Positions 1-64,000 of a DNA stretch of 64,000 nucleotides are shown here, piece after piece. Position numbers and translations under genes: made by a program. This DNA is from Alcaligenaceae bacterium (lineage in GTDB: Bacteria > Pseudomonadota > Gammaproteobacteria > Burkholderiales > Burkholderiaceae_B), in NCBI GenBank assembly GCA_013416395.1, contig JACCEP010000001.1:248001-312000 (forward strand), in the 5' to 3' direction. The notes under the pieces are model-generated. The model ran no database searches. It was not told where the DNA came from and worked only from the letters and a program-made list of their open reading frames with translations. Each line of letters begins with the position of its first letter. Position 1 is the stretch's first letter.

Positions 1-679
1 CGGCCAGAAACTGGAACTCTATATGTCGAGGTCGTTCAATGAGTTTTTCCAGATAGAGCGACGCCTCGCCAAAGCAGCGCTGGGACACTGCAGATGCCGT
101 TCGCCATGCTGCCTCAAGCCCATGGGGGCCAGCGACCGGCATCATGCCAATACCGCCACCACCTGTTGCCGGCTTAATCAGCACAGGATAGCCAACCATC
201 TCTGCTGCAGCCGCGACCACGCTCATATCATTAGGCAGAACCTCCGAGCTGGCCGTCTGCGGCATTCCCAGACTCTTCATAAAACGCCGTGCACCCGTTT
301 TCTCACCCAGTTGCTCTATCCAGCGAGGGTCAGGCCCAATAAAACACATACCCGCCTCTTCCACTCGGCGGGCGAACCCAGCATTTTCTGACAAGAACCC
401 ATATCCTGGATGAATGGCCTGCGCACGCGACTGCAAGGCGATATCGAGTAATGCATCCTGGTTTAGGTAAGTCGTGGCAGGCTCATTGCCTGGCAGCAGG
501 TAAGCCTGAGTAGCTTGCTGAACATACGGCAATTGTGCGTCGATCTCCGAATACACCACAACCGACTCCAAACCCAATGTATTGAGCGCTCGTAGAATGC
601 GCGCTGCAACGGCACCTCGGTTTGCGATTAATACCCGGTTCGGAAGCGCTGGAGCTTTCCATGCCAAAGCTGAGGTCAC
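1..679 (-). CDS. Biotin carboxylase subunit of an acyl-CoA carboxylase (3' part beyond window)
   Basis: About 226 codons are visible and the gene continues past base 1. The product is the ATP-dependent biotin-carboxylating subunit that works with the carboxyltransferase at 3824-5368. Seen: an N-terminal Rossmann-like biotin carboxylase domain with PNRVLIANRGAVAARI near residues 12-27, the family signature HPGYGFLSEN, then FIGP, and an ATP-grasp glycine-rich loop ATGGGGIGM. The start is GTG at 679, two bases beyond the TAA of the upstream ligase gene, with GGGAG about 8 bases ahead, so translation is probably coupled. Whether a BCCP (biotin carrier) domain is fused at the C-terminus cannot be seen. 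The substrate acyl-CoA is unknown; acetyl-, propionyl-, methylcrotonyl- or geranyl-CoA are all possible for this family. Confidence 0.93.
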   Translation of the reverse strand, partial: MTSALAWKAPALPNRVLIANRGAVAARILRALNTLGLESVVVYSEIDAQLPYVQQATQAYLLPGNEPATTYLNQDALLDIALQSRAQAIHPGYGFLSENAGFARRVEEAGMCFIGPDPRWIEQLGEKTGARRFMKSLGMPQTASSEVLPNDMSVVAAAAEMVGYPVLIKPATGGGGIGMMPVAGPHGLEAAWRTASAVSQRCFGEASLYLEKLIERPRHIEFQFLA

Positions 680-680
680 G

Positions 681-2771
681 TTAACACTCCCTTTTGATTA
701 CAACCGCATCGACCACCACTGGTGGCGCAGTACGCGACACCAGTACCGGGTTTGCATCAACCGACAACAATGCACCCTGCTGGCTGGCGAACCAGTCCCC
801 CAATCGCTGCACCATGCCGGCAAGAACCTGGGTATCAACAGCAGGCAAGCCCCGAGTTGCTGCGAACCCCCGTGCCATAAAAAGCTTCCCAATGGCGTCC
901 TGCGCCTGCTGCCGAGAAAACGGTGCTACGAGAAACTGCGTATCTTTCATTACCTCAACCAAAACACCACCCTGTCCCACCATGATGACGGGACCGAACA
1001 TGTCATCCCAATGTGCACCGACTGCCAACTCGAAATCGCTACTGCATTGCTGCGCCACGAGCATGCCCTCAAACTCTACGCTTAGGCTACGCAAAATGGA
1101 CGTGTAATCATTCCAAGCCTGCCCCATCTCGGATATATCACGCACTCCCAACCGGACAAGTCCGTGGTCCGACTTATGCGTTACGGCTGCCGACACCCCC
1201 TTGAGAACAAAAGGCGCTTGCATGGACTTGTAGGCAGACTCAACATGATCAACATAACGACAGTACTGATGCGCCACAACAGGTAGTCCTGCCTCCGCGA
1301 GCAGCGCAAGACTATCGGGCTCACTCAGGGCAACCCCTGCCCCCGATTGCCGATCGCTCGTGATCATCCCTGACTGGGGCAGTGCCCTTCCCTTGCTATA
1401 TTCCGCCAGCAGCGCAAGCCCTCGCATAGCACGAAACTCGCTAGCGAAGACTGGGATGTCATACTTGTAAAATGCTGAGGCAACCCAATCTTGAGCAGCA
1501 CATACAGCCACCGGCACTCCAGTCTGCTCGACAAAATCTGCCGTCTGCGCAGCAAAACCGGACATGTCGTAACCTTCACCTCCGATGGGAAAACCAACAA
1601 AAAAGGCTTCTGCGGCACCACTCTTAGCGACTGCCCGTAATGCATCGCCGTATATGGCAGGCTGACCAAGTAGTGCAGTGGTCATGTCGATGGGGTTACG
1701 GGCCGCAACATACGAAGGGAGCACGGCGCGCAAAGCATGCACGTCATGGTCGGAGAATTCCGCTGCCTGCATTCCATTCTGCTCCATGGCATCGGCCGCC
1801 AGTACGCAGGTTGCCCCTGAATTGCTGATAGCAACGACCCTCCTTCCTTTTGGGCGTTCTCGCCGCTCGAAAAGTCGAGCGTATTCCACCAGTTCGTGAA
1901 AGTCCTGCACTCGAATGATATTGCGCTGGCGGAGAAATGCATCGGCCAACGCATCTTCGCTAGCCATTGCGCCGGTATGTGAGCTCGCGGTTAGCTGTCC
2001 TGTTTGCGTACGACCCGATTTCACAGCTAGGATCGGTATGTCGCGCTCTGTTGCAACACGCGCAGCCTCAGCCAGCACGGCCGGATGTTGCAGCGACTCG
2101 GCATACATAAGAACAAGCCGCAAGGAAGCATCATCAAGCACACCCCGCACGGTTTCAGCAACACTGATATCAGCTTCGTTTCCGGTTGCGATCAAATATC
2201 GGACTCCCAACCCTTGACGACGCAGCCCACCGTAGACGATAGCTGCCCCCGCGCCACTCTGGCTCACAATCGCAATGGAACCATCCTGCGGTGGGCACTC
2301 ATTGATCATTGTGGAAAAATTCAGAATTGCGCCCGACTGAAAATTTGCTATGCCCTGAGTGTTCGGCCCGAAAATCCTTAAGCCTCCTTCTTGCGCGCGA
2401 GTCACCAACGCCTGCTGTGCGCGGCGACCCTCTGGACCCAGCTCGGCAAACCCGGACGAATACACAACGGCACCGCGCGCACCTACTTCAATACACTGCC
2501 CTAAGGCCGCCCCGACCTCACTACCAGGCAGAGCAACAACGACAACATCCGGAGGGTGGGGCAAGTCAGCCAGGCTGGGATATGCGCGCAAGCCCTGTAC
2601 CTCGGCACGGTTTGGATTAACCGGGTAGATTTCACCCGTAAAACCATACCTCTGCATATAGTGAATGGGCCGCCCACCTGCCTTGAGTGGGTTGTCGGAC
2701 GCACCCATAATGGCCACGCGCCGGGGAGATAAAAGTGCCAACATATCCAGGGACGATGTGCAGTTATTCAA
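681..2771 (-). CDS. Acyl-CoA synthetase (NDP-forming), acetate-CoA ligase/succinyl-CoA synthetase fold
   Basis: A 696-residue fused alpha/beta type NDP-forming acyl-CoA ligase. It probably activates a carboxylic acid to its CoA thioester with ATP. Domains in order: CoA-binding Rossmann domain (SPRRVAIMGASDNP near residues 15-28), the two flavodoxin-like ligase domains with the phospho-histidine region SSHTGAMAS, and a C-terminal ATP-grasp domain (about residues 480-690). The start chosen is TTG at 2771, overlapping the Bug gene's stop region, because the N-terminus then aligns with the paralogue at 28491-30614; ATG at 2744 is the alternative. It lies between a Bug receptor and the biotin carboxylase in the sigma54-type operon, so the imported acid is plausibly activated here and then carboxylated. 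That order of steps is inference. Confidence 0.9.
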   Translation of the reverse strand: MNNCTSSLDMLALLSPRRVAIMGASDNPLKAGGRPIHYMQRYGFTGEIYPVNPNRAEVQGLRAYPSLADLPHPPDVVVVALPGSEVGAALGQCIEVGARGAVVYSSGFAELGPEGRRAQQALVTRAQEGGLRIFGPNTQGIANFQSGAILNFSTMINECPPQDGSIAIVSQSGAGAAIVYGGLRRQGLGVRYLIATGNEADISVAETVRGVLDDASLRLVLMYAESLQHPAVLAEAARVATERDIPILAVKSGRTQTGQLTASSHTGAMASEDALADAFLRQRNIIRVQDFHELVEYARLFERRERPKGRRVVAISNSGATCVLAADAMEQNGMQAAEFSDHDVHALRAVLPSYVAARNPIDMTTALLGQPAIYGDALRAVAKSGAAEAFFVGFPIGGEGYDMSGFAAQTADFVEQTGVPVAVCAAQDWVASAFYKYDIPVFASEFRAMRGLALLAEYSKGRALPQSGMITSDRQSGAGVALSEPDSLALLAEAGLPVVAHQYCRYVDHVESAYKSMQAPFVLKGVSAAVTHKSDHGLVRLGVRDISEMGQAWNDYTSILRSLSVEFEGMLVAQQCSSDFELAVGAHWDDMFGPVIMVGQGGVLVEVMKDTQFLVAPFSRQQAQDAIGKLFMARGFAATRGLPAVDTQVLAGMVQRLGDWFASQQGALLSVDANPVLVSRTAPPVVVDAVVIKREC

Positions 2772-3756
2772 CCTTTACCCCCGCACGGGTGACAACATCC
2801 TTCCACTTAACAAGTTCGTTATCGACGAAGGCTTTGTACTCAACCAGATTCATTTGACCAGGCTCGGTGCCGTTCTGCTCAAACCAAGGACGAGCTTTAT
2901 CACTGTTCATACTGGCCTGGGCAATCGTATTCAATTTTTCGGCCACATCTGCAGGCATGCCTGCAGGACCATAAAAACCAATCCATGTAATTGCCTCATA
3001 GCCCGGAATACCTTGTTCAGCAATCGTTGGCACATCAGGCAGCGCTGGACTGCGTGTCTTGGATGTCACGCCCAGAGCCTTGACCCGATTGTCACGAACA
3101 TAGGGAGCCATTGTGGCTACATCATGAAAGAGTGCAGGAATCTGTCCACCCAACAAGTCTGTCAAAGCTGGTGCAGCACCTTTGTATGGCACGTTGGTCA
3201 TGGTGAGCCCAGTTTCCAGCTTGAACATTTCACCAGACAAGTGAGTCGCCCCACCAATACTGGAAGAGCCAAACATTACGCCCCCAGGCTCTTTCTTTCC
3301 CCACTCGATAAACTCTTGGACGTTAGATACCGGCAAGTCCTTGTTGACCACCAGCAGATTGGGTGTGGTAGCCATCAGAGCGAGTGGCGTAAAGTCTTTG
3401 CTGGCATCGTAAGGGAGATGGCTGCGCACAGCTGGGTTGATGACATGATGTGTGGCGGACACTAACAGTGTGTAGCCATCTGGCTTGGCCCTGGCTACGT
3501 ACTCTGTGCCGATCTGGCCACTGGCCCCAGCGCGGTTTTCAACTACGATTGTTTGACCCACCTGTTGTTGCATATCTTGTGCCAGTCGCCGAGCAATGAC
3601 ATCTGTCATGCCGCCTGGCGGAAAGGGCACAACAATCGTAACAGGCCGTTGTGGCCAAGACGACTCGCTAGCCGAAGCAGGCACTGACATAGCCACAACG
3701 ACGCCGGATATAGCGATGACAGCCAGTCGGCTAACGTGCTTTGTATAAATCTTCAT
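2764..3756 (-). CDS. Bug-family (TctC-like) periplasmic solute receptor
   Basis: A 330-residue tripartite tricarboxylate transporter receptor homologue. ATG at 3756 was chosen because AAGGAG lies about 9 bases upstream and a signal peptide follows directly (MKIYTKHVSRL, hydrophobic stretch, ASA cleavage region near residue 29). Family marks: WPQRPVTIVVPFPPGGMTD, then NRAGASGQIG, KPDGYTLL, and the PYKGAAPALTDLLGGQI block near the middle. Bug receptors bind small carboxylates or related acids in the periplasm. The membrane partners TctA/TctB are not encoded nearby, which is common for Bug genes. The gene sits 67 bases after the carboxyltransferase and just before the CoA ligase, suggesting that its ligand is the pathway substrate. 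Confidence 0.95.
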   Translation of the reverse strand: MKIYTKHVSRLAVIAISGVVVAMSVPASASESSWPQRPVTIVVPFPPGGMTDVIARRLAQDMQQQVGQTIVVENRAGASGQIGTEYVARAKPDGYTLLVSATHHVINPAVRSHLPYDASKDFTPLALMATTPNLLVVNKDLPVSNVQEFIEWGKKEPGGVMFGSSSIGGATHLSGEMFKLETGLTMTNVPYKGAAPALTDLLGGQIPALFHDVATMAPYVRDNRVKALGVTSKTRSPALPDVPTIAEQGIPGYEAITWIGFYGPAGMPADVAEKLNTIAQASMNSDKARPWFEQNGTEPGQMNLVEYKAFVDNELVKWKDVVTRAGVKVE

Positions 3757-3823
3757 AATGTGTAGTCTCCTTGTTTTTTGTGGCGCCTTTGCGCCGGTCT
3801 GACCCTTTGCCTGTGCTACAGGC

Positions 3824-5368
3824 TTAAGGCCTAATTCCAAATGAACACTGACCTGGCTCGCGAAGTCGCACTGCCAGATTAACGAACTCCACCAGCCGCT
3901 CACGTGTCTCACGCGGGTCAATAATGTCTTCGATCGCAAATGCCTCAGCACTGCGAAATGGCGACGTCAAACTACGCACTCGCTGCTCAATCTCGGCACG
4001 CATGCGCACAGGATCATCAGCGCCTTCAATCTCTGCTTTGTAGGCCACTTCAAGTCCTCCCTCGATAGGTAAGGAGCCCCAATTGGCTGAAGGCCAGGCA
4101 TAGCGAAAGTTATGGCGGCCCATATGCTGGTGGGCCGCCGCTGCCACGCCATATGCCCGACGAATAATGACTGAGCACCATGGCACGGTCGTCTGATAGA
4201 CGGCTGCCAAGGCCCGCACTCCCGCCCGCATTACGCCCGATTTTTCAGCGGCCACACCAATCTGAAAACCGGCAATATCCACCAGGTTGACGACGGGCAA
4301 ATGAAAAGCCTGCGCAAGATCCACGAATCGCGTAAATTTCTCGGCGGTCGCACGATCCCAGCCTCCGCCGTAGTGATAGGGATCGCTGGCCACTACAGCC
4401 ACTGGCCATCCGTCAATACGTGCTAAACCTGTGACGACGGCCTTTCCCCATCGACGTCCAATCTCCATGAACGAACCCTCGTCAACCAACGACTCAATAA
4501 TGGAACGAACCTTGTAAACCACACGAGGATCACGGGGAATTGCGGACAGCAGCCACTCTTGGTCTGCTACCTTCACTGGCTCATCAAGGCGCGGTGGTAA
4601 TTCAAACACCGAGGTAGGCAAATAAGATAGGAAGCGTCGTGCGCACGCGAACGCTTCAGCTTCCGAGTTCACTTCATCGTCGACGACACCATTGCGTGCA
4701 TGAATCTGACTACCACCCAACTCATTCTTTGTGACGTTTTCGCCGATTCTTGCCACTACCGGCGGGCCAGCGTTAAAAAGCTGAGACGTGTCCTTAACCA
4801 TGACTGAGTAATGGCTGGCCGCAACCCGGGCGGCCCCCATGCCGGCCACCGAACCGAGCGCAAGAGATACCACCGGCACCAGTGTCATATTCTCCACAAC
4901 ATGCTGCCATACTCTCATGGTGGGTATCAGCGTATGCCCCTTGGTTTCAATATTGCGTACAGAACCTCCACCGCCAGTCCCATCTACCAGGCGTATCACG
5001 GGCAGACGCAAGTCTCCCCCCATTCTTTCGGCATATACAAGTTTTTCGCCAACTGCACCGTCGTTGGCCCCGCCGCGCACAGTAAAGTCGTCCCCCATCA
5101 GCACAACTGGGCGCCCATCAACGCGGGCACGACCAACGATAAGATTGGAGGGTGTCACCCCCAATACCTTCCCACTCGAGTCATAGTGCCCAGTTCCTGC
5201 CAAGCCGCCGATTTCCTGGAAGGAATTAAGATCGGCGATCGCCTCAACACGTTCTCGAACCGTAAGTTTGCCGGCATCCTTGTGGCGCTTCACCTTTTCC
5301 GCGCCACCCAGTTGCAATGCAAGTTTCTTGCGATACGTCAATTCATCAATTTCAGGCTGCCAGGACAC
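3824..5368 (-). CDS. Acyl-CoA carboxylase carboxyltransferase (PccB-like)
   Basis: A 514-residue carboxyltransferase of the crotonase-like acyl-CoA carboxylase beta family, which moves CO2 from carboxybiotin to an acyl-CoA. Seen: an N-terminal region with KLTVRERVEAI, the glycine-rich turn GTGGGGSVRNIETKG near residues 131-145 where family members bind CoA, and a C-terminal half with GGGWDRATAEKFTRFVD, LVDIAGFQIG and RRAYGVAAAAH. Length matches PccB-type subunits (about 510). The start is GTG at 5368 with AAAGGAG ahead; an in-frame extension to 5404 lacks a ribosome site and overlaps the promoter. It is the first gene of the operon, about 30 bases from the predicted sigma54 transcription start. 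The acyl-CoA substrate is undetermined. Confidence 0.93.
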   Translation of the reverse strand: MSWQPEIDELTYRKKLALQLGGAEKVKRHKDAGKLTVRERVEAIADLNSFQEIGGLAGTGHYDSSGKVLGVTPSNLIVGRARVDGRPVVLMGDDFTVRGGANDGAVGEKLVYAERMGGDLRLPVIRLVDGTGGGGSVRNIETKGHTLIPTMRVWQHVVENMTLVPVVSLALGSVAGMGAARVAASHYSVMVKDTSQLFNAGPPVVARIGENVTKNELGGSQIHARNGVVDDEVNSEAEAFACARRFLSYLPTSVFELPPRLDEPVKVADQEWLLSAIPRDPRVVYKVRSIIESLVDEGSFMEIGRRWGKAVVTGLARIDGWPVAVVASDPYHYGGGWDRATAEKFTRFVDLAQAFHLPVVNLVDIAGFQIGVAAEKSGVMRAGVRALAAVYQTTVPWCSVIIRRAYGVAAAAHQHMGRHNFRYAWPSANWGSLPIEGGLEVAYKAEIEGADDPVRMRAEIEQRVRSLTSPFRSAEAFAIEDIIDPRETRERLVEFVNLAVRLREPGQCSFGIRP

Positions 5369-5385
5369 AGAGAACTCCTTTGATA

Positions 5386-5405
5386 GTGTCTTCAATATAA
5401 ACACT
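5386..5405. repeat. Dyad repeat copy 1 (candidate activator site at the operon start)
   Basis: GTGTCTTCAATATAAACACT, an interrupted palindrome with GTGT/ACAC arms. It matches the copies at 5467 and 5507 in its core. It overlaps the predicted transcription start of the minus-strand operon, so a protein bound here would more likely block than activate. Inferred role only. Confidence 0.6.
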
Positions 5406-5409
5406 ACAA

Positions 5410-5425
5410 AGCAAAACTCGTGCCA
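5410..5425 (-). promoter_or_regulatory. Sigma54 (-24/-12) promoter of the carboxylase operon
   Basis: Read on the minus strand the site is TGGCACGAGTTTTGCT, a full match to the -24/-12 consensus TGGCACG-N4-TTGCW. The predicted start lies about 12 bases below the GC, near 5399, giving a leader of about 30 bases before the GTG at 5368. The divergent gene encodes a sigma54 activator, and two candidate enhancer sites lie about 77 and 117 bases upstream. Confidence 0.85.
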
Positions 5426-5466
5426 ACATTGCTTTCCCTACACCACGAGGTAAACTCACACAAATA

Positions 5467-5486
5467 CCGTCCTCAATAAAGACACT
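5467..5486. repeat. Dyad repeat copy 2 (candidate upstream activator site)
   Basis: CCGTCCTCAATAAAGACACT, which shares the core GTCyTCAATAaarACAC with the copies at 5386 and 5507. It starts 81 bases from copy 1 and 40 bases from copy 3, i.e. roughly 8 and 4 helical turns, so copies 2 and 3 would lie on the same DNA face. It is centred about 77 bases upstream of the predicted sigma54 start, a normal enhancer distance. Confidence 0.65.
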
Positions 5487-5506
5487 CAATAGCTAGCAAG
5501 GACACT

Positions 5507-5526
5507 ATGTCTTCAATAACGACACG
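5507..5526. repeat. Dyad repeat copy 3, overlapping the activator's first codons
   Basis: ATGTCTTCAATAACGACACG, with TGTC/GACA arms. Its first three bases are the start codon of the divergent regulator, so the site is embedded in codons 1-7. It could serve as the distal enhancer for the operon and as an autoregulatory operator for the regulator. The role is inferred; the repeat itself is directly visible. Confidence 0.65.
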
Positions 5527-7162
5527 ACAGCAGCCTCATATGTTGGGTGTTCTAGTACTGAATCACGCCATGCAACCCATCTGGAGACATGGTGCCGCCT
5601 GTGATGATGATCTCTGTGAAGCTGCAGTAAAAGCACTGGCGGCCGAGGCGAAGTATGCTGACACCGATCAGACGCTGCTCGAGGTTTCTCTGCCTGGAGG
5701 TCGCCAATACTTGGCTGCTGTTGTGCAAGACGCCAGTAGTACCCTGATGCTGCTCCGATCCGCGGATGACGCAGATCCTTTGTTTTCATTTATTGCAACT
5801 GTGCCATTCGCTGCCGAGATATTTCGCTATATCATCAGCAATCCATATCAAGCAATGACCGTCGCGGACTCGAAAGGCAAGCTACGCTTTATCAGTGAAG
5901 TGCATGAGCGGTTTCTGGGCCTGGAACCCGGGAGTGGAGCGGGACGTAACCCTGCCGACATCATCCCTAACTCACGGCTTGCTGAAGTTGTTCGCTCAGG
6001 AAAAGCAGAAATTGCGCAGTTACAAACTATGCACGGAGTCACACGGGTGGTGAATCGTCTCCCCATCCACCGCCATGGAAAAGTAATCGGCGCCATAGGC
6101 CAGGTACTATTCAAAGAACCGGAAGAAGTCTTCAGATTACATCGCACAGTGGCACAACAGAGGGCCAAAAATGAGCCTGCCGCTCAGGCCACGACAGGCG
6201 ATTTGCTACCGTTAATCGGCCGTAGCGCTCCCATGCAGAGGCTACGGCGCGAAATTGAAACAGTTGCTCATCTTGACATTCCCGTCCTAATTCTTGGCGA
6301 AAGCGGCACAGGCAAAGAGTTGGTGGCACAAGCCATCCACAACAAGGCCCATCTTGAAGATGACTCTCCACTAATCAGCCTCAATCTTGCCGCGCTTCCG
6401 GCCACGCTGCTCGAAGCGGAGTTGTTTGGGTACGAGCCGGGCGCGTTTACCGGGGGAAGCCGAAAAGGGCAACGGGGCAGAATCGAACAGGCTGAGGGTG
6501 GCACGCTTTTTCTTGACGAAGTCGGTGATATCCCACTAGAGATGCAAGTGAAGTTGTTGCGGGTGCTGGAAGACAGACAGGTACAGAGGCTAGGCGGAGG
6601 TACAGGCCAGCGCGTCAATTTCAGACTAATTACAGCAACCAACCGCCGCATGCAACAGCAGATCGACGCCGAACGCTTTCGCCTTGACCTCTACTACCGC
6701 ATCAGCGGGGTAGTGCTGCACATACCAGCGCTCCGGCATCGCCGGGAAGACATCCCCGAACTGCTGAACCACTTCGTACTGTCATTCTGCCGACGCAACA
6801 ACATGCCCGCACCCTCCATCAATAACGAAGTGGTGCGCTATCTAGCCAGCCAAGACTGGCCAGGCAATGTACGTCAACTGCGACAGCGTATTGAGGAGGC
6901 ACTGGTATTTTGCGATCTACGCGAGCTGCACGTCAGCAACTTCGAACGGTACAGTGATGATGACGCGGCTAGGCCATTTAATAGCCCCCCCCAAAACACT
7001 CAGCCTAAGCACGAGCAAGATTCCTTAAACCCCGGAAGCCTGAAAGATCTCGAATATCAGGCTGTCTTACAAGCTGTTGCGCAATGCGACGGCAACAAAA
7101 AACGCGCGGCCGAACAGCTGGGCATCTCTCGCTCGCATCTTTATAAAATACTCACTCGTTGA
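5507..7162 (+). CDS. Sigma54-dependent activator with PAS, AAA+ and Fis-type HTH domains
   Basis: A 551-residue bacterial enhancer-binding protein. The N-terminal region (about residues 1-110) is not recognised. A PAS-like domain follows (about 115-215, around YQAMTVADSKGKLRFISEV). The AAA+ domain spans about 235-465 with Walker A GESGTGKE, Walker B GGTLFLDEVGD, and the sigma54-contact loop as GAFTGG instead of the usual GAFTGA. A Fis-type helix-turn-helix ends the protein (NKKRAAEQLGISRSHLYKIL). There is no phospho-receiver domain, so it probably senses a ligand. AAGGA precedes the ATG closely. It is divergent to the carboxylase operon, which has a consensus sigma54 promoter and three dyad repeats, one overlapping this gene's start. 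It is most likely the operon's specific activator. Confidence 0.93.
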   Translation: MSSITTRQQPHMLGVLVLNHAMQPIWRHGAACDDDLCEAAVKALAAEAKYADTDQTLLEVSLPGGRQYLAAVVQDASSTLMLLRSADDADPLFSFIATVPFAAEIFRYIISNPYQAMTVADSKGKLRFISEVHERFLGLEPGSGAGRNPADIIPNSRLAEVVRSGKAEIAQLQTMHGVTRVVNRLPIHRHGKVIGAIGQVLFKEPEEVFRLHRTVAQQRAKNEPAAQATTGDLLPLIGRSAPMQRLRREIETVAHLDIPVLILGESGTGKELVAQAIHNKAHLEDDSPLISLNLAALPATLLEAELFGYEPGAFTGGSRKGQRGRIEQAEGGTLFLDEVGDIPLEMQVKLLRVLEDRQVQRLGGGTGQRVNFRLITATNRRMQQQIDAERFRLDLYYRISGVVLHIPALRHRREDIPELLNHFVLSFCRRNNMPAPSINNEVVRYLASQDWPGNVRQLRQRIEEALVFCDLRELHVSNFERYSDDDAARPFNSPPQNTQPKHEQDSLNPGSLKDLEYQAVLQAVAQCDGNKKRAAEQLGISRSHLYKILTR

Positions 7163-7197
7163 AACTGCCAGACATCGGCGCAATCACCTGGCAGCCC

Positions 7198-8088
7198 TTA
7201 CCCCAATGCTGTGTCTAGCAGCATCATTAGGACAAAGCCAATGATCAGGCCCTGAGTGGCGGCCGACTCGTGCCCTTGACGGTGTGATTCGGGAATGATT
7301 TCATGGCTGATGACAAACAGCATGGCACCCGCCGCCGCAGCAAGGCCCCAAGGCAGCATGGCTTCAGACAAGCCAACAACCACCACACCGATGATGGCGG
7401 CGATTGGCTCAATAAGGCCAGACAGCACGGCCACACCCACTGCCAGCAAGCGGCCGTAGCCCACGCTGGTCAAGGCCAGCGCAATGACCAACCCCTCTGG
7501 AATATCTTGCGCCGATATGCCTATGGCCAGCACCCGCGCGCCCACGTCGTCTGGCCCACCAAAGCCCACACCAATTGAAAGGCCCTCGGGAAAATTATGC
7601 AGACAGATGGCAAATACAAACAGCCAGACACGCTTTAATTTTTGCGTGCTGGCACCTTCGACCCCTTTGACGAAATGCTCATGCGGCATAACCCTGTCGA
7701 GCAAAAGCAGACCAAAGGCACCAAAAAGAATGCCCGCGCTGACGATACCGCCGGCGTGCCATGGGCCCGCCACCTGTTCGCCAGCAATGGTGAGTGCGGG
7801 CAAAATCAACGAAAACGAACTCGCCGCCAGCATGACACCGGCACCAAAACCCAGCATGGCGTCATTGGCGCGTTGTGAAAACTTGATTGATAGCACCACA
7901 GGCAGCGTCCCGACACTCGTAGCGACCGCCGCCACAAACCCCCAGCGCACAGCCCCCAACAGTTTGGCGTCATCGACAACCAGCCGGGCATACATATCAA
8001 CAAGCACCAGCACAATCAGGATGGCAACGGACAGCACGGCAACCAGAAACTCTGGCCTAGAGGTACTTGAATTTGGCAGAGTAGACAC
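7198..8088 (-). CDS. ZIP-family metal (zinc) transporter
   Basis: A 296-residue inner-membrane ZIP transporter for uptake of divalent metals, probably zinc. Multiple hydrophobic segments are evident. The metal-site motifs in adjacent helices are visible: LHNFPEGLSIG near residues 163-173 and AQDIPEGLVIALA near 193-205, followed by FVISHEIIPESHR. The pattern resembles GufA-like ZIP proteins. The start is GTG at 8088, four bases after the rmuC stop, so it is probably cotranscribed with rmuC; an unusual start codon and a poor ribosome site suggest coupling. It converges with the sigma54 regulator. A weak hairpin (CTGCCAG...CTGGCAG, 7165-7194) lies between the two. Confidence 0.92.
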   Translation of the reverse strand: MSTLPNSSTSRPEFLVAVLSVAILIVLVLVDMYARLVVDDAKLLGAVRWGFVAAVATSVGTLPVVLSIKFSQRANDAMLGFGAGVMLAASSFSLILPALTIAGEQVAGPWHAGGIVSAGILFGAFGLLLLDRVMPHEHFVKGVEGASTQKLKRVWLFVFAICLHNFPEGLSIGVGFGGPDDVGARVLAIGISAQDIPEGLVIALALTSVGYGRLLAVGVAVLSGLIEPIAAIIGVVVVGLSEAMLPWGLAAAAGAMLFVISHEIIPESHRQGHESAATQGLIIGFVLMMLLDTALG

Positions 8089-8092
8089 TGTT

Positions 8093-9628
8093 TTATTCCA
8101 CGATACGGCCTGAGGCCTGGTCGGTGTCGGGCTCAGGCACCGGCGTTACGATGAGATCGAGTCGTTCGCTTTCAAAGTCGGCATGCAGCGGCTCAACGTC
8201 AGGCATGCGCTTGTGGGCTTTCGAAGATAGCTCACCAAACCTTGCCGCTTTCCCGTGCAGGCCTTGCTGGCCCGCAACGGCTGTTACGGTACTGTTGTAC
8301 TGCCGCCGCACAGTTTCGAGCGTATCACCCAGTTTCTTCAGCCGCTCTGCCACCACCACCACTTGGTTGTAAACATCACCGGCTCGATCACTGAGTGCCT
8401 GAGCTTCTTCGTTGCTGTGCGCCATCATCCACAAATTGGCAACGGTTTTTAATATGGGCATGAGTGTGGTGTGAGAGACCAGAATCACACTGGACCGGTA
8501 ACCATACTCAAACAAGTCAGGGCTATGCCTGAGCGCCTCAATATACGCGGGCTCAATCGGCATGAACATCAATACAAAACTGGGGCTGCGCATGCCGACC
8601 AGATTGGTATAGTCTTTGCGGGCCAGGTCATCAATATGGTGGCGCACGGCCTTGACGTGGGCATCAAGAGCTGCTTCTCTGCCAGCCGTTTCTGTGGCGG
8701 CAACGGCACGTTCGTAGTCAACCAGCGATACCTTACTGTCGATGACCATATGCTTTTGATCGGGCAACGTCACCACGAAATCAGGCTGACGGTTATTGCC
8801 TTCGCCATCCTTGAAACGCGGCTGGGCCTTAAAGTGTGCGTCTTTTACCAGGCCAGCAAGCTCAAGCGTGGTTTCCAGCTGGATTTCACCCCAATTGCCC
8901 GTGGTCTTCTTGTCACCCTTGAGCGCCTGGGCCAAGGTATTGGCTTCTGCGCTAATCTTTAACCCCATTTCCATGACGCGGCGCACTTCAGACCCCAGCG
9001 ACGCGTTGCCTCGCACGGTTTCATCATGAACCTGGTTGACCCTGCTTTGAAAACTGTCGATCTGATCGCGCAACGGTTTAAGCATGGCATCAAGCGAGAC
9101 GCGGCTATTGTGGGCAAACACCCTGCCTTTTTCTTCAAGTATCTGGCTTGCCAGGTTTTCAAACTCGGTTTTAAGCTGGACTCGCGACTGTTCGAACCCC
9201 TTCTTCATTTCCTGAAAGCCAGCAAGTTTCTCGGTATGCACCGCCTGCAGTTCGGCCAGAGATTTTTCAAGCGTGGAAACTTGCAATGCAAGACGATTGC
9301 GGTCGAGCTCGCGGGCATCAAGATTGGCGTGGGCCTCAGCCAGCCGCTCGCGCAGGTTTTGCACGGTAGACTCGGCAGCAGCCAGTGTGCGGTCGGTATG
9401 CGCATGCAGCTGCTCGTGTTCCGCCATGGTATCTCGCAACGCTTGCAGCTGGCTGCGCGCCTCATCACGTTGCTCGGCGTGCTGTGCCGCCGTCGCGCTT
9501 GCAGCCACCTCGGCAGCGTGGACCCGAGCCAGGCGTGATCGCGCAAACATAGCCACAACCACCCCGCCCGCCACGGCGCCTGCCAGTACCAGCACGAGTT
9601 CTATTACGCCAAAAGCAAGATGCTGCAT
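8093..9628 (-). CDS. rmuC: DNA recombination protein RmuC
   Basis: A 511-residue RmuC. This family limits DNA inversions at short repeats and has a nuclease-like core. Seen: an N-terminal membrane anchor (hydrophobic residues 4-24, IELVLVLAGAVAGGVVVAMF), a long coiled coil (about residues 30-190), then the conserved core including KTTGNWGEIQLETTLE, QPDFVVTLPDQKHMVIDSKVSLVDYERA, and FMPIEPAY. ATG at 9628 was chosen: a TTG-started extension to 9667 would put polar residues ahead of the anchor. It is followed within a few bases by the ZIP transporter gene. Confidence 0.95.
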   Translation of the reverse strand: MQHLAFGVIELVLVLAGAVAGGVVVAMFARSRLARVHAAEVAASATAAQHAEQRDEARSQLQALRDTMAEHEQLHAHTDRTLAAAESTVQNLRERLAEAHANLDARELDRNRLALQVSTLEKSLAELQAVHTEKLAGFQEMKKGFEQSRVQLKTEFENLASQILEEKGRVFAHNSRVSLDAMLKPLRDQIDSFQSRVNQVHDETVRGNASLGSEVRRVMEMGLKISAEANTLAQALKGDKKTTGNWGEIQLETTLELAGLVKDAHFKAQPRFKDGEGNNRQPDFVVTLPDQKHMVIDSKVSLVDYERAVAATETAGREAALDAHVKAVRHHIDDLARKDYTNLVGMRSPSFVLMFMPIEPAYIEALRHSPDLFEYGYRSSVILVSHTTLMPILKTVANLWMMAHSNEEAQALSDRAGDVYNQVVVVAERLKKLGDTLETVRRQYNSTVTAVAGQQGLHGKAARFGELSSKAHKRMPDVEPLHADFESERLDLIVTPVPEPDTDQASGRIVE

Positions 9629-9782
9629 GTTTTTTTGCCCATTTAACGGATAAAGCCGATCTTGCAAACTCGCAGACCGGCAGGCCTTTCATCATGATAA
9701 ATTATTACCCCTGAACCAAGCATTCACGGCGCATTATTGCAGCGGCGGCCTTTTACGCCCCGCAATGCCAACGGACGATATC

Positions 9783-10751
9783 ATGCGCAACACCATTCTA
9801 CGGATGGCAGGCCTGACAGCACTGGTTGTTTCGTGCGCTGTCAGCGCAGCGGGCAGCGTATGGCCGCCGCCGGGCAAGCCAGTACAAATCGCCGTACTTT
9901 CGCCAGCCGGTGGGGGCATCGATGCGCCACTTGCCAGGCTGCTCGCCGAAAAACTAACGAAGCGCCTAAACACACCCTTTACCTTTATCGGTCATGCCCC
10001 GCCGTATACCTCCTCTCAGCCCAACAAAGCCTTGCAATTAGTTTTAACTGGCGTAGGCATGCAGGCAACCCGGCTGGGTATGTACAAGGCTATGCCCTTT
10101 GATCCGCGCGAACACTATGTGCCTGTCAGTCTTGTGGCCCGGTTTCCAAATATTGTTGTGGTTACCAAGGCATTGCCCGTAAACAGTCTTGACGAGTTCA
10201 CCCGCTATCTGCGGCTTAACCCGGGGGTCATCAACGTTGCATCCAGCGGTAATGGCAGCGTTTCTCATGTAGCGAGCATGCTGTTCATGACTCTGACCGA
10301 CACCAATATGGTGCCTGTTACGTTCAGCTCTGCCAGCCAGGCCACAAGCAACCTGGTTTCAGGAGAAATCCAGTCTATGTTTCATGTCGCCCCCGATATC
10401 GCTGAACAGGTAAGGCAGCACAAGATAAAGGCACTGGCAGTTATGGGCAACAAAAGGCTAAGCATCTTGCCACACGTGCCCACCACCACTGAGTTGGGCC
10501 ACCCAGAGCTGCAGCAGGCACTATGGCTCGGCCTTATGGCGCCCAAAGAAACGCCTGCTGAAATCATAAAGAGCGCCAATGTGGCCCTCAATGAGGTGCT
10601 GGCTGAACCTGATGTCATGGCACGCATAGCTTCTATGGGTGCCATAGCCCAAGGGGGCACCCCACAAGAATTCGACAGGCGGCTAAACACCGAGCTTGCC
10701 AAATGGCGGGCGTTGCTTACAAACGGCCACGGCCCACCACCATTTCCCTAG
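9783..10751 (+). CDS. Stand-alone Bug-family (TctC-like) receptor
   Basis: A 322-residue divergent Bug receptor. ATG at 9783 gives a compact signal peptide (MRNTILRMAG then a hydrophobic core ending AVSAAGS); ATG at 9765 is possible and neither has a strong ribosome site. Family marks: PGKPVQIAVLSPAGGGIDAPLARLLAEKL, PREHYVPVSLVARFPNIVVV, and a C-terminal block near LPHVPTTTELGHPELQQALWLGLMAP. It departs from typical Bug proteins in the segment that normally reads PGAGG.IG, which here has HAPPYTSSQPNK, so ligand contacts may differ. There is no catabolic or transporter partner beside it; neighbours are rmuC (divergent) and panB (convergent). Confidence 0.85.
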   Translation: MRNTILRMAGLTALVVSCAVSAAGSVWPPPGKPVQIAVLSPAGGGIDAPLARLLAEKLTKRLNTPFTFIGHAPPYTSSQPNKALQLVLTGVGMQATRLGMYKAMPFDPREHYVPVSLVARFPNIVVVTKALPVNSLDEFTRYLRLNPGVINVASSGNGSVSHVASMLFMTLTDTNMVPVTFSSASQATSNLVSGEIQSMFHVAPDIAEQVRQHKIKALAVMGNKRLSILPHVPTTTELGHPELQQALWLGLMAPKETPAEIIKSANVALNEVLAEPDVMARIASMGAIAQGGTPQEFDRRLNTELAKWRALLTNGHGPPPFP

Positions 10752-10837
10752 CAACCTGGTTTGTGGTGATGCTTACAATGGCTTTTTGTGGTGCTCGCAA
10801 GGTGCGCGAGGCGTGATTTCCGCGCACCAACTGCCGT

Positions 10838-11659
10838 TTACTTTTTCACACCAAAACAGTTTTCAAGCCGGGGAAACTCTCCGTTGCGCACCTCATTGGC
10901 ATACTGCTCCACTGCCAGACGTATCTGCGAACCAATATCGGCAAATTGTCTGGCAAACTTGGGGATGCGGTCGCCGCTCAGGCCAAGAATGTCTTCTGTG
11001 ACCAGAATCTGGCCATCACATGCCGGCGATGCCCCAATACCAATGGTTGGAATATCAAGCGTTTCTGTAATGCGCCGCCCCAAAGCCTCAGCCACACCCT
11101 CAAGAACAACCCCAAATGCGCCCGCCTGCTGATGCGCAATGGCGTCCTGCAGAATACGTTCGGCCGACTCGTCGGTCATGCCCTGGGCCTTGAAGCCCCC
11201 CATGGTATTGACGTACTGTGGCATTAGCCCTACGTGAGCGAGCACCGGTATGCCGCGTTCAACCAGAAACCGTGTCGTTTCGGCCATGGTTACGCCGCCT
11301 TCCAGCTTGACACCGTCGGCGCCGCTGGCGGCCAGAATGTGCGCAGCGCTGGCAAATGCCTGCTGAGGAGATTGCTGGTAGCTACCAAACGGCATATCGG
11401 CAATAATGCAGGCATGCTCGGTAGATCGCACAACCGCGGCGGCATGGGCAGCCATTTGTTCAGCCGTAAACGATAGTGTATCTGGCAAACCGTAAGCCAC
11501 CATGGCAGTCGAATCGCCGATTAGTATCATGTCCAGCGCCTCATCCAGCAAGCGCGCGAAAGGGGCGCTATACGACGTCAGGGCGGCAATTTTGCGCTCG
11601 CCTTTGTAAGCCATAAGTTGTGGCACGCTTATACGTTTTGCTTGGCGGTGAACACTCAT
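10838..11659 (-). CDS. panB: 3-methyl-2-oxobutanoate hydroxymethyltransferase
   Basis: A 273-residue PanB, the first committed step of pantothenate synthesis: 2-oxoisovalerate plus 5,10-methylene-THF gives ketopantoate. Seen: KIAALTSYSAPFARLLDEA and ILIGDSTAMV near the N-terminus (the metal-binding Asp region), GVKLEGG, PVLAHVGLMPQ, and GIGASPACDGQILV near the C-terminus. ATG at 11659 is preceded by AAAGGAG at ideal spacing; the longer open frame to 11779 has no support. panC is not adjacent. An 8-bp inverted repeat (GGTGCGCG/CGCGCACC, 10801-10828) lies just below the stop but has no clear U-tract. Confidence 0.96.
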   Translation of the reverse strand: MSVHRQAKRISVPQLMAYKGERKIAALTSYSAPFARLLDEALDMILIGDSTAMVAYGLPDTLSFTAEQMAAHAAAVVRSTEHACIIADMPFGSYQQSPQQAFASAAHILAASGADGVKLEGGVTMAETTRFLVERGIPVLAHVGLMPQYVNTMGGFKAQGMTDESAERILQDAIAHQQAGAFGVVLEGVAEALGRRITETLDIPTIGIGASPACDGQILVTEDILGLSGDRIPKFARQFADIGSQIRLAVEQYANEVRNGEFPRLENCFGVKK

Positions 11660-11804
11660 GTAGATCTCCTTTACATAGATGGCCCGACGGAGCCTGTAGA
11701 TATATGCTACCTTGCATTGCAGCAATCGTATAACCAAAGATATTGCGGCCTGACACAGCCCCGTGTCCACCTGCCGCACTCACGTGTATCAGCAAGGAGG
11801 AAAA

Positions 11805-12644
11805 ATGTCAGTGCATCCAAACATGATCGAATTCCATGACGGTCGCAGCGCTCCGCAACTTGGGTTCGGAACATGGCAGATCGATGACGACAAGGTCACT
11901 TCCGTAGTACAGACCGCCATCGAGGCCGGATACCGCTCCATCGACACTGCGGCCATCTACGGCAATGAAGTCGGCGTAGGCAAGGGTATATCACAGTCGG
12001 GGGTTGCACGTGATGAGCTCTTCATCGCGACCAAGCTCTGGAATGATCGCCACGGCCATGACATCTCGCGAGCAGCTTTCCAGGAAAGCCTGGAAAAGCT
12101 TGGCCTCGACTATGTTGACTTGTACCTTATCCACTGGCCTGTTCCAAAAAACGACCTTTATGTACAAGCCTGGGAGGCCATGATCTCACTGCGCGATGAA
12201 GGCCTGGCCAAATCTATTGGCGTGTGCAACTTTAATATTCCGCACTTGGAGCGCCTGCTGGACGAAACAGGCGTGTTGCCCGTGGTCAACCAGATCGAGC
12301 TGCACCCCAACTTTCAACAGGCCGCCCTGCGTGAGTTTCATGCAGAGCACGACATCATCACCGAGGCGTGGAGCCCATTGGGCCGGGGCAGGCTCTGGGA
12401 AGACGCCACCCTAAAGCAGATCGCGGGCAAGCATAAGCGCACTGCCGCTCAGGTTTTGCTGCGCTGGCATCTGCAGCTTGGCAATATGGTGATCCCAAAG
12501 TCAGTAACACCCAGCCGTATTGTTGAAAACTTGCAGTGCTTCGATTTCGAACTTGACGATCATGACATGGCAGCCATCGCAAGCCTGGATAAGGCCGACG
12601 GGCGCAGCGGCCCCGACCCTGACCTGTTCCATTTGCCTAAATAG
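11805..12644 (+). CDS. Aldo/keto reductase (2,5-diketo-D-gluconate reductase-like)
   Basis: A 279-residue NADPH-dependent aldo/keto reductase. The catalytic tetrad is visible: Asp and Tyr in YRSIDTAAIYGNE, Lys in FIATKLWND, and His in YLIHWP. The C-terminal cofactor segment has VIPKSVTPSRIVENL. Length fits the family. ATG at 11805 follows AAGGAGG closely (11794-11800); the upstream in-frame extension to 11763 is not needed. It is divergent from panB with a gap of about 145 bases. The physiological substrate is unknown; detoxification of aldehydes or keto compounds is the usual inference. Confidence 0.93.
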   Translation: MSVHPNMIEFHDGRSAPQLGFGTWQIDDDKVTSVVQTAIEAGYRSIDTAAIYGNEVGVGKGISQSGVARDELFIATKLWNDRHGHDISRAAFQESLEKLGLDYVDLYLIHWPVPKNDLYVQAWEAMISLRDEGLAKSIGVCNFNIPHLERLLDETGVLPVVNQIELHPNFQQAALREFHAEHDIITEAWSPLGRGRLWEDATLKQIAGKHKRTAAQVLLRWHLQLGNMVIPKSVTPSRIVENLQCFDFELDDHDMAAIASLDKADGRSGPDPDLFHLPK

Positions 12645-12701
12645 CATCGCCACTACAAGGTTGATGCAACCAGGTCACCCCTCTCGTCTGACCTGGCTGA
12701 C

Positions 12702-12726
12702 CACCTCGCCGGGCTAGGGCGAGGTA
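12702..12726. other. Inverted repeat after the aldo/keto reductase gene
   Basis: ACCTCGCC and GGCGAGGT form an 8-bp stem around a 7-base loop. A second dyad (CCAGGTC/GACCTGG, about 12670-12695) precedes it. Neither has a U-tract, so a terminator role is only possible. The rest of 12645-12911 shows no gene apart from the slyX terminator. Confidence 0.3.
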
Positions 12727-12850
12727 GCTTCCTTGTCGCCGGGTCTGGCAGCACGTCGGTCTGCCACAGGGCCAACGCCGCGCGTTGTGTACCAGGAAGG
12801 CGATGCAAACATTCAGACCAGCCAGCGCGCACTCTCGGCGCCAAGGAAAA

Positions 12851-12871
12851 CAGGCCCGCAAAACGGGCCTG
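12851..12871 (-). terminator. Intrinsic terminator downstream of slyX
   Basis: CAGGCCCG-CAAAA-CGGGCCTG forms a perfect 8-bp stem. Read on the minus strand it is followed by TTTTCC. It lies about 40 bases below the slyX stop. Confidence 0.8.
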
Positions 12872-12911
12872 TTACACCGGAGAACCGGCTACGTAAAAGC
12901 AAACCTTAGGC

Positions 12912-13124
12912 TCAGTAATGCGGAGGACGCTCTTCGGTGTAGGGCTCAGGCCCGTCACTGTCGGCAGCCATCTGGCCCAGACGCTTGGCAAGGCTTGTGC
13001 ACAGCGCACGCAGTTCGGCAATTTGCCGTTGCTGCGCGTAAACCTGTCGGTTCAGCTCGTGCACCAGGTCTTCCTGCTGCGTCAGCTTAATTTCAATTTC
13101 TATAAGACGATCCTGATCTGACAC
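12912..13124 (-). CDS. slyX: SlyX family protein
   Basis: A 70-residue SlyX homologue, a small coiled-coil protein of unknown function. Seen: an acidic start DQDRLIEIEIKLTQQEDLV, heptad-like hydrophobic spacing through residue 45, and the family's C-terminal tail ending RPPHY. It is a single gene between acnA (same strand, upstream) and a terminator at 12851-12871. No start alternative is needed. Confidence 0.88.
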   Translation of the reverse strand: MSDQDRLIEIEIKLTQQEDLVHELNRQVYAQQRQIAELRALCTSLAKRLGQMAADSDGPEPYTEERPPHY

Positions 13125-13140
13125 AGCACACCCAAAAGAG

Positions 13141-13171
13141 TTAAATAAACTGCCGCCTGCAAGGGCGGCAG
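13141..13171 (-). terminator. Intrinsic terminator downstream of acnA
   Basis: CTGCCGCC and GGCGGCAG (13150-13157 and 13164-13171) form an 8-bp stem with a 6-base loop. On the minus strand it is followed by TTTATTTAA. It sits 19 bases after the acnA stop. Confidence 0.8.
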
Positions 13172-13189
13172 TACAGCATGGTCGACTGC

Positions 13190-16003
13190 CTACTGCAGCA
13201 GATTGCGCAAGGCAAATTGCATAATACCGCCGTGTCGGTAGTACTCTGCCTCGGTCGGGGTGTCAATACGTACGACTGCATCAAAAGCCACGCTGCCAGC
13301 CAGTACACGCACGGTTTCCGGGATGCCACCTTCATTTAGCCCGGTAATGCCGGTAATAGTGAATACCTCTTCACCCGTAAGCCCCAATGTCTCGGCATTT
13401 TGCCCCTCGGGAAACTGCAGCGGCAACACACCCATACCCAGCAGGTTAGACCTGTGAATACGCTCGTACGATTCAGCAATGACCGCGCGCACGCCCAGCA
13501 ATACCGTGCCTTTGGCCGCCCAATCTCGCGAAGACCCTGAACCGTACTCTTTACCTGCCAGAATCACCAGCGGGATGCCCGCTTCAATGTAATTGCGCGA
13601 GGCATCAAAAATGGTCGTGACCGGACCGCCCCCCTGGGTAAAGTCGCGGGTGAATCCGCCTTCGGTACCCGGAGCCAGTTGGTTACGCAGGCGAACGTTG
13701 GCAAACGTGCCGCGTATCATCACTTCATGGTTGCCCCGACGTGATCCATATGAGTTGAAATCTTTGGGTGCCACACCATGCTCGGTAAGATAGGCCGCTG
13801 CAGGTGATGTTTTGGAAATGGAACCCGCCGGGCTGATATGATCGGTAGTTACCGAATCGCCCAACAAGGCCAGTACGCGCGCACCTGAAATATCGCCAAC
13901 CGGTGCAGGCTCGCGTGGCATATCGACAAAATACGGCGGTTTACGCACGTAAGTAGACGCCTCGTCCCATTCAAAAATATTGCCTTCGGGCGTGGGCAAA
14001 CCTTGCCAGCGCTCGTCACCCGCAAATACATCGGCATAGCCTTTTTTGTACATGTCAGAAGCAATGGAGTTTTCAACAACGGCGGCAACGTCAGCAGCCG
14101 AAGGCCAGATGTCTTTAAGAAAGACCGGCTTGCCGTCTTTGCCTGTGCCCAGCGGCTGCTTGAACAGATCGATGTTCATGGTACCGGCCAGAGCATAGGC
14201 CACCACCAGCGGCGGCGACATCAGGTAGTTCATTTTAACTTCAGCGTGAATACGGCCTTCGAAGTTACGATTGCCCGACAGCACCGACACCACAGACAGG
14301 TCATGGCCAGTAACAGCCTGGCTTACCTCGGGAATGAGCGGGCCAGAGTTGCCAATACATGTGGTACAGCCATAGCCCACCAGGTTAAAGCCCAGCGCTT
14401 CAAGATAAGGCGTGAGGCCGGCTTTGTTGTAGTAGTCTGTGACCACTCTGGACCCAGGCGCCAGGCTGGTCTTGACCCAAGGTTTGCGGCTCAGGCCACG
14501 CTCAACCGCATTTTTGGCCAGTAGCGCCGCAGCAATCATGACTGTCGGGTTGGAGGTGTTGGTACACGAAGTAATGGCGGCAATAACCACAGCACCATGA
14601 TCAATTTTGCATGCTGTGCCATCAGCGAGCGTGATGGCAACAGGGTCGGAGATTTGCGCATCCGGACCTGTGTCGTCGCTTACATGATTGGTAGGTTCTT
14701 CGGAGCGTACCTCCCACTTGCTTTGCGAAGGAGGATCAGAGGCCGGGAAAGACTCAAACACACCCTTGTCGTAGCCCTGGGGCTTTTGCTTGGGCAAGCC
14801 TAACAGAGCGGCCAGCGCACCCCGGAAGGCCTCTTGAGACTTGGACAGGGCAATACGGTCTTGCGGCCGTTTGGGGCCAGCGATAGACGGTTGCACTGTC
14901 GACAGGTCAAGCTCAAGGGTCTCAGAATAGCTGGGCTCGTGCTCAGGGTCGTGCCACATGCCCTGCTCTTTGGCATAGGCCTCGACCAGTGCAATCTGGT
15001 CTTCGCTGCGGCCTGTGAGCCTCATGTAGTCAAGCGTAACCTGGTCTATAGGGAAAATAGAGATTGTGGAGCCGTACTCTGGGCTCATATTGCCAATCGT
15101 GGCGCGGTTGGCCAGCGGCACTGCAGCAACACCCGGGCCGTAGAACTCAACAAACTTGCCCACCACGCCATGCTTGCGCAACATTTCGGTAATAGTCAAT
15201 ACCAAGTCGGTGGCGGTAGACCCTTCAGGCAGCGAGCCCGTGAGTTTGAACCCCACAACACGCGGTATAAGCATGGAGATAGGCTGGCCCAGCATGCCTG
15301 CTTCGGCCTCGATGCCGCCAACACCCCAGGCCACAACGCCCAGACCGTTGACCATGGGGGTATGTGAGTCAGTGCCCACACAGGTATCAGGGTATGCGGT
15401 CAACTCGCCATCGGTTTCGCGCGTGAATACGACTCTGGACAGATGCTCGAGGTTAACCTGATGGACAATGCCTGTGCCGGGAGGCACGACTTTGAAATCA
15501 TCAAAGGCGCTCTGGCCCCAGCGCAAGAACTGGTAACGTTCGATGTTGCGCTGGTATTCAATTTCTACGTTTTGATCAAAGGCCGAAGCGGTACCGAAAG
15601 CGTCGACAATGACAGAGTGGTCGATAACCAGTTCAACAGGTGCCAACGGATTGATAAGGGATGGATCGCCACCCAAATCTTGCATGGCCTCGCGCATGGC
15701 GGCGAGGTCGACCACTGCAGGTACGCCGGTAAAGTCTTGCAGCACAACTCGTGCAGGGGTAAAGGCAATCTCGCGGTTAGGCTGTGCCGATGGATCCCAT
15801 TTTGCAAGGGCACGAACATCGTCGGCAGACACCGAACCTTGGCCTTCATTGCGCAACAGATTCTCTAACAGCACCTTAAGCCCGTATGGCAGCTTGGACA
15901 CATCAAGGCCCTGATCGCGGAGCGCGTCGAGCTTGTAGATTTGATATTTTTTACCGCCGACATCCAGCGACCCTCGGGCCCCGAAACTGTTGGGATTATT
16001 CAT
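13190..16003 (-). CDS. acnA: Aconitate hydratase A
   Basis: A 937-residue AcnA/IRP-type aconitase, converting citrate to isocitrate in the TCA cycle using a 4Fe-4S cluster. The cluster cysteines are visible in [10 protein letters not shown] and [13 protein letters not shown]. Active-site segments include [27 protein letters not shown] and, in the swivelling C-terminal domain, [18 protein letters not shown] and [19 protein letters not shown] at 16003 has AGGAG ahead. It is about 45 residues longer than the E. coli enzyme; the extra length lies in a polar stretch (about residues 400-460, around [17 protein letters not shown]). It is monocistronic with its own terminator, and divergent from the FmdE-like gene. 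Confidence 0.97.
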
Positions 16004-16176
16004 TGCTTTTCTCCTGCGGAAATGAATCTGCCCCGTACCGCAACCGCTGGTTCAGCGAAGCGATAACGCTTGCAGCATGAATGACAAAGCAAAGGCCGGT
16101 CACGGTTCAGGGCCTGTAATGCGGCGCCCTAACCCTGACACAGTACTGTGTGCTGCAGGCCTGTATCGGCGCGCCG

Positions 16177-16193
16177 AACATGCTTATCATGTT
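16177..16193. promoter_or_regulatory. Inverted repeat in the acnA / FmdE-like intergenic region
   Basis: AACATG-CTTAT-CATGTT, a 17-bp dyad within the 417-base region 16004-16420 that must hold promoters for both divergent genes. It is a candidate operator. No other gene or RNA was recognised in the region; an upstream extension of the FmdE-like frame to 16148 has no coding support. Confidence 0.4.
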
Positions 16194-16420
16194 ACACGCT
16201 TTGCCGGGTGTTCTGCCAGCCTACTTGCTTTTTGCATCGCCACTCGGGCGTTATGGTTAAGCAATCGCCTGCTCACTGTAACCACTACAATCAGATGTAC
16301 TCCCTCACGTTACGCCGTTACGCTTCACCCTGCCTGTCGCGCCTTGCACTTGGCGTCACGCGGCGACACACGCAGACAAGGTTCGACGTACACAGGACGC
16401 ATTATTTTCAGGATTCTGTT

Positions 16421-17020
16421 ATGAGCTTTCCCGCATTTTTCGACACCGCTCCCACCATCACGCTTCGTGACCCGCTGGCCGACCTGCTCGGCGCATCGGG
16501 CAATGGCATCATCGAATACAGCTATGGAGACATCGTAAAGCTGGCCGGCCACTCGTGTCCGACTGTAGCAGGGGCTTACCTCATGACGCGCAATGCGCTA
16601 AAAAAGCTTTATGGCGATGATCTGCCAGAACGTGGCGGCATCAAGGTAGAGTTTCAGGACGACCAAACCAACGGCGTTACGGGCGTAATCGCCAATGTCA
16701 TCAGCATGATCACGGGTGCCACCATTGACACAGGTTTCAAAGGCTTAGGTGGAAAATACGACCGGCGCGGCCTGCTGTTTTTCAATGTAGACATACCCGG
16801 CGAGATACGCTACACGCGGCTCGATACCGGCGCGGCCATTACCACCAGTTACCACGCAAGCATTGTGCCTCCCAGCCCCGAGCTGATGCCAGCATTACGT
16901 ACGATTATTGCAGGACAAGGCGATAGCGTTCGCACTGATGAGTTTGGCCAGGCCTGGCAGGAACGGGTTCGGAAAATACTCGAAAATGCCGACAACCCGG
17001 CGCTGGTTACTTACGCTTGA
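16421..17020 (+). CDS. FmdE-domain-like protein
   Basis: A 199-residue soluble protein. The segment GDIVKLAGHSCPTVAGAYLMTR (about residues 37-58) resembles the histidine/cysteine signature of FmdE-type domains, named after the formylmethanofuran dehydrogenase operon, and could bind metal or a cluster. After it come GVIANVISMITGATIDTGFKGLGGKYDRRGLLFF and a C-terminal helix-rich end. ATG at 16421 is chosen with AGGA about 10 bases upstream; the open frame from 16148 is rejected as non-coding leader. A methanogenic role is out of the question here, and the actual function is unknown. It is divergent from acnA. A weak stem (AGCACT...AGTGCT) follows the stop. Confidence 0.7.
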   Translation: MSFPAFFDTAPTITLRDPLADLLGASGNGIIEYSYGDIVKLAGHSCPTVAGAYLMTRNALKKLYGDDLPERGGIKVEFQDDQTNGVTGVIANVISMITGATIDTGFKGLGGKYDRRGLLFFNVDIPGEIRYTRLDTGAAITTSYHASIVPPSPELMPALRTIIAGQGDSVRTDEFGQAWQERVRKILENADNPALVTYA

Positions 17021-17183
17021 GCACTTAGGCTTGAGTGCTTGCTGGCTACGGCTAAAGTCAGATGAAGCCCCCCTTCCGGCGACCGGAGTGTTTCTTGAAG
17101 AAGGAGCACTCACTACTATAGAAAATGAACGGCCAGGCTGAACTCGTCCTGCAGAGCGCAGGCTTGCGTTTAAAGATGCGTGA

Positions 17184-19295
17184 TCAAAGTCCTATTTGCA
17201 GCGATACAAAAACAGCGCGCTGCTGGCCGGGCGTAAAGTAGCGCTTATCGCTTGTTTTTCGGGCATCAAGCACATACTCGCTCATGGCCGCATAACGTTT
17301 GCCCGTCAAATTGCGACCATCAAGCGCTATACGGTACTTGCCGTCAGGCGCTTCATAGCCCATGGTGAAATTAACAACACCGTAGCCCGACGCCTTCACG
17401 CTGTTGGCCTGATCCACATACCACGCTGATGCCATCTCTATAGCTGGCCCAGCATAAAGCCCGGATGGGTGTCGGTACAGCAGGTTGAACTGCGCCATAT
17501 GGGGTGGCACGCCCGGGATCGCGTTATTGCCATAGACGGCATCATTGGAAAACCGAAAGTGGCTCCATGTGTAGGCGGCGCGCCAATCCAGATGGCCCGG
17601 CAGCCCCGCTGGGCGCCATCGCCCGTGTAAGCCCAACTCAAGACCCACATGTCGTGTCGCTCTGGCATTGTGCGCACGCGCCGGCAAATAGGGGTTTCCA
17701 GCGTCGGCCGCCAGCAGGATCTCATTGCTCACCCACGAATGATAGGCAGCTATCTCCCAGCCCAGATCGTCACCCCCTCCGCGTGTACCCAATTCTGCAG
17801 TCGTGGCACGCTGCGCTTTGAGCAAGCCTTCAAATGTATAAAAATTGAGACTATTAGGCGGCTCATAACTGCGGCTAACATTGGCAAAGGCCTGGGCATT
17901 GGTGGCAACATTCCACACCACTCCCACCCTGGGACTAAGCCCGGAATAGCGTGCTGTTGCATTACCATCAGGAAAATAGGCCGACGCGAGCGGTGCGACG
18001 CGATTTTCAGTGCGTCGCCAGACCCTGCTGGCCTGCGCGCCAAAAATTAATGCCAGATCATGCCGTGCCCAATATGTGTTCTCTGCGAACAACTCCAGAT
18101 TGGCACGCCGCGCTTCCAGCGTAGCCAGATTGGCGCTCAGCGGGAACGGCAGAGGAGCCAGATAGTCTGGCCACGTGGCGGCGTCATGACTACGCCCCTT
18201 GCCAAGGTTGCCGCCCCACACAAACTGGTTATCCCGGCCACCTGGCCGACGGTTGATTTCATGGCGCCATGACACGCCATAATCCGTCGCATCATAGCGA
18301 CTTACAAAACTCGTCCCGGGCGACACAAACTTCGTGCCGGTGTGAAAAGCGCCCAGCGACAAAGAGTCATCGGCACCCAGGTCGATTTCATGTACATAGG
18401 CCGTATGCCAGCGCGGATGCGTGCGTATGCGTGTGTCAGCGGCAACGTGGCCTGCATTGGCCTGCGATGGGTCATGCTGCAACTGCGACCACGTAAGCGG
18501 CCCGGGCATTTCCACCTTGTAAAAGTCGCGTGTCAGGTGCAGACGCCCCCGCGAAGTCGGGCTGAAACGATAGCCTATGTTGCCGTAAAAACGCGATATG
18601 GTCTGGGCTGAATGCTCGCGCGCGCCCTGTGAATGCAGTGCGCTGGCCGATGCGTAGAAATCAAGGCCGTTGTCAAAAGCTTGGCCGATGGTCGCAGCAC
18701 CTTTGGTGTAGCCATGAGTGCCGCCATCCACACGCAGTGTCACTCCCGGGCGCGAATAGCCTGTGGGAGACACGAGATTGATGGCACCGCCTAGTGTCGC
18801 AACCCCCAGGCCCATGGCGTTAGCACCGCGAAACACCTCTATATAGTCAGCCCCTGCCGCGTCGGCATAAATAGAATCACCCAAATCGTCGAGCCTGCCC
18901 AGTGGCAAGCCATCACGCAGCAGGCGCAGGCCACGCACGCCCTCTGAAGACAGGCCCGAGCCGCGTATTGAGACACGGGCACTTTCCTGGCCGGAGCCAC
19001 TGGGCGCGAAAACTCCTGGCACGCCCCACAAGGCATCTGACAAACTCGTTACCGTGCGTTCACGATAAGTTTGTGCATCAATAACCGAGACATTGCCAGG
19101 CAGAGCACGCAACGCCTCGCGCGCGTCGTCAACCGTGATGACTTTCGACATGCGTTCAGGCGTGATTACGATTAAGTCGAGTCGCGACGCCCCCTCGGGC
19201 CCCGTTTCTGCCTGCGCACCCGACATAATAAATTGGCTGGCCGCCACCCAGGCGCAGAGTACGCATACACCTGCAGGCCATTGCTTCATAAACAT
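17184..19295 (-). CDS. TonB-dependent outer-membrane receptor
   Basis: About 703 residues. There is a signal peptide (hydrophobic residues 10-30, ending AQA), then a possible TonB-box region (LDLIVITPERM), the plug domain (ALRALPGNVSVID through RGANAMGLGVATLGGAINLVSP, about residues 65-185), and a 22-strand barrel ending with an aromatic-poor LQIGL. Such receptors import siderophores, cobalamin or other scarce ligands; the plug resembles ferric-siderophore receptors but the ligand cannot be read. The start is uncertain: ATG at 19295 or 19289. No cobalamin riboswitch or convincing Fur box was seen upstream. It is not linked to ABC transporter or ExbBD genes. Confidence 0.92.
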   Translation of the reverse strand: MFMKQWPAGVCVLCAWVAASQFIMSGAQAETGPEGASRLDLIVITPERMSKVITVDDAREALRALPGNVSVIDAQTYRERTVTSLSDALWGVPGVFAPSGSGQESARVSIRGSGLSSEGVRGLRLLRDGLPLGRLDDLGDSIYADAAGADYIEVFRGANAMGLGVATLGGAINLVSPTGYSRPGVTLRVDGGTHGYTKGAATIGQAFDNGLDFYASASALHSQGAREHSAQTISRFYGNIGYRFSPTSRGRLHLTRDFYKVEMPGPLTWSQLQHDPSQANAGHVAADTRIRTHPRWHTAYVHEIDLGADDSLSLGAFHTGTKFVSPGTSFVSRYDATDYGVSWRHEINRRPGGRDNQFVWGGNLGKGRSHDAATWPDYLAPLPFPLSANLATLEARRANLELFAENTYWARHDLALIFGAQASRVWRRTENRVAPLASAYFPDGNATARYSGLSPRVGVVWNVATNAQAFANVSRSYEPPNSLNFYTFEGLLKAQRATTAELGTRGGGDDLGWEIAAYHSWVSNEILLAADAGNPYLPARAHNARATRHVGLELGLHGRWRPAGLPGHLDWRAAYTWSHFRFSNDAVYGNNAIPGVPPHMAQFNLLYRHPSGLYAGPAIEMASAWYVDQANSVKASGYGVVNFTMGYEAPDGKYRIALDGRNLTGKRYAAMSEYVLDARKTSDKRYFTPGQQRAVFVSLQIGL

Positions 19296-19320
19296 TGAAA
19301 CCACTACATTGAAACCACTA
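19293..19320. repeat. 14-bp tandem duplication at the TonB receptor start
   Basis: CATTGAAACCACTA occurs twice head to tail without mismatch (19293-19306 and 19307-19320). On the minus strand each unit carries an ATG, so the duplication adds an extra ATG that is followed at once by TAG. It overlaps the translation initiation region of the receptor gene. Confidence 0.9.
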
Positions 19321-19677
19321 TCCTGTTATTGGTATTTGCCCGCACTGTCGCGTAATGCAACTTCACCGTTCGCGTGCCTGCGTCGTCGGAGTGTCCCAGC
19401 ACCCGCTGCAAACCCAGAAATCTGCCGTCACAAAGTGACCAGGGACTTGTTTCTTGTTGAACCTGTTACAGACCACTATCGCAGCATGTCGGGTTGCCTG
19501 CACAAAGCCTGGATCGATGTATCGCCATCATCCTGACTTTGATGCAAAATAACACTTATTGACACATTATTACAGCAATACCCGTAAAATTGGCTATCAC
19601 CCCACTTTCCGTAGGCGCAGCCATACCCCCACCCCTGCGCTTACAGCCGATAACAGTGACAGGAGAGGCCAAAAGCC
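19321..19677. other. Intergenic region between TonB receptor and histidine kinase genes
   Basis: Divergent promoter region of about 360 bases. A TTGACA hexamer at 19559-19564 with TAAAAT at 19585-19590 (spacing 20, too long for a good sigma70 promoter) is the only promoter-like pair noted for the kinase. No gene, riboswitch or terminator was recognised. Confidence 0.4.
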
Positions 19678-22026
19678 ATGATGCGGTTATTACTGACACG
19701 GCAATTGCTGTGTCTACTGCTTTGCCTGTTGCCCATCGTCCAGGCCTCTGCTGCCGGCCCGCAAGGGGTTCTACACATCACTGACCCAAACTTCGAGCCA
19801 GTAGCGCTCGAATACAACGCTTTAGTGTACGAAGATGCTTCAGCAGCAATGGGTTTTGGCGACATACGACAGTTGTCAGTCGGGACTGAAAAAGGCTTTG
19901 TGCCAATGCAGGGCGATGCCAGCCGAGCCCGTTACTCGCGCTCGGCCTGGTGGCTAAAGCTGACCCTGATCAACGACACCAGCGAGACGTTGCCCATGCG
20001 TTTTGCCGGCGACACGTCAAGTATTACTTATCTGGATTTCTATCAAAGCATGAGCGGCAACAGCTGGTCGCATACACATTCGGGCGAAGCTGTGCCCTTA
20101 TCAGAGCAACCTCTCGGTGTTTTCCGGCGCGAGGCATTCCCATTGGTACTGATGCCCGGCCAGCAAACCACTATTTTTGTCCGTATCCAGAGCGACAAGG
20201 CCCTAATGCTCGCACCGCGGCTTTATTCAGAAAAGAGTTTTACCGCGCATGAAGCCAGCCTGTCATTGTGGAATGGTCTACTTATAGGAGGCCTTCTGGC
20301 CCTGACCGTCGGCACCTTGCATGTCACCGTGTTTTCACGCAGTCGCACATTTGCCTGGCTAACAGCACTCTCGCTGGTGATCGCGCTGTACGAAATGAGC
20401 GGTCGTGGCTATTCAAAGCTGTTTCTATGGCCTGAAAGTACCGACTGGGCTGTGCGCGCCACGCCTGTGTTTGGTTATGCATCGCTGGCGATGTTTCTGA
20501 TTTTTGTAATGAGCGGAGCGCGATTGCTCCAGATAAAACTATCAGGCAAAGCGTGGCTCGTTGCGCTCGTGACCTTCGAGTTGGGCCTTGCGGCGCTGGC
20601 GGCAGCGGGACAAGTGCATATCTCAGTGCGGCTCGGGTACTTCGTCATGGTGGCGCACGCTATCATAACCTTTGTCATTGCGGTCGTGCTGATCAAGCGT
20701 GCGGCACCTGCGGGACGAGTAATGCTGATGGTTACATTGTTCTTCGCATTGCAAACCGCGCTTCGCTTTTCAGGCGACGCCAGCTTTCTGCCCGACTGGG
20801 TCACCATGCTGAACATGAGAGACTCTACCAACAACCCGGTGATTGGCCTGCTTGGTCTTTACATTAACCTGGCATTTCTGGCCGCTTGGATCGTCATCGT
20901 CGCCAAGCAACGCCGCCGGGCCGAGCGGGCACTGCTGGAGCACCGCACACAGGAGAAAAATCGCCTGCAGACAGAGGTGGAACGACAGACGGAAGCGTTA
21001 AACTCTGCGCTGCAATATGCCAATGAAAAGAATCAGCAGAAAACTGAGACGTTAAGCTACATCGGCCATGATCTGCGGGCACCGCTGGCGACCATCGCTG
21101 GGTACGCCCAATTGCTCGATATCGACAAAAAGCCTTCGCAAGCGCAGTACATTCGCGCCATTGAGCGCAGCGCACAATACCAGCTCACACTGATCGACGA
21201 ACTGCTTGATTACGCAAAAAATGAGCTGCACCCCCTCAATCTCAACCCCGAACCCACATCACTCACCTGCCTGCTGGATGATGTCGTCAACTATATGGCC
21301 GCGCTGAGTGCCCAGCACAACAATACTTTCGCCTGCACAGCCATCAGCCCAATTCCGGCACAGATTGTCATTGACCAGCGCAGACTTCTACAGGTGCTGT
21401 TAAACCTGGTGTCAAACGCAGCAAAATTCACCCAGCATGGCCATATTGCCCTTAATCTGAGTGCTGTCGACAATGGGCGCAAACACTGGACACTCACATT
21501 CTCAGTCAGCGACTCTGGAATAGGTATCGCCTCAGATCAACAGACCACCATTTTTTCGGCATTCACCCAGGAAAGATCCAGCTACGGCGGGCTTGGGCTG
21601 GGACTGTTCATTGCTCAACGCATTGTCGAGAACATGGACGGGAAGATATCACTGGACAGTGCCCTTGGCCTCGGAAGTACGTTCAGCTTTAGCATTAAGA
21701 CGCTTGCTGCCGGGGATGCCGTAGCATGGTCGCAGCCCATGCCGTCCGCCGCCAACGTCATCACCGAAAACACAGCAACCACTGAGCATCTCATGTCAAC
21801 GCCTTTGCCACCGGCTTACGAACGCATGACGCTTGCCAAACTTGCACGCGATGGCCAGCTTACTGAAATTGAAGAGTGGCTAATGAATATGCATGCAGCG
21901 CTACCTGATTGCGCGCCTTTTTTTCATCGCATTCAGGACTTGTTGGCTACGCTCGACCTGGAGAAGATTGAGTCACTGGCACTGGCGCCAACTGCACATC
22001 AAGCTCGAAGCGAAGGCGCGGTTTAA
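19678..22026 (+). CDS. Sensor histidine kinase with 7TMR-DISM input module
   Basis: 782 residues. A signal peptide (1-26) is followed by a periplasmic DISM-type beta domain (about 30-195, with ARYSRSAWWLKLTL), seven transmembrane helices (about 200-420), a coiled-coil linker, a HisKA domain with the phospho-acceptor in LSYIGHDLRAPLATIAGYAQLL (near residue 464), and a HATPase domain with N-box LLNLVSNAAKFT, DSGIGI and GGLGLGLFI. About 100 extra C-terminal residues have no recognised domain; there is no receiver. AGGAGAGG precedes the double ATG. No response regulator gene is adjacent, so it is an orphan kinase. Family members sense extracellular carbohydrates or other small ligands; the signal here is unknown. 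Confidence 0.93.
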   Translation: MMRLLLTRQLLCLLLCLLPIVQASAAGPQGVLHITDPNFEPVALEYNALVYEDASAAMGFGDIRQLSVGTEKGFVPMQGDASRARYSRSAWWLKLTLINDTSETLPMRFAGDTSSITYLDFYQSMSGNSWSHTHSGEAVPLSEQPLGVFRREAFPLVLMPGQQTTIFVRIQSDKALMLAPRLYSEKSFTAHEASLSLWNGLLIGGLLALTVGTLHVTVFSRSRTFAWLTALSLVIALYEMSGRGYSKLFLWPESTDWAVRATPVFGYASLAMFLIFVMSGARLLQIKLSGKAWLVALVTFELGLAALAAAGQVHISVRLGYFVMVAHAIITFVIAVVLIKRAAPAGRVMLMVTLFFALQTALRFSGDASFLPDWVTMLNMRDSTNNPVIGLLGLYINLAFLAAWIVIVAKQRRRAERALLEHRTQEKNRLQTEVERQTEALNSALQYANEKNQQKTETLSYIGHDLRAPLATIAGYAQLLDIDKKPSQAQYIRAIERSAQYQLTLIDELLDYAKNELHPLNLNPEPTSLTCLLDDVVNYMAALSAQHNNTFACTAISPIPAQIVIDQRRLLQVLLNLVSNAAKFTQHGHIALNLSAVDNGRKHWTLTFSVSDSGIGIASDQQTTIFSAFTQERSSYGGLGLGLFIAQRIVENMDGKISLDSALGLGSTFSFSIKTLAAGDAVAWSQPMPSAANVITENTATTEHLMSTPLPPAYERMTLAKLARDGQLTEIEEWLMNMHAALPDCAPFFHRIQDLLATLDLEKIESLALAPTAHQARSEGAV

Positions 22027-22029
22027 CGC

Positions 22030-22563
22030 CTAATAACGATAGGTGTACTGCATCTGTATAACCTGAAGCCCAGGATTGGGCTTTTTGATGTTGGCATTGG
22101 AAAAATGCGAGAGTCGCACCCCCAGGCTGCTGGCACTGGACAGCATGACACCTGCACCAACATGACTGCCAAACTGAAGAGCAGTGCTTAGCGCTTTATC
22201 AGCAAACCGCGTGCGCGAGAAGATCGTGGGGCCACTGCCGACCTCAAGGTAAAAGCGGTCTTGCAGCGTCCAGCGCAACATAGGAATCGCATTTAATTGC
22301 CAGACACTAGACGGCGAACGTGCGCCATCAGCATGCCAGTATGCTGCACCCATCTCACCGACCAAATCTAGCCGGCCCCAGTTTCCAGAGAACCGGTGCG
22401 TCCATAAAGACGGTGACACCCAGGCAAGCTCATAACGCTGATAATTGTTGTTTAAGCCGGCCCTCAGGCTAACGCTGCTGGTTTCGGCCCAGGTAGACGA
22501 CACACAGCCAACTGCCAGCACCGCAACCGCGAGCTGCGCACAAATTATTGGTGTTTTTTTCAT
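22030..22563 (-). CDS. pagL: Lipid A 3-O-deacylase (PagL family)
   Basis: A 177-residue outer-membrane beta-barrel enzyme that removes the 3-position acyl chain of lipid A. Seen: a signal peptide (MKKTPIICAQLAVAVLAVG...WAET), alternating barrel strands, and the catalytic His-Ser pair in LSHFSNANIKKPNPG near residues 150-164, with a C-terminal aromatic end YTYRY. Length agrees with PagL. It is convergent with the histidine kinase with only three bases between the stops. Removing a lipid A acyl chain alters outer-membrane permeability and immune recognition in known members. Confidence 0.9.
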   Translation of the reverse strand: MKKTPIICAQLAVAVLAVGCVSSTWAETSSVSLRAGLNNNYQRYELAWVSPSLWTHRFSGNWGRLDLVGEMGAAYWHADGARSPSSVWQLNAIPMLRWTLQDRFYLEVGSGPTIFSRTRFADKALSTALQFGSHVGAGVMLSSASSLGVRLSHFSNANIKKPNPGLQVIQMQYTYRY

Positions 22564-22680
22564 GATGAGTGCCTAGTGGGCGGATGACCCTAAAAGTACT
22601 GTGAGCAAGGCTGCAACAAATTCTAGCAGGGATTGTGAGCAGACACGCGCTTCACAAAGACACCCGGGCTTCTATATGAT

Positions 22681-22721
22681 GGGGCGTTAATTTTCACCCT
22701 AAAACGTTAAAAGAACGCCCC
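22681..22721 (+). promoter_or_regulatory. Inverted repeat upstream of the CoA-transferase gene
   Basis: GGGGCGTT (22681-22688) and AACGCCCC (22714-22721) are perfect 8-base arms around a 25-base AT-rich interior. The interior itself has GTTAA twice. The element lies 36 bases before the ATG at 22758 and could be a leader hairpin or an operator flanking the promoter. Confidence 0.4.
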
Positions 22722-22757
22722 TCCCATTTTTATCAGGGGACATTCCGGAGCATATGC

Positions 22758-23951
22758 ATGAATCAACGACCTCTCGATGGCATTCGTGTCGTCGAAATGG
22801 GCAGCCTGATCGCGGGCCCTTTTGCGGGCAAAACACTGGGCGACTTTGGCGCGGAAGTCATCAAAATAGAACCACCCGAGGGCGGCGACCCATTGCGCTC
22901 ATGGCGTACGCCTGCAGGTGAAACCTCGATGTGGTGGCATGTGCAGGCCCGCAACAAAAAATCACTGGCGCTAGACTTACGCCAAAAAGAAGGGCAAGAC
23001 ATTGCACGCAGGCTCATCCTGGAAGCCGACGTCCTCATCGAAAACTTTCGCCCAGGCACGCTTGAAAAGTGGGGGCTAGACTACGAGACGCTGTCTGCGC
23101 AGAACCCTCGCCTCATCATGCTGCGCATCTCGGGCTACGGCCAAACGGGCCCCATGCGCGATCTGCCAGGATACGGTGTTGTGGCCGAAGCCATGGGCGG
23201 GTTCAGGTATATCACGGGCGAACTAGGCAAAGCGCCGGTGCGGCCAGGCATAAGCATAGGCGATTCATTATCAGCGCTGCATGGTGTTATCGGCATCATG
23301 ATGGCGCTTTACCACCGGGATAACGGCTCAGGCAAGGGGCAAGTCATTGACGTAGCCTTGTATGAGTCAGTATTTAACATGATGGAAGGCGCCGTACCCG
23401 AGTATGACCGGCTGGGCATGGTGCGCGAGCCCGCTGGCAGCGCCATCCAGGGTATCGCGCCCACCAACGCCTACCCTTGTGCTGATGGAAGCTATGTACT
23501 GATCGCGGGCAACGGCGACAGCATTTTCAAACGCTTGATGACGCTCATCAATCGGGATGACCTTGGCAGCGACCCCACCCTAGCCCGCAACCACGGCCGT
23601 GTGGCCGCCATGGCTCAAATCGACGAGGCCATCGCCGTCTGGAGCCGCCAGCACACACTGAACGACGCTCTCTCCTTGCTCGCAAGCGCAGGTGTGCCAG
23701 CAGGAAAAATCTACACGGTAAAAGACATTGTGGAAGACGGGCAGTACCAGGCGCGAGAGATGATCCAGAACATTACTCTTGCGGACGGCTCTGCACTCAA
23801 GGTGCCCGGGGTCGTACCAAAGCTTAGCGCCACGCCGGGAAGCTTTAACAGCGGGGGGCCGGCGCTGGGGGAGCATACCGAGTCGGTATTGGCAGAACTG
23901 GGGTTTGACCAGGATGCCATTGAGCGTCTAAGAAGCGCTGGGGTTATCTGA
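22758..23951 (+). CDS. CaiB/BaiF family CoA-transferase (type III)
   Basis: A 397-residue class III CoA-transferase that moves CoA between carboxylic acids. Seen: an N-terminal DGIRVVEMGSLIAGPFAGKTLGDFGAEVIKIEPP block, the RNKKSLALDLR segment, and ADVLIENFRPGTLEKWGLDYETL. The catalytic aspartate lies in the following region typical of the family (ADVLIEN...), and GYGQTGP appears near residue 130. ATG at 22758 is preceded by GGGGACATTCCGGAG. It stands alone, so donor and acceptor acids are unknown; formyl-, succinyl- or carnitine-type substrates are all known in the family. Confidence 0.93.
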   Translation: MNQRPLDGIRVVEMGSLIAGPFAGKTLGDFGAEVIKIEPPEGGDPLRSWRTPAGETSMWWHVQARNKKSLALDLRQKEGQDIARRLILEADVLIENFRPGTLEKWGLDYETLSAQNPRLIMLRISGYGQTGPMRDLPGYGVVAEAMGGFRYITGELGKAPVRPGISIGDSLSALHGVIGIMMALYHRDNGSGKGQVIDVALYESVFNMMEGAVPEYDRLGMVREPAGSAIQGIAPTNAYPCADGSYVLIAGNGDSIFKRLMTLINRDDLGSDPTLARNHGRVAAMAQIDEAIAVWSRQHTLNDALSLLASAGVPAGKIYTVKDIVEDGQYQAREMIQNITLADGSALKVPGVVPKLSATPGSFNSGGPALGEHTESVLAELGFDQDAIERLRSAGVI

Positions 23952-23978
23952 GCGGCTTGATGTTCGGATGAATAACTG

Positions 23979-24188
23979 AAGTGTGCAGGGCGTTGCTGCT
24001 GCATGCCCGGGCCAGTACCAACGCGTATCGGGCGCCGCTGCTGAATGTCTGGGCCAATATCGAAGCGTACCAGGCGCGGCTGTTGAATGCCCGGGTCAAA
24101 ACTGAAGCGTGCTGGGCGCCGCTGCTGGATGACTGAGCTAACACTGAAGCGTACCGGGCGCCGCCCCTAACTGCCTGAACAATGACCC
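23979..24188. repeat. Five tandem degenerate 42-bp repeats
   Basis: Units at 23979, 24021, 24063, 24105 and 24147, each exactly 42 bases, share AAGCGTnCnGGGCGCCGCTG then CTGnATGnCnGGGCnA. Divergence between units is moderate (roughly 20-40 percent by eye). Because 42 is 14 codons, a minus-strand frame stays open across the array and would encode 14-residue repeats (pattern LAQ.FSSGARYASV), but no ATG with a ribosome site starts it. The array fills the gap between the CoA-transferase and ChaN genes. Confidence 0.85.
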
Positions 24189-24207
24189 TGCATGCAAGGC
24201 GTTGCCG

Positions 24208-25071
24208 CTACGAGGCAGACTGCGACTGAAAACGACGACGCAAAGCTTCACACGGATCTGGGCGGTCGAACGCAGGAACGACCACATCACGGTCATAGTC
24301 TTCGGATGCTGCAGGCGTTTCAGTAAAACCTACAGCAAACACATCTGCGTGCCCCAGCCAACGGGGCACGCCGCTCTGCTTGAGAATATGCCCATTGCCG
24401 GCCAGCAAAACAACTGGCTTGTGACCACCCAGTGATGCCTGGCGCACGATGAAAGCCATAACCGCATCCCGCGCGATCTGCGCCTGCGCCATGCCATTTA
24501 CCATTTGCTCAGGAAGCAAACCGCAATGCCCCTGCTGCACATCACGCTCCTGCATCTGCAGCAGATCAGGTGGTAACGAGGCATCTAAGCCAAGCTCATG
24601 CATGACCTCAGCCGAGAAAACGGAAGAAAAACCATGTTGCATAATGCTGGCGGCGTCGGCGCGAGAAAGATTGGCTGCCAGAATCCGCAGGCCATGCTTT
24701 AACGCCAGATCAATCACCGGTTCGTAGTAAGCCCATTCCCACCCTTTGGCGTCAGGCGCAGCTTTCTGGATTACGCACCTCGCATCGGTGCAGGTTTGCA
24801 TGGCGTCATCCAGACTCGACTGCTGCTGCCGATCAAACTGCTCCATGGCAATCACTGGACGCCAGCCATCGCGCACAGCCTGCTGTAAAGCCTGAGTTCG
24901 TTGACGATGCGCCTGCGCGTTGTCATGCACTTCGCCCAGCAAGACGATGTCATGCACGACAAGCTGTTTAGCCAAATTAGAAGACACGCCCTGCCTGTTG
25001 GGCGCACAGGCGGCAAGCAGGCCACAGGCCAGAACGGCCGTGGCCAGTTTTATTGCATTCGAGATTGCCAT
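24208..25071 (-). CDS. ChaN-family (DUF399) lipoprotein
   Basis: A 287-residue lipoprotein. The signal peptide carries the lipobox LLAAC (Cys about residue 22). The ChaN domain follows with VVHDIVLLGEVHDNAQAH (GEVHDN motif near residue 47), VIAMEQFDRQ, AANLSRADA and VVLLAGNGHILKQSGVPRWL. Campylobacter ChaN binds haem and is iron-regulated; members elsewhere are of unknown role. It is a single gene between the 42-bp repeat array and the acyl-CoA dehydrogenase operon. The ligand here is not established. Confidence 0.9.
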   Translation of the reverse strand: MAISNAIKLATAVLACGLLAACAPNRQGVSSNLAKQLVVHDIVLLGEVHDNAQAHRQRTQALQQAVRDGWRPVIAMEQFDRQQQSSLDDAMQTCTDARCVIQKAAPDAKGWEWAYYEPVIDLALKHGLRILAANLSRADAASIMQHGFSSVFSAEVMHELGLDASLPPDLLQMQERDVQQGHCGLLPEQMVNGMAQAQIARDAVMAFIVRQASLGGHKPVVLLAGNGHILKQSGVPRWLGHADVFAVGFTETPAASEDYDRDVVVPAFDRPDPCEALRRRFQSQSAS

Positions 25072-25219
25072 TACGCACCCAACCCATGGTCATTCACGCC
25101 GCCGCACTGGCAGCGCGGGGCCGTCTGTACCGCCATTTTGCGGCTGAATTTGAGACGGCCTTGCGAAGGTCGAAGTATAGCGCCATGCTGCAACACACAG
25201 GCGCTCCTACATACACATG

Positions 25220-26266
25220 CTAGGAATCAGACAAAGCCCAGATTTGTTCAAGAATCGTATCAGTATCATTATGGCACTGCAAAACGGCTGCACAATGATG
25301 CGCACGTCTTAAATACAGGTGCAGGCCAGATTCCCAGGCAACACCCAAGGCTCCATGGGTCTGAATCGCCTGAGCAGTTGCCGTCGAGGCTTCAAGAACA
25401 AGCAGTTCCGCCATCAGCAAATAGAGCGTCGCATTTTCGGGGCCGAGCTCGTCATCAAGGCGTACACATGCATCATGTAAAACCAACCGGGCATTATCCA
25501 GCGCCATCCAGTTATCCGCGAGCGCATGCTTGACTGCTTGGTTTACGCCTATCGGCTTACCAAACTGCTCACGCTCGCAGGCGTGAGCCACAGCCTTATT
25601 GAGGGCGGCGCTTGAAACACCTAACAACTCGGCAAGCCGCAAAGCTCTACTTCGCCCTTTGTACTGACGCCAGTCACGGGATGTACATGGCAGCTCCCAC
25701 GCAGCATTAACGTGAGCTTCGCCGGGGCGTGTGAGCGACGCGGTAGCAATAAATGGATCAAGCCCTTGCCCGGAATGCCGAGCACGCTGAATTTCAAGAT
25801 GAAGCTGGCCATCTGCCCAGCCGGTGGCCAGCACGTCTTCTTCTGCGCATACATATTCGGCCCAGTTGTCTGGCTCCCCGACCTCTTTGACTGCAATAGC
25901 GCAGTAACGACTGCCATCCAACCAACTCTTGAGCGCATCAAGATTATTGTCTTCGTCCAGCGCCACTTGCGCTAGGAGACCTGCAAACGCCATGGCCTGC
26001 GACACGGGCAAATCCAGCAAGCGTTGGCCCATCTCCTCGGCCATGGCCGCCGCATCAAGTGTCGATAGGCCCAGCCCTCCATGTTCTTCGGGCACCAAGA
26101 CTTGCAGCCAGCCCTGTGCTGCACTATTTCGCCAGCGCAATCCCGCCTCCGTAGTTGCTACGGTGCCCGGACTAAGGCTATTTATGGCCGCCGACGGGTT
26201 CGCCTGCAAAAATCGCCGCACTGATTCCAACAGCAGTTGTTGGTCTTCACTTGCCGCACTGTGCAT
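25220..26266 (-). CDS. Acyl-CoA dehydrogenase, smaller partner
   Basis: A 348-residue acyl-CoA dehydrogenase-like flavoprotein. Seen: an N-terminal helical domain with VPEEHGGLGLSTLDAAAMAEEMGQ, a weakly conserved middle, and a C-terminal helical domain with HACEREQFGKPIGVNQAVKHALAD and AIQTHGALGVAWESGLHLYLRR. It lies beside a full-length paralogue, as in pairs where two ACAD subunits form a heteromer on bulky acyl-CoAs (steroid side chains, terpenoids). ATG at 26266 was chosen because AAAGGAG lies 7 bases before it; GTG at 26272 overlaps the upstream stop but is too close to that site. It is the last gene of the IclR-linked operon. Confidence 0.9.
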   Translation of the reverse strand: MHSAASEDQQLLLESVRRFLQANPSAAINSLSPGTVATTEAGLRWRNSAAQGWLQVLVPEEHGGLGLSTLDAAAMAEEMGQRLLDLPVSQAMAFAGLLAQVALDEDNNLDALKSWLDGSRYCAIAVKEVGEPDNWAEYVCAEEDVLATGWADGQLHLEIQRARHSGQGLDPFIATASLTRPGEAHVNAAWELPCTSRDWRQYKGRSRALRLAELLGVSSAALNKAVAHACEREQFGKPIGVNQAVKHALADNWMALDNARLVLHDACVRLDDELGPENATLYLLMAELLVLEASTATAQAIQTHGALGVAWESGLHLYLRRAHHCAAVLQCHNDTDTILEQIWALSDS

Positions 26267-26268
26267 GC

Positions 26269-27480
26269 TCACGCTCCTTTGGGCAAACCGAGCACTTTCT
26301 CGGCAATAATGTTGCGTTGTATCTCCGAGGTACCGGCCAGAATGGTTTCTGCCTTAGACCACAGAAAAGCATGGATAAACAAAGCAGCCTCTTCGTCATC
26401 GGAAAATGATGCAGAAAGGCAGGCTCGCGGCCCCAGTAACTCAAGTGCCAGGGTCAGCATGATCTGGTGTGCTTCACTCCAGTGCACCTTTGTCGACGAG
26501 CCCAGCGGCCCGGGAGGTTCACCCGACACTGCCGATGCCAAGGCCCTGCGTGATTTGAGCGCCAGCACATGGCTGTCAATTGCCAGCCTCGACCATCGTC
26601 GTACCAAACTGGACGCCTGCTGCCCCAGTTGCTGTCTGTCTGAGATCCACTGTCTGATCTGCATAAGCTCTTGATGAAACCGTACCAACCGCGGAATAAA
26701 ATACGTGCCACGCTCATAGCTGGCAGCCGCCATGGCGATTTTCCACCCCTGGTTTTCCTCGCCGACCAGATCCTCCCGACGCACCTCGGCATTCTCAAAA
26801 AACACCTCACAAAACTCAGCCTCACCCGTCAACTGACGTATAGGCGACACGCGAACCCCCGGTTGCCTCATATTGACCAGCAAAAAGCTCAAGCCTCGAT
26901 GGCGGGGCGCGTCAGGATCTGTGCGCGCCAGCACAAAACACCAATCTGCCTGATCTGCAAAAGACGTCCAGATTTTGTGCCCATTTAGCCGGTAACCGGT
27001 GGCCGTGGCCTCAGCGCGCGTGCGCAGAGAGGCCAGGTCAGACCCAGCACCGGGTTCCGAGTAACCCTGGCACCATATCGTCTGATTGGACAAAATACCT
27101 GGCAGGTAGGCACGTTTTTGTGCTTGAGTGCCAAAATGCAACAAGGTCGGCGCCAGGATGCCATGGCCAATCAGGTTGATGCCCAACGGAGCACCACATA
27201 ACGCATGTTCCTCATGAAAGACCGCTTGTCTTCTCAAATCAAGCGCGTGACCGCCGTACTGTTCGGGCCAGCCCAAACCCGCCATGCCATGACTGCAAAG
27301 GTGGTCTTCCCATCCACGGCGAAAGGCCATGGATCTTGGGTCAGGCAGATCGTGCCACTGCGCCTTGAACGTGGCGTAGTGGGCCGTAAGCCATTCACGG
27401 ACGGCAATGCGGAACGCTTCTTCATGTTCCGGGAAGGAAATGTCATTCTGACTGCTGGCTAGGTTGGGCTGTGGGTTCAT
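26269..27480 (-). CDS. Acyl-CoA dehydrogenase, larger partner
   Basis: A 403-residue FAD-dependent acyl-CoA dehydrogenase introducing an alpha,beta double bond. Seen: GLGWPEQYGGHALDLRRQAVFHEE, the FAD-binding ICQGYSEPGAGSDLA region (here IWCQGYSEPGAGSDLASL), TGYRLNGHKIWTSFADQADW, and the C-terminal SDDEEAALFIHAFLWSKAETILAGTSEIQRNII, where ETILAGTSEIQ marks the active-site end. ATG at 27480 is chosen although its ribosome site is weak; the longer frame to 27603 overlaps the Bug gene. Its last codons overlap the start of the smaller partner. Confidence 0.95.
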   Translation of the reverse strand: MNPQPNLASSQNDISFPEHEEAFRIAVREWLTAHYATFKAQWHDLPDPRSMAFRRGWEDHLCSHGMAGLGWPEQYGGHALDLRRQAVFHEEHALCGAPLGINLIGHGILAPTLLHFGTQAQKRAYLPGILSNQTIWCQGYSEPGAGSDLASLRTRAEATATGYRLNGHKIWTSFADQADWCFVLARTDPDAPRHRGLSFLLVNMRQPGVRVSPIRQLTGEAEFCEVFFENAEVRREDLVGEENQGWKIAMAAASYERGTYFIPRLVRFHQELMQIRQWISDRQQLGQQASSLVRRWSRLAIDSHVLALKSRRALASAVSGEPPGPLGSSTKVHWSEAHQIMLTLALELLGPRACLSASFSDDEEAALFIHAFLWSKAETILAGTSEIQRNIIAEKVLGLPKGA

Positions 27481-27493
27481 ATGCGTCTCGGGT

Positions 27494-28456
27494 TCAATCG
27501 ATGCGAATATTCGCCTCGCTGGCGACCTTGCCCCAAGTTCGAATATCTTGCTCAATAAAGGCTTTGAATGTCTGCGGATCACTGGCAATAACATCAAGGC
27601 CAAGCCCAGTAAACTTCTCTTGTATTTTTGGCTCCTTTACTATCTTGGACAGGGTTGCATAGATCTTCTGAACAATAGGCTCCGGGGTACCCGCCGGCGC
27701 AACCAGACCCAACCAGGGCATGGCAGCAAAACCAGGCACAGCCGTTGCAATAGGCGGCACATTGGGTACCGAAGGTGACGGTTCGGCGGTCGTCACCGCC
27801 AGCACTCTAACTTTGCCGCTTTTTACGAATGGGCCGGATGAGGCCCAGGCATCAAACATCACCTGCACTCGACCAGCGACCAGATCTGTCAGAGCGGGAG
27901 AACTGCCCTTGTACGGAATTTGCTGCATGTCAACGCCAGCCATGCTCTTGAACATTTCAGCTTCGAGCTGCGTTGACGTCCCGACGCCAACTGAGGCGTA
28001 ACTGAGCTTGCCCGGGTTCGCCTTCATGTAGTCGATAAGCTCCTGAACTGTTTTTACAGGCAGGTCGGCATTGACTTCCAGCACATGGACAACAGAGGCC
28101 ACTTGCGAGATGGGAGTGAAGTCCTTGACAGGGTCGTAATCAACTTTGCTGTACACACTTGGTGCAATACCCAACGACGAGGCGGCGAGCAGCATCGTAT
28201 AGCCATCTGGTTTAGCCCGTGATACATGGTTGGAGGCAATCATGGTCCCCGCACCCGGCTTGTTTTCAACCACCACAGGTTTGCCCCACTCGTCACTCAT
28301 GCGCTCAGCCAAAATGCGCGCAAGAATGTCGGTTGCACCGCCTGGCGAAAAGGGCACCACAATGGTCACCGCACGTTCGGGGAAGTTGTCGGCGGCAAAC
28401 GCCCCATTCATCAACATCACACCCAGGCACAAAGCGCCCGTCAATTTCTTCATCAT
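27494..28456 (-). CDS. Bug-family (TctC-like) periplasmic solute receptor
   Basis: A 320-residue Bug receptor with a signal peptide (MMKKLTGALCLGVMLMNGAFAA) and typical family blocks: FPERAVTIVVPFSPGGATDI, ENKPGAGTMIASNHV, KPDGYTML, PVKDFTPISQVASV and YKGSSPALTDLVAGRVQVMFD. AAAGGAGAG precedes the paired ATGs. It sits in the middle of an acyl-CoA catabolic operon between the CoA ligase and the dehydrogenases, so its ligand is probably the acid that the ligase activates. No TctA/TctB genes occur in the window. Confidence 0.95.
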   Translation of the reverse strand: MMKKLTGALCLGVMLMNGAFAADNFPERAVTIVVPFSPGGATDILARILAERMSDEWGKPVVVENKPGAGTMIASNHVSRAKPDGYTMLLAASSLGIAPSVYSKVDYDPVKDFTPISQVASVVHVLEVNADLPVKTVQELIDYMKANPGKLSYASVGVGTSTQLEAEMFKSMAGVDMQQIPYKGSSPALTDLVAGRVQVMFDAWASSGPFVKSGKVRVLAVTTAEPSPSVPNVPPIATAVPGFAAMPWLGLVAPAGTPEPIVQKIYATLSKIVKEPKIQEKFTGLGLDVIASDPQTFKAFIEQDIRTWGKVASEANIRID

Positions 28457-28490
28457 GTCTCTCTCCTTTAGGGTTTCGTTGTTACTGCTG

Positions 28491-30614
28491 TTAATTGCCA
28501 GTCACGATCAGCGCGTCCAGCGCTACCGCGCCGTCGCCCTTTCGCCGCACCAGCAAGGGGTTAACTTCCACTTCATTCACATTCGCTGGCGCGGCTACCA
28601 TGGCATCGCCTAACGCCACAATGGCATCACACGCTGCAGCCAGGTCAGCTGGAGGCGCGTTGCGATAGCCATCCAGCAACGGAAACGCAATCAGCTCCCG
28701 CAACAAGGCTTGAACGCGATCCGCATTCACGGGCAAAAGACTGTGTCGCACATCCTGATACAGCTCGGTCAGAACGCCGCCCAGCCCAACGGTCAGCATT
28801 GGGCCGAACACCGGGTCTCTGCGTGCACCCACGATCAACTCGACACCACTGGTCTCCATCTTTTGCACCAGTACGCCCTCCAGCCTGGCTTCAGGTGCTA
28901 GCTGTGCGATCCGCGCCATCATGTCGCGGTACTTCTGCTCAAGCTCAGTCTCGGTACGGACGTTGAGGACAACGCCTCCCACCTCCGTCTTGTGGGCGAT
29001 ATCTGGGCTGACAATTTTGAGAACAACCGGATATCCGAGGGCCGCCGCCTGCACCCGCGCATCATCCAGACTGTGTGCACTGCTCATTTCCTTGACAGGC
29101 ACACCAAAGCGCGACAGGTAATTTAAAGCCTGTGTTTCGGTAACGGTGGTTGAGATCGGGAAAGCTGAACTGTCAGCTACCAACACTTGGGCCGGGGCTA
29201 CTGCATTCATGCCTGTCTTAAAGGCGGGCGACAGGGCCGCACACCGTCGCCTTTCCTGCCATAACAAGAATGGGCCCAGTGCCGACACCGCTCTGCCAAG
29301 ATCGTCAAATACCGCCACGCCCGCGTCGCGCAACATGTCGCGCGTAGCTGCTTTACCGGTATCAATGGCGGCCATGAATCTGGGGTACTCTGCCGCGACA
29401 GCCGCAATGCTATCGGCCATGCGGTCCAACATATAACCAGGCGCGTAAATCACTACTGCATCAAGCGCGTCGGTATTAGCCAGAACCGCCAACACCTCGT
29501 GCACAAAACCAGGGTTATTGACCACATTGCCCGTCACATCGACGGGATTGCCGACCATTCCATAGTCGGGAATGCCTTTGCGAAGCACTGCCTGTACATC
29601 TGCCGGCAAATCCGGAAGATCCAACCCCGCGTCAATGAAACGATCGGCCAAAATGGCACCCAGCGCCCCCGACATGGTAATAACTGCAACGCGACGTCCG
29701 GCAGTCCTGTGGCGCAGTCGCGCCAATTGTGCCAGCAATGCCATCTGTGCAAAGTCATTGGCTTCGATGACGTTCGCCTGTTCAAAAACCGCTTGGTACA
29801 CACGCCTGTCGCCCGCCAGCGCAGACGTATGGGACTGCACAGCCGCCGCACCTTTCGCCGTTGTCCCTGCTTTCAGCGCGATCAGCATTTTGTCCCGCTG
29901 TCTCAGTGTCTCGCAGGCCGCAAGAAAGCGCGGACCATTTCGCAATTGCTCGATATACCCAACGACAACATCCGTGTCGGGGTCTTCTGCGAGATACTCG
30001 AGGTACTCCGAGAACTCAACACAAGCTTCATTACCCGTATTGATAAAGTGGGACACCGGTACATCAAGCTGCCTGAGCAGCCCGTAAACGGCTGCGCACA
30101 CGTTGCCGCTTTGCGTCAACAGACTGACGTGTCCTGCACCCTGCTGCATTGACGAAGTATTGAACACTGAGGCAAACGCCGTATGCGCCTGCGTGTTGAG
30201 GTTGGCAAAGCCCATACAGTTAGGTCCGGCCACCGCCATGCCAGAGGCATCGGCAAAAAGCTCCACCTCATTCTGAAGGGCGGCCCCTGCTTCACCCTCT
30301 TCGGCGAAGCCTGCCGCATAAACAATGGCAGCTTTAACACCCACAGCATGGCAGCGCTTCAGCATAGCTAACACGTCAGACGCAGCAATGGCCAGCACGG
30401 CCAAGTCTACTGGCTGCGGTATTGACTCGATATCGGTGTAGCAAGGCAGACCAAATACTTCCTCGTATTTGGGATTAACGGGAAACACCTTACCCTCATA
30501 TCCATACCGGGTAATGAGCGATATTGGCATCCCACCAATACGACCTTCTTTCGAGCTGGCGCCCACAAATGCGATCGACCTGGGGTTCAACAGAGGTTCA
30601 AGCCGATGGATCAT
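28491..30614 (-). CDS. Acyl-CoA synthetase (NDP-forming), acetate-CoA ligase family
   Basis: 707 residues with the same architecture as the protein at 681-2771. There is a CoA-binding domain (NPRSIAFVGASSKEGRIGG near residues 10-28), ligase domains with the phospho-histidine motif QSHTSALAGDRRVYQAVF, and a C-terminal ATP-grasp domain (about 490-700, with VVLKIVSPDIAHKTEVGGV). ATG at 30614 overlaps the stop of the enoyl-CoA hydratase gene by four bases (ATGA), so the two are coupled. It should convert the imported acid to its CoA ester for the dehydrogenase and hydratase of the same operon. The acid itself is not identifiable from sequence. Confidence 0.93.
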   Translation of the reverse strand: MIHRLEPLLNPRSIAFVGASSKEGRIGGMPISLITRYGYEGKVFPVNPKYEEVFGLPCYTDIESIPQPVDLAVLAIAASDVLAMLKRCHAVGVKAAIVYAAGFAEEGEAGAALQNEVELFADASGMAVAGPNCMGFANLNTQAHTAFASVFNTSSMQQGAGHVSLLTQSGNVCAAVYGLLRQLDVPVSHFINTGNEACVEFSEYLEYLAEDPDTDVVVGYIEQLRNGPRFLAACETLRQRDKMLIALKAGTTAKGAAAVQSHTSALAGDRRVYQAVFEQANVIEANDFAQMALLAQLARLRHRTAGRRVAVITMSGALGAILADRFIDAGLDLPDLPADVQAVLRKGIPDYGMVGNPVDVTGNVVNNPGFVHEVLAVLANTDALDAVVIYAPGYMLDRMADSIAAVAAEYPRFMAAIDTGKAATRDMLRDAGVAVFDDLGRAVSALGPFLLWQERRRCAALSPAFKTGMNAVAPAQVLVADSSAFPISTTVTETQALNYLSRFGVPVKEMSSAHSLDDARVQAAALGYPVVLKIVSPDIAHKTEVGGVVLNVRTETELEQKYRDMMARIAQLAPEARLEGVLVQKMETSGVELIVGARRDPVFGPMLTVGLGGVLTELYQDVRHSLLPVNADRVQALLRELIAFPLLDGYRNAPPADLAAACDAIVALGDAMVAAPANVNEVEVNPLLVRRKGDGAVALDALIVTGN

Positions 30615-31414
30615 GCCGAATCACCCGCCTTATTGCGCTGTATTGCCCCGGCCAGCCCGCGATCGCGAACGGCCTTGAACTCCTCACTCATATGGGATAA
30701 CTGATGCGTATCGAAATGCGCAGATAAGGCGGAACGATATCCCTGAATATCAAGCGTGCGATTCAGCGACTTCTTGATTAGGCGAAGCCCGAAAGGCGGG
30801 GCCTGCGCGATGCGCTGGGCCATGGCCAGAGTTTCCTGCTCGAGGTCCGCGCGAGGCACCACACGGTTAACCATACCAATTCGCAAAGCCTCTTCAGCCA
30901 GCATCTTGTCGCCCGTAAACAGCATTTCTTTTGCGCGACGCAATCCCATCACCCATGGATGCACCAACACCTCTGTCGCAGCGGCAGCCAGCGTCTGTCC
31001 GACGGGATCAGAAAAGAATGCATCCTCAGAGCACACCACCAGATCACACATATTGGCCACCATGAAACCGGCGGCGACGCATGCACCCTGTACCTGTGCG
31101 ATCGTAGGCTTAGGCATGTCCCACAGTCTCAGGCAGTAGTCAAAATAGCGCAGTGACTCATACTCCCAGCGCTCCTCCACCGTGAAGTTAGCCCTACTGG
31201 CCTGGGCCTCTTTAAGGTCGTGTCCCGCCGAAAAATGATCTCCCACGCCCGCAACAATGACCACTCTTACGGAATCGTCATGAGCGGCATCCCCCACGGC
31301 ACAATCAAACTCATCGAGCAGCTGTCGGCTTTGTGCATTGCGTGCTTCAGGACGGTTGAGTGATATTCGCCTCACCGCGCCTATGTTTTCTATCAACAAC
31401 AATGTCTCACTCAT
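30611..31414 (-). CDS. Enoyl-CoA hydratase/isomerase family protein
   Basis: A 267-residue crotonase-fold enzyme. Seen: an N-terminal NIGAVRRISLNRPEARNAQS, the oxyanion-hole block VGDHFSAGHDLKEAQ, and the second GACVAAGFMVANMCDLVVCSEDAFFSDP region. The position normally held by the catalytic Glu of hydratases (in the A.CVAAGF/MCDLV region) does not show the classic residue clearly, so hydratase versus isomerase activity is open. ATG at 31414 has GGAGAGAG ahead; the longer frame to 31450 is not supported. It is the first gene of the operon, divergent from the IclR regulator. Confidence 0.92.
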   Translation of the reverse strand: MSETLLLIENIGAVRRISLNRPEARNAQSRQLLDEFDCAVGDAAHDDSVRVVIVAGVGDHFSAGHDLKEAQASRANFTVEERWEYESLRYFDYCLRLWDMPKPTIAQVQGACVAAGFMVANMCDLVVCSEDAFFSDPVGQTLAAAATEVLVHPWVMGLRRAKEMLFTGDKMLAEEALRIGMVNRVVPRADLEQETLAMAQRIAQAPPFGLRLIKKSLNRTLDIQGYRSALSAHFDTHQLSHMSEEFKAVRDRGLAGAIQRNKAGDSA

Positions 31415-31486
31415 AACGTCTCTCTCCAAACCAGAAGTTGGCAAACTCATGGAATCGGATTAAGTCAGTTATATTCCTACATTACA

Positions 31487-31497
31487 AACATTATGTT
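31487..31497. promoter_or_regulatory. Candidate IclR operator palindrome
   Basis: AACATTATGTT, an 11-bp palindrome in the 99-base gap between the divergent operon and regulator. It overlaps the upstream in-frame ATG (31493) of the regulator, which is one reason to prefer the start at 31514. The role is inferred from position. Confidence 0.35.
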
Positions 31498-31513
31498 GAT
31501 AAAATCCCACTAT

Positions 31514-32287
31514 ATGGACAAACCAAGCAAATCTGGTACGCAAAGCGTACGTCGCGCCCTGCAACTCATGCGGTTTCTTGCCCAGCACGATGTAGCAGGT
31601 CTTTCATTGCAGCAAATTACAACGCTTAGCGGCCTTGAACGCTCTACGGCACACCGTCTCATCTCTTGCCTGGTAGACGAAAATTTTGCACACCGCGATA
31701 ACACGTCACGGTGTTATCACCTGGGCATCGACGCCATGCAGATTGGCTTTGCAACCATGCATCGCGTTCCTATTGATGACACGCTGAAGCCATTGACGAA
31801 ACGCCTGTGCCGGCTATCAGGGGATACGGTTTTTCTGGTGGTTCAACAAGGAGACCATGCGCTATGTTTATCACGCGAGCACGGCGACTTTCCCGTCAGA
31901 ATTTTTACCATCGATGCAGGTGAAAAGCGCCTGCTGGGCATGGGGGCTGGCGGGCTAGCGCTATTGGCCTCCTATGATGAAACGGACATCAGCGCGCTCC
32001 ATGCGCGGCATCAGGCCGAGTATGATCAAGCAGGCCTCACACTGGCCACGTTATTGCAGAAAGCCTGTATCACGCGCGAAAGAGGGTTCTCTGAAATTGT
32101 GGAAGGCATTACGCCCGGAATATCAGGCGTAGGGTATGCTTTTTCAATATCCCAAATTACGCGAGTAGCAATAAGCTTTGGCGCAATAAGCCAGCGGCTC
32201 GATGGTGCACGTCGTCGCGAAATGGGCGAACTACTGGTTTCAGAATGCACTCGCTGGGCCCGTACGTCCAATACCAAAACATCCTGA
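31514..32287 (+). CDS. IclR-family transcriptional regulator
   Basis: About 257 residues. An N-terminal winged helix-turn-helix (SVRRALQLMRFLAQHDVAGLSLQQITTLSGLERSTAHRLISCL) is followed by the IclR effector domain (about residues 80-250). That domain has LVVQQGDHALCLSREHGDFP, GAGGLALLA and RERGFSEIVEGITPGISGVGYAF. It is divergent from the enoyl-CoA hydratase operon and is its likely repressor or activator, responding to an acid or CoA intermediate. ATG at 31514 is preferred; ATG at 31493 would add seven residues. Neither shows a strong ribosome site. Confidence 0.93.
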   Translation: MDKPSKSGTQSVRRALQLMRFLAQHDVAGLSLQQITTLSGLERSTAHRLISCLVDENFAHRDNTSRCYHLGIDAMQIGFATMHRVPIDDTLKPLTKRLCRLSGDTVFLVVQQGDHALCLSREHGDFPVRIFTIDAGEKRLLGMGAGGLALLASYDETDISALHARHQAEYDQAGLTLATLLQKACITRERGFSEIVEGITPGISGVGYAFSISQITRVAISFGAISQRLDGARRREMGELLVSECTRWARTSNTKTS

Positions 32288-32428
32288 GCCGCTTGGCGCA
32301 GGATACTGTACTGTCGTCCCGAAAGAGGCGTATGGGTTCGACATCGACTTAGTCATAGGCCGCGACCATATCGTAATGTCTGTGCTGTGGCCGTGCTTTC
32401 GCACAAGTCACAGAACAGGCGCCACAAC

Positions 32429-32785
32429 TTAGTGTTCAATAAACTGATTTTGATGCGTGGCTTCATACTGCTGCAAAGCAAGCTCTACCTGACTGCGAGT
32501 TTTGGTACTAACAGCCATGTGAGGGGGGTTGTTCATGCCAAATTCGTTAACCTCGCCGTCCTTGAACGCTGCTTGCAACTGGGCCTGCACCTGGGCATGC
32601 GTTTCTTCTGGCCCTGGAGCACGCTGTACTGGGTAGCCAAGTTCGCCTTCGCTAATCAGGCCTTGCGTCTCTGCCTGATCTAATTGCTGCACGACTTGCG
32701 CACGTGTTTCGGTGGCTGCCTGGGCGACAGTGATACCCGCCGACATAGCAACAGCAACCATCACTGCGGAAATTACGGTTTTCAT
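32429..32785 (-). CDS. DUF4148 domain-containing secreted protein
   Basis: A 118-residue small exported protein of a family frequent in Burkholderiales. Seen: a signal peptide (MKTVISAVMVAVAMSAGITVAQA), then two similar helical motifs with TRAQVVQQLDQAETQGLI and THAQVQAQLQAAF/TRSQVELALQQYEA, i.e. repeated T.AQV..QL units. ATG at 32785 has GGAG about 8 bases upstream. The function is unknown. It converges with the IclR gene and is divergent from the LysR gene. Confidence 0.88.
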   Translation of the reverse strand: MKTVISAVMVAVAMSAGITVAQAATETRAQVVQQLDQAETQGLISEGELGYPVQRAPGPEETHAQVQAQLQAAFKDGEVNEFGMNNPPHMAVSTKTRSQVELALQQYEATHQNQFIEH

Positions 32786-32980
32786 ACTAAAACTCCAATA
32801 AACGTAAAAAACCAAATGGCTTTTCAGGTCTTTTCCACAAACATTTATGTGTTGAGATTGGCTTTAGTATGTGACAAAAGCGTTGACCGATAAATAACGA
32901 AATCAGAATTCATTTTTCCATAAACATCAATAATCTATGGAGTATTAAGAGAACACTTGCTACCATTAAAGTTAAATTTG

Positions 32981-33892
32981 ATGCAAACCATGCAATCCAA
33001 GTCAACCTCTCTTGACGACATTGCCCTGTTTGTTGCGGTAGCCAGGCATAAAAGTTTTACCCACGGTGCTGACGCCCTTGATATGCCTGCGTCTACACTG
33101 TCACGTCGCATCAGCCTGCTCGAACGCGCAATCGGAGTACGTCTGCTCAAGCGCAGTACTCGCCGGGTCGAGCTCACCGAGGCCGGTGCCGTTTACTTCG
33201 AGCGCTGCCAGCATATTGTTGACGAAGCACGTATTGCTCACGAGCAACTCATAGAAGCTGTCAGCCAGCCCAAAGGTCGTTTACGCATTTCCATGCCCTC
33301 GAGCTTTGCCCTTATGTTCCTGCCCGCAGCAATGCTTGAGTTTACCCAGCGGTATCCTGACATTGAGTGCGAGTACGACCTGGGCATAAGGCCTCTAGAT
33401 CTTCTTGTCGAGCCCGTAGATATTCTCATCCGCATCGGCAATGCACCTGATTCCGGGCTTGTGGCGCACCAGATGGGTAGCATACGTCTGGGGCTTTATG
33501 CATCAACGCAATACCTGGCCAGCCACGGTACGCCCACAACACCTGCCGAGCTTGTTCACCACGAGTGTCTGCGCACATCAACGAGCCGTGAAGACTCCCT
33601 CTGGAAGCTTTATAATGGGAAGGTCATGCATGAAGTGCAAGTCAGAGGCCGCATGGCCCTTAACAACGTCATCATGCTGTCGCGCATGGCGGGTCTGGGG
33701 GCTGGTATTGTTCCCCTGTCGCTCAATGACCTTGCGCACTTGGGCCGGGTCGAGCCACTCACACGGATACTGCCCGACTGGCAGTTCGCCCCAATTCCGC
33801 TGATGGCCTTGTTTTCTTCTCGGCTTCTGCCGGCACGCACACGCGCTTTTATTGATTTTCTAAGCAGCAAATTTGAAGAAGGCAGCAAGTAA
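32981..33892 (+). CDS. LysR-family transcriptional regulator
   Basis: About 303 residues. An N-terminal winged helix (LDDIALFVAVARHKSFTHGADALDMPASTLSRRISLLERAIGVRLLKRSTRRVELTEAG) is followed by the LysR substrate-binding domain (about 95-300) of the CrgA/DsdC-like group (GRLRISMPSSFALMFLPAAMLEFTQRYPDIECE). ATG at 32981 is chosen; ATG at 32990 is nearly as good and no ribosome site is obvious. The target gene is not evident; the divergent DUF4148 gene is the nearest candidate. The 195-base gap between them is AT-rich. Confidence 0.93.
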   Translation: MQTMQSKSTSLDDIALFVAVARHKSFTHGADALDMPASTLSRRISLLERAIGVRLLKRSTRRVELTEAGAVYFERCQHIVDEARIAHEQLIEAVSQPKGRLRISMPSSFALMFLPAAMLEFTQRYPDIECEYDLGIRPLDLLVEPVDILIRIGNAPDSGLVAHQMGSIRLGLYASTQYLASHGTPTTPAELVHHECLRTSTSREDSLWKLYNGKVMHEVQVRGRMALNNVIMLSRMAGLGAGIVPLSLNDLAHLGRVEPLTRILPDWQFAPIPLMALFSSRLLPARTRAFIDFLSSKFEEGSK

Positions 33893-34025
33893 AAATTAGC
33901 GTTATCCCATGCGGCCAGGTCTTCCGGGTGTGCCTATCTCGACCAGGCCGGGCTCAGCGGTTTCCCATCGTGACTGCCACAAACGCAACCCGACACGGCC
34001 AAAGGTAAGCGAAGCCAGGCCACCA

Positions 34026-34053
34026 GGAACCTTCCGGGCACATAAGCGTCTAA
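34026..34053 (+). promoter_or_regulatory. SigmaE-type promoter match upstream of rpoH
   Basis: GGAACCT at 34026-34032, a 16-base spacer, and TCTAA at 34049-34053. This resembles the extracytoplasmic sigmaE consensus GGAACTT-N16-TCTRA known from E. coli, where sigmaE also transcribes rpoH. A match of the same form with the same spacing lies before the candidate RNA at 35107. Confidence 0.5.
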
Positions 34054-34072
34054 TTTCACTATGTTTTCGGCG

Positions 34073-34099
34073 TTAGCACTCTATAAGCCACAGTGCTAA
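34073..34099. promoter_or_regulatory. CIRCE element (HrcA operator) upstream of rpoH
   Basis: TTAGCACTC-N9-CAGTGCTAA, matching the CIRCE consensus TTAGCACTC-N9-GAGTGCTAA at 17 of 18 arm positions with the exact 9-base spacer. A TATAAT hexamer follows immediately (34100-34105), and -35-like TTAGCA falls inside the element, so bound HrcA would occlude a sigma70 promoter. Confidence 0.85.
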
Positions 34100-34138
34100 T
34101 ATAATGTTAGGTATCTTTCAAAGGATCGTTAATATACG

Positions 34139-35029
34139 ATGACAAACAACACGCAATCCTTAGCACTCACCAACCAACAGTTGGCAGTAGCGGTATCCAA
34201 TCCAGGCGCCCTTGGCACAATCGAGGCGTATATCAGCGCTGTCAATCGTTTGCCCATGCTTACAGCGGCTGAAGAGGTATCACTGGGAAAGCGGTTGCGC
34301 GACGAGTCTGACCTAGACGCAGCCCGCCAGCTTATTACCTCACACTTGCGTCTCGTGGTATCTGTAGCGCGCCAGTACCTCGGCTATGGTCTGCCCCATG
34401 CTGATCTTATTCAGGAAGGCAACGTAGGTCTGATGAAAGCCGTTAAGCGCTTTGACCCAGAGCGCGGCGTACGGCTGGTTTCTTTCGCTGTACATTGGAT
34501 CAAGGCCGAGATCCACGAATACATTGTGCGCAACTGGCGTCTGGTCAAAGTGGCCACCACCAAGGCCCAGCGCAAATTGTTTTTCAACCTGCGCCGCATG
34601 CGGCCTGACGACAGCGGTCAAAGCCTTGATCCTGATCAGGTAAACGCCATCGCCCAAGAGCTCAACGTGCGCCCACAAGACGTTGCCGAAATGGAAGTGC
34701 GCATGTCTGGCCGCGAAATGGCGCTTGACGCCCGCGAAGGCGACGACAATGATTTCGCGCCCATCTCTTATCTGTCAGACGAAGGGCAGCAAGAGCCCTC
34801 CCGGGTACTTGAGCGCCAGGCTTACGACACACTGCAAAGCGAGGGGCTAACCCACGCCATAGACGGGCTTGACGACCGCTCACGGCGCATCGTGCAGGCA
34901 CGCTGGCTGCAAGATGAAGGCGGAGCCACGCTCCATGACCTGGCGGCAGAATTCGGCGTTTCGGCCGAGCGCATTCGCCAAATTGAAGCAGCCGCTTTCA
35001 AAAAACTGCGTGTCGCACTGGCGTCATAA
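34139..35029 (+). CDS. rpoH: RNA polymerase sigma-32 (heat shock) factor
   Basis: A 296-residue RpoH. Seen: region 2 with RLVVSVARQYLGYGLPHADLIQEGNVGLMKAVKRFDPERGVRLVSFAVHWIKAEIHEYI, the diagnostic RpoH box QRKLFFNLRR (about residues 142-151), and region 4 with LHDLAAEFGVSAERIRQIEAAAFKKLR. AAAGGAT lies about 14 bases before the ATG, a loose ribosome site. Upstream are a CIRCE element and a sigmaE-type promoter match, so both HrcA and envelope stress may feed into its expression. It is followed by a candidate small RNA and an intrinsic terminator. Confidence 0.97.
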   Translation: MTNNTQSLALTNQQLAVAVSNPGALGTIEAYISAVNRLPMLTAAEEVSLGKRLRDESDLDAARQLITSHLRLVVSVARQYLGYGLPHADLIQEGNVGLMKAVKRFDPERGVRLVSFAVHWIKAEIHEYIVRNWRLVKVATTKAQRKLFFNLRRMRPDDSGQSLDPDQVNAIAQELNVRPQDVAEMEVRMSGREMALDAREGDDNDFAPISYLSDEGQQEPSRVLERQAYDTLQSEGLTHAIDGLDDRSRRIVQARWLQDEGGATLHDLAAEFGVSAERIRQIEAAAFKKLRVALAS

Positions 35030-35106
35030 TTTCATACCCGCCCCGCCCGCCGCTGGCAGGTGGGGCACCCACTGACACAATTACATACATCTTAGTTTCT
35101 CAGGCG

Positions 35107-35134
35107 GGAACTTAACGCCGACAGCGGCCCCTAA
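35107..35134 (+). promoter_or_regulatory. SigmaE-type promoter match between rpoH and the antiporter
   Basis: GGAACTT at 35107-35113, a 16-base spacer, then CCTAA at 35130-35134. It has the same layout as the match before rpoH. A start near 35141 would give a transcript of about 115-120 bases ending at the terminator 35233-35259. Confidence 0.45.
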
Positions 35135-35140
35135 GCTACA

Positions 35141-35259
35141 TGAACGCGGAATTTGCTCTCAACATGCGTGAGCCCCCGTTCATCATCCGCTTCGGCTTCT
35201 CCTCTTCCCCTCCCTATTGAAGCGGATGTTTCGGGACACCACCATGGTGTCCCTTTTTT
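35141..35259 (+). ncRNA. Candidate stress-induced small RNA with C/U-rich loop
   Basis: No protein gene fits the 400-base space 35030-35429. It contains a sigmaE-type promoter match (35107-35134), then a perfect 10-bp stem CATCCGCTTC (35184-35193) / GAAGCGGATG (35219-35228). The stem encloses a 25-base loop that is almost all pyrimidine after its first two bases (CUUCUCCUCUUCCCCUCCCU core). Four bases later a strong intrinsic terminator with six U follows. A C/U-rich single-stranded loop is able to pair with ribosome-binding sites, a design seen in anti-Shine-Dalgarno type small RNAs. It could instead be only the rpoH 3' untranslated region. The transcript ends are predictions. Confidence 0.5.
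35233..35259 (+). terminator. Intrinsic terminator of rpoH / candidate small RNA
   Basis: GGGACACCA-CCA-TGGTGTCCC (9-bp stem, 3-base loop) followed by TTTTTTC. It is the strongest terminator seen in the window. Confidence 0.92.
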
Positions 35260-35429
35260 CGTCTTAAGCCATCCTGTTTCCAGTTTTCAGGCCAGTCAGA
35301 TCAAGGGCTTGATTACCCCGCAACGTCAAAAGCGCAAATTAGCACCCAGGCATGCCCCAGCACTCAGTGTCACGACCAAAATCAAGTATTCTTAGTACTC
35401 CCAAGCTCTAAAGGCGTGACGAGGCGTTC

Positions 35430-38024
35430 ATGGATGTAGGACACGTGGTATTTGGCCTGGCGGGTTTGCTCGCCCTGGTGTCATTCATGCCACCGATAGC
35501 CGGGCGTCTGCAATTACCCTATTCTGTTCTTCTGGCCATCGTTGGCTTTATTCTTGGGCTGATCATTCATGTTCATGGCTGGGCGCCCATGGTCATGTCC
35601 GACTTTCTCGATTCCCTGCAAAACTTCGAAGTCTCGTCGGAAACGTTTCTGTTTGTCTTCCTGCCTGTTCTACTGTTCGAGACGGCATTGTCCATGAACG
35701 TTCGGCGATTGCTGGACGATATCGGCCCTATTCTCATGATGGCCATCGTGGCGGTGGTGGTCTGCACTCTGGCCGTCGGGTTCACCCTCAGCTATATCTC
35801 TGACTATGGACTGATCGTCTGCCTGATGCTGGGCGCCATTGTCGCCACGACCGATCCGGCAGCCGTCGTCGGCATCTTTCGTGATGTGGGTGCACCAAAG
35901 CGGCTCACCACGTTGGTCGAGGGCGAATCGCTGTTTAATGACGCCGCGTCCATCGCGCTGTACTCGGTGCTGCTTTCCGTCTTGTTTGGCGGCGAGGCGC
36001 TTTCCACCGGCAAAGTATTCAACAATTTCTTGTTCTCTTTCATCGGTGGCGGCCTCGCTGGCTTTCTCATGGGCAGGCTGGCAAGTGGGCTATTTATCTG
36101 GCTGCGCGGATGGCCAACGGCCGAAATCACGCTTACCGTAGCGCTGGCCTACCTTACCTTCTATGTGTCTGATCACTATCTTGGCGTCTCGGGGGTAGTG
36201 GCAACCGTAATCGCCGGATTGGTCGTTGGCTCAACAGGGCGCACCCGTATGTCGCCCGCCACGTTCGAGCAATTGTCCGGCGCGTGGTCACAGTTTGGTT
36301 TCTGGGCAAGTTCGCTAATTTTCGTATTTGCCGCCATGCTGATTCCCCGCATGATGGCCGACATCACCTGGGTGCAGGTAGGTTTAATCATTGTCGTGTT
36401 TGTCGTCACCCTCATCGCCAGGGCGGCCATGGTTTTTGGCATGCTGCCCTTGCTCGGCCTCACGCGCTTTGGCACCCGCGTCAGCCGGTCATACCGCATC
36501 GTCATGTGGTGGGGCGGGTTGCGCGGTGCCGTCTCACTGGCTCTGGCACTGGCGGTCACTGAACAGCACAACGTGCCGTATGAAGCGCGCCAGTTTGTGG
36601 CTGTCGCCACCACGGGCTTCGTATTGATGACGTTGCTGATCAACGGCATTAGCTTGCGCACGCTCATCCGTCGGCTTGGCCTGGATCAACTACCACTGTT
36701 TGAGCGACTCTTGCGCAACCAGGCGGTGGTAATCGCGCTTGATGACGTGCGCGAGCGCACCCAAGCCATTGCCGATAACGAGCAAATTGGCGGCGAAGCC
36801 TGCAGCAAGATCAATGCGGTATTCGATGCGGCGCAGGCTGGTATTGATGGCGGCAGTGCAGCCCAGCTTACGCTAGACCAGAAAGTTTCAATAGGCTTGG
36901 CCATCGTCGCCGCCCGCGAAGAAGAAACGTTCTTTGACACCCTGAAGGCCCAAGTTGTGGACTGGCGCGCTGCCGAATCTTTGCTGGCACGTGCAGAACG
37001 CCTCAGCGATGCTATTCGCGCAGGCGGTCTTAACGGCTTTCGCAGTGCCATTACGGCCGATCTACGCTATTCGACCGCATTCCGCATGGCACTTCGCGTG
37101 CACATTTTGTTTGGTTATCAAGGCTGGCTGGCCAGCGAGCTCGCCAAGCGATTCATCAACCTCATGAACAAACGGACGGTTACGCGCTCCCTTATCCAGT
37201 TTGCTGAAAAAGAGATACAACCCTTGCTTGGCCCGGAAGCAACCCAGATCATTGTCGACGCACATCATTATCGGCTGACCCAAACCGAAAAATCGTTGCA
37301 GGCCATGAATCTTCAGTACCCTGAATTCGCCCGTTGGCTACAGGAGGCCTACCTGGGGCGCATGGCGCGAGCGCTAGAGCGCCTACGCTACCGCGACATG
37401 CTGACGCAGTCTCTGATTACCGGTGAGATGTATGCCGATCTTATAAAGCAAACCAACCTTAAATGGCTGCACGTGCAGCAGCACCCCGCGTTGGATATGG
37501 CGCTGAGCACGGTAGACCTGGTCAAGCGCGTGCCCTTGTTTGAAGGGCTGGACGCCGCCTCAATGAAGTCGGTCTGCCGTCTGCTCAAACCTCGTCTGGC
37601 ATTGCCAGACCAGGAAATCCCGATGCATCATCGCAGAGGCCACGTCATGTACATTGTTGCATCCGGCGCCGTCATTATTCATCTGCCAGACAACACAACC
37701 GTCGAACTGGGTACAGGCGAATTCTTTGGCGAAATGAGCATGATGACGGGGCGCGACTTTACCTACAAGGCCACGTCGCTGGGCTACAGCCGTCTGCTTA
37801 TGTTGCGGGAGCGCGACATCGACAAATTGATGGCCCGAGAACCTGTATTGCGCGACGCCATCACCACAGTGGTCAATCAGCGTTTGCGCGCCTTGCAGGT
37901 ATGGGAAGAGTTTGAGTCAGGCAAACGCTCTCACGAGCCTTTGCCTGATCTGACAAACACAGGTACCGAACCCGATGAGCAGCGAGATGATGCCGGGGAA
38001 GACGCACTACCCCGGCCCATATAA
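35430..38024 (+). CDS. CPA1-type Na+/H+ antiporter with C-terminal cyclic-nucleotide-binding domain
   Basis: 864 residues. The N-terminal half (about 1-410) is a multi-helix sodium/proton exchanger with the ion-site region TDPAAVVGIFRDVGAPKRLTTLVEGESLFNDAASIAL, WWGGLRGAVSLALALAV in a late helix, and roughly 12 hydrophobic segments. A long soluble helical region follows (about 430-680). The C-terminal cNMP-binding-like domain (about 690-815) shows VPLFEGL, HVMYIVASGAVIIHL and GTGEFFGEMSMMTGRDFTYKATS; the usual phosphate-binding arginine position of cAMP sites is not clearly kept. It probably regulates cytoplasmic pH or sodium under control of a ligand or docking partner. Confidence 0.93.
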   Translation: MDVGHVVFGLAGLLALVSFMPPIAGRLQLPYSVLLAIVGFILGLIIHVHGWAPMVMSDFLDSLQNFEVSSETFLFVFLPVLLFETALSMNVRRLLDDIGPILMMAIVAVVVCTLAVGFTLSYISDYGLIVCLMLGAIVATTDPAAVVGIFRDVGAPKRLTTLVEGESLFNDAASIALYSVLLSVLFGGEALSTGKVFNNFLFSFIGGGLAGFLMGRLASGLFIWLRGWPTAEITLTVALAYLTFYVSDHYLGVSGVVATVIAGLVVGSTGRTRMSPATFEQLSGAWSQFGFWASSLIFVFAAMLIPRMMADITWVQVGLIIVVFVVTLIARAAMVFGMLPLLGLTRFGTRVSRSYRIVMWWGGLRGAVSLALALAVTEQHNVPYEARQFVAVATTGFVLMTLLINGISLRTLIRRLGLDQLPLFERLLRNQAVVIALDDVRERTQAIADNEQIGGEACSKINAVFDAAQAGIDGGSAAQLTLDQKVSIGLAIVAAREEETFFDTLKAQVVDWRAAESLLARAERLSDAIRAGGLNGFRSAITADLRYSTAFRMALRVHILFGYQGWLASELAKRFINLMNKRTVTRSLIQFAEKEIQPLLGPEATQIIVDAHHYRLTQTEKSLQAMNLQYPEFARWLQEAYLGRMARALERLRYRDMLTQSLITGEMYADLIKQTNLKWLHVQQHPALDMALSTVDLVKRVPLFEGLDAASMKSVCRLLKPRLALPDQEIPMHHRRGHVMYIVASGAVIIHLPDNTTVELGTGEFFGEMSMMTGRDFTYKATSLGYSRLLMLRERDIDKLMAREPVLRDAITTVVNQRLRALQVWEEFESGKRSHEPLPDLTNTGTEPDEQRDDAGEDALPRPI

Positions 38025-38035
38025 GGCCCAACAGC

Positions 38036-38638
38036 CTACAGAAGCTGCTTTATGTCGCTGGCAATATCATCGGCACTGGCGTTGCCAGATACCAGAACAC
38101 GCGCCTCACCTTCTTTATCGAGAATATAGAACGAGGCGGCGTGGTCCATGGTGTACTGCTCAGGCGTAGGGCCTGCTGATTTAGCGTAGTACGCCTTGAA
38201 CGACTTTGCTGTGGTGGCCAGCTGTTGGTGTGTGCCGCTAAGACCAATGAAACCTGGGTTAAAGGCACTGGTGTAGGCCGCCAGAATTTCAGGCGTATCA
38301 CGGTCTGGATCAACGCTGATCATAATGACCTGCACCTTATCGGCGTCATCACCCAGCAGTTCCATGGTTGCAGCCAGCTCGGCCATGGAGGTGGGGCACA
38401 CATCAGGGCATTGGGTATAACCAAAGAAGACAACTTTAACTTTGCCCTTGTAATCGGCCAAGGTGCGCTTTTGACCTGAAGCGTCTTGCATGACCATCTC
38501 TTTGCCGAGATGGGTGCCGGAAATATCAGAACCCTTGAATTCAACCTGCTTGTCGCCGCAGGCGACAAGCGTTGCAGAAAGCGCCAAAGCAGCTGAAAGA
38601 GCCATGATGCGGCGACGCTTGAATGAGAAGGCAAACAT
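38036..38638 (-). CDS. sco: SCO1/SenC family copper chaperone
   Basis: A 200-residue membrane-attached, lipoprotein-like protein (signal with LVACG) of the thioredoxin-fold SCO family, which delivers copper to the CuA site of cytochrome oxidase subunit II. The copper-binding CxxxC is in YTQCPDVCPTSMAEL, and the distal histidine is in YTMDHAASFYILDKEG. ATG at 38638 is chosen over the longer frame to 38650. It is the last gene of the oxidase assembly cluster, 20 bases after ctaB. Confidence 0.93.
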   Translation of the reverse strand: MFAFSFKRRRIMALSAALALSATLVACGDKQVEFKGSDISGTHLGKEMVMQDASGQKRTLADYKGKVKVVFFGYTQCPDVCPTSMAELAATMELLGDDADKVQVIMISVDPDRDTPEILAAYTSAFNPGFIGLSGTHQQLATTAKSFKAYYAKSAGPTPEQYTMDHAASFYILDKEGEARVLVSGNASADDIASDIKQLL

Positions 38639-38658
38639 AAAAACTACCAAAAAACAGC

Positions 38659-39549
38659 TTAAATAAGGCGGATCCAGTGATCGACAAGTAGCGCACCGAA
38701 CAGCAGGGCAAGGTACAAGATTGAAAACCGGAACAGCTTGCGGGACAACTCGTCAGAATACTCTTTATACAGCATCCATGAATACCTGACGAACATACCA
38801 CTGAGCACAATGGCCGATGCCAGGTAAAACACGCCACTCATGCGAATAACAAAAGGCAGCAGTGTCGCCGCGAACAACACCACGCTGTAAAGCAGAATAT
38901 GCAGGCGTGTAAACCGCTTGCCATGTGTAACGGGCAACATGGGCAGGCCCGCTTTTTCGTAGTCGTGATTGCGGTACAGGGCCAGCGCCCAAAAATGGGG
39001 CGGTGTCCAGATAAAGATAATGAGTACAAGCAACCACGCCTCGGCAGGCACGGAGTTAGCCACCGTGGCCCAGCCCAGTGCAGGGGGCATGGCGCCCGAC
39101 AACCCACCAATGACAATGTTTTGGGGGGTGAGCGGTTTAAGCACAGCCGTATAAATAACGGCATAGCCCACAAACGTGGCAAGTGTAAGCCACATGGTCA
39201 GTGGGTTGACCAGGTGATAAAGCACCAGCATGCCCAACCCGCCCAGCAGGCCCGACATCATGAGAACGTGCAAGGTGCTTATGGTGCCCTGAGCCGTGCC
39301 ACGCCGTTTGGTGCGCAACATGCGCGCGTCGACCTCGTGCTCAATAAGACAATTAATGGCAAATGCCGCCGCTGCAAGCAGCCAGATACCCACCGTGCCC
39401 GCCACCACAAGGCCCATATCTGGCAGACCGGGGCTGGCCAGAAACATGCCAATAACGGCACAGAACACCGCCAGCTGCGTGACCCGAGGTTTGGTCAGGA
39501 CCAGATATTGGCGGAGTAAAGACGGGGAGTGAGCGATAGCGGTCGTCAT
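38659..39549 (-). CDS. ctaB: Protoheme IX farnesyltransferase (heme O synthase)
   Basis: A 296-residue UbiA-type integral membrane prenyltransferase that converts protoheme to heme O. Seen: [22 protein letters not shown], the first aspartate-rich motif region [52 protein letters not shown], and [30 protein letters not shown]. Its ATG overlaps the ctaA stop by four bases. Together with ctaA it makes heme A for the oxidase encoded upstream. Confidence 0.97.
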
Positions 39550-40556
39550 GTTGGTATTCTATCCTTGGCGCGCGCAAGACGCACCAGTAACGTGACGCAG
39601 ACAAGGGTAAGCCCTGCCGCGCCGCCATTGTGCAGCACTGCTATCAGCAGCGGCCACTGGAAAAAAATGGTGGTCAAGCCGGTCAGCAACTGCGCCGCAA
39701 GCAACGCCAGCAGCAAATGCGCAGGCCCGCGCAGACCAGGGTCAGTGCGCATCTTCCAGCCAAGTAACCCCAAGTAAACAAACACCAGCAAGGCGAAATT
39801 GCGATGTACCCAGTGTATGGCTGTAAGCGCCTGTTGTGAAATCATCTCGCCCGAAGGCAGCACCCCCAGGCCACGCACCAGCGAGTAGCCGTTGCGAAAG
39901 TCCATATCAGGCACCCATTGCCCGTGGCAGGTTGGGAAGTCCATGCAGGCCAGCGCGGCATAGTTGGTACTTACCCAGCCACCCAGGGCAATCTGCATAA
40001 ACAAAAGTGCCAGACCGCAGGCCATCCAGGGACGCCAGCGCACAGCTAGCGCTGATATGGGCGCGTGTGTTTTCTCACGGGCCGCCAGCCACGTCATCAA
40101 GGCCAGCAACAACATGCCGCCCAGCAGATGTGAGGTCACGACCAGTGGCATAAGCTGATGAGTGACCGTCCATGCGCCAAATGCGCCCTGCACACACACG
40201 GCAACCAATGTAACCACCGCCAATCTGGGAGAATGCCCCAGTTCGCGCCGATAGCGCCAGGCAAAGTAGACAATAGCAATAATCAGCATGCCCAGAATAG
40301 AACCCACATAGCGGTGAACCATTTCTATCCAGGCTTTGGAAAAACTGACCGCCCCATATGGCATTGAGCTAAGTGCCTGCTCAATATGCGCACTGGCTCC
40401 CACGGGCGTGATCTTGCCGTAGCAACCTGGCCAGTCTGGGCAGCCCAGGCCTGAATCGGTCAGGCGCACGAAAGCGCCGAACATGATCAAGTCCAGCGTC
40501 AGAAACCAGGTAAAAAAGACCAGCTTCCGATAGCGAGCTATGATGCGTCCAGTCAT
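39546..40556 (-). CDS. ctaA: Heme A synthase (COX15/CtaA family)
   Basis: A 336-residue, 8-helix membrane oxygenase converting heme O to heme A. Seen: [26 protein letters not shown] (with EXXXE-type region replaced by the proteobacterial pattern), [14 protein letters not shown], the cysteine pair in [15 protein letters not shown], and [16 protein letters not shown] supplying heme-ligand histidines. ATG at 40556 lies 6 bases after the stop of the Sco-like gene. It is in the order typical of beta-proteobacterial cox clusters. Confidence 0.96.
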
Positions 40557-40562
40557 GCCAGG

Positions 40563-41228
40563 CTACCCTATACGCGAGTTTTTCAATAACTTGCGGATAT
40601 CGTCCCTGACCTCGATAGGGTCAGCATCGGCAGGAAACTGCATCATCAGGTTGCCCAGCGGATCAATAATCCACATGGGCTGCTTGAGCGCAGCTTCTCT
40701 TTCCTGTGGCGTGGCCTTCGGTGCCAGAAAGGCGGCCAATACAGCAGGATCAGCCCTCAACATATTGGTGCCTCGGTAAAACTCCAGTATCTCTTCGGAT
40801 ACAGGCGCTTTGTCGGTGACAAACCAGACGCGTGACAGTCTTTCCACTTCTTTGCCCTGGCTAGCGTGCGAGTTGCGCAAGATGAAGAGCTTTTTGACGC
40901 AGGATTCGGGGCAGGCAGCGTCATCGGCACTGACGAGCAACCATTGGCCCCGCAGGCTCTGAAGATCAAACGGTTTGCCGTCCAGCGTATGCAATGGCAA
41001 GGCTTTGCTATCGGGCATGGGCCGTTGCGGCTGTATCAGTGCGCCATAATTGGTATGCCCCTCGGGCCGCAGGCCCAGTGCCGGCACATAGTAAGCAAGC
41101 ACCGCAAACACCACGGGTGCCAGGCACATTGCAACAATCAAGTATAGAGGCCAATTTGAACGTGGGCGCTGGCGTTCAGCGCCAGAAACGGAAGGTGTGC
41201 TTGGCACAGATGTATCCTTGTGATTCAT
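40563..41228 (-). CDS. Membrane-anchored Sco-like cytochrome oxidase assembly protein
   Basis: 221 residues. One N-terminal transmembrane helix (about 26-48) is followed by a thioredoxin-like periplasmic domain. KPFDLQSLRGQWLLVSADDAACPESCVKKLFILRN carries a CPESC motif at the Sco active-site position, and MWIIDPLGNLMMQFP follows. The distal histidine of true Sco proteins is not apparent, so copper transfer is uncertain; thiol reduction is possible. ATG at 41228 overlaps the SURF1 stop by four bases. The family sits next to SURF1 and ctaA in related genomes and is annotated only as an oxidase-associated transmembrane protein. Confidence 0.85.
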   Translation of the reverse strand: MNHKDTSVPSTPSVSGAERQRPRSNWPLYLIVAMCLAPVVFAVLAYYVPALGLRPEGHTNYGALIQPQRPMPDSKALPLHTLDGKPFDLQSLRGQWLLVSADDAACPESCVKKLFILRNSHASQGKEVERLSRVWFVTDKAPVSEEILEFYRGTNMLRADPAVLAAFLAPKATPQEREAALKQPMWIIDPLGNLMMQFPADADPIEVRDDIRKLLKNSRIG

Positions 41229-42214
41229 GAGTTTTTCTTACGACGCAATGCGCGCCCGGCGACTACCAGCCAAGCAATGGCTGCAATGGCGGCAAAGCCG
41301 AACCATTGCAGTGCATAGCCCCGGTTCTGGTCAGAATCGAGCGATGGCGTCGGCCAATCGTAGACCAGGCTTGAGTTGGCTGCTGGGTCAGTTGCCGGGG
41401 CGGCCACTGCGTCTGCGGTGGCGTCGGCGTGTTGCGCCTGACTACTATGGGGTTGAGAAGCCGGGCCATCTTGTGAGGGCCTGGCCGCGTTTGCTTGTAC
41501 TGAAGCACCAGCGGCGTGGTCCGCTGCGGTCTGCGCGAGCACAATGGGTATAAATGTTAAACCAGTTGCTGCCGCGTAGTCATTGATTTCAAGATTTTGC
41601 ACTGCCGGCAAACTGCCATTTTCAAGCGGCAAGGTAGACGGCAGGTGGGTTGCGTGCTTGCCCGCGCCCCACTCACCCAAATCAAACAGTCGCGGCACAT
41701 GCTGCAATAGCTCACCCTGAACCATGCGCTCCCCCTGAGGCAACGCAAGCGTCTTGAGTGCGCCCCGCACTGTGCCCGACGTCGATGCCCCTGGAGGCAG
41801 GCCTGGTGCGTCCTGGCCCTGCTGCGAGCCACCTGCAACCGCCAGCGCCTCTCTGGGCAACCAACCTCTCAACACCAATACAGCGGTGTCGGCAGGTTGC
41901 TGCAAGAGCAAAGGCGTAGCAACCCAATAACCCGGTTTACCTTGATAATTACGGTTCTCCAGCAGTACTGTAAGGTCTGGACGCCAGGTACCCTGCGCTG
42001 TGGCTGCACGCCAGGGCGTAAGCGCCTGTACAGGCGTGTCTGCAGCCAGTTGCAGAGGTGTGCGGCTCCGCCCCTGTTCAATGGATGCGCGGATGGCGTC
42101 GCGCTCGGCGGCCCTGTCCAGCTGCCAGTTGCCCAGCGAGGTACACACAACGGCCAGCACAGCCAGCAAAATTAATGCGGCCAGCGTGCGATAAGAAAAA
42201 GAAGGACGTGCCAT
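41225..42214 (-). CDS. SURF1 family cytochrome oxidase assembly protein
   Basis: A 329-residue SURF1, with two flanking transmembrane helices and a periplasmic domain, involved in heme A insertion into subunit I. Seen: SLGNWQLDRAAERDAI near the first helix, GYWVATPLLL, VLVLRGWLPREAL, and the C-terminal WPTPSLDSDQNRGYALQWFGFAAIAAIAWLV. An Ala/Gln/Asp/His-rich insertion of about 50 residues precedes the last helix (roughly residues 225-275, with HAAGASVQANAARPS). Most SURF1 proteins lack it. ATG at 42214 is chosen; the frame to 42247 would overlap the divergent gene's start. Confidence 0.92.
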   Translation of the reverse strand: MARPSFSYRTLAALILLAVLAVVCTSLGNWQLDRAAERDAIRASIEQGRSRTPLQLAADTPVQALTPWRAATAQGTWRPDLTVLLENRNYQGKPGYWVATPLLLQQPADTAVLVLRGWLPREALAVAGGSQQGQDAPGLPPGASTSGTVRGALKTLALPQGERMVQGELLQHVPRLFDLGEWGAGKHATHLPSTLPLENGSLPAVQNLEINDYAAATGLTFIPIVLAQTAADHAAGASVQANAARPSQDGPASQPHSSQAQHADATADAVAAPATDPAANSSLVYDWPTPSLDSDQNRGYALQWFGFAAIAAIAWLVVAGRALRRKKNS

Positions 42215-42247
42215 GTCTGCGATAATTCGGTTTTTCCCGGAGGCCAA

Positions 42248-42454
42248 ATGCGTATCATAGTAATCTTAGCGTTCTTGGGTATTATCGGGAGCCTGTTTTC
42301 TGCCCTGTACTACCTCATGACCGACAAGGGCGGCACCAACCGCACCGTCAACGCATTAACCGTACGCATAGGCCTGTCTATTGCGCTGTTTCTGTTCGTA
42401 CTGTTTGCCCACCATATGGGGTGGATCCAAAGTACCGGCTTCGTCGCGCGCTAG
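42248..42454 (+). CDS. Twin transmembrane protein (DUF2909)
   Basis: 68 residues with two hydrophobic helices (about 3-24 and 40-58) joined by the polar segment TDKGGTNRTVNALTVRIG. This matches the small DUF2909 family found within beta/gamma-proteobacterial cytochrome oxidase clusters. It is read against the direction of the cox genes, starting 33 bases from the SURF1 start, so both share a short promoter region. The function is unknown; a role near the oxidase is inferred from context alone. Confidence 0.85.
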   Translation: MRIIVILAFLGIIGSLFSALYYLMTDKGGTNRTVNALTVRIGLSIALFLFVLFAHHMGWIQSTGFVAR

Positions 42455-42510
42455 CGCTGCGCCAAAAAGCCCGTAACCATACGGCTCCCGCACATACTGT
42501 GCTGCAGGAT

Positions 42511-42531
42511 CCGTGCGGCATCGCCGCACGG
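42511..42531. terminator. GC hairpin after DUF2909
   Basis: CCGTGCGGC-ATC-GCCGCACGG, a 9-bp perfect stem without a U-tract, ten bases before the bidirectional terminator at 42541. It is probably part of the same termination region. Confidence 0.5.
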
Positions 42532-42540
42532 CGGGCCAAA

Positions 42541-42565
42541 AAAAGGCTGGCAACGCCAGCCTTTT
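42541..42565. terminator. Bidirectional intrinsic terminator between DUF2909 and coxC
   Basis: AAAAGGCTGGC-AAC-GCCAGCCTTTT. The 7-bp GC stem is extended by A/U pairs and gives a U-tract on both strands. It serves the convergent DUF2909 (+) and coxC (-) genes. Confidence 0.9.
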
Positions 42566-42592
42566 CTGGTTGTGAGCGCTACCCTGCCCAGG

Positions 42593-43468
42593 TTAGAACC
42601 AATATACGAACAGGTACAAGCCCAGCCAGACCACGTCAACAAAGTGCCAGTACCACGCAGCACCTTCAAACCCAAAGTGGTGCTCTGCGGTGAAGTGCCC
42701 TCTGATCAGGCGAAACAGTATCACCGTCAGAAAGGTTGCGCCCAGGATAACGTGAAAACCATGGAAACCGGTAAGCATGTAGAACAGCGAACCGTATACA
42801 CCTGAATCAAAACGCAGATTTAGTGCATCGTATGCATGGTGATACTCATAGGCCTGACAGGCCACAAAGCTAAAACCAAGAATAACCGTAAGCGCCAGCC
42901 AGAAAATGGCCTTGCCACGATTGTTTCCACGCAGCGCGTGGTGCGAGATAGTTAGCGTTAGCCCCGAGGTGAGCAGCAGCGCGGTATTAATCGTGGGCAG
43001 CCAGAACGGGCCTACAGTTTTGAACTCAGGCACCACACCAGCGGGCCCCAGGTTGGGCCAGGCGCCAGAGAAATTGGGCCACAACAGCGTCTGATGGTCA
43101 AAGTTGCTGAGCATGGGCGTTGTGATTTCACGCGCATACCAAAGTGAGCCAAAAAACGCTGCAAAGAACATGACCTCAGAAAATATAAACCAGGCCATGC
43201 TCCAGCGATAAGAATGATCAACCCGCTGGCTGTTTACGCCATGTTCGGATTCACGAATGGCGTCGCCAAACCAGCCATACAGCACAACAAACAGACTGAG
43301 GATGCCCACAATGAACAGCCAGAAGCCTGGTTCGTAACTATTGATCCAGAGTGCGGCGCCCAGCAAGGTGAGCAGCAACGAAAAGCTTGCGCGAACCGGA
43401 TGGACTGAATCAGCAGGCACATAGTAGTACGGTGCCTCTTTAACCTGAGCCGAGTGACTTGCACCCAT
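42593..43468 (-). CDS. ctaE: Cytochrome c oxidase subunit III
   Basis: A 291-residue, 7-helix subunit of the aa3-type oxidase. Seen: PYYYVPADSVHPVRASFSLLLTLLG, SMAWFIFSEVMFFAAFFGSLWYARE, INTALLLTSGLTLTISHHAL, and TGFHGFHVILGATFLTVILFRL near the end with WYWHFVDVVWLGLYLFVYW. ATG at 43468 has AGGAG 7 bases upstream; a TTG-started extension to 43483 is not needed. A strong terminator directly after the stop separates it from the SURF1 group. Confidence 0.97.
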   Translation of the reverse strand: MGASHSAQVKEAPYYYVPADSVHPVRASFSLLLTLLGAALWINSYEPGFWLFIVGILSLFVVLYGWFGDAIRESEHGVNSQRVDHSYRWSMAWFIFSEVMFFAAFFGSLWYAREITTPMLSNFDHQTLLWPNFSGAWPNLGPAGVVPEFKTVGPFWLPTINTALLLTSGLTLTISHHALRGNNRGKAIFWLALTVILGFSFVACQAYEYHHAYDALNLRFDSGVYGSLFYMLTGFHGFHVILGATFLTVILFRLIRGHFTAEHHFGFEGAAWYWHFVDVVWLGLYLFVYWF

Positions 43469-43507
43469 GGTCTTCTCCTGCAAATTTATTAGAATAGAAA
43501 AACGCTA

Positions 43508-43732
43508 TCAGGCCAAACTGCCAGTTAACCAACGGGCGATCATGACCAGCCCCACAACAAAAACAACGGCCGAAAGAATACCGGCGATGATCAAGTGCAC
43601 CGGGTTAATCCGGGCAATGTCTTCGTCGTACCCTCTGTTCTTTCTGACACCAAAAAACCCCCAGGCCACCGCTTTCATGGTCTGAAAAAAATTAAGCCTG
43701 CGTTCGGCGAGTTTTTTGATGTCTTTGGACAT
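43508..43732 (-). CDS. DUF2970 domain-containing small membrane protein
   Basis: 74 residues: a basic amphipathic start (KDIKKLAERRLNFFQTMKAVAWGFFGVRKNRGYDEDI) and one C-terminal transmembrane helix (about 47-70). This matches the DUF2970 family, usually encoded just before coxC. The function is unknown. It follows the 36-residue assembly peptide gene by six bases, at a point where many related clusters carry ctaG/cox11 instead. Confidence 0.88.
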   Translation of the reverse strand: MSKDIKKLAERRLNFFQTMKAVAWGFFGVRKNRGYDEDIARINPVHLIIAGILSAVVFVVGLVMIARWLTGSLA

Positions 43733-43738
43733 TCGGCC

Positions 43739-43849
43739 CTAACCCCCTAGGTTCGCGCCACGCCAGAACGTCCAGCCAATCACCGCGACCACAAAGATCA
43801 CCAGTACGATTGCGGTATTGCGGTTCTTGCGGCGTTGAGCGGGTGTCAT
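43739..43849 (-). CDS. Cytochrome oxidase small assembly protein (36 residues)
   Basis: A short gene reading MTPAQRRKNRNTAIVLVIFV then a helix end AVIGWTFWRGANLGG. A basic N-terminus of about 11 residues is followed by one transmembrane helix. It begins 9 bases after the coxA stop and ends 6 bases before DUF2970. The same kind of tiny protein is annotated as a cytochrome oxidase small assembly protein in beta-proteobacterial cox clusters. There is no strong ribosome site (GGTTACGTA precedes the ATG), so coupling to coxA is likely. The biochemical role is unproven. Confidence 0.75.
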   Translation of the reverse strand: MTPAQRRKNRNTAIVLVIFVVAVIGWTFWRGANLGG

Positions 43850-43858
43850 TACGTAACC

Positions 43859-45457
43859 TTATTTGACGATCGGAGGTATAACAAAAGTATGGAATGGTGC
43901 GGGTGAAGGCACAGTCCATTCGAGGCCGGTCGCGCCTTCCCATGGCTTGGCGGGCGCAGGTTCGCCCTTGCCATTCCAGGCTTTAAGCGCGAGCCACAGA
44001 AAGATCAGCTGCGAGAACCCGAAGAAGAAGGCCCCGATGGTAGCAATTTCGTTGAAGTTGGTGAACTGTGCTGCGTAGTCGGCATAACGTCGTGGCATAC
44101 CAGCCAACCCAAGGAAATGCATGGGGAAGAAGGTGATGTTGAACGAGATCATGCTGGCCCAGAAGTGCCATTTGCCCAGTCTTTCGTCGTACATGCGGCC
44201 TGTCCACTTGGGCAACCAGTAATAGGCCCCCGAGTACATGCCAAACAACGAGCCTGCCACCATGACGTAATGGAAGTGACCGATCACGTAATACGTATCG
44301 TGTACAGCGATGTCGATGGGTGCAATGGCCAGGATCAGACCGGTGAACCCGCCAATGGTAAATACAAAGATAAACCCGATGGCAAACAGCATGGGGGTTT
44401 CAAAACTGAGCGACCCGCGCCACATGGTGGCTACCCAGTTAAACACCTTGACCCCGGTAGGTATGGAAATGAGCATGGTGGCGTACATGAAGTACAGCTG
44501 CCCCGTAACCGGCATGCCCGTGGCGAACATGTGGTGCGCCCAAACCAGGAAAGACAGAATGGCAATGGCCGCCGTGGCATAAACCATGGATGCGTAACCA
44601 AACAGCAGCTTGCGTGAAAACGCAGGTATCACCGACGAAACAATGCCAAAAGCCGGCAGAATCATTACGTACACTTCAGGGTGACCGAAGAACCAGAACA
44701 CGTGCTGATACAGCACAGGATCACCACCTGCTGCCGCATTGAAAAAGCCGGTGCCAAAATGGCGATCAGTAAGCAGCATGGTGACTGCAGCAGCCAACAC
44801 AGGCATGATAGCCAGAAGCAGGTAAGCCGTGATCAGCCAGGTCCAGCAGAACAGAGGCATTTTCATCAATGTCATGCCCGGTGCGCGCATGTTGAGCACC
44901 GTGACAATGATGTTGATGGCGCCCATGATCGAGGACGCGCCAAGAATGTGGACGGCAAAGATGTTGAAGTCCATGCCTGGCCCCATCTGTATGGACAGGG
45001 GTGCGTACATGGTCCAGCCAGAAGCGTTGGCGCCACCAGGAACAAAAAACGACACCGTAAACAGAATGGCGCCGATGGGCAACAGCCAGAAGCTGAAGTT
45101 GTTCATACGTGCAAACGCCATGTCTGAGGCGCCAATTTGCAACGGGATCATCCAGTTTGCAAAGCCCACGAACGCCGGCATGATGGCGCCGAAGATCATG
45201 ATCAAACCATGCATGGTGGTGAACTGGTTAAACAGTTCAGGCTGAAAGAATTGCAATCCGGGTGCAAAAAGCTCTGTACGCAGCAATAGCGCAAGTACCC
45301 CGCCCTCAAGCAGCATGCAGAAAGAAAAGATCAGGTACATGGTACCGATATCTTTGTGGTTGGTGGCAAACAGCCACCGACGCCAGCCGTGCGGCTTGTG
45401 GTCGTGATCGTCATGCGAGTGGCTCGCTGGGACGTGATCGGCAGTGACACTGCTCAT
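43859..45457 (-). CDS. ctaD: Cytochrome c oxidase subunit I
   Basis: A 532-residue, 12-helix catalytic subunit with heme a and the heme a3-CuB centre. Seen: TNHKDIGTMYLIFSF, the K/D channel and CuB ligand block WFFGHPEVYVMILPAFGIVS, AHHMFATG, and HDTYYVIGHFHYVM holding heme ligands. The start is ATG at 45457 with AGGAAGGAG ahead. The histidine/aspartate-rich N-terminus (ADHVPASHSHDDHDHKPHG) might bind metal but could be incidental. An imperfect stem (45480-45505) lies in the 82-base gap after coxB. Confidence 0.98.
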   Translation of the reverse strand: MSSVTADHVPASHSHDDHDHKPHGWRRWLFATNHKDIGTMYLIFSFCMLLEGGVLALLLRTELFAPGLQFFQPELFNQFTTMHGLIMIFGAIMPAFVGFANWMIPLQIGASDMAFARMNNFSFWLLPIGAILFTVSFFVPGGANASGWTMYAPLSIQMGPGMDFNIFAVHILGASSIMGAINIIVTVLNMRAPGMTLMKMPLFCWTWLITAYLLLAIMPVLAAAVTMLLTDRHFGTGFFNAAAGGDPVLYQHVFWFFGHPEVYVMILPAFGIVSSVIPAFSRKLLFGYASMVYATAAIAILSFLVWAHHMFATGMPVTGQLYFMYATMLISIPTGVKVFNWVATMWRGSLSFETPMLFAIGFIFVFTIGGFTGLILAIAPIDIAVHDTYYVIGHFHYVMVAGSLFGMYSGAYYWLPKWTGRMYDERLGKWHFWASMISFNITFFPMHFLGLAGMPRRYADYAAQFTNFNEIATIGAFFFGFSQLIFLWLALKAWNGKGEPAPAKPWEGATGLEWTVPSPAPFHTFVIPPIVK

Positions 45458-45539
45458 GATGTGCTCCTTCCTGTCTCACCCAGCCGCCTGATTAGGCAGC
45501 CGGGCAAATAAATTCGAATTTGTTTTACGCTTGCCTGAT

Positions 45540-46697
45540 TCAACGCAGGGCTGTAACAGCCGAAGGCTGAACCACCGGATCTTTACCCTTGCCCTCATTA
45601 CCCCACGCATGGCGTGTATAGGTAATGACGGAGGCAAGTTCGACATCGTTCAGCACATCACGAAATGCCGCCATCGCCGTACCCGGATGACCGTTGAGTT
45701 CAGTGAGAATCTGGTCTTTCTGAGGGCCCATTACGATAGGGCCACCATCAAGCGCCGGGAAGGTGCCTGGAAGCCCCTTGCCATTGGCCTGATGACAGGC
45801 CACACAGTTGGCTGCGTAAACTTTCTCACCACGAGCCATCATCTGGTCTTTGGTCATGTCTTTGGTGGGGTCGTCAGCCGCTGAAGCCAGCAGTTTCTTC
45901 TGGTCTGCTGCCCATTTATCATAGTCGGCCTGGGAGACCACGTCGACCACAATGGGCATGAAGGCGTGATCTTTTCCACAGAGCTCGGCGCACTGACCGC
46001 GGTAGCTGCCGACTTTGTCTGCACGAAACCATGTGTCGCGCAAAAAGCCTGGCATCGCATCTTGCTTCACGCCAAATTCGGGCACCATCCATGAGTGGAT
46101 GACGTCGGTGGAGGTGAGCACGATTCGCACTTTTTTATCGACCGGCACGACCAATGGCTTGTCGACTTCCATGAGGTAAAACTCACCTTTGGGCTCTTTG
46201 TTTTCGATCTGGGCGCGTGGCGTGGCGAGATTAGACAAAAACTTGACGCCCTGTGCAGGACCATCAATGTATTCGTACCCCCACTTCCATTGGTAGCCCG
46301 TTACCTTTACCGTAAGATCGGCACTGGAGGTGTCTTTCATGGCAACAACCGTGCGCGTGGCCGGCAACGCCATACCAATGACAATAAGAAACGGGATGAT
46401 TGTCCAGGCGACCTCGATACCCAGGTGCTCATGGAACTTGGCCGCAACGTGCCCACGTGATTTGCGATGGTAGATGATGGAGTAAAACATTACCCCGAAC
46501 ACGCCAACGAAAATGATCGCACAGATGATGAGCATCATCCAGTGGATCCACATAATGTCGTGCGCTATCGGCGTAACCCCCTCATGGAGGTTTAGCTGAT
46601 TGACCCGTGGCCCACCCGGCATGTCTTTTACCTGAGCTATGGCTGCGCCCCATGCGAGCAACGTCCCCATACCCAGTAACCATCTCCACTTCTTCAT
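45540..46697 (-). CDS. ctaC: Cytochrome c oxidase subunit II with fused cytochrome c domain
   Basis: 385 residues. A signal peptide (1-22) and two transmembrane helices (about 50-125) precede the CuA domain with CAELCGKDHAFMPIVV, which holds the CuA cysteines, histidine and methionine. A C-terminal cytochrome c domain follows (GEKVYAANCVACHQANGKGLPGTFPAL, heme-binding CVACH, about residue 305). This caa3-like fusion takes electrons from cytochrome c and passes them to subunit I. ATG at 46697 has GAGGTCAG ahead. It is the first gene of the cluster; the 258 bases upstream should hold its promoter. Confidence 0.97.
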   Translation of the reverse strand: MKKWRWLLGMGTLLAWGAAIAQVKDMPGGPRVNQLNLHEGVTPIAHDIMWIHWMMLIICAIIFVGVFGVMFYSIIYHRKSRGHVAAKFHEHLGIEVAWTIIPFLIVIGMALPATRTVVAMKDTSSADLTVKVTGYQWKWGYEYIDGPAQGVKFLSNLATPRAQIENKEPKGEFYLMEVDKPLVVPVDKKVRIVLTSTDVIHSWMVPEFGVKQDAMPGFLRDTWFRADKVGSYRGQCAELCGKDHAFMPIVVDVVSQADYDKWAADQKKLLASAADDPTKDMTKDQMMARGEKVYAANCVACHQANGKGLPGTFPALDGGPIVMGPQKDQILTELNGHPGTAMAAFRDVLNDVELASVITYTRHAWGNEGKGKDPVVQPSAVTALR

Positions 46698-46955
46698 GCT
46701 GACCTCGAATTGCGACGTGCTTTGCGCCAAACGTTGATTTTGATCAATCGACAGATCGAAAAAAACGCAGGAGAGCACAGAATTATTGGATGGCAGGCTT
46801 ACAATGTAGGAAGCTGACCCTACCTGCTCTATTTTTACTTATAGTGGCGGAATTATAACGAACTCAAGTGCCAGTGGGGCGTTTGCGACAGGTTAGGGCA
46901 AGGGCCATGCGTAAAATAAGCATAATGTCCATGGTCCATCCCCTACAATCGCTCA

Positions 46956-47792
46956 ATGAACAACGCACTTTCCCACGTGCCTGACGAAGCGCTTGCATTG
47001 CGCTATCGCCAGCTTACCAGACGCATACAGCAACTGCCTCCGAGCGGTTCACGCCCTCTCACCGTCTCTGGGCGCGTAGCAGGGTGGGTGTCCGCAAAAG
47101 CCATCCGATATCTCGATGGTCTGCCCGGCATAGCCATCGACCCTGAAGCCGTACACATCACCGCCGCACCGCGGCGGCGGATGCCGCTTAACGCTGTACT
47201 GGCGCACCTTGCCGAGTCCCTTAAAGATACCGGTTGCCTGCGCGGATGGCGTAACGAACTGCTAGACGTTTATGGTGAAGGCCGCTGCCTAGGTGCCATT
47301 GAACGTGCCGCCGTACGGCCACTGGGCTTACTTACCAAAGCGGTGCACCTGACTGCCTGGGCGCCTGACGGGCGCATGTGGATTGCACGCAGGGCAAGCA
47401 GCAAAAGCACTGACCCAAACATGTGGGACACCCTGGTTGGCGGCCTCGCTTGCACCAACGAAAGCTTGGACCTATCACTGTTGCGAGAAAGCAACGAGGA
47501 GGCTGGCCTGTGCGAAGCTGACCTGGCTGGCCGCGAGCCTCTGCACATTATTTTGCGCATGCATCGCCGTCTGCCCGAGGGCTATCAGGTCGAAGATGTA
47601 CTCAACAGCGAATGCGTACTGCCAGAGTCGGTGCAGCCTCACAATCTAGATGGCGAAGTCAGTGAGATACGGCTGACGTCGGTAAAAGACGTTTGGGCCA
47701 TGATTGAAGCGGGTGAATTCACCCGCGAAGCAGAACTGGTCATACTTGACAGCCTGCGACGCAAAAAGCAGCACGAGCCATCCTGCATCTAA
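46956..47792 (+). CDS. NUDIX hydrolase with N-terminal DUF4743 domain
   Basis: 278 residues. The N-terminal region (1-115) resembles DUF4743, which is fused to NUDIX domains related to thiamine pyrophosphokinase-associated hydrolases. The NUDIX domain follows (about 125-260) with RASSKSTDPNMWDTLVGGLACTNESLDLSLLRESNEEAGL, where the box G-x5-E-x7-RE-x-x-EE-x-G is complete with the catalytic glutamates. The substrate is a nucleoside-diphosphate-linked compound of unknown identity. It is divergent from coxB and monocistronic. Confidence 0.9.
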   Translation: MNNALSHVPDEALALRYRQLTRRIQQLPPSGSRPLTVSGRVAGWVSAKAIRYLDGLPGIAIDPEAVHITAAPRRRMPLNAVLAHLAESLKDTGCLRGWRNELLDVYGEGRCLGAIERAAVRPLGLLTKAVHLTAWAPDGRMWIARRASSKSTDPNMWDTLVGGLACTNESLDLSLLRESNEEAGLCEADLAGREPLHIILRMHRRLPEGYQVEDVLNSECVLPESVQPHNLDGEVSEIRLTSVKDVWAMIEAGEFTREAELVILDSLRRKKQHEPSCI

Positions 47793-47872
47793 CCCAGTGC
47801 GCGGCAATAGCCACTATTATGGCGAGCACTCGACAACACGAAGGCGCAATCTCAGCCGGGGCTCGCGCCGCC

Positions 47873-47904
47873 AGTAAGCAAGTAAGCAAGTAAGCAAGTA
47901 AGCA
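47873..47904. repeat. Perfect 8-bp tandem repeat, four copies
   Basis: AGTAAGCA repeated four times without interruption, located 165 bases before the phaM start. The length is not a multiple of three and it does not lie in a coding frame. A copy-number change could alter promoter spacing, but no promoter was identified around it. Confidence 0.95.
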
Positions 47905-48068
47905 CCATGGGCAAACCACAGCGCAGCCAAGCATGCCGTCTTCAATTAGACGAGCAAGCCGCTTCCGTTTAAGCTATACATACCTTGGCGCAGGAAGGCT
48001 CTGCCACTTGCCGGCACGACCGAATGCGCCAACCGCCACCCCTTCAGTTATTACTCCAAGGACTCGTC

Positions 48069-48986
48069 ATGGCATCCGACAACAACAATCCCTTCATCTT
48101 GCCAGGGCTCGGGCAAACTGGTGATATGGCTCAAAACCCTATTCTTGCAAGCATGGAAATGATGCGACAGGCGTGGCAAGGACTTGCCGGCGCAGGCGGC
48201 ATTGGCGGATCGCCCATGGCAATGCCCACCTCCACCGAAGAGCTGGACCGACGCATTAAGGATTTGCGCGCCGTCGAAAACTGGCTGCGCATGAACCTAT
48301 CCATGCTGACCAGCACCATTCAGGGCCTGGAGGTCCAGAGCGCCACACTGTCCACGCTGCAATCCTTTATGAGTACTGCAACGGGTGCGGCGCACGCCCC
48401 CACTGCGTCCACCGACGGCCCGTCGCCACTTGAAGTAGCACTAGGCATACGCCGCCCGGGTCAAAACCCAGCGTCCAACCAAGAAGCGCCTGCTGTCACG
48501 CCCCCAACCGCATCGCAGCCTGCAGCAGCCGAATCTGCCACGCAGAACACCGAGACAAACAGCGCTGACGCCCCCCAGCCCGGCACCGACAGCGCTTATG
48601 CTGCCCAGGCAGCTTCTGCGGCACAGGGGTGGTGGGATATGCTGCAAACGCAGTTTGACACCCTGGCAGCGGCAACAGCCGCCACCCTCGAGGGCGCGCA
48701 GACGGCAAGCCAAGAAGCCCAGGCTCAAGCTATGGCTTCGCCGAGCAAAGCAACCAAGGCTCCAGCCACAAAGCGCTCACAGAGCACACGCAAAACTGCC
48801 AAGAAAGCCGCCACAAAGTCCGCAGGCAAAACGACGCCCAAGCCCGTCGCCAAAAAAGCGACCAAGGCTGCCGCCACAAGCACTTCCAAAACAAGCGCAA
48901 AAGCCGGCAGTGCTGTGGCAAGCGCCCCAAAGCGCAGCACAGCCAAAAAAGCCGGAACAGTTCGCGCACGTTCAAGCAAAACCTGA
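48069..48986 (+). CDS. phaM: PhaM-type polyhydroxyalkanoate granule regulator
   Basis: 305 residues. The N-terminal part (1-110), with NNPFILPGLGQ, STEELDRRIKDLRAVENWLRMNLSMLTSTIQGLEVQ, matches PhaM, which activates PHA synthase PhaC and links granules to the nucleoid. The middle is Ala/Pro/Thr-rich. The C-terminal 90 residues are a lysine/alanine histone-H1-like tail (KTAKKAATKSAGK repeats) expected to bind DNA. ATG at 48069 has AAGGA ahead; the frame extending to 47985 lacks support. PHA synthesis genes are not in the window. Confidence 0.9.
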   Translation: MASDNNNPFILPGLGQTGDMAQNPILASMEMMRQAWQGLAGAGGIGGSPMAMPTSTEELDRRIKDLRAVENWLRMNLSMLTSTIQGLEVQSATLSTLQSFMSTATGAAHAPTASTDGPSPLEVALGIRRPGQNPASNQEAPAVTPPTASQPAAAESATQNTETNSADAPQPGTDSAYAAQAASAAQGWWDMLQTQFDTLAAATAATLEGAQTASQEAQAQAMASPSKATKAPATKRSQSTRKTAKKAATKSAGKTTPKPVAKKATKAAATSTSKTSAKAGSAVASAPKRSTAKKAGTVRARSSKT

Positions 48987-49168
48987 TTAACGTAAGCGAA
49001 GCAACCAAACCTTGCGCAAGGCGTGCGCCCGTCGATAACAGTCAAATACTGTAACAGCGCGGGCCGCGCCAGCGGCTTGCTCACGCCTGCAGCCTGTGTA
49101 TTATGTGACCTTGCGGTATACGCACCGAATTTCGTCCATTACTTTCCCACTATTCAATACGCGACCAC

Positions 49169-50539
49169 ATGCTGAATATCGTCATACTCGCTGCCGGACT
49201 CGGCAAGCGCATGCAATCAGATCTTCCTAAAGTCTTGCACCCTCTGGCCGGCAAACCTATGCTGGGCCACGTTCTCGACAACGCAAAACAGCTTAACCCT
49301 GGCCGCATTATTGTTGTGGTGGGCCATGGTGCCGAGCGGGTGCAGCAGGACTTCTCGGGGCACGAAGAGCTGGAGTTTGCCCTACAACGCCCTCAACACG
49401 GCACCGGGCATGCCGTTCAGCAGGCTGTCCCGCTGTTGCAGGAAGACAGCAACGACGACGTCACCCTCGTACTTTATGGTGATGTTCCACTGGTACAGGC
49501 CGACACCCTGCAGCGTTTGCTGGATGCCCGCGCTGGCGGCATGGCTGTGCTCACAGAAAAACTCGATGATCCGACGGGTTACGGGCGTATCGTACGCAAC
49601 GAGCAGGGTGAAGTGCAGCGCATCGTCGAGCACAAAGACGCCACGGCCCAGGAACACATCATTAACGAGGTCAATACCGGCATACTGGCGGCGCCCACGG
49701 CACACCTTAAAAACTGGTTAAGCCGCATCGACAACAACAATGCCCAGGGCGAGTATTACCTGACCGATATCGTAGGCCTGGCTGTCCAAGACAACGTACC
49801 CGTCCACGCTTCGCACCCGGCTTCGGGCTGGGAAACACTGGGTGTCAACAGCCGTGTGCAGCAGGCACAGCTGGAGCGCCAATGGCAGGCCGAACAGGCA
49901 AGACGGCTACTTGAGCAGGGTGTCACCCTGGCTGATCCAGCACGCTTTGATCTGCGCGGCGAACTCATTTGCGGTCGTGACGTATTTATCGACGTAGGCT
50001 GCGTATTTGAAGGGCGGGTCGAGCTCGCAGATGGCGTGCGGATCGGGCCACACTGCGTTGTGCGTGACGCCACTTTGGGCCAAGGCACTCATGTCGAGGC
50101 GTTCAGCCATATCCAGGAAGCCCAGGTTGCTGACTCAGCACGCATCGGGCCCTTTGCCCGCCTGCGCCCAGGTGCACAAATTGGTGCCGAAGCGCATGTG
50201 GGCAACTTTGTCGAAATAAAAAAAAGCACGTTGGGCAAGGGTTCCAAGGCCAACCACCTGGCGTACATTGGCGACGCCGATATCGGAGCGCAGGTCAATA
50301 TCGGGGCTGGCACCATTACCTGCAACTATGACGGGGTAAACAAGTACCGCACGGTTATTGAAGACGGCGCGTTCATAGGCTCCGACACTCAACTGGTCGC
50401 ACCTGTACGCGTCGGCGAAAACGCCACCATAGGCGCAGGCACCACGCTGACCAAAGACGCGCCAGCCGGCAAGCTAACTCTCTCACGTCCATTTCAGAGC
50501 ACTCTGGAAGGCTGGAAACGTCCCGTCAAAAAGACCTAA
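49169..50539 (+). CDS. glmU: Bifunctional UDP-GlcNAc pyrophosphorylase / glucosamine-1-phosphate acetyltransferase
   Basis: A 456-residue GlmU making UDP-GlcNAc for peptidoglycan and LPS. The N-terminal nucleotidyltransferase domain shows [26 protein letters not shown] and [11 protein letters not shown]. The C-terminal left-handed beta-helix has hexapeptide repeats, and the acetyltransferase segment with [28 protein letters not shown] and [19 protein letters not shown]. Length is standard. It lies in the same region as glmS (53881), so the two steps of amino-sugar synthesis are close together. The next gene starts one base after its stop. Confidence 0.98.
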
Positions 50540-50540
50540 C

Positions 50541-51938
50541 GTGAGTGCCGTAACGCCGGAACGCGTCACAGAGAGTTCGCACACGCTGCCAGATGGCCTT
50601 GATCAGCCCAGACGTCGATGGGCTGTCATTACCCTGATGCTCGCGCTCACGGTTACCGTGCTCGATGCAACCATGGTCAATGTTGCGCTGCCGGCGGTGG
50701 CCAAGGCGCTGGAGATCGACCGGGCGGCCGTGGTGTGGGTGGTCATTGCCTACAGCCTGGTCGTCGTCATTTCGCTGCTGCCACTTTCTTCAGTGGCTGA
50801 GCGCATAGGCTTTCAGCGCATGTTTACGCTGGGCCTGGCGTTGTTCATGGTTTCGTCTCTGGCCTCGGCTGCGGCCAACTCACTGACCTGGCTAGTGCTC
50901 TCGCGGCTGTGCCAGGGGGTGAGCGCATCCATGCTTATGTGCCTGTTTGGCGGGCTGGTGCGCAATATCTACCCGCTACGCCGACTGGCCATGGGCATTA
51001 GTCTTAATGCCATGATGGTTGGCCTTATGTCGGTGCTAGGCCCAACCATAGGTGCCTTCATTCTTGAAGTGGCCTCGTGGCACTGGATTTTCCTGCTCAA
51101 CATACCCATATGCATCGTGACGTTCTTCGGTATACGTTATCTGCCGGAGATTCCTCGCAACAAGACGCGTTTTGACTGGATAGGCTGTGCGCTGAGTGTT
51201 CCATTTTTCGGCCTGACAATAATCGCGCTCGACGCTATCGTCAAAGACCCGCTACGCGCCGCGATCTGTATTGTGCTGGCCGCCATTTCAGGCTGGGCCC
51301 TGCTGCGACGCTCACGCAATCAGCATGCGCCCATCGTGCCCATTGATCTGCTAAGAATCACGCCCATCGCGTATGCGGTAGGTGCATCAGGCTTTTCTTT
51401 TGCGGCACAAATGGCAGCGTTTATCGCATTGCCCTTTTATTTCAGACAAAGCCTGCACTACTCTTACGCAGACGTAGGCCTGCTGCTGGCCGCATGGTCG
51501 GTAGGGGTTGCAGTCATGGCTCCGGTAGCCGGCTATCTTTCAGGGCGTTTTAAAGTCGCCATGCTTTGCGGCATAGGTGCAGCCAGCATGGCACTTGGCA
51601 TATTCCTCTTGTTATTGTTACCGGCCGATGCGGCATTTGTCTGGCCCATGCTCGCTATGCTGATCGGCGGCGTTGGATTTGGTTTCTTCCAGACACCCAA
51701 TAACCGCGCCATGCTGCTGGGCGCACCCAAGCACCGCAGCGGTGCGGCAGGCGGCCTGCAAGCAACAACTCGCGTATTCGGGCAAAGTGTAGGCACGGCC
51801 CTGGTGGGTGTGGCATTTAGCCTAAGCTCCAGCAATAGTGTGGTGATCGGCGTTTCTGTATCCATAGCGTGTGCACTCGCTGCCATGCTGATTAATGTTG
51901 TTCGGTATTTCAGCCCGATTCCAGACGTCGAGCTCTGA
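50541..51938 (+). CDS. MFS transporter of the DHA2 (EmrB-like) drug exporter family
   Basis: A 465-residue inner-membrane proton antiporter with about 14 helices. Seen: TVTVLDATMVNVALPAVAKAL in the first helix (DHA2 signature), the motif-A region SSVAERIGFQR, and GPTIGAFILEVASWHWIFLLNIPI (motif C and the following loop). The start is GTG at 50541, one base after the glmU stop, with no strong ribosome site, which suggests coupling. The exported compound is unknown. Its placement between glmU and a glycosyltransferase hints at an envelope-related substrate, but this is speculative. Confidence 0.93.
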   Translation: MSAVTPERVTESSHTLPDGLDQPRRRWAVITLMLALTVTVLDATMVNVALPAVAKALEIDRAAVVWVVIAYSLVVVISLLPLSSVAERIGFQRMFTLGLALFMVSSLASAAANSLTWLVLSRLCQGVSASMLMCLFGGLVRNIYPLRRLAMGISLNAMMVGLMSVLGPTIGAFILEVASWHWIFLLNIPICIVTFFGIRYLPEIPRNKTRFDWIGCALSVPFFGLTIIALDAIVKDPLRAAICIVLAAISGWALLRRSRNQHAPIVPIDLLRITPIAYAVGASGFSFAAQMAAFIALPFYFRQSLHYSYADVGLLLAAWSVGVAVMAPVAGYLSGRFKVAMLCGIGAASMALGIFLLLLLPADAAFVWPMLAMLIGGVGFGFFQTPNNRAMLLGAPKHRSGAAGGLQATTRVFGQSVGTALVGVAFSLSSSNSVVIGVSVSIACALAAMLINVVRYFSPIPDVEL

Positions 51939-51996
51939 GCGCCTTCAGCGCCGAGCCATCTGCACTATGCACAACCACTTTTAACAGCAGGTTGCC

Positions 51997-53058
51997 ATGA
52001 AAATACTGCAATTAAACTTTGAACGCGGCTGGCGTGGAGGCGAGCGCCAGACACTGCTCTGTATGGACCGCATGCGCGCTCAGGGGCATGAAGTGGCGCT
52101 GCTGGCCCGCAAAGACGAAGCCCTCGCCATGCGTGCCCGCGAAGCAGGCTTTACGGTTCATGAGTTTTCAGGTGTGGCGGGGGTTAGCAACTACTTGCTG
52201 CGCCACGGCCGTTCGTTTGATATTAAGCATGCCCAGACGGCAAACATGGTCACCTGGCTCGCGGCACTCAAGCCCTGGTTGGGCGGTGGCTTGGTTTTTA
52301 CCCGTCGCACCGCCTTCCCTGTGCCCCCACGCCGTGAAAGCCGAACTCGCTGGAAATGGCGACGCGTCGACGCCCTGGTTGCCATCAGCGAAGCCGCTGC
52401 CGCCGAGCCACGTCGCCTGGAAATCCCAACCGCCCTCATCCGTAGCGCCATCAAAGCCAGGCCTTTTGATGAAGCCCACGCACAGCGCTTCGCCCGCGAA
52501 TTTGCGCTGCAAGGCCAACGCGTCCTGGCTACAGCCGCCGCCCTTACACGCGAAAAAGACCCCTTCACGCTTATGCGCGCCGTCGCGCGCCTCAAACAGG
52601 AACGTGACGACTTTGTTTTCCTGCATCTGGGTGCTGACGGCGACGCCAAAGAAGAGGCCCTCGCGCTGCATAAAGAACTGGGCCTGGGCGACCATTATGT
52701 ATTTGCGGGCTTTCAGTCTGATGTCGAAAACCTGTATCGACTGATGGATGTGTTCGTGCTGAGCTCACGCGAAGAAGCGCTGGGCTCCAGCGTGTTGGAT
52801 GCCTTCTTGTATGCGGTGCCGGTTGTGGCTTCCGACGCCGGTGGGCTACCAGAACTGCTGGCCGATGGCCGGGGCCTGCTCTGCCCCGTAGGTGACGATG
52901 CCGCACTGGCAGTGGCCATGAACAAGCTACTGGATGACCGCAGTTTACGTGCCGCCATCACCGAACGTGCAAGCGCGTATGTTGTGCGTGAGCATGACCC
53001 AGATGCCATGGCGTCTCGCTACCTGTCGCTTTACCAGGAAGTGCTGGATAGAAAATAA
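51997..53058 (+). CDS. Glycosyltransferase family 4
   Basis: A 353-residue GT-B fold glycosyltransferase. The N-terminal acceptor half begins MKILQLNFERGWRGGERQTLL (GGERQ loop). The C-terminal donor half has VLATAAALTREKDPFTLMRAVARL, FAGFQSDVENLYRLMDVFVLSSREEALGSSVLDAF (the EX7E-like motif) and PVVASDAGGLPELL. It probably adds a sugar to LPS core or another envelope glycan; donor and acceptor are unknown. It lies 58 bases after the MFS gene. It is followed by 170 bases without any recognised feature. Confidence 0.92.
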   Translation: MKILQLNFERGWRGGERQTLLCMDRMRAQGHEVALLARKDEALAMRAREAGFTVHEFSGVAGVSNYLLRHGRSFDIKHAQTANMVTWLAALKPWLGGGLVFTRRTAFPVPPRRESRTRWKWRRVDALVAISEAAAAEPRRLEIPTALIRSAIKARPFDEAHAQRFAREFALQGQRVLATAAALTREKDPFTLMRAVARLKQERDDFVFLHLGADGDAKEEALALHKELGLGDHYVFAGFQSDVENLYRLMDVFVLSSREEALGSSVLDAFLYAVPVVASDAGGLPELLADGRGLLCPVGDDAALAVAMNKLLDDRSLRAAITERASAYVVREHDPDAMASRYLSLYQEVLDRK

Positions 53059-53228
53059 GTACGGTGAGCCAAGCACAGTGCAACAGCAACAGCGATTACG
53101 ACTAAGTCAGGCGAGTCGAGGCCCTCAATGAAACATGCTGACGTCATAAATGCGGTTGCCGACAGAACAACACGCTACCGCGTGAAACGATACGCCAAGG
53201 CATTGTGAGACGGGTCTGGCACGCATAA

Positions 53229-53726
53229 TTATGCCCCTGAAGAGCTGACCACCGTGCGCGTATCGAACTTTGCCCTGTGCATCGAAAAAAACGTACGCAC
53301 ATTGCGAACATTGGCCTGTGACGTAAACACCCTGTGCGCCACAGCATGGTAAGCAGGCATATCGCGAACCTGCATGATCACGATAAAGTCAGGCCCCGGT
53401 GAAACTCGATAACACTGAGTGACTTCGGCCACGCCTGCAATGCTGACTTCAAAGGCATCCATCTGCTCGGCAGTCTGCACATCAAGCGTAATTTCAATAA
53501 TGGCCGTCAGGCTGTTGCCAACTTTGACGGGGTTGAGCACGGCAACCTGTTTTTCGATAACACCCTCTTGCACCAGCCGACGTACGCGCCGCAGGCAAGT
53601 TGGCGCCGAAGCATGCACCCTGCCGGCAAGCTCTTGGTTGGTGAGGCTGCTGTCGGCCTGCATTTGTTCGAGTATGCGCAGATCAAGGTCGTCAAGAGAA
53701 GGTAAAGCGGATAAAGGTTGTGACAT
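53229..53726 (-). CDS. Lrp/AsnC family transcriptional regulator
   Basis: 165 residues. An N-terminal winged helix (LDDLDLRILEQMQADSSLTNQELAGRVHASAPTCLRRVRRLVQEGVIEKQVAVLNP) is followed by the RAM ligand-binding domain (about 75-155) with VTQCYRVSPGPDFIVIMQVRDMPAYHAV. The likely ligand is an amino acid. It is divergent from glmS across an AT-rich 154-base gap with two palindromes, and may regulate itself and possibly glmS. No strong ribosome site precedes the ATG at 53726. Confidence 0.95.
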   Translation of the reverse strand: MSQPLSALPSLDDLDLRILEQMQADSSLTNQELAGRVHASAPTCLRRVRRLVQEGVIEKQVAVLNPVKVGNSLTAIIEITLDVQTAEQMDAFEVSIAGVAEVTQCYRVSPGPDFIVIMQVRDMPAYHAVAHRVFTSQANVRNVRTFFSMHRAKFDTRTVVSSSGA

Positions 53727-53751
53727 TTATATTAATAAGTTTACTTTTTAA

Positions 53752-53766
53752 TGAAATAATATTTCA
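53752..53766. promoter_or_regulatory. Palindrome TGAAATA-A-TATTTCA, candidate Lrp-type operator
   Basis: A perfect 15-bp palindrome 26 bases upstream of the lrp-type regulator start, in AT-rich DNA of the kind bound by Lrp/AsnC proteins. Role inferred. Confidence 0.45.
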
Positions 53767-53808
53767 CGATTATATGGCGATGGAATAAATTACCATAATA
53801 AGTCTAAT

Positions 53809-53820
53809 TTAGAAATCTAA
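53809..53820. promoter_or_regulatory. Palindrome TTAGA-AA-TCTAA, candidate Lrp-type operator
   Basis: A 12-bp palindrome set in a run repeating TCTAATTT (53803-53823), between the regulator and glmS. A TATATT hexamer follows at 53830-53835, a possible -10 for glmS. Confidence 0.4.
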
Positions 53821-53880
53821 TTTCTTAGTATATTGCGCACAATAAGGCCTGTATTGAAACTTCACTAGGGCTTCTACATT

Positions 53881-55713
53881 ATGTGTGGCATTGTCGGCGC
53901 TGTGGCGCAACGTAACATCACTCCTATTTTGCTCGAAGGCCTCAAACGCCTTGAGTATCGTGGCTATGACTCCTGCGGCGTTGCTGTTCACGCTGGCGGC
54001 GAATTGCTTCGCGCCCGAAGTACGCATCGCGTAGCTGAGTTGCAGCAGCAAGTCGACCAGGCTGGCATCGAAGGCTTTACCGGCATTGCACACACCCGTT
54101 GGGCCACCCACGGTGCCCCCGCCACCAATAACGCGCACCCGCACTTTTCGGGGCATGGCAAAAGCAAGGCGCGCATTGCTCTGGTGCACAATGGCATCAT
54201 CGAAAACTATGAAGAACTACGCACAGAGCTGCAGGCCGCAGGCTATTTTTTCGAAAGCCAAACCGACACTGAAGTTATTGCCCATTTGGTCGACCACCTG
54301 TACGCTGGCGACCTGCTTGAAGCTGTGCAACAGGCCACAAAGCGCCTGCTCGGCGCCTATGCCGTCGCCGTATTCTGTCGCGATGAACCGCACCGTGTGG
54401 TTGGCGCTCGCCAAGGTTCGCCCCTGGTCGTGGGCCTGGGCGAAAATGAAAACTTTCTTGCCTCTGACGCGCTGGCACTTGCTGGCACCACCGACCAGAT
54501 CATCTATCTTGAAGATGGCGATGTGGTCGACTTGCAGCTGGCCCGTGTCTGGGTAATCGATGCCCAAGGGCGTGAAGTTAGCCGCGAGGTGCATACCGTA
54601 CAGGCGTACACCGGCGCGGCTGAGCTTGGCCCTTATCGGCACTACATGCAGAAAGAAATTTTCGAGCAGCCCCGTGCCGTTAGCGATACGCTGCAAAACA
54701 TCGAGAACATTTCGCCCGAACTGTTTGGCGACAAAGCCTACAAGGTTTTTCAAGAGATCGATAACGTGTTGATCCTCGCCTGCGGTACCAGCTATTACGC
54801 CGGCCTCACTGCACGCTACTGGATAGAATCCATTGCGCAAATACCTGTCAATGTAGAAATTGCCAGCGAGTATCGCTACCGTGACAGCGTACCCAACCCG
54901 CGCACACTGGTCGTGACCATTTCACAATCAGGCGAAACCGCCGACACGCTTTCAGCCCTCAAGCATGCCCGCAAGCTGGGCATGGACCACACGCTAAGCA
55001 TCTGCAACGTTGCCACCAGCGCCATGGTGCGCGAATGCAAGCTGCATTACATTACACGTGCGGGTATAGAAATAGGTGTTGCCTCGACCAAGGCCTTTAC
55101 CACTCAATTGACGGCGCTGTATCTGCTGGCCATGGCGTTGGCACAAACCAAAGGCCGACTCGACGAGCAAAACGAAGCCGAGATGCTTAAAGCCTTGCGA
55201 CACCTGCCTGTTGCCATTAGCGCCGTGCTGGCGCTTGAGCCACAGATTATGGCCTGGGCCGACCGTTTTGCCAGCAAAGAGAACGCCCTCTTTTTGGGTC
55301 GCGGCATGCATTTTCCCATTGCCCTTGAAGGTGCGCTCAAGCTTAAAGAGATCAGCTACATACACGCCGAAGCCTACCCTGCCGGCGAGCTAAAGCACGG
55401 CCCGCTGGCGCTGGTGACAGAAGCCATGCCTGTGGTCACCATCGCACCACGCGATGAACTGCTTGAAAAGCTTAAGTCAAATATGCAAGAGGTACACGCA
55501 CGCGGCGGCGAGCTGTATGTGTTTGCTGATGCCGACACAAAAATCATTAGCAGTGATGGCATGCATGTAATCCGTATGCCTGAAAACTACGGCAAGCTGT
55601 CACCGATTCTGCATACGATCCCATTGCAACTGCTGGCGTATCACACGGCATGTGCACGGGGGACAGATGTGGACAAGCCGAGGAACTTGGCTAAGAGTGT
55701 GACGGTGGAGTGA
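53881..55713 (+). CDS. glmS: Glutamine-fructose-6-phosphate aminotransferase (isomerizing)
   Basis: A 610-residue GlmS, producing glucosamine-6-phosphate from fructose-6-phosphate and glutamine. The N-terminal class II glutaminase has the catalytic Cys at position 2 ([12 protein letters not shown]) plus [10 protein letters not shown]-like [16 protein letters not shown]. The C-terminal part has two SIS domains ([77 protein letters not shown]), and it ends [12 protein letters not shown] as is usual. The start is fixed by the N-terminal nucleophile. No ribozyme-like leader was recognised. Confidence 0.98.
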
Positions 55714-55905
55714 TTGGGGGCGGCTTTCGACCCAGAGCGCAAGTAGGCGCTTCCCTGTGAGCAGGTGTTCAATTACAGAGGATCCAATGACTGCTTTAGG
55801 GGCGCGGCTCGAACGACCTCTCGTGACCGAACATGGACCTTATCTACAGTAGAAGTGCCACGATCAGCCTATATCATTCATTCTTTTATGCGAACAACCA
55901 CATGA

Positions 55906-56199
55906 TTAGCTCGCGACATGAGGCTTGGCCGTCATATCAACGCCAAGCGCTCGCATCACGGCTAGGGTAGTCTTCAAAGTTGGATTGCCGCGCTCACTGA
56001 ATGAGCGATAAAGCTGCTCGCGGGAAAGTCCGGTTTTTTTGGCTATTTCTGACATCCCCTTGGCGCGAGCAACCACGCCTAGGGCCTTGGCGATATAGGC
56101 TGCATCGCCTGTTTCAAAGGCATCAGCTATGAAGAATGCGATTTCCTCATCATCTATCAGGGCTGCGGCAGGGTCGTAAGTTGTCAGCTTCTCAGTCAT
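55906..56199 (-). CDS. Type II addiction-module antitoxin (HTH)
   Basis: A 97-residue antitoxin of the putative addiction-module antidote family that pairs with Gp49/HigB-like toxins. Seen: an N-terminal TTYDPAAALIDDEEIAFFIADAFETGDAAYIAKALGVVARAKG, then a helix-turn-helix MSEIAKKTGLSREQLYRSFSERGNPTLKTTLAVMRALG. ATG at 56199 overlaps the toxin stop by 8 bases (GATGACTGA), so translation is coupled. The gene looks intact while its partner toxin carries a stop codon. A palindromic operator lies upstream of the pair at 56503. Confidence 0.92.
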   Translation of the reverse strand: MTEKLTTYDPAAALIDDEEIAFFIADAFETGDAAYIAKALGVVARAKGMSEIAKKTGLSREQLYRSFSERGNPTLKTTLAVMRALGVDMTAKPHVAS

Positions 56200-56497
56200 C
56201 TTGTTTACGCCATTCGTTGGCCAGTTTCTTTGCGGTAGCAATGTCGCGGGCCTGGGTACTTTTATCTCCGCCGCACAGCAGTACAACCAGAAGGTTTCCC
56301 CGTCGCTGAAAGTAGAAGTGATAGCCGAGGCCCTAGTGAACCCGAAGCTCACTAATCCCTTCGCCTACCGGTTCAACATCGCCCGGTAAACCTTCCGCCA
56401 AACGCATTAAGCGCGCTGCGATGATGGTTCTTGCTCGCTTGTCACGGAGCTGGGCTTCCCACTTCTCGTAGGTTTTTGTCTGCTTTAGCTCGATCAC
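56192..56497 (-). pseudogene. Gp49/HigB-like (RelE/ParE superfamily) toxin with in-frame stop
   Basis: The frame from GTG 56497 to TGA 56192 encodes 101 residues, interrupted at codon 55 by TAG (plus-strand CTA at 56333-56335). The flanking text is fully recognisable: IELKQTKTYEKWEAQLRD at the start, EPVGEGISELRVH before the stop, GLGYHFYFQRRGNLLVVLL after it, and CGGDKSTQARDIATAKKLA near the end. Relatives read HYG at this point, so a Tyr codon has become TAG. There is no frameshift, and the downstream antitoxin overlap is preserved. The truncated product would lack the C-terminal half of the RNase fold. A sequencing error or suppressor readthrough are alternatives. Confidence 0.88.
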
Positions 56498-56502
56498 ACA
56501 TC

Positions 56503-56526
56503 AAATGTAGTCAATAAACTACATTT
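56503..56526. promoter_or_regulatory. Toxin-antitoxin operator palindrome
   Basis: AAATGTAGT-CAATAA-ACTACATTT, perfect 9-base arms with a 6-base spacer, ending 6 bases before the toxin start. Position and symmetry fit autorepression by the antitoxin or the complex. Confidence 0.7.
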
Positions 56527-56702
56527 TACAATCCTTCCTACTACGGCAAGAATGCAACTGGCACTTCAGAGATGGCAGCAGCCCGGGCACCCGACAGGGC
56601 TTCGGGCGACCGAGCCCAACGACTTCCAGCTCGAATGTAAATACAATATTTCCCTGGCACACCCAACACATACAAGCTCAAACTTATCCTACAATTCTTT
56701 AG

Positions 56703-57770
56703 ATGCAAGTAACCACTACTACCTCCACTCCACAGGCAAGCAAAACAGCACAGTCTCCCCAGGAGAAGCGTTTTGATCAGGCCTGGCAGCGGGTGACCAA
56801 CCAGCAGAAGGAAAATGATGGGTTCCGTGAGGATGCCCAAGCATTTGCCCAGGCTACACGCGCACGCATTCAGGACAAGGAAAAGGCTTACATGGACGTC
56901 ATGTACGGTCTCTGTCTTCATCTGCTTTCTTTTTTCAGCAGAAAGTCTCTGGCGCGGTGGCAACGCGAAACGCTGCTGGAATGGGTGGGTCAATATCTGC
57001 AGATTATGCAAAACAACCCTTTTGGCTCACATCTGAACATGGAGCCCATTCATCAGGGTCTGGAAGATGCGTTGGCTGTCACCTATCCCGATTCGGAATA
57101 TGCTGCAGACCCCGGCGACGAGGAAGATCTCCTTAGCGAGGAGCTGTTTGAGGAATTGTTTGCCAAGTTTGAGCAAGCCGGCACGACAAGCGGCTCAGGG
57201 CAAAACGCGGATGAAGCAGATGCCGACGGGGCATACTTCGAGCATGAGCGGGCTCATGATCAGCAGCGCTATGATGAAAGCTTGGCATTGAAACGCCTTA
57301 TGAAGTCTTCTTCAATGAATAAGCTGTTTCGCAAAGTCGCTGGTATTTTGCATCCGGACAAAGAGCCTGATGAAACGGAACGCCAGAATAAGAACCGCTT
57401 AATGGGCGAACTGATTCAGGCTCGAAACACCAATGACATCCCACGTATATTTTCGTTTTACCTCGAGTATGTAGGCCAGTCGCCATTACAAGAACTGGGA
57501 GAAGATCTTGATGGTGCCACCCAACTGCTTGAACGGCAATACCGGCATCTATGCGATGAGAAAGAACGCATTCTGCACGAAGATCCAACAACTGGCGCTT
57601 TATATCGGCGGTTTCACAAAGAGACGTCTGCAGCAACCCAACGCGCCATTACCAGGCATCTGAAAGAAACTCAGACCCAAACCGCCGCCTTGCAAGCCCT
57701 GCTAGAAGAGACTACCAGCCTGAAGAAGCTTAAGCCTTACCTGGAATTGCATTATGAGATGCTTCTGTAG
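56703..57770 (+). CDS. J-domain-containing protein of unknown function
   Basis: A 355-residue soluble protein. The N-terminal half is helical and partly acidic (PGDEEDLLSEELFEELFAKFEQ near residues 137-158). At about residues 205-255 lies SSMNKLFRKVAGILHPDKEPDETERQNKNRLMGELIQARNTND, a compact J-domain with the HPD tripeptide that stimulates Hsp70 ATPase. The C-terminus is coiled coil (LLERQYRHLCDEKERIL...). No Gly/Phe or zinc-finger region is present, so it is not DnaJ itself. No ribosome site is clear before ATG 56703. It lies alone in the accessory region between the decayed toxin-antitoxin module and a thioesterase; the client is unknown. Confidence 0.75.
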   Translation: MQVTTTTSTPQASKTAQSPQEKRFDQAWQRVTNQQKENDGFREDAQAFAQATRARIQDKEKAYMDVMYGLCLHLLSFFSRKSLARWQRETLLEWVGQYLQIMQNNPFGSHLNMEPIHQGLEDALAVTYPDSEYAADPGDEEDLLSEELFEELFAKFEQAGTTSGSGQNADEADADGAYFEHERAHDQQRYDESLALKRLMKSSSMNKLFRKVAGILHPDKEPDETERQNKNRLMGELIQARNTNDIPRIFSFYLEYVGQSPLQELGEDLDGATQLLERQYRHLCDEKERILHEDPTTGALYRRFHKETSAATQRAITRHLKETQTQTAALQALLEETTSLKKLKPYLELHYEMLL

Positions 57771-57772
57771 CA

Positions 57773-58201
57773 TCAGGCCTCTGCAGCATATGTTGCCCGC
57801 TTGAATGAGCCTTGTGCCGTTGCAATAACCTCACCATCCTCATTGCGCAATTCTGCGGAAGAAAAATAAATTTTCCGCCCTTTCCCCATCAATTTGCCTA
57901 TGGCTTCGACGCGACCCTCGCGTACTTTGCCAATGTAACTTATCGTCAAAGCAATTGTTGCTGCATGCTGCTCTGTTTCACTGGGTGCGGAGTAAAGGCC
58001 AGCGTATCCGCAGGCTGCGTCCAGCAATGTAGCGACAACACCCCCCTGCAGGTTCCTCTGACGATTAAGGTGTCGCGCGTCAATATCCAGAATAAATCGG
58101 CACTCCTTAAGCTCCCAATGCGCGAGTCGTATTCCTAGTCCTTGTAGAAAAGGGTTGTCCATCATATGCCCATCATTTTCCGTAGCGCTCATATTAATCA
58201 T
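57773..58201 (-). CDS. PaaI-type hotdog-fold thioesterase
   Basis: A 142-residue acyl-CoA thioesterase of the PaaI/YbgC superfamily. Seen: NRQRNLQGGVVATLLDAACGYAGLYSA (the conserved G-G-helix with the catalytic Asp) near residues 45-71, ALTISYIGKVREGRVEAIGKLMGKGRKIYFSSAELRNEDG and VIATAQGSFKR. The start could be internal (ATG codons at residues 4 and 13). It is convergent with the J-domain gene, with two bases between the stops. The substrate is unknown. Confidence 0.88.
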   Translation of the reverse strand: MINMSATENDGHMMDNPFLQGLGIRLAHWELKECRFILDIDARHLNRQRNLQGGVVATLLDAACGYAGLYSAPSETEQHAATIALTISYIGKVREGRVEAIGKLMGKGRKIYFSSAELRNEDGEVIATAQGSFKRATYAAEA

Positions 58202-58321
58202 CCATTCCGATATAAATTCGCATCGACTTTACGGTAAAGCCGGTGTCCTCTTTTATGTTCTTTGCCAGAATAGACTATACGCACTGAGCGTGTAGCGTGT
58301 CGCGAACTAACTACCTTGACA

Positions 58322-58361
58322 TGTACGGTTAAGTTAATCGCGCTGAACCTGCGACCGTACA
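58322..58361. other. Long-loop inverted repeat upstream of the broken EamA gene
   Basis: TGTACGGT (58322-58329) and ACCGTACA (58354-58361) are perfect 8-base arms around 24 bases, in the 218-base gap before the EamA remnant. It could be an operator pair or a leader stem. No other feature was seen in the gap. Confidence 0.35.
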
Positions 58362-58419
58362 CACTGACGCGGACAAGATTGACGCGTTATATAGTGTCGG
58401 CACAAATCGGGGGGAAGGC

Positions 58420-59206
58420 TTGGGTGGCTCGCCCAGGCTCCAGTGCGGAGAAATTACCATTTATAAAGCCTACGCGCTTCTTGCTTTGACCACGCTCTTC
58501 TGGGCGGGTAATTCGATTGCCGGCAAGTTGGCAGTCGGCCACGCCTCGCCCATGGTTCTTGTTACGGCGCGTTGGGCGAGCGTAATGGCGGTGCTATATG
58601 TGTTCAATCGGGGGCATGCCGCTTTTCGTATTCGCGGCGAGTTTCATTTTATTTTCCAGCCGTATAGGTGTAGAGCAAGCAGTCGGTTTTGTGTTCTCTT
58701 TCATAGGCGTAATCATCATCGCCATGCGGGGCGATCTGGCCAATCTGATTGAGCTAGACGTTAATGTTGGCGATGCGCTCATGCTGGTCGCCATCATTGC
58801 GTACGGCATTTATACTGCGGCACTACGCAGTAAGCCTCAGGTGCACTGGACGAGCCTGATATTCACCTTGTGCCTTGGGGCTACGCTGGCGTCCCTTCCT
58901 TTGCTGGCCGTCGAGGCCGTTCAGGATGAGACCATGCTTCCGGATATGCGTGGTTGGGCGATCATCGGCTATATCGTTATCTTCCCCTCATTGCTGGCCC
59001 AGGTCTTTTATATTCGGGCAGTTGAACTCATCGGCGCGAACCGGGCTGGCCTGTTCATCAACTTGCTACCTGTTTGGGGAACCCTGTTGGCGGTGACTAT
59101 CCTCAGGGAGGCCTTTCACTTTTATCATGCGGCGGCTTTGATCATGATTCTGGCGGGAATCAGCCTGGCCGAATATGGTGGACGAAAGCTAAGTAAACGC
59201 GCGTAG
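58420..59206 (+). pseudogene. EamA/DMT-family transporter, internally deleted and frameshifted
   Basis: Two frames together make a damaged 10-helix drug/metabolite transporter. The first (58420 to about 58606) gives KAYALLALTTLFWAGNSIAGKLAVGHASPMVLVTARWASVMAVL, helices 1-2. The second (from about 58598) gives GGMPLFVFAASFILFSSRIGVEQAVGFVFSFIGV and runs to a complete second EamA half ending at 59206. About 40-45 residues of the first EamA domain are missing at the junction and the frame shifts. A plausible original start also appears lost: an ATT (58453) stands where MTIYKAY would be expected after GGAG. The 202-residue C-terminal frame could still be translated but is not a whole transporter. 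Confidence 0.82.
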
Positions 59207-59247
59207 TTGGTTCGCAACGAATGGGCGTTACTGCTGATAGCCCACGA

Positions 59248-59529
59248 TCATGACCTGGAAATCTCTGCACAGCCCTCTGTGCCCATGTCTGCATCAGCGC
59301 CTGCAACCCAAAGGTGCTCCGTCGTATTGATGGCATGCTCGGCATTAATAGACTGCCCGGCGAGTAAAAACCCCAGCAACGCCAGAAACAAGGGTGCCGT
59401 CCAGCGCAGGTTTTTTTCCAGGACATTAGGTACGCCCACATGACCAGGACGCTCTCCAAGAGCTGCTTCATGCGGCTGATATATGGACGTGCCTGTCCGC
59501 ATGGACCAGTTTGCCCAATTTTTTTCCAT
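59248..59529 (-). CDS. Possible small hypothetical membrane protein
   Basis: A 93-residue frame starting at ATG 59529 with one likely transmembrane helix (TAPLFLALLGFLLAG, about residues 45-59). The N-terminal half is polar and the tail contains a Cys (TEGCAEI). No family was recognised and there is no ribosome site. It occupies the otherwise empty 59207-59580 interval, divergent from the Rpn-family gene by 51 bases. It may be a chance frame; codon composition was not tested. Confidence 0.25.
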   Translation of the reverse strand: MEKNWANWSMRTGTSIYQPHEAALGERPGHVGVPNVLEKNLRWTAPLFLALLGFLLAGQSINAEHAINTTEHLWVAGADADMGTEGCAEISRS

Positions 59530-59580
59530 TTTCGTGTGTTGTAGATTGCCGGCTTGCAAACTGTTTAAAGGCACGCAAGC

Positions 59581-60537
59581 ATGTCATCGTTTAACCCCTT
59601 CTCATCGCAAGGCTCCTCCGCAGAGGGGGTGGCGCACAGGCGAGAGCGGGTGCGCCACTCACATGGCCTCTCGCTGTGCAACGACGTGGTCTTCAAGGCC
59701 TTGTTCAGCCGCCACCCGCACCTCTTGTCTGATCTGATCAATGCGGTACGCCAACCTGCGGCACCGATAACGGTGCAGCGTATCTTGAACCCGACCATTT
59801 TGCCGCAAGATCTGGAAGGCAAACACATCGTGCTGGACATTCTGGCCGAAGATGCCGATGGGCAACGCCTGGGCATAGAAATGCAACTACAGCCTTTTCG
59901 GCACTGGCCGCAGCGCAACGTCTATGGTGTGGCGCGCAGCCTGGCCGGGCAATTAAAAGCCGGACAAGGTTATCGCGACCTTAAGCCGGCGATAGGAATT
60001 AGCCTGCTGGCGCATGACCTGTTCACCGAACATTCAGCCAAGGCCAACTGGCACTTCACGCTACGCGATAGCCAGTACCCACACATACAGTTGGAACAGG
60101 TACTGCAAGTGCATATAATCGAACTACGTAAAGCTGAAGGGCTACGCACATTACCTGAGCCGCTGTTGGCCTGGACCACATGTATGTTGAATAACTTGGA
60201 TGAGGCTGCCATGACTGCAATCACCCACCCACCTGTACAAGAAGCCCTGACCCACCTGCAAACCTTGTATTCCGATGAAGAGCTGCGCCTGATGGCCGAG
60301 CGCCGGGAGCAGGCGCTCGTCGATGCAGAAGACATGCTCGATCAGGCGCGCTATGAGGGTGAGCAAAAAGGGCAGCAGCATGGCCAGATACAGCTTCTGG
60401 CACGTCTGCTCGAACACAAGTTTGGCCCCTTGCCCCCGCAATACCAGGCGCAGCTTTCGCGCGCCAGCGCTGATCAATTGCAGAACTGGTCACTAAACCT
60501 GTTGGATGCCCAGCGCGTTGAAAACGTCTTTTTATGA
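59581..60537 (+). CDS. Rpn-family recombination-promoting nuclease / PD-(D/E)XK putative transposase
   Basis: 318 residues. Near residues 28-50 is SLCNDVVFKALFSRHPHLLSDLINA, and the nuclease core has GKHIVLDILAEDADGQRLGIEMQLQPF with the D...E.Q active-site pattern. Then QRNVYGVARSLAGQLKAGQGYRDLKPAIGISLL, the usual Rpn block, and a C-terminal DUF4351-like region (QIQLLARLLEHKFGPLPPQYQAQLSRASADQLQNWSLNLLDA). E. coli RpnA is a DNA endonuclease that promotes RecA-independent recombination; mobility of these genes is variable. No terminal inverted repeats were found. Its stop overlaps the next frame by four bases. Confidence 0.9.
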   Translation: MSSFNPFSSQGSSAEGVAHRRERVRHSHGLSLCNDVVFKALFSRHPHLLSDLINAVRQPAAPITVQRILNPTILPQDLEGKHIVLDILAEDADGQRLGIEMQLQPFRHWPQRNVYGVARSLAGQLKAGQGYRDLKPAIGISLLAHDLFTEHSAKANWHFTLRDSQYPHIQLEQVLQVHIIELRKAEGLRTLPEPLLAWTTCMLNNLDEAAMTAITHPPVQEALTHLQTLYSDEELRLMAERREQALVDAEDMLDQARYEGEQKGQQHGQIQLLARLLEHKFGPLPPQYQAQLSRASADQLQNWSLNLLDAQRVENVFL

Positions 60538-61175
60538 CCCTGTTTGTTCAGTACGCCATAACGCTGGCAACGTCGCATGAGTTCGGACATCACGTTCGTA
60601 TCCAGGACGATCATGCATCGAACTCCGGCGGATTACGAATAGCTTCTCTAGGCGCCAGCACCAAGTCAACCTCACCCAAAAGACCCATCCAATACAAAAA
60701 CACCCTCCAAAATATATTTAATGCAGCCGAGGGGCCTGCCTCGATTGGCGATTCCTACCTTGGCATCGCCGACCTAGACGCGAACGAAGTTATCCACGTT
60801 ATCCGCACGGGTGTGCCAGCCAAAATACTCGACACCATGGCCCGAGACATGCACGTGCCCAGGGCCCGGGTACTCAACTGGATCGATGTGCCTGCAGGTA
60901 CCATCAAGCGCAAAATCACAAAAGGTGAATTGCTGGATAAACCCGGGGGTGAAAGGGCGCTGGCACTGGCCACCTTAATTGGGCAGGTCGAGCGCATGGT
61001 CAGTGAGTCCGGCGATCCACATGGGTTTGATGCACCCGCCTGGCTCGCTAACTGACTCTCTGAACCCAACCCGTCATTTGGCGGCGCGTGCCCTGGCCAA
61101 CTCATGGATACGGCAGAAGGCATGCAGTTGGTCAGCTCCATTCTGTCCAGGATGCAAACCGCGGCCTATGCGTGA
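60534..61175 (+). pseudogene. Xre/MbcA/ParS-type antitoxin with in-frame TGA
   Basis: The frame encodes LQNIFNAAEGPASIGD, VIHVIRTGVPAKILDTMARDMHVPRARVLNWIDVPAGTIKRKI and ERALALATLIGQVERMVSESGDPHGFDAPAWLAN, then TGA at 61053-61055, then in the same frame LSEPNPSFGGACPGQLMDT, EGMQLVSSILSRMQTAAYA and stop at 61175. Relatives have a Trp after WLAN, so TGG has become TGA. The last 40 residues, which form most of the toxin-binding DUF2384 region, are lost. The first 40 codons from 60534 look non-native, so the original start is also unclear. The partner toxin remnant begins at 61172 with a GTGA overlap. Confidence 0.85.
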
Positions 61176-61343
61176 GCGAGGATGTCCATGTGTGGCGCAT
61201 TGCCACTGATACCCCAAACTATGTTACTGAAGACTTAACAGGGGAAGGCGCGAGAATACTGCGTTCTTATCAATCCCCGGCATGAAGAGGCGCGTCGCAT
61301 CAACGCCCAGAAAATTCGGCGTTGGGTGTACGACCCAAGACTG
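61172..61343 (+). pseudogene. RES-domain toxin remnant (internal deletion)
   Basis: GTG at 61172 overlaps the antitoxin's original stop. The frame gives VSEDVHVWRIATDTPNYVTE then DLTGEGARI, the N-terminus of RES-type NAD-degrading toxins. The next recognisable text is in another frame (about 61261-61343): CVLINPRHEEARRINAQKIR then RWVYDPRL, the family's C-terminus. The central part of about 100 residues is gone. Normal RES toxins are around 150-160 residues, so the gene cannot make an active enzyme. Confidence 0.82.
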
Positions 61344-61588
61344 TGCATCCGATGCCAGATTGACGCCAAAGCGCCGTTGATGCGCGGCCGACATGGGGGC
61401 CCCCCTTCCAAAAATATACCTTACATCCTTTGATCTTAGACATGGCGCCTCCAAGAGTAACCTCAGCAGAGTGATCTTCGAGAACCCGTAAGCGATGCTG
61501 CGCAAATTTATCGTGCCGCGTCCCCGAATGCGGCGCGCATGCACATGAAACACGTATTCTGGACATCACTAAGGCCTTGCGTATATAC

Positions 61589-61600
61589 TTAGCATACTAA
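61589..61600. promoter_or_regulatory. Candidate MarR operator
   Basis: TTAG-CATA-CTAA, a 12-bp palindrome ending 22 bases before the MarR start, inside an AT-rich promoter-like stretch. The site type fits MarR autoregulation; inferred. Confidence 0.45.
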
Positions 61601-61622
61601 CTATTCTAATCAGAACAAATAA

Positions 61623-62090
61623 ATGTCCTCACATTCTTTCACTCCACGCGAGCAGTTTGGCGTCACCTTTGTCGATTTGGCGCGCCGTTGGCGCCGCGCC
61701 CTCGATCACAGCCTTGCCCAAACAGGCTTGACCGACGCCACGTGGGCACCGCTAGTAAGATTGCACGAAGCCGGTGATGGTGTTCAACAAAAAGAACTGG
61801 CCTTGCGAGTTGGCCTGCGGGAGTCCAGCCTGGTGCGCTTACTGGATATCCTTGAAAGCAACCACTTGATCGAGCGGCGCACTGACGATGCAGACCGCCG
61901 TGCCAAGCTCATCTTTGTGACCGAGGCCGGACGAACGGCGGTCAAACGTATCCGCAAAGTTTTGGCGCGTGTCGAAGGCGACATCCTGTCCGACTTGAGC
62001 GACCAGGATGTTGCAGCCATGTTGCATGCCTTTGCTCGCATTGGGGAACGCATCCAGCCTATCCTGGATGACGCAGAGCACACAGCATGA
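61623..62090 (+). CDS. MarR-family transcriptional regulator
   Basis: A 155-residue winged-helix regulator of the SlyA/MarR type. Seen: FVDLARRWRRALDHSLAQTGLTDATWAPLVRLHEAGDGVQQKELALRVGLRESSLVRLLDILESNHLIERRTDDADRRAKLIFVTEAGRTAVKRI, covering the recognition helix and the wing with DDADRRAK. ATG is at 61623, with no clear ribosome site. Its TGA overlaps the start of the FUSC efflux gene (ATGA), so the two form an operon. It probably represses both genes until a phenolic or other toxic ligand binds. Confidence 0.94.
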   Translation: MSSHSFTPREQFGVTFVDLARRWRRALDHSLAQTGLTDATWAPLVRLHEAGDGVQQKELALRVGLRESSLVRLLDILESNHLIERRTDDADRRAKLIFVTEAGRTAVKRIRKVLARVEGDILSDLSDQDVAAMLHAFARIGERIQPILDDAEHTA

Positions 62091-64000
62091 CGGTTGCCCA
62101 GGCGCTCACCCACACCGGGTTCGATACCGGAAGGCTGCAATTTACCTTGCGCACGGCGCTGGCATGCTGTCTTTCGGTGTTGCTCGCCTGGCTTTTGGGG
62201 CTGGAACATCCGCAATGGGCGGGCATGACGGTATGGGCGGCTTCTTTACCCATTCGTGATCACATGCTGGAAAAAAGCTTTTTCCGGGTCATGGGCACCG
62301 TGACCGGCACGCTCGTTGGGGTATTGCTGGTGTTCGTCGCAGGTGACCAGCCACTATGGCTGGTCATTGGGATGGCAATCTGGCTAGGGTTGTGCGCGGG
62401 CATCGGAAACCTGCAGCGCAGTTTCGTCTCGTATGGCACGATGCTGGCGGGTTACTCGGCCATCATGGTGGCCATGCTCGGCACGCCGCACCCTGATCAC
62501 ATGCTTGGCCTGGGTGCCGACCGTATGCTAACCGCACTCTTGGGTGTAGTCGCGGCACTGGCTGTGGGCTGGCCATTTGCCAGACGACAAACCCGAGAAG
62601 CCGCCACCCAGCAGGTGCAACACATGTCTGGCACCATTCTGAGCCATATCGCGCAGCGGCAACGGCACCAGGCTAGCCATCCTGATCGTACCGTCGACGC
62701 GCTGTTGTGCGAGATTGCCACCATTGATGAACAGCTCGATTTATTGGCAGCAGGCTCAGTACAGTCGTATCGCTCCATCCGCCCACTGCGCACGCTGCTC
62801 TCGGCGCAAGTGTCGGCCCTGCTCTGGTTAAAGCGTGGTCAGAACCTCGTTGCAGATGAAACACTGGCGCTTGCGCTAACGCACGCTGCCGACGCCCTTG
62901 AGCACCGTCACGCTGCAGAGCCAGCTGCGCAGATCATGGCAAAGGCAATCACGCTTCCATCATGCGAGCCGTCATTGAGGGCTGTCCTGCAGGGACTGCA
63001 GTTGGCACTAACGGGGCTCTCAGCAGCACCACGGGGCCGCACACAGCACACAACAAATACCCAGCGTGCTGTCATCCACCTGGATTGGGTCGGTGCCCGT
63101 CAAGCGATGATCCGCGCCACCCTCACATTTCTGTTTGTCGGGCTGATCTGGGTCTTTACCGGATGGCGAGGTGGCCCCTACATGATGATAGGCACGGCAG
63201 TCATGATGTCGATTTTCTCGTCGTTCGATAGTCCGGCCAAAATAATGGGGCAAGTTATCTTTTGGGGGCAGTTCTTTGGGGCTCTTGTCGCACTGGCTTG
63301 TCATTGGCTGGTCTGGCCATTTGCCACCAGTGAGACAGGGCTGGTTCTGTTGATGATGCCATTCATACTGTTTGGCGGGTTAGTGGCGGGTAATCGCCGC
63401 AGCATGGCATACAGCTATGACTTCAATATGATCATGCTCATTCTCTTGCAACCTGCATTCCCCCTGACGGGGACGTTTGGCGACTCTCTGGTCAACTCCA
63501 TCGCCGTCGTCCTGGCCCCGCTGACCGCCTTCGTTGCGTTCCGGCTTATCTATCATTCCACCCCGACCACCCGCATAAAGACACTCATCGGCATGATGGT
63601 CCAAGACATTCAAGACATCGCTGGTGGCCAGAGGCTAGCAGCCGCCAGCCACGAAACTCGGCACGCGCGGCTGTATCACCGTCTGATAACACTGGTTCGG
63701 TGGATGAACAAGTCGGGCGAGCAGAGCATTCCGGCGTTGGGCGGCGGCGTTGCGTTGCAAAGCCTGAGTACTGTGGCGCTACGCGCCCAGGTGTTGCTGC
63801 ATAGGCCAGACATTACGCCTGGAGCTGCACGCCGCTTGCAAATCTTACTTAAGCGCATGCGCAGCCTAAGACAGCAGCCTGAACGCGTTATTCGAGCGCT
63901 GGAGCGCACCGCGACCCGCCTTACGCGTGATGCGCCCGTTGAAGCCAGACTGCTTCGCGAGACGGCGCACGTCATGCAGTCGAATGCGGCTTTCTTTGAT
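62087..64000 (+). CDS. FUSC-family (AaeB-like) inner-membrane efflux protein, 3' end beyond window
   Basis: 638 codons are visible and open to the window edge. The layout is the FUSC one: an N-terminal set of about six helices (from FTLRTALACCLSVLLAWLLGL to about residue 165), a soluble region (about 170-340), a second membrane set (RATLTFLFVGLIWVFTGWRGGPYMMIG through about residue 490), and a soluble C-terminal part. Early motifs include EHPQWAGMTVWAASLPIRD, typical of aromatic-acid exporters. ATG at 62087 overlaps the MarR stop, showing coupled translation. Relatives export hydroxylated aromatic acids or fusaric acid with a membrane-fusion partner, which may be encoded just beyond the window. 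Confidence 0.9.
   Translation, partial: MTVAQALTHTGFDTGRLQFTLRTALACCLSVLLAWLLGLEHPQWAGMTVWAASLPIRDHMLEKSFFRVMGTVTGTLVGVLLVFVAGDQPLWLVIGMAIWLGLCAGIGNLQRSFVSYGTMLAGYSAIMVAMLGTPHPDHMLGLGADRMLTALLGVVAALAVGWPFARRQTREAATQQVQHMSGTILSHIAQRQRHQASHPDRTVDALLCEIATIDEQLDLLAAGSVQSYRSIRPLRTLLSAQVSALLWLKRGQNLVADETLALALTHAADALEHRHAAEPAAQIMAKAITLPSCEPSLRAVLQGLQLALTGLSAAPRGRTQHTTNTQRAVIHLDWVGARQAMIRATLTFLFVGLIWVFTGWRGGPYMMIGTAVMMSIFSSFDSPAKIMGQVIFWGQFFGALVALACHWLVWPFATSETGLVLLMMPFILFGGLVAGNRRSMAYSYDFNMIMLILLQPAFPLTGTFGDSLVNSIAVVLAPLTAFVAFRLIYHSTPTTRIKTLIGMMVQDIQDIAGGQRLAAASHETRHARLYHRLITLVRWMNKSGEQSIPALGGGVALQSLSTVALRAQVLLHRPDITPGAARRLQILLKRMRSLRQQPERVIRALERTATRLTRDAPVEARLLRETAHVMQSNAAFFD

Follow-up and report, generated by a model that had tools for sequence, protein, structure and literature searches.

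At the divergent Ps/Pr region of the TOL plasmid, XylR switches catabolic promoters on and lowers the divergent transcription of its own gene (PMC3469447). SoxR of Bacillus thuringiensis likewise regulates its own promoter negatively, in a manner given as not known (PMC4941409). Binding sites of related design have been reported for QseF/GlrR, with the consensus TGTC-N10-GACA (PMC8745638), and for activators of Desulfovibrio, whose TGT and ACA half-sites stand 9, 11 or 12 bp apart (PMC4641369).

In the 64,000 nucleotides of an Alcaligenaceae genome analysed here (the window), the gene for a sigma-54 activator diverges from an acyl-CoA carboxylase operon, and three copies of a 17-bp dyad lie in the region between them. 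Comparison with related loci makes it probable that the carboxylase operon is switched on by a dedicated activator acting at two upstream dyads, and that this activator represses its own gene by way of the dyad that lies on its start codon.

The regulator

The regulator gene (5507..7162, plus strand) encodes a protein of 551 aa that domain searches identify as a sigma-54 activator. An N-terminal region of about 100 residues is followed by a PAS-like region (117-198), an AAA+ domain (236-404), the lid (410-485) and a Fis-type HTH (512-547); the Pfam matches are PF00158 (7.8e-62), PF25601 (2.3e-19) and PF02954 (4.5e-9). The protein joins an AAA+ sigma-54 interaction domain to a Fis-type HTH, and a further hallmark of such activators, a -24/-12 promoter with upstream dyad enhancers, is present as judged from sequence only. 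Among solved structures, residues 117-198 match PAS chains, one labelled as a histidine kinase (1.2e-7) and one the cytoplasmic PAS domain of CitA (5.9e-7), and Pfam gave no match to a receiver domain in the regulator. Assignments to GlrR (NCBIfam model, 223.1 bits against a cut-off of 763) and to NifA (TIGR01817, 271.9 bits against 528.85) were rejected.

The sigma-54 contact loop motif of activators is GAFTGA. The corresponding loop of the present regulator is GAFTGG, not GAFTGA, and the other seven of the eight carboxylase-linked regulators compared for this loop have GAFTGG, GAFTGS, GTFTGG or GTFTGA. Those paralogs whose loop was found by the pattern carry GAFTGA or GAFSGA.

The acyl-CoA carboxylase operon

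The operon is read from the minus strand and begins with the gene of an acyl-CoA carboxylase carboxyltransferase (beta) subunit (3824..5368). Its start is most likely the GTG at 5368, with AAAGGAG at 5375-5381, and not the GTG at 5404 given in the list of open reading frames. The product matches PF01039, its best solved match is a propionyl-CoA carboxylase beta chain, and a methylmalonyl-CoA decarboxylase alpha subunit (TIGR01117) was rejected at 297.8 bits against a cut-off of 998.8. Next on the same strand come a Bug/TctC-type periplasmic binding protein (2764..3756, domain searches), an acetate--CoA-ligase-type acyl-CoA ligase (681..2771, domain and family searches) and the first part of a biotin carboxylase (1..679), which leaves the window. 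The complete biotin carboxylase gene (positions 11274-12680 of the larger locus, L112) has matches to PF00289, PF02786 and PF02785, and after it lies a BCCP-like ORF of 103 aa (L112:11003-11314), recognized by eye from an ESMKMEI-type biotinyl motif.

Carboxyltransferase, biotin carboxylase and BCCP, the last by motif only, are thus found together, so that all the components of an acyl-CoA carboxylase are encoded in the operon. The first-pass annotation had described a carboxylase/Bug/CoA-ligase operon; these genes are as it stated, but the operon is longer, with the biotin carboxylase and the BCCP-like ORF to the left of the window. A related locus, L092, has the matching gene order, then biotin carboxylase, thiolase and 3-hydroxyacyl-CoA dehydrogenase. 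Past the BCCP-like ORF, on the same strand, are genes for an NMT1-like binding protein and for a TRAP permease in which DctM and DUF3394 are fused (L112:6782-10765), possibly parts of the same uptake system. The rpoN gene is found on this contig too (L112:2835-4385), near the operon and some 13 kb to the left of where the regulator gene begins.

Promoter and dyads of the intergenic region

A sigma-54 promoter, TGGCACGAGTTTTGC, occupies 5411..5425 on the minus strand with zero mismatches to TGGCACG-N4-TTGC, and base 5410 also fits TTGCW. Of 52 matches in the window at up to 2 mismatches it is the sole one with none, in agreement with the full-consensus minus-strand -24/-12 element first reported for this position. 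Carboxylase-linked orthologs have a -24/-12 element of like sequence in the same orientation. Computed from the -12 element, the predicted transcription start on the minus strand is 5399, 12 bases downstream of the -12 C.

This predicted start places the centres of the three dyads, which have no strand, at about +5, -77 and -117. Dyad 1 (TGTCTTCAATATAAACA, 5387..5403) spans the predicted start, dyad 2 (CGTCCTCAATAAAGACA, 5468..5484) is the predicted proximal enhancer, and dyad 3 (TGTCTTCAATAACGACA, 5508..5524) is the predicted distal enhancer and begins on base 2 of the regulator ATG (5507). Two dyads at enhancer distance, the distal one on the regulator start codon, and a third over the transcription start had all been proposed in the first-pass annotation; these positions are borne out here and recur in relatives, though not in all of them. 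The dyad form is TGTC-N9-GACA, 17 bp long at 5387, 5468 and 5508, or 17-19 bp when written as GTGTC-N9-GACAC. The more specific GTCyTCAATA-N3-ACAC starts at 5388, 5469 and 5509 on the plus strand, with spacings of 81 and 40 bases, and its three copies in the window compare with 0 in 100 shuffles of the window. The three dyads form one direct-repeat family with the spacing originally noted, but the length of 20 bp given at that time has to be shortened to 17-19 bp.

A ribosome-binding-like AAGGA (5498..5502, plus strand), read from the sequence, precedes the regulator gene, for which no sigma-70-like promoter was found by consensus. No IHF site was found between promoter and enhancers in the window at up to 2 mismatches to the IHF consensus; by that consensus, IHF-like matches at 1 or 2 mismatches occur in six of ten carboxylase-linked loci. 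The tandem dyads show weak helical phasing (Rayleigh p 0.02 to 0.27). A chance origin of the dyads was rejected from shuffles of the window and of related loci and from the ranking in the palindrome scan described below.

Conservation beside related regulators

Relatives of the regulator were sought with its N-terminal 224 residues in overlapping sets of 268 family, 399 order, 11 further-family and 369 class genomes, and the group was found in 23 of the 268 family genomes (E up to 1.0e-17). From the 30 N-terminal matches at E up to 1.0e-17, four near-copies (both in genome G071, the second in G102 and the second in G077) were left out of the large loci; genome G919 was also left out of the locus set, and a fragment, L086, was dropped before counting. 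The 33 loci examined in detail count L087 and L088, near-copies of L096, which were omitted from the palindrome scan (31 loci).

A divergent sigma-54 element at 0-2 mismatches is present in all 33 loci (at 2 mismatches in four), taken as the best element per locus from a stretch of about 260 bases and with no chance control of its own. Dyads on the enhancer side (at most one mismatch) number 42 in the 33 loci against 2.5 expected, the maximum of 200 dinucleotide shuffles being 7; at least one is present in 29 loci and four have none. When all 256 four-base half-sites were scanned with spacers of 0-14, a set of 3,840 palindromes, the top two ranks were taken by GTGT-N11-ACAC and TGTC-N9-GACA, which are two views of one dyad, both for exact matches and when one mismatch was allowed. 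For the TGTC half-site, spacer 9 leads all spacers from 0 to 14. In the control set, 32 loci whose activators are more distant, a single site was found (in L023). The first-pass annotation had staked its proposal on the dyads being conserved beside orthologous regulators; this was searched for and found, and the layout is evidently real, since it recurs in related bacteria.

The eight carboxylase-linked regulators form one side of a tree branch (93/81) in a tree of 32 rows that excludes L078, L143 and L144. Several relatives face other acyl-CoA operons, with genes for CoA transferase, acyl-CoA ligase, enoyl-CoA hydratase, SDR and acyl-CoA dehydrogenase (examples taken from annotation, with the proteins of L110 judged by eye). 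At L078 (genome G213), which is included in the upstream-site counts, the regulator match is interrupted by TGA and the divergent sigma-54 element persists. On the Salipiger abyssi plasmid pPABY4 (L150, 1903-3333) a relative of the regulator has a plasmid-borne rpoN as its divergent neighbour.

Linkage to the regulator and search for further targets

Carboxyltransferase homologues were sought in the 268 family genomes, and 30 loci were scanned from the 64 rows listed. All six loci in which the carboxyltransferase gene lies beside the regulator have both the sigma-54 element and dyads, as against 0 of 24 (sigma-54 element) and 1 of 24 (dyad) at loci with no adjacent regulator, as judged from the coordinates of the N-terminal regulator matches. 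By this comparison the dyads follow the regulator, not the carboxylase genes.

Held-out loci came from plasmid records, of which 29 matched, 15 were listed and 11 were taken; L153 repeats the plasmid locus of L106 and was excluded from the counts. Two of them, L143 (Cupriavidus necator N-1 pBB1) and L144 (Cupriavidus sp. EM10), have a carboxyltransferase 75-76% identical to that of the window and together contain 7 sites against 0.17 expected from single-base shuffles; the sigma-54 promoter of L144 has 2 mismatches. Five of the eight other held-out loci have a site, with 7 sites in total against 0.67 expected (single-base shuffles); one of these eight, L146, resembles L087 and is not independent. 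These counts indicate that the dyad is strong among carboxylase-linked loci and less strictly kept elsewhere.

In the genome from which the window was taken, the pattern TGTCYTCAATANNGACA has 34 matches at up to 2 mismatches, compared with 7 for a reversed-pattern control, and this excess may reflect sequence composition. None of the 31 matches outside the three in the window has a sigma-54 element at up to 1 mismatch within 300 bases, and the three best of them have none at up to 2 mismatches within that distance. Among the other 28, a sigma-54 element at 2 mismatches is found near five and a further dyad within 200 bases near four, and 25 lie inside an open frame of at least 600 bases on at least one strand. 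As the 31 outside matches lack a near-consensus sigma-54 element, a wider regulon in this genome is unlikely, and the regulator seems to serve a single target.

The dyad on the start codon

Ten carboxylase-linked regulator loci, two of them held out (L143 and L144), were compared around the predicted start of the regulator gene. The start of L095 was moved to a GTG 42 bases upstream, and other unannotated starts were chosen by alignment and are thus predicted. In seven of the ten, the distal dyad (at most one mismatch) starts on base 2 of the predicted start codon, as in the window, and the register is the same with ATG, GTG or TTG. The start-codon dyad fits at 2 mismatches in L094 and L095, and none was found in L080, where two enhancer dyads are kept. 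The register stays fixed while the distance to the promoter varies, the dyad lying at -117 to -120 in four loci and at -151 to -152 in three; these three (L079, L143 and L144) have separate sites at -95 and -118 besides.

The last half-site of this dyad forms codon 6 of the regulator gene, which is ACA in nine of the ten genes. Among the other threonine codons of the ten genes ACA makes up 13% on average and 0% in L092, L093 and L079; the chance of the codon-6 pattern is about 1e-7, a figure that ignores common ancestry. The window's own codon 6 is not telling, because ACA accounts for 35% of the other threonines of its regulator. From the recurrence of ACA despite the mean of 13%, selection on the start-codon dyad most likely acts on the DNA.

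Sites at +5 to +15 (at most one mismatch) are present in five of the ten loci against 0.07 expected from single-base shuffles, and such start-site dyads look real but optional. Alignment of 26 sites from the ten loci gives TGTCyTCAatRAnGACA, in which the information content of the inner letters, which had no part in the choice of sites, reaches 1.26 bits (C at position 7). The ideal palindrome read from this consensus is TGTCCTCA-N-TGAGGACA.

Proposed mechanism

Comparison across the loci shows that the regulator, the 17-bp dyad and the divergent -24/-12 promoter belong together. Activation of the operon by the regulator is well supported, and from the placement of the sites we infer both a role for the start-site dyad and the negative autoregulation that had been suggested in the first-pass annotation. 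The regulator would be a one-component activator that senses a metabolite through its N-terminal/PAS region. It would assemble on dyads 2 and 3 and loop to the sigma-54 holoenzyme at 5411-5425, driving transcription of the carboxyltransferase, Bug, CoA ligase, biotin carboxylase and BCCP genes. Any promoter of the regulator gene further upstream would be separated from the first codons by dyads 2 and 3, dyad 3 being on the start codon itself, and the same occupancy should therefore also block transcription of the activator. Dyad 1, over the start, would probably serve as a brake on the operon at high regulator level, and this is the least certain step.

More tentatively, dyad 3 may have two jobs fixed by codon selection: placed inside the first six codons of the activator gene, it would act as distal enhancer of the operon and, in one binding event, shut off the activator gene, either as a roadblock to transcription or by blocking initiation. 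Together with the start-site dyad this would give a concentration-limited switch, on at low occupancy, and self-limited and damping the operon at high occupancy; we find this plausible yet short of probable.

Alternative explanations

The dyads could be ordinary enhancers serving activation only, with dyad 3 meeting the start codon merely through the shortness of the intergenic region. The upstream sites of the ten loci are indeed enhancer-like, most of them lying at -75 to -95 and -117 to -126, and the two enhancer dyads of L080, which stand there with no start-codon dyad, agree with this view. It accounts poorly for the three loci that have one site at -118 and another exactly on the start codon, and for the seven that keep the start-codon register while the promoter distance shifts, and we regard it as unlikely, if deserving of attention. 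The register could instead be conserved at the protein level, the dyad being a by-product of selection for a short N-terminal peptide ending in threonine. Although the opening six residues agree closely in nine of the ten loci (S, C or P second, T sixth), the sixth is encoded by ACA in all nine, even where no other threonine of the gene is, and like dyads stand in non-coding DNA of the same regions; of all the readings considered this is the least credible, and we give it almost no weight.

A different DNA-binding protein encoded elsewhere, a repressor or a second activator, might use the dyads as its operators. The position of the start-site dyad resembles that of a repressor operator, and the tie between regulator and dyad comes from sequence comparison; against such a protein, the dyads track the regulator rather than the carboxylase genes (6 of 6 loci against 1 of 24) and recur beside related regulators that face other operons, and it is very improbable. 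As for dyad 1, it might be a positive element, an extra loading site or a leader signal, in place of a brake, and sigma-54 activators can work from downstream, as described for rocG (PMC4941409). Its overlap with the very start, where polymerase would be expected to be hindered by a bound protein, and its absence at up to one mismatch from five of the ten carboxylase-linked loci both speak for the other side, so that a positive role has perhaps a modest chance. We thus favour the dedicated activator that would drive the operon from dyads 2 and 3 and limit its own synthesis.

For a group of sigma-54 activators that often lie beside acyl-CoA genes, the analysis thus predicts the operator, the promoter and the target operon. 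The candidate operator in the activator's first codons is visible as codon choice, and its enhancer and autorepression functions could be separated by synonymous changes.

Comparison with known systems

As far as searched, the regulator group is undescribed. The regulator-site pair was not found in the literature searched, which covers few subscription journals and is no proof of unpublished status. The best family match of the regulator is PrdR (NCBIfam NF041552), over residues 103-548, but at 337 bits against a membership cut-off of 795 it falls far below, and assignment to that family was rejected.

The dyad has relatives among described sites. The TGTC and GACA half-sites are shared with QseF/GlrR, from which the present dyad differs in its spacer (9 in place of 10; PMC8745638); QseF belongs to a two-component system, and the regulator here has no Pfam match to a receiver domain. 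The present dyad has as its outer frame TGT-N11-ACA, an arrangement reported for Desulfovibrio (PMC4641369), although the regulators and targets are others and the comparison is of half-sites only.

In architecture, XylR is also a sigma-54 activator that lowers its own divergent transcription, as proposed here; it differs in its aromatic sensor, and the available part of that account does not mention a start-codon operator (PMC3469447). SoxR is a divergent sigma-54 activator of a catabolic operon as well, but its site, 54 bp upstream of the soxB start, is an inverted repeat of 11 bp interrupted by a 7-bp gap, and a start-codon operator is likewise not mentioned in the part of the text available (PMC4941409). 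Set beside what these sources describe in the parts available, the architecture of the present locus is of a known kind, that of XylR, SoxR and QseF, and the predicted operator on the start codon is its distinctive trait.
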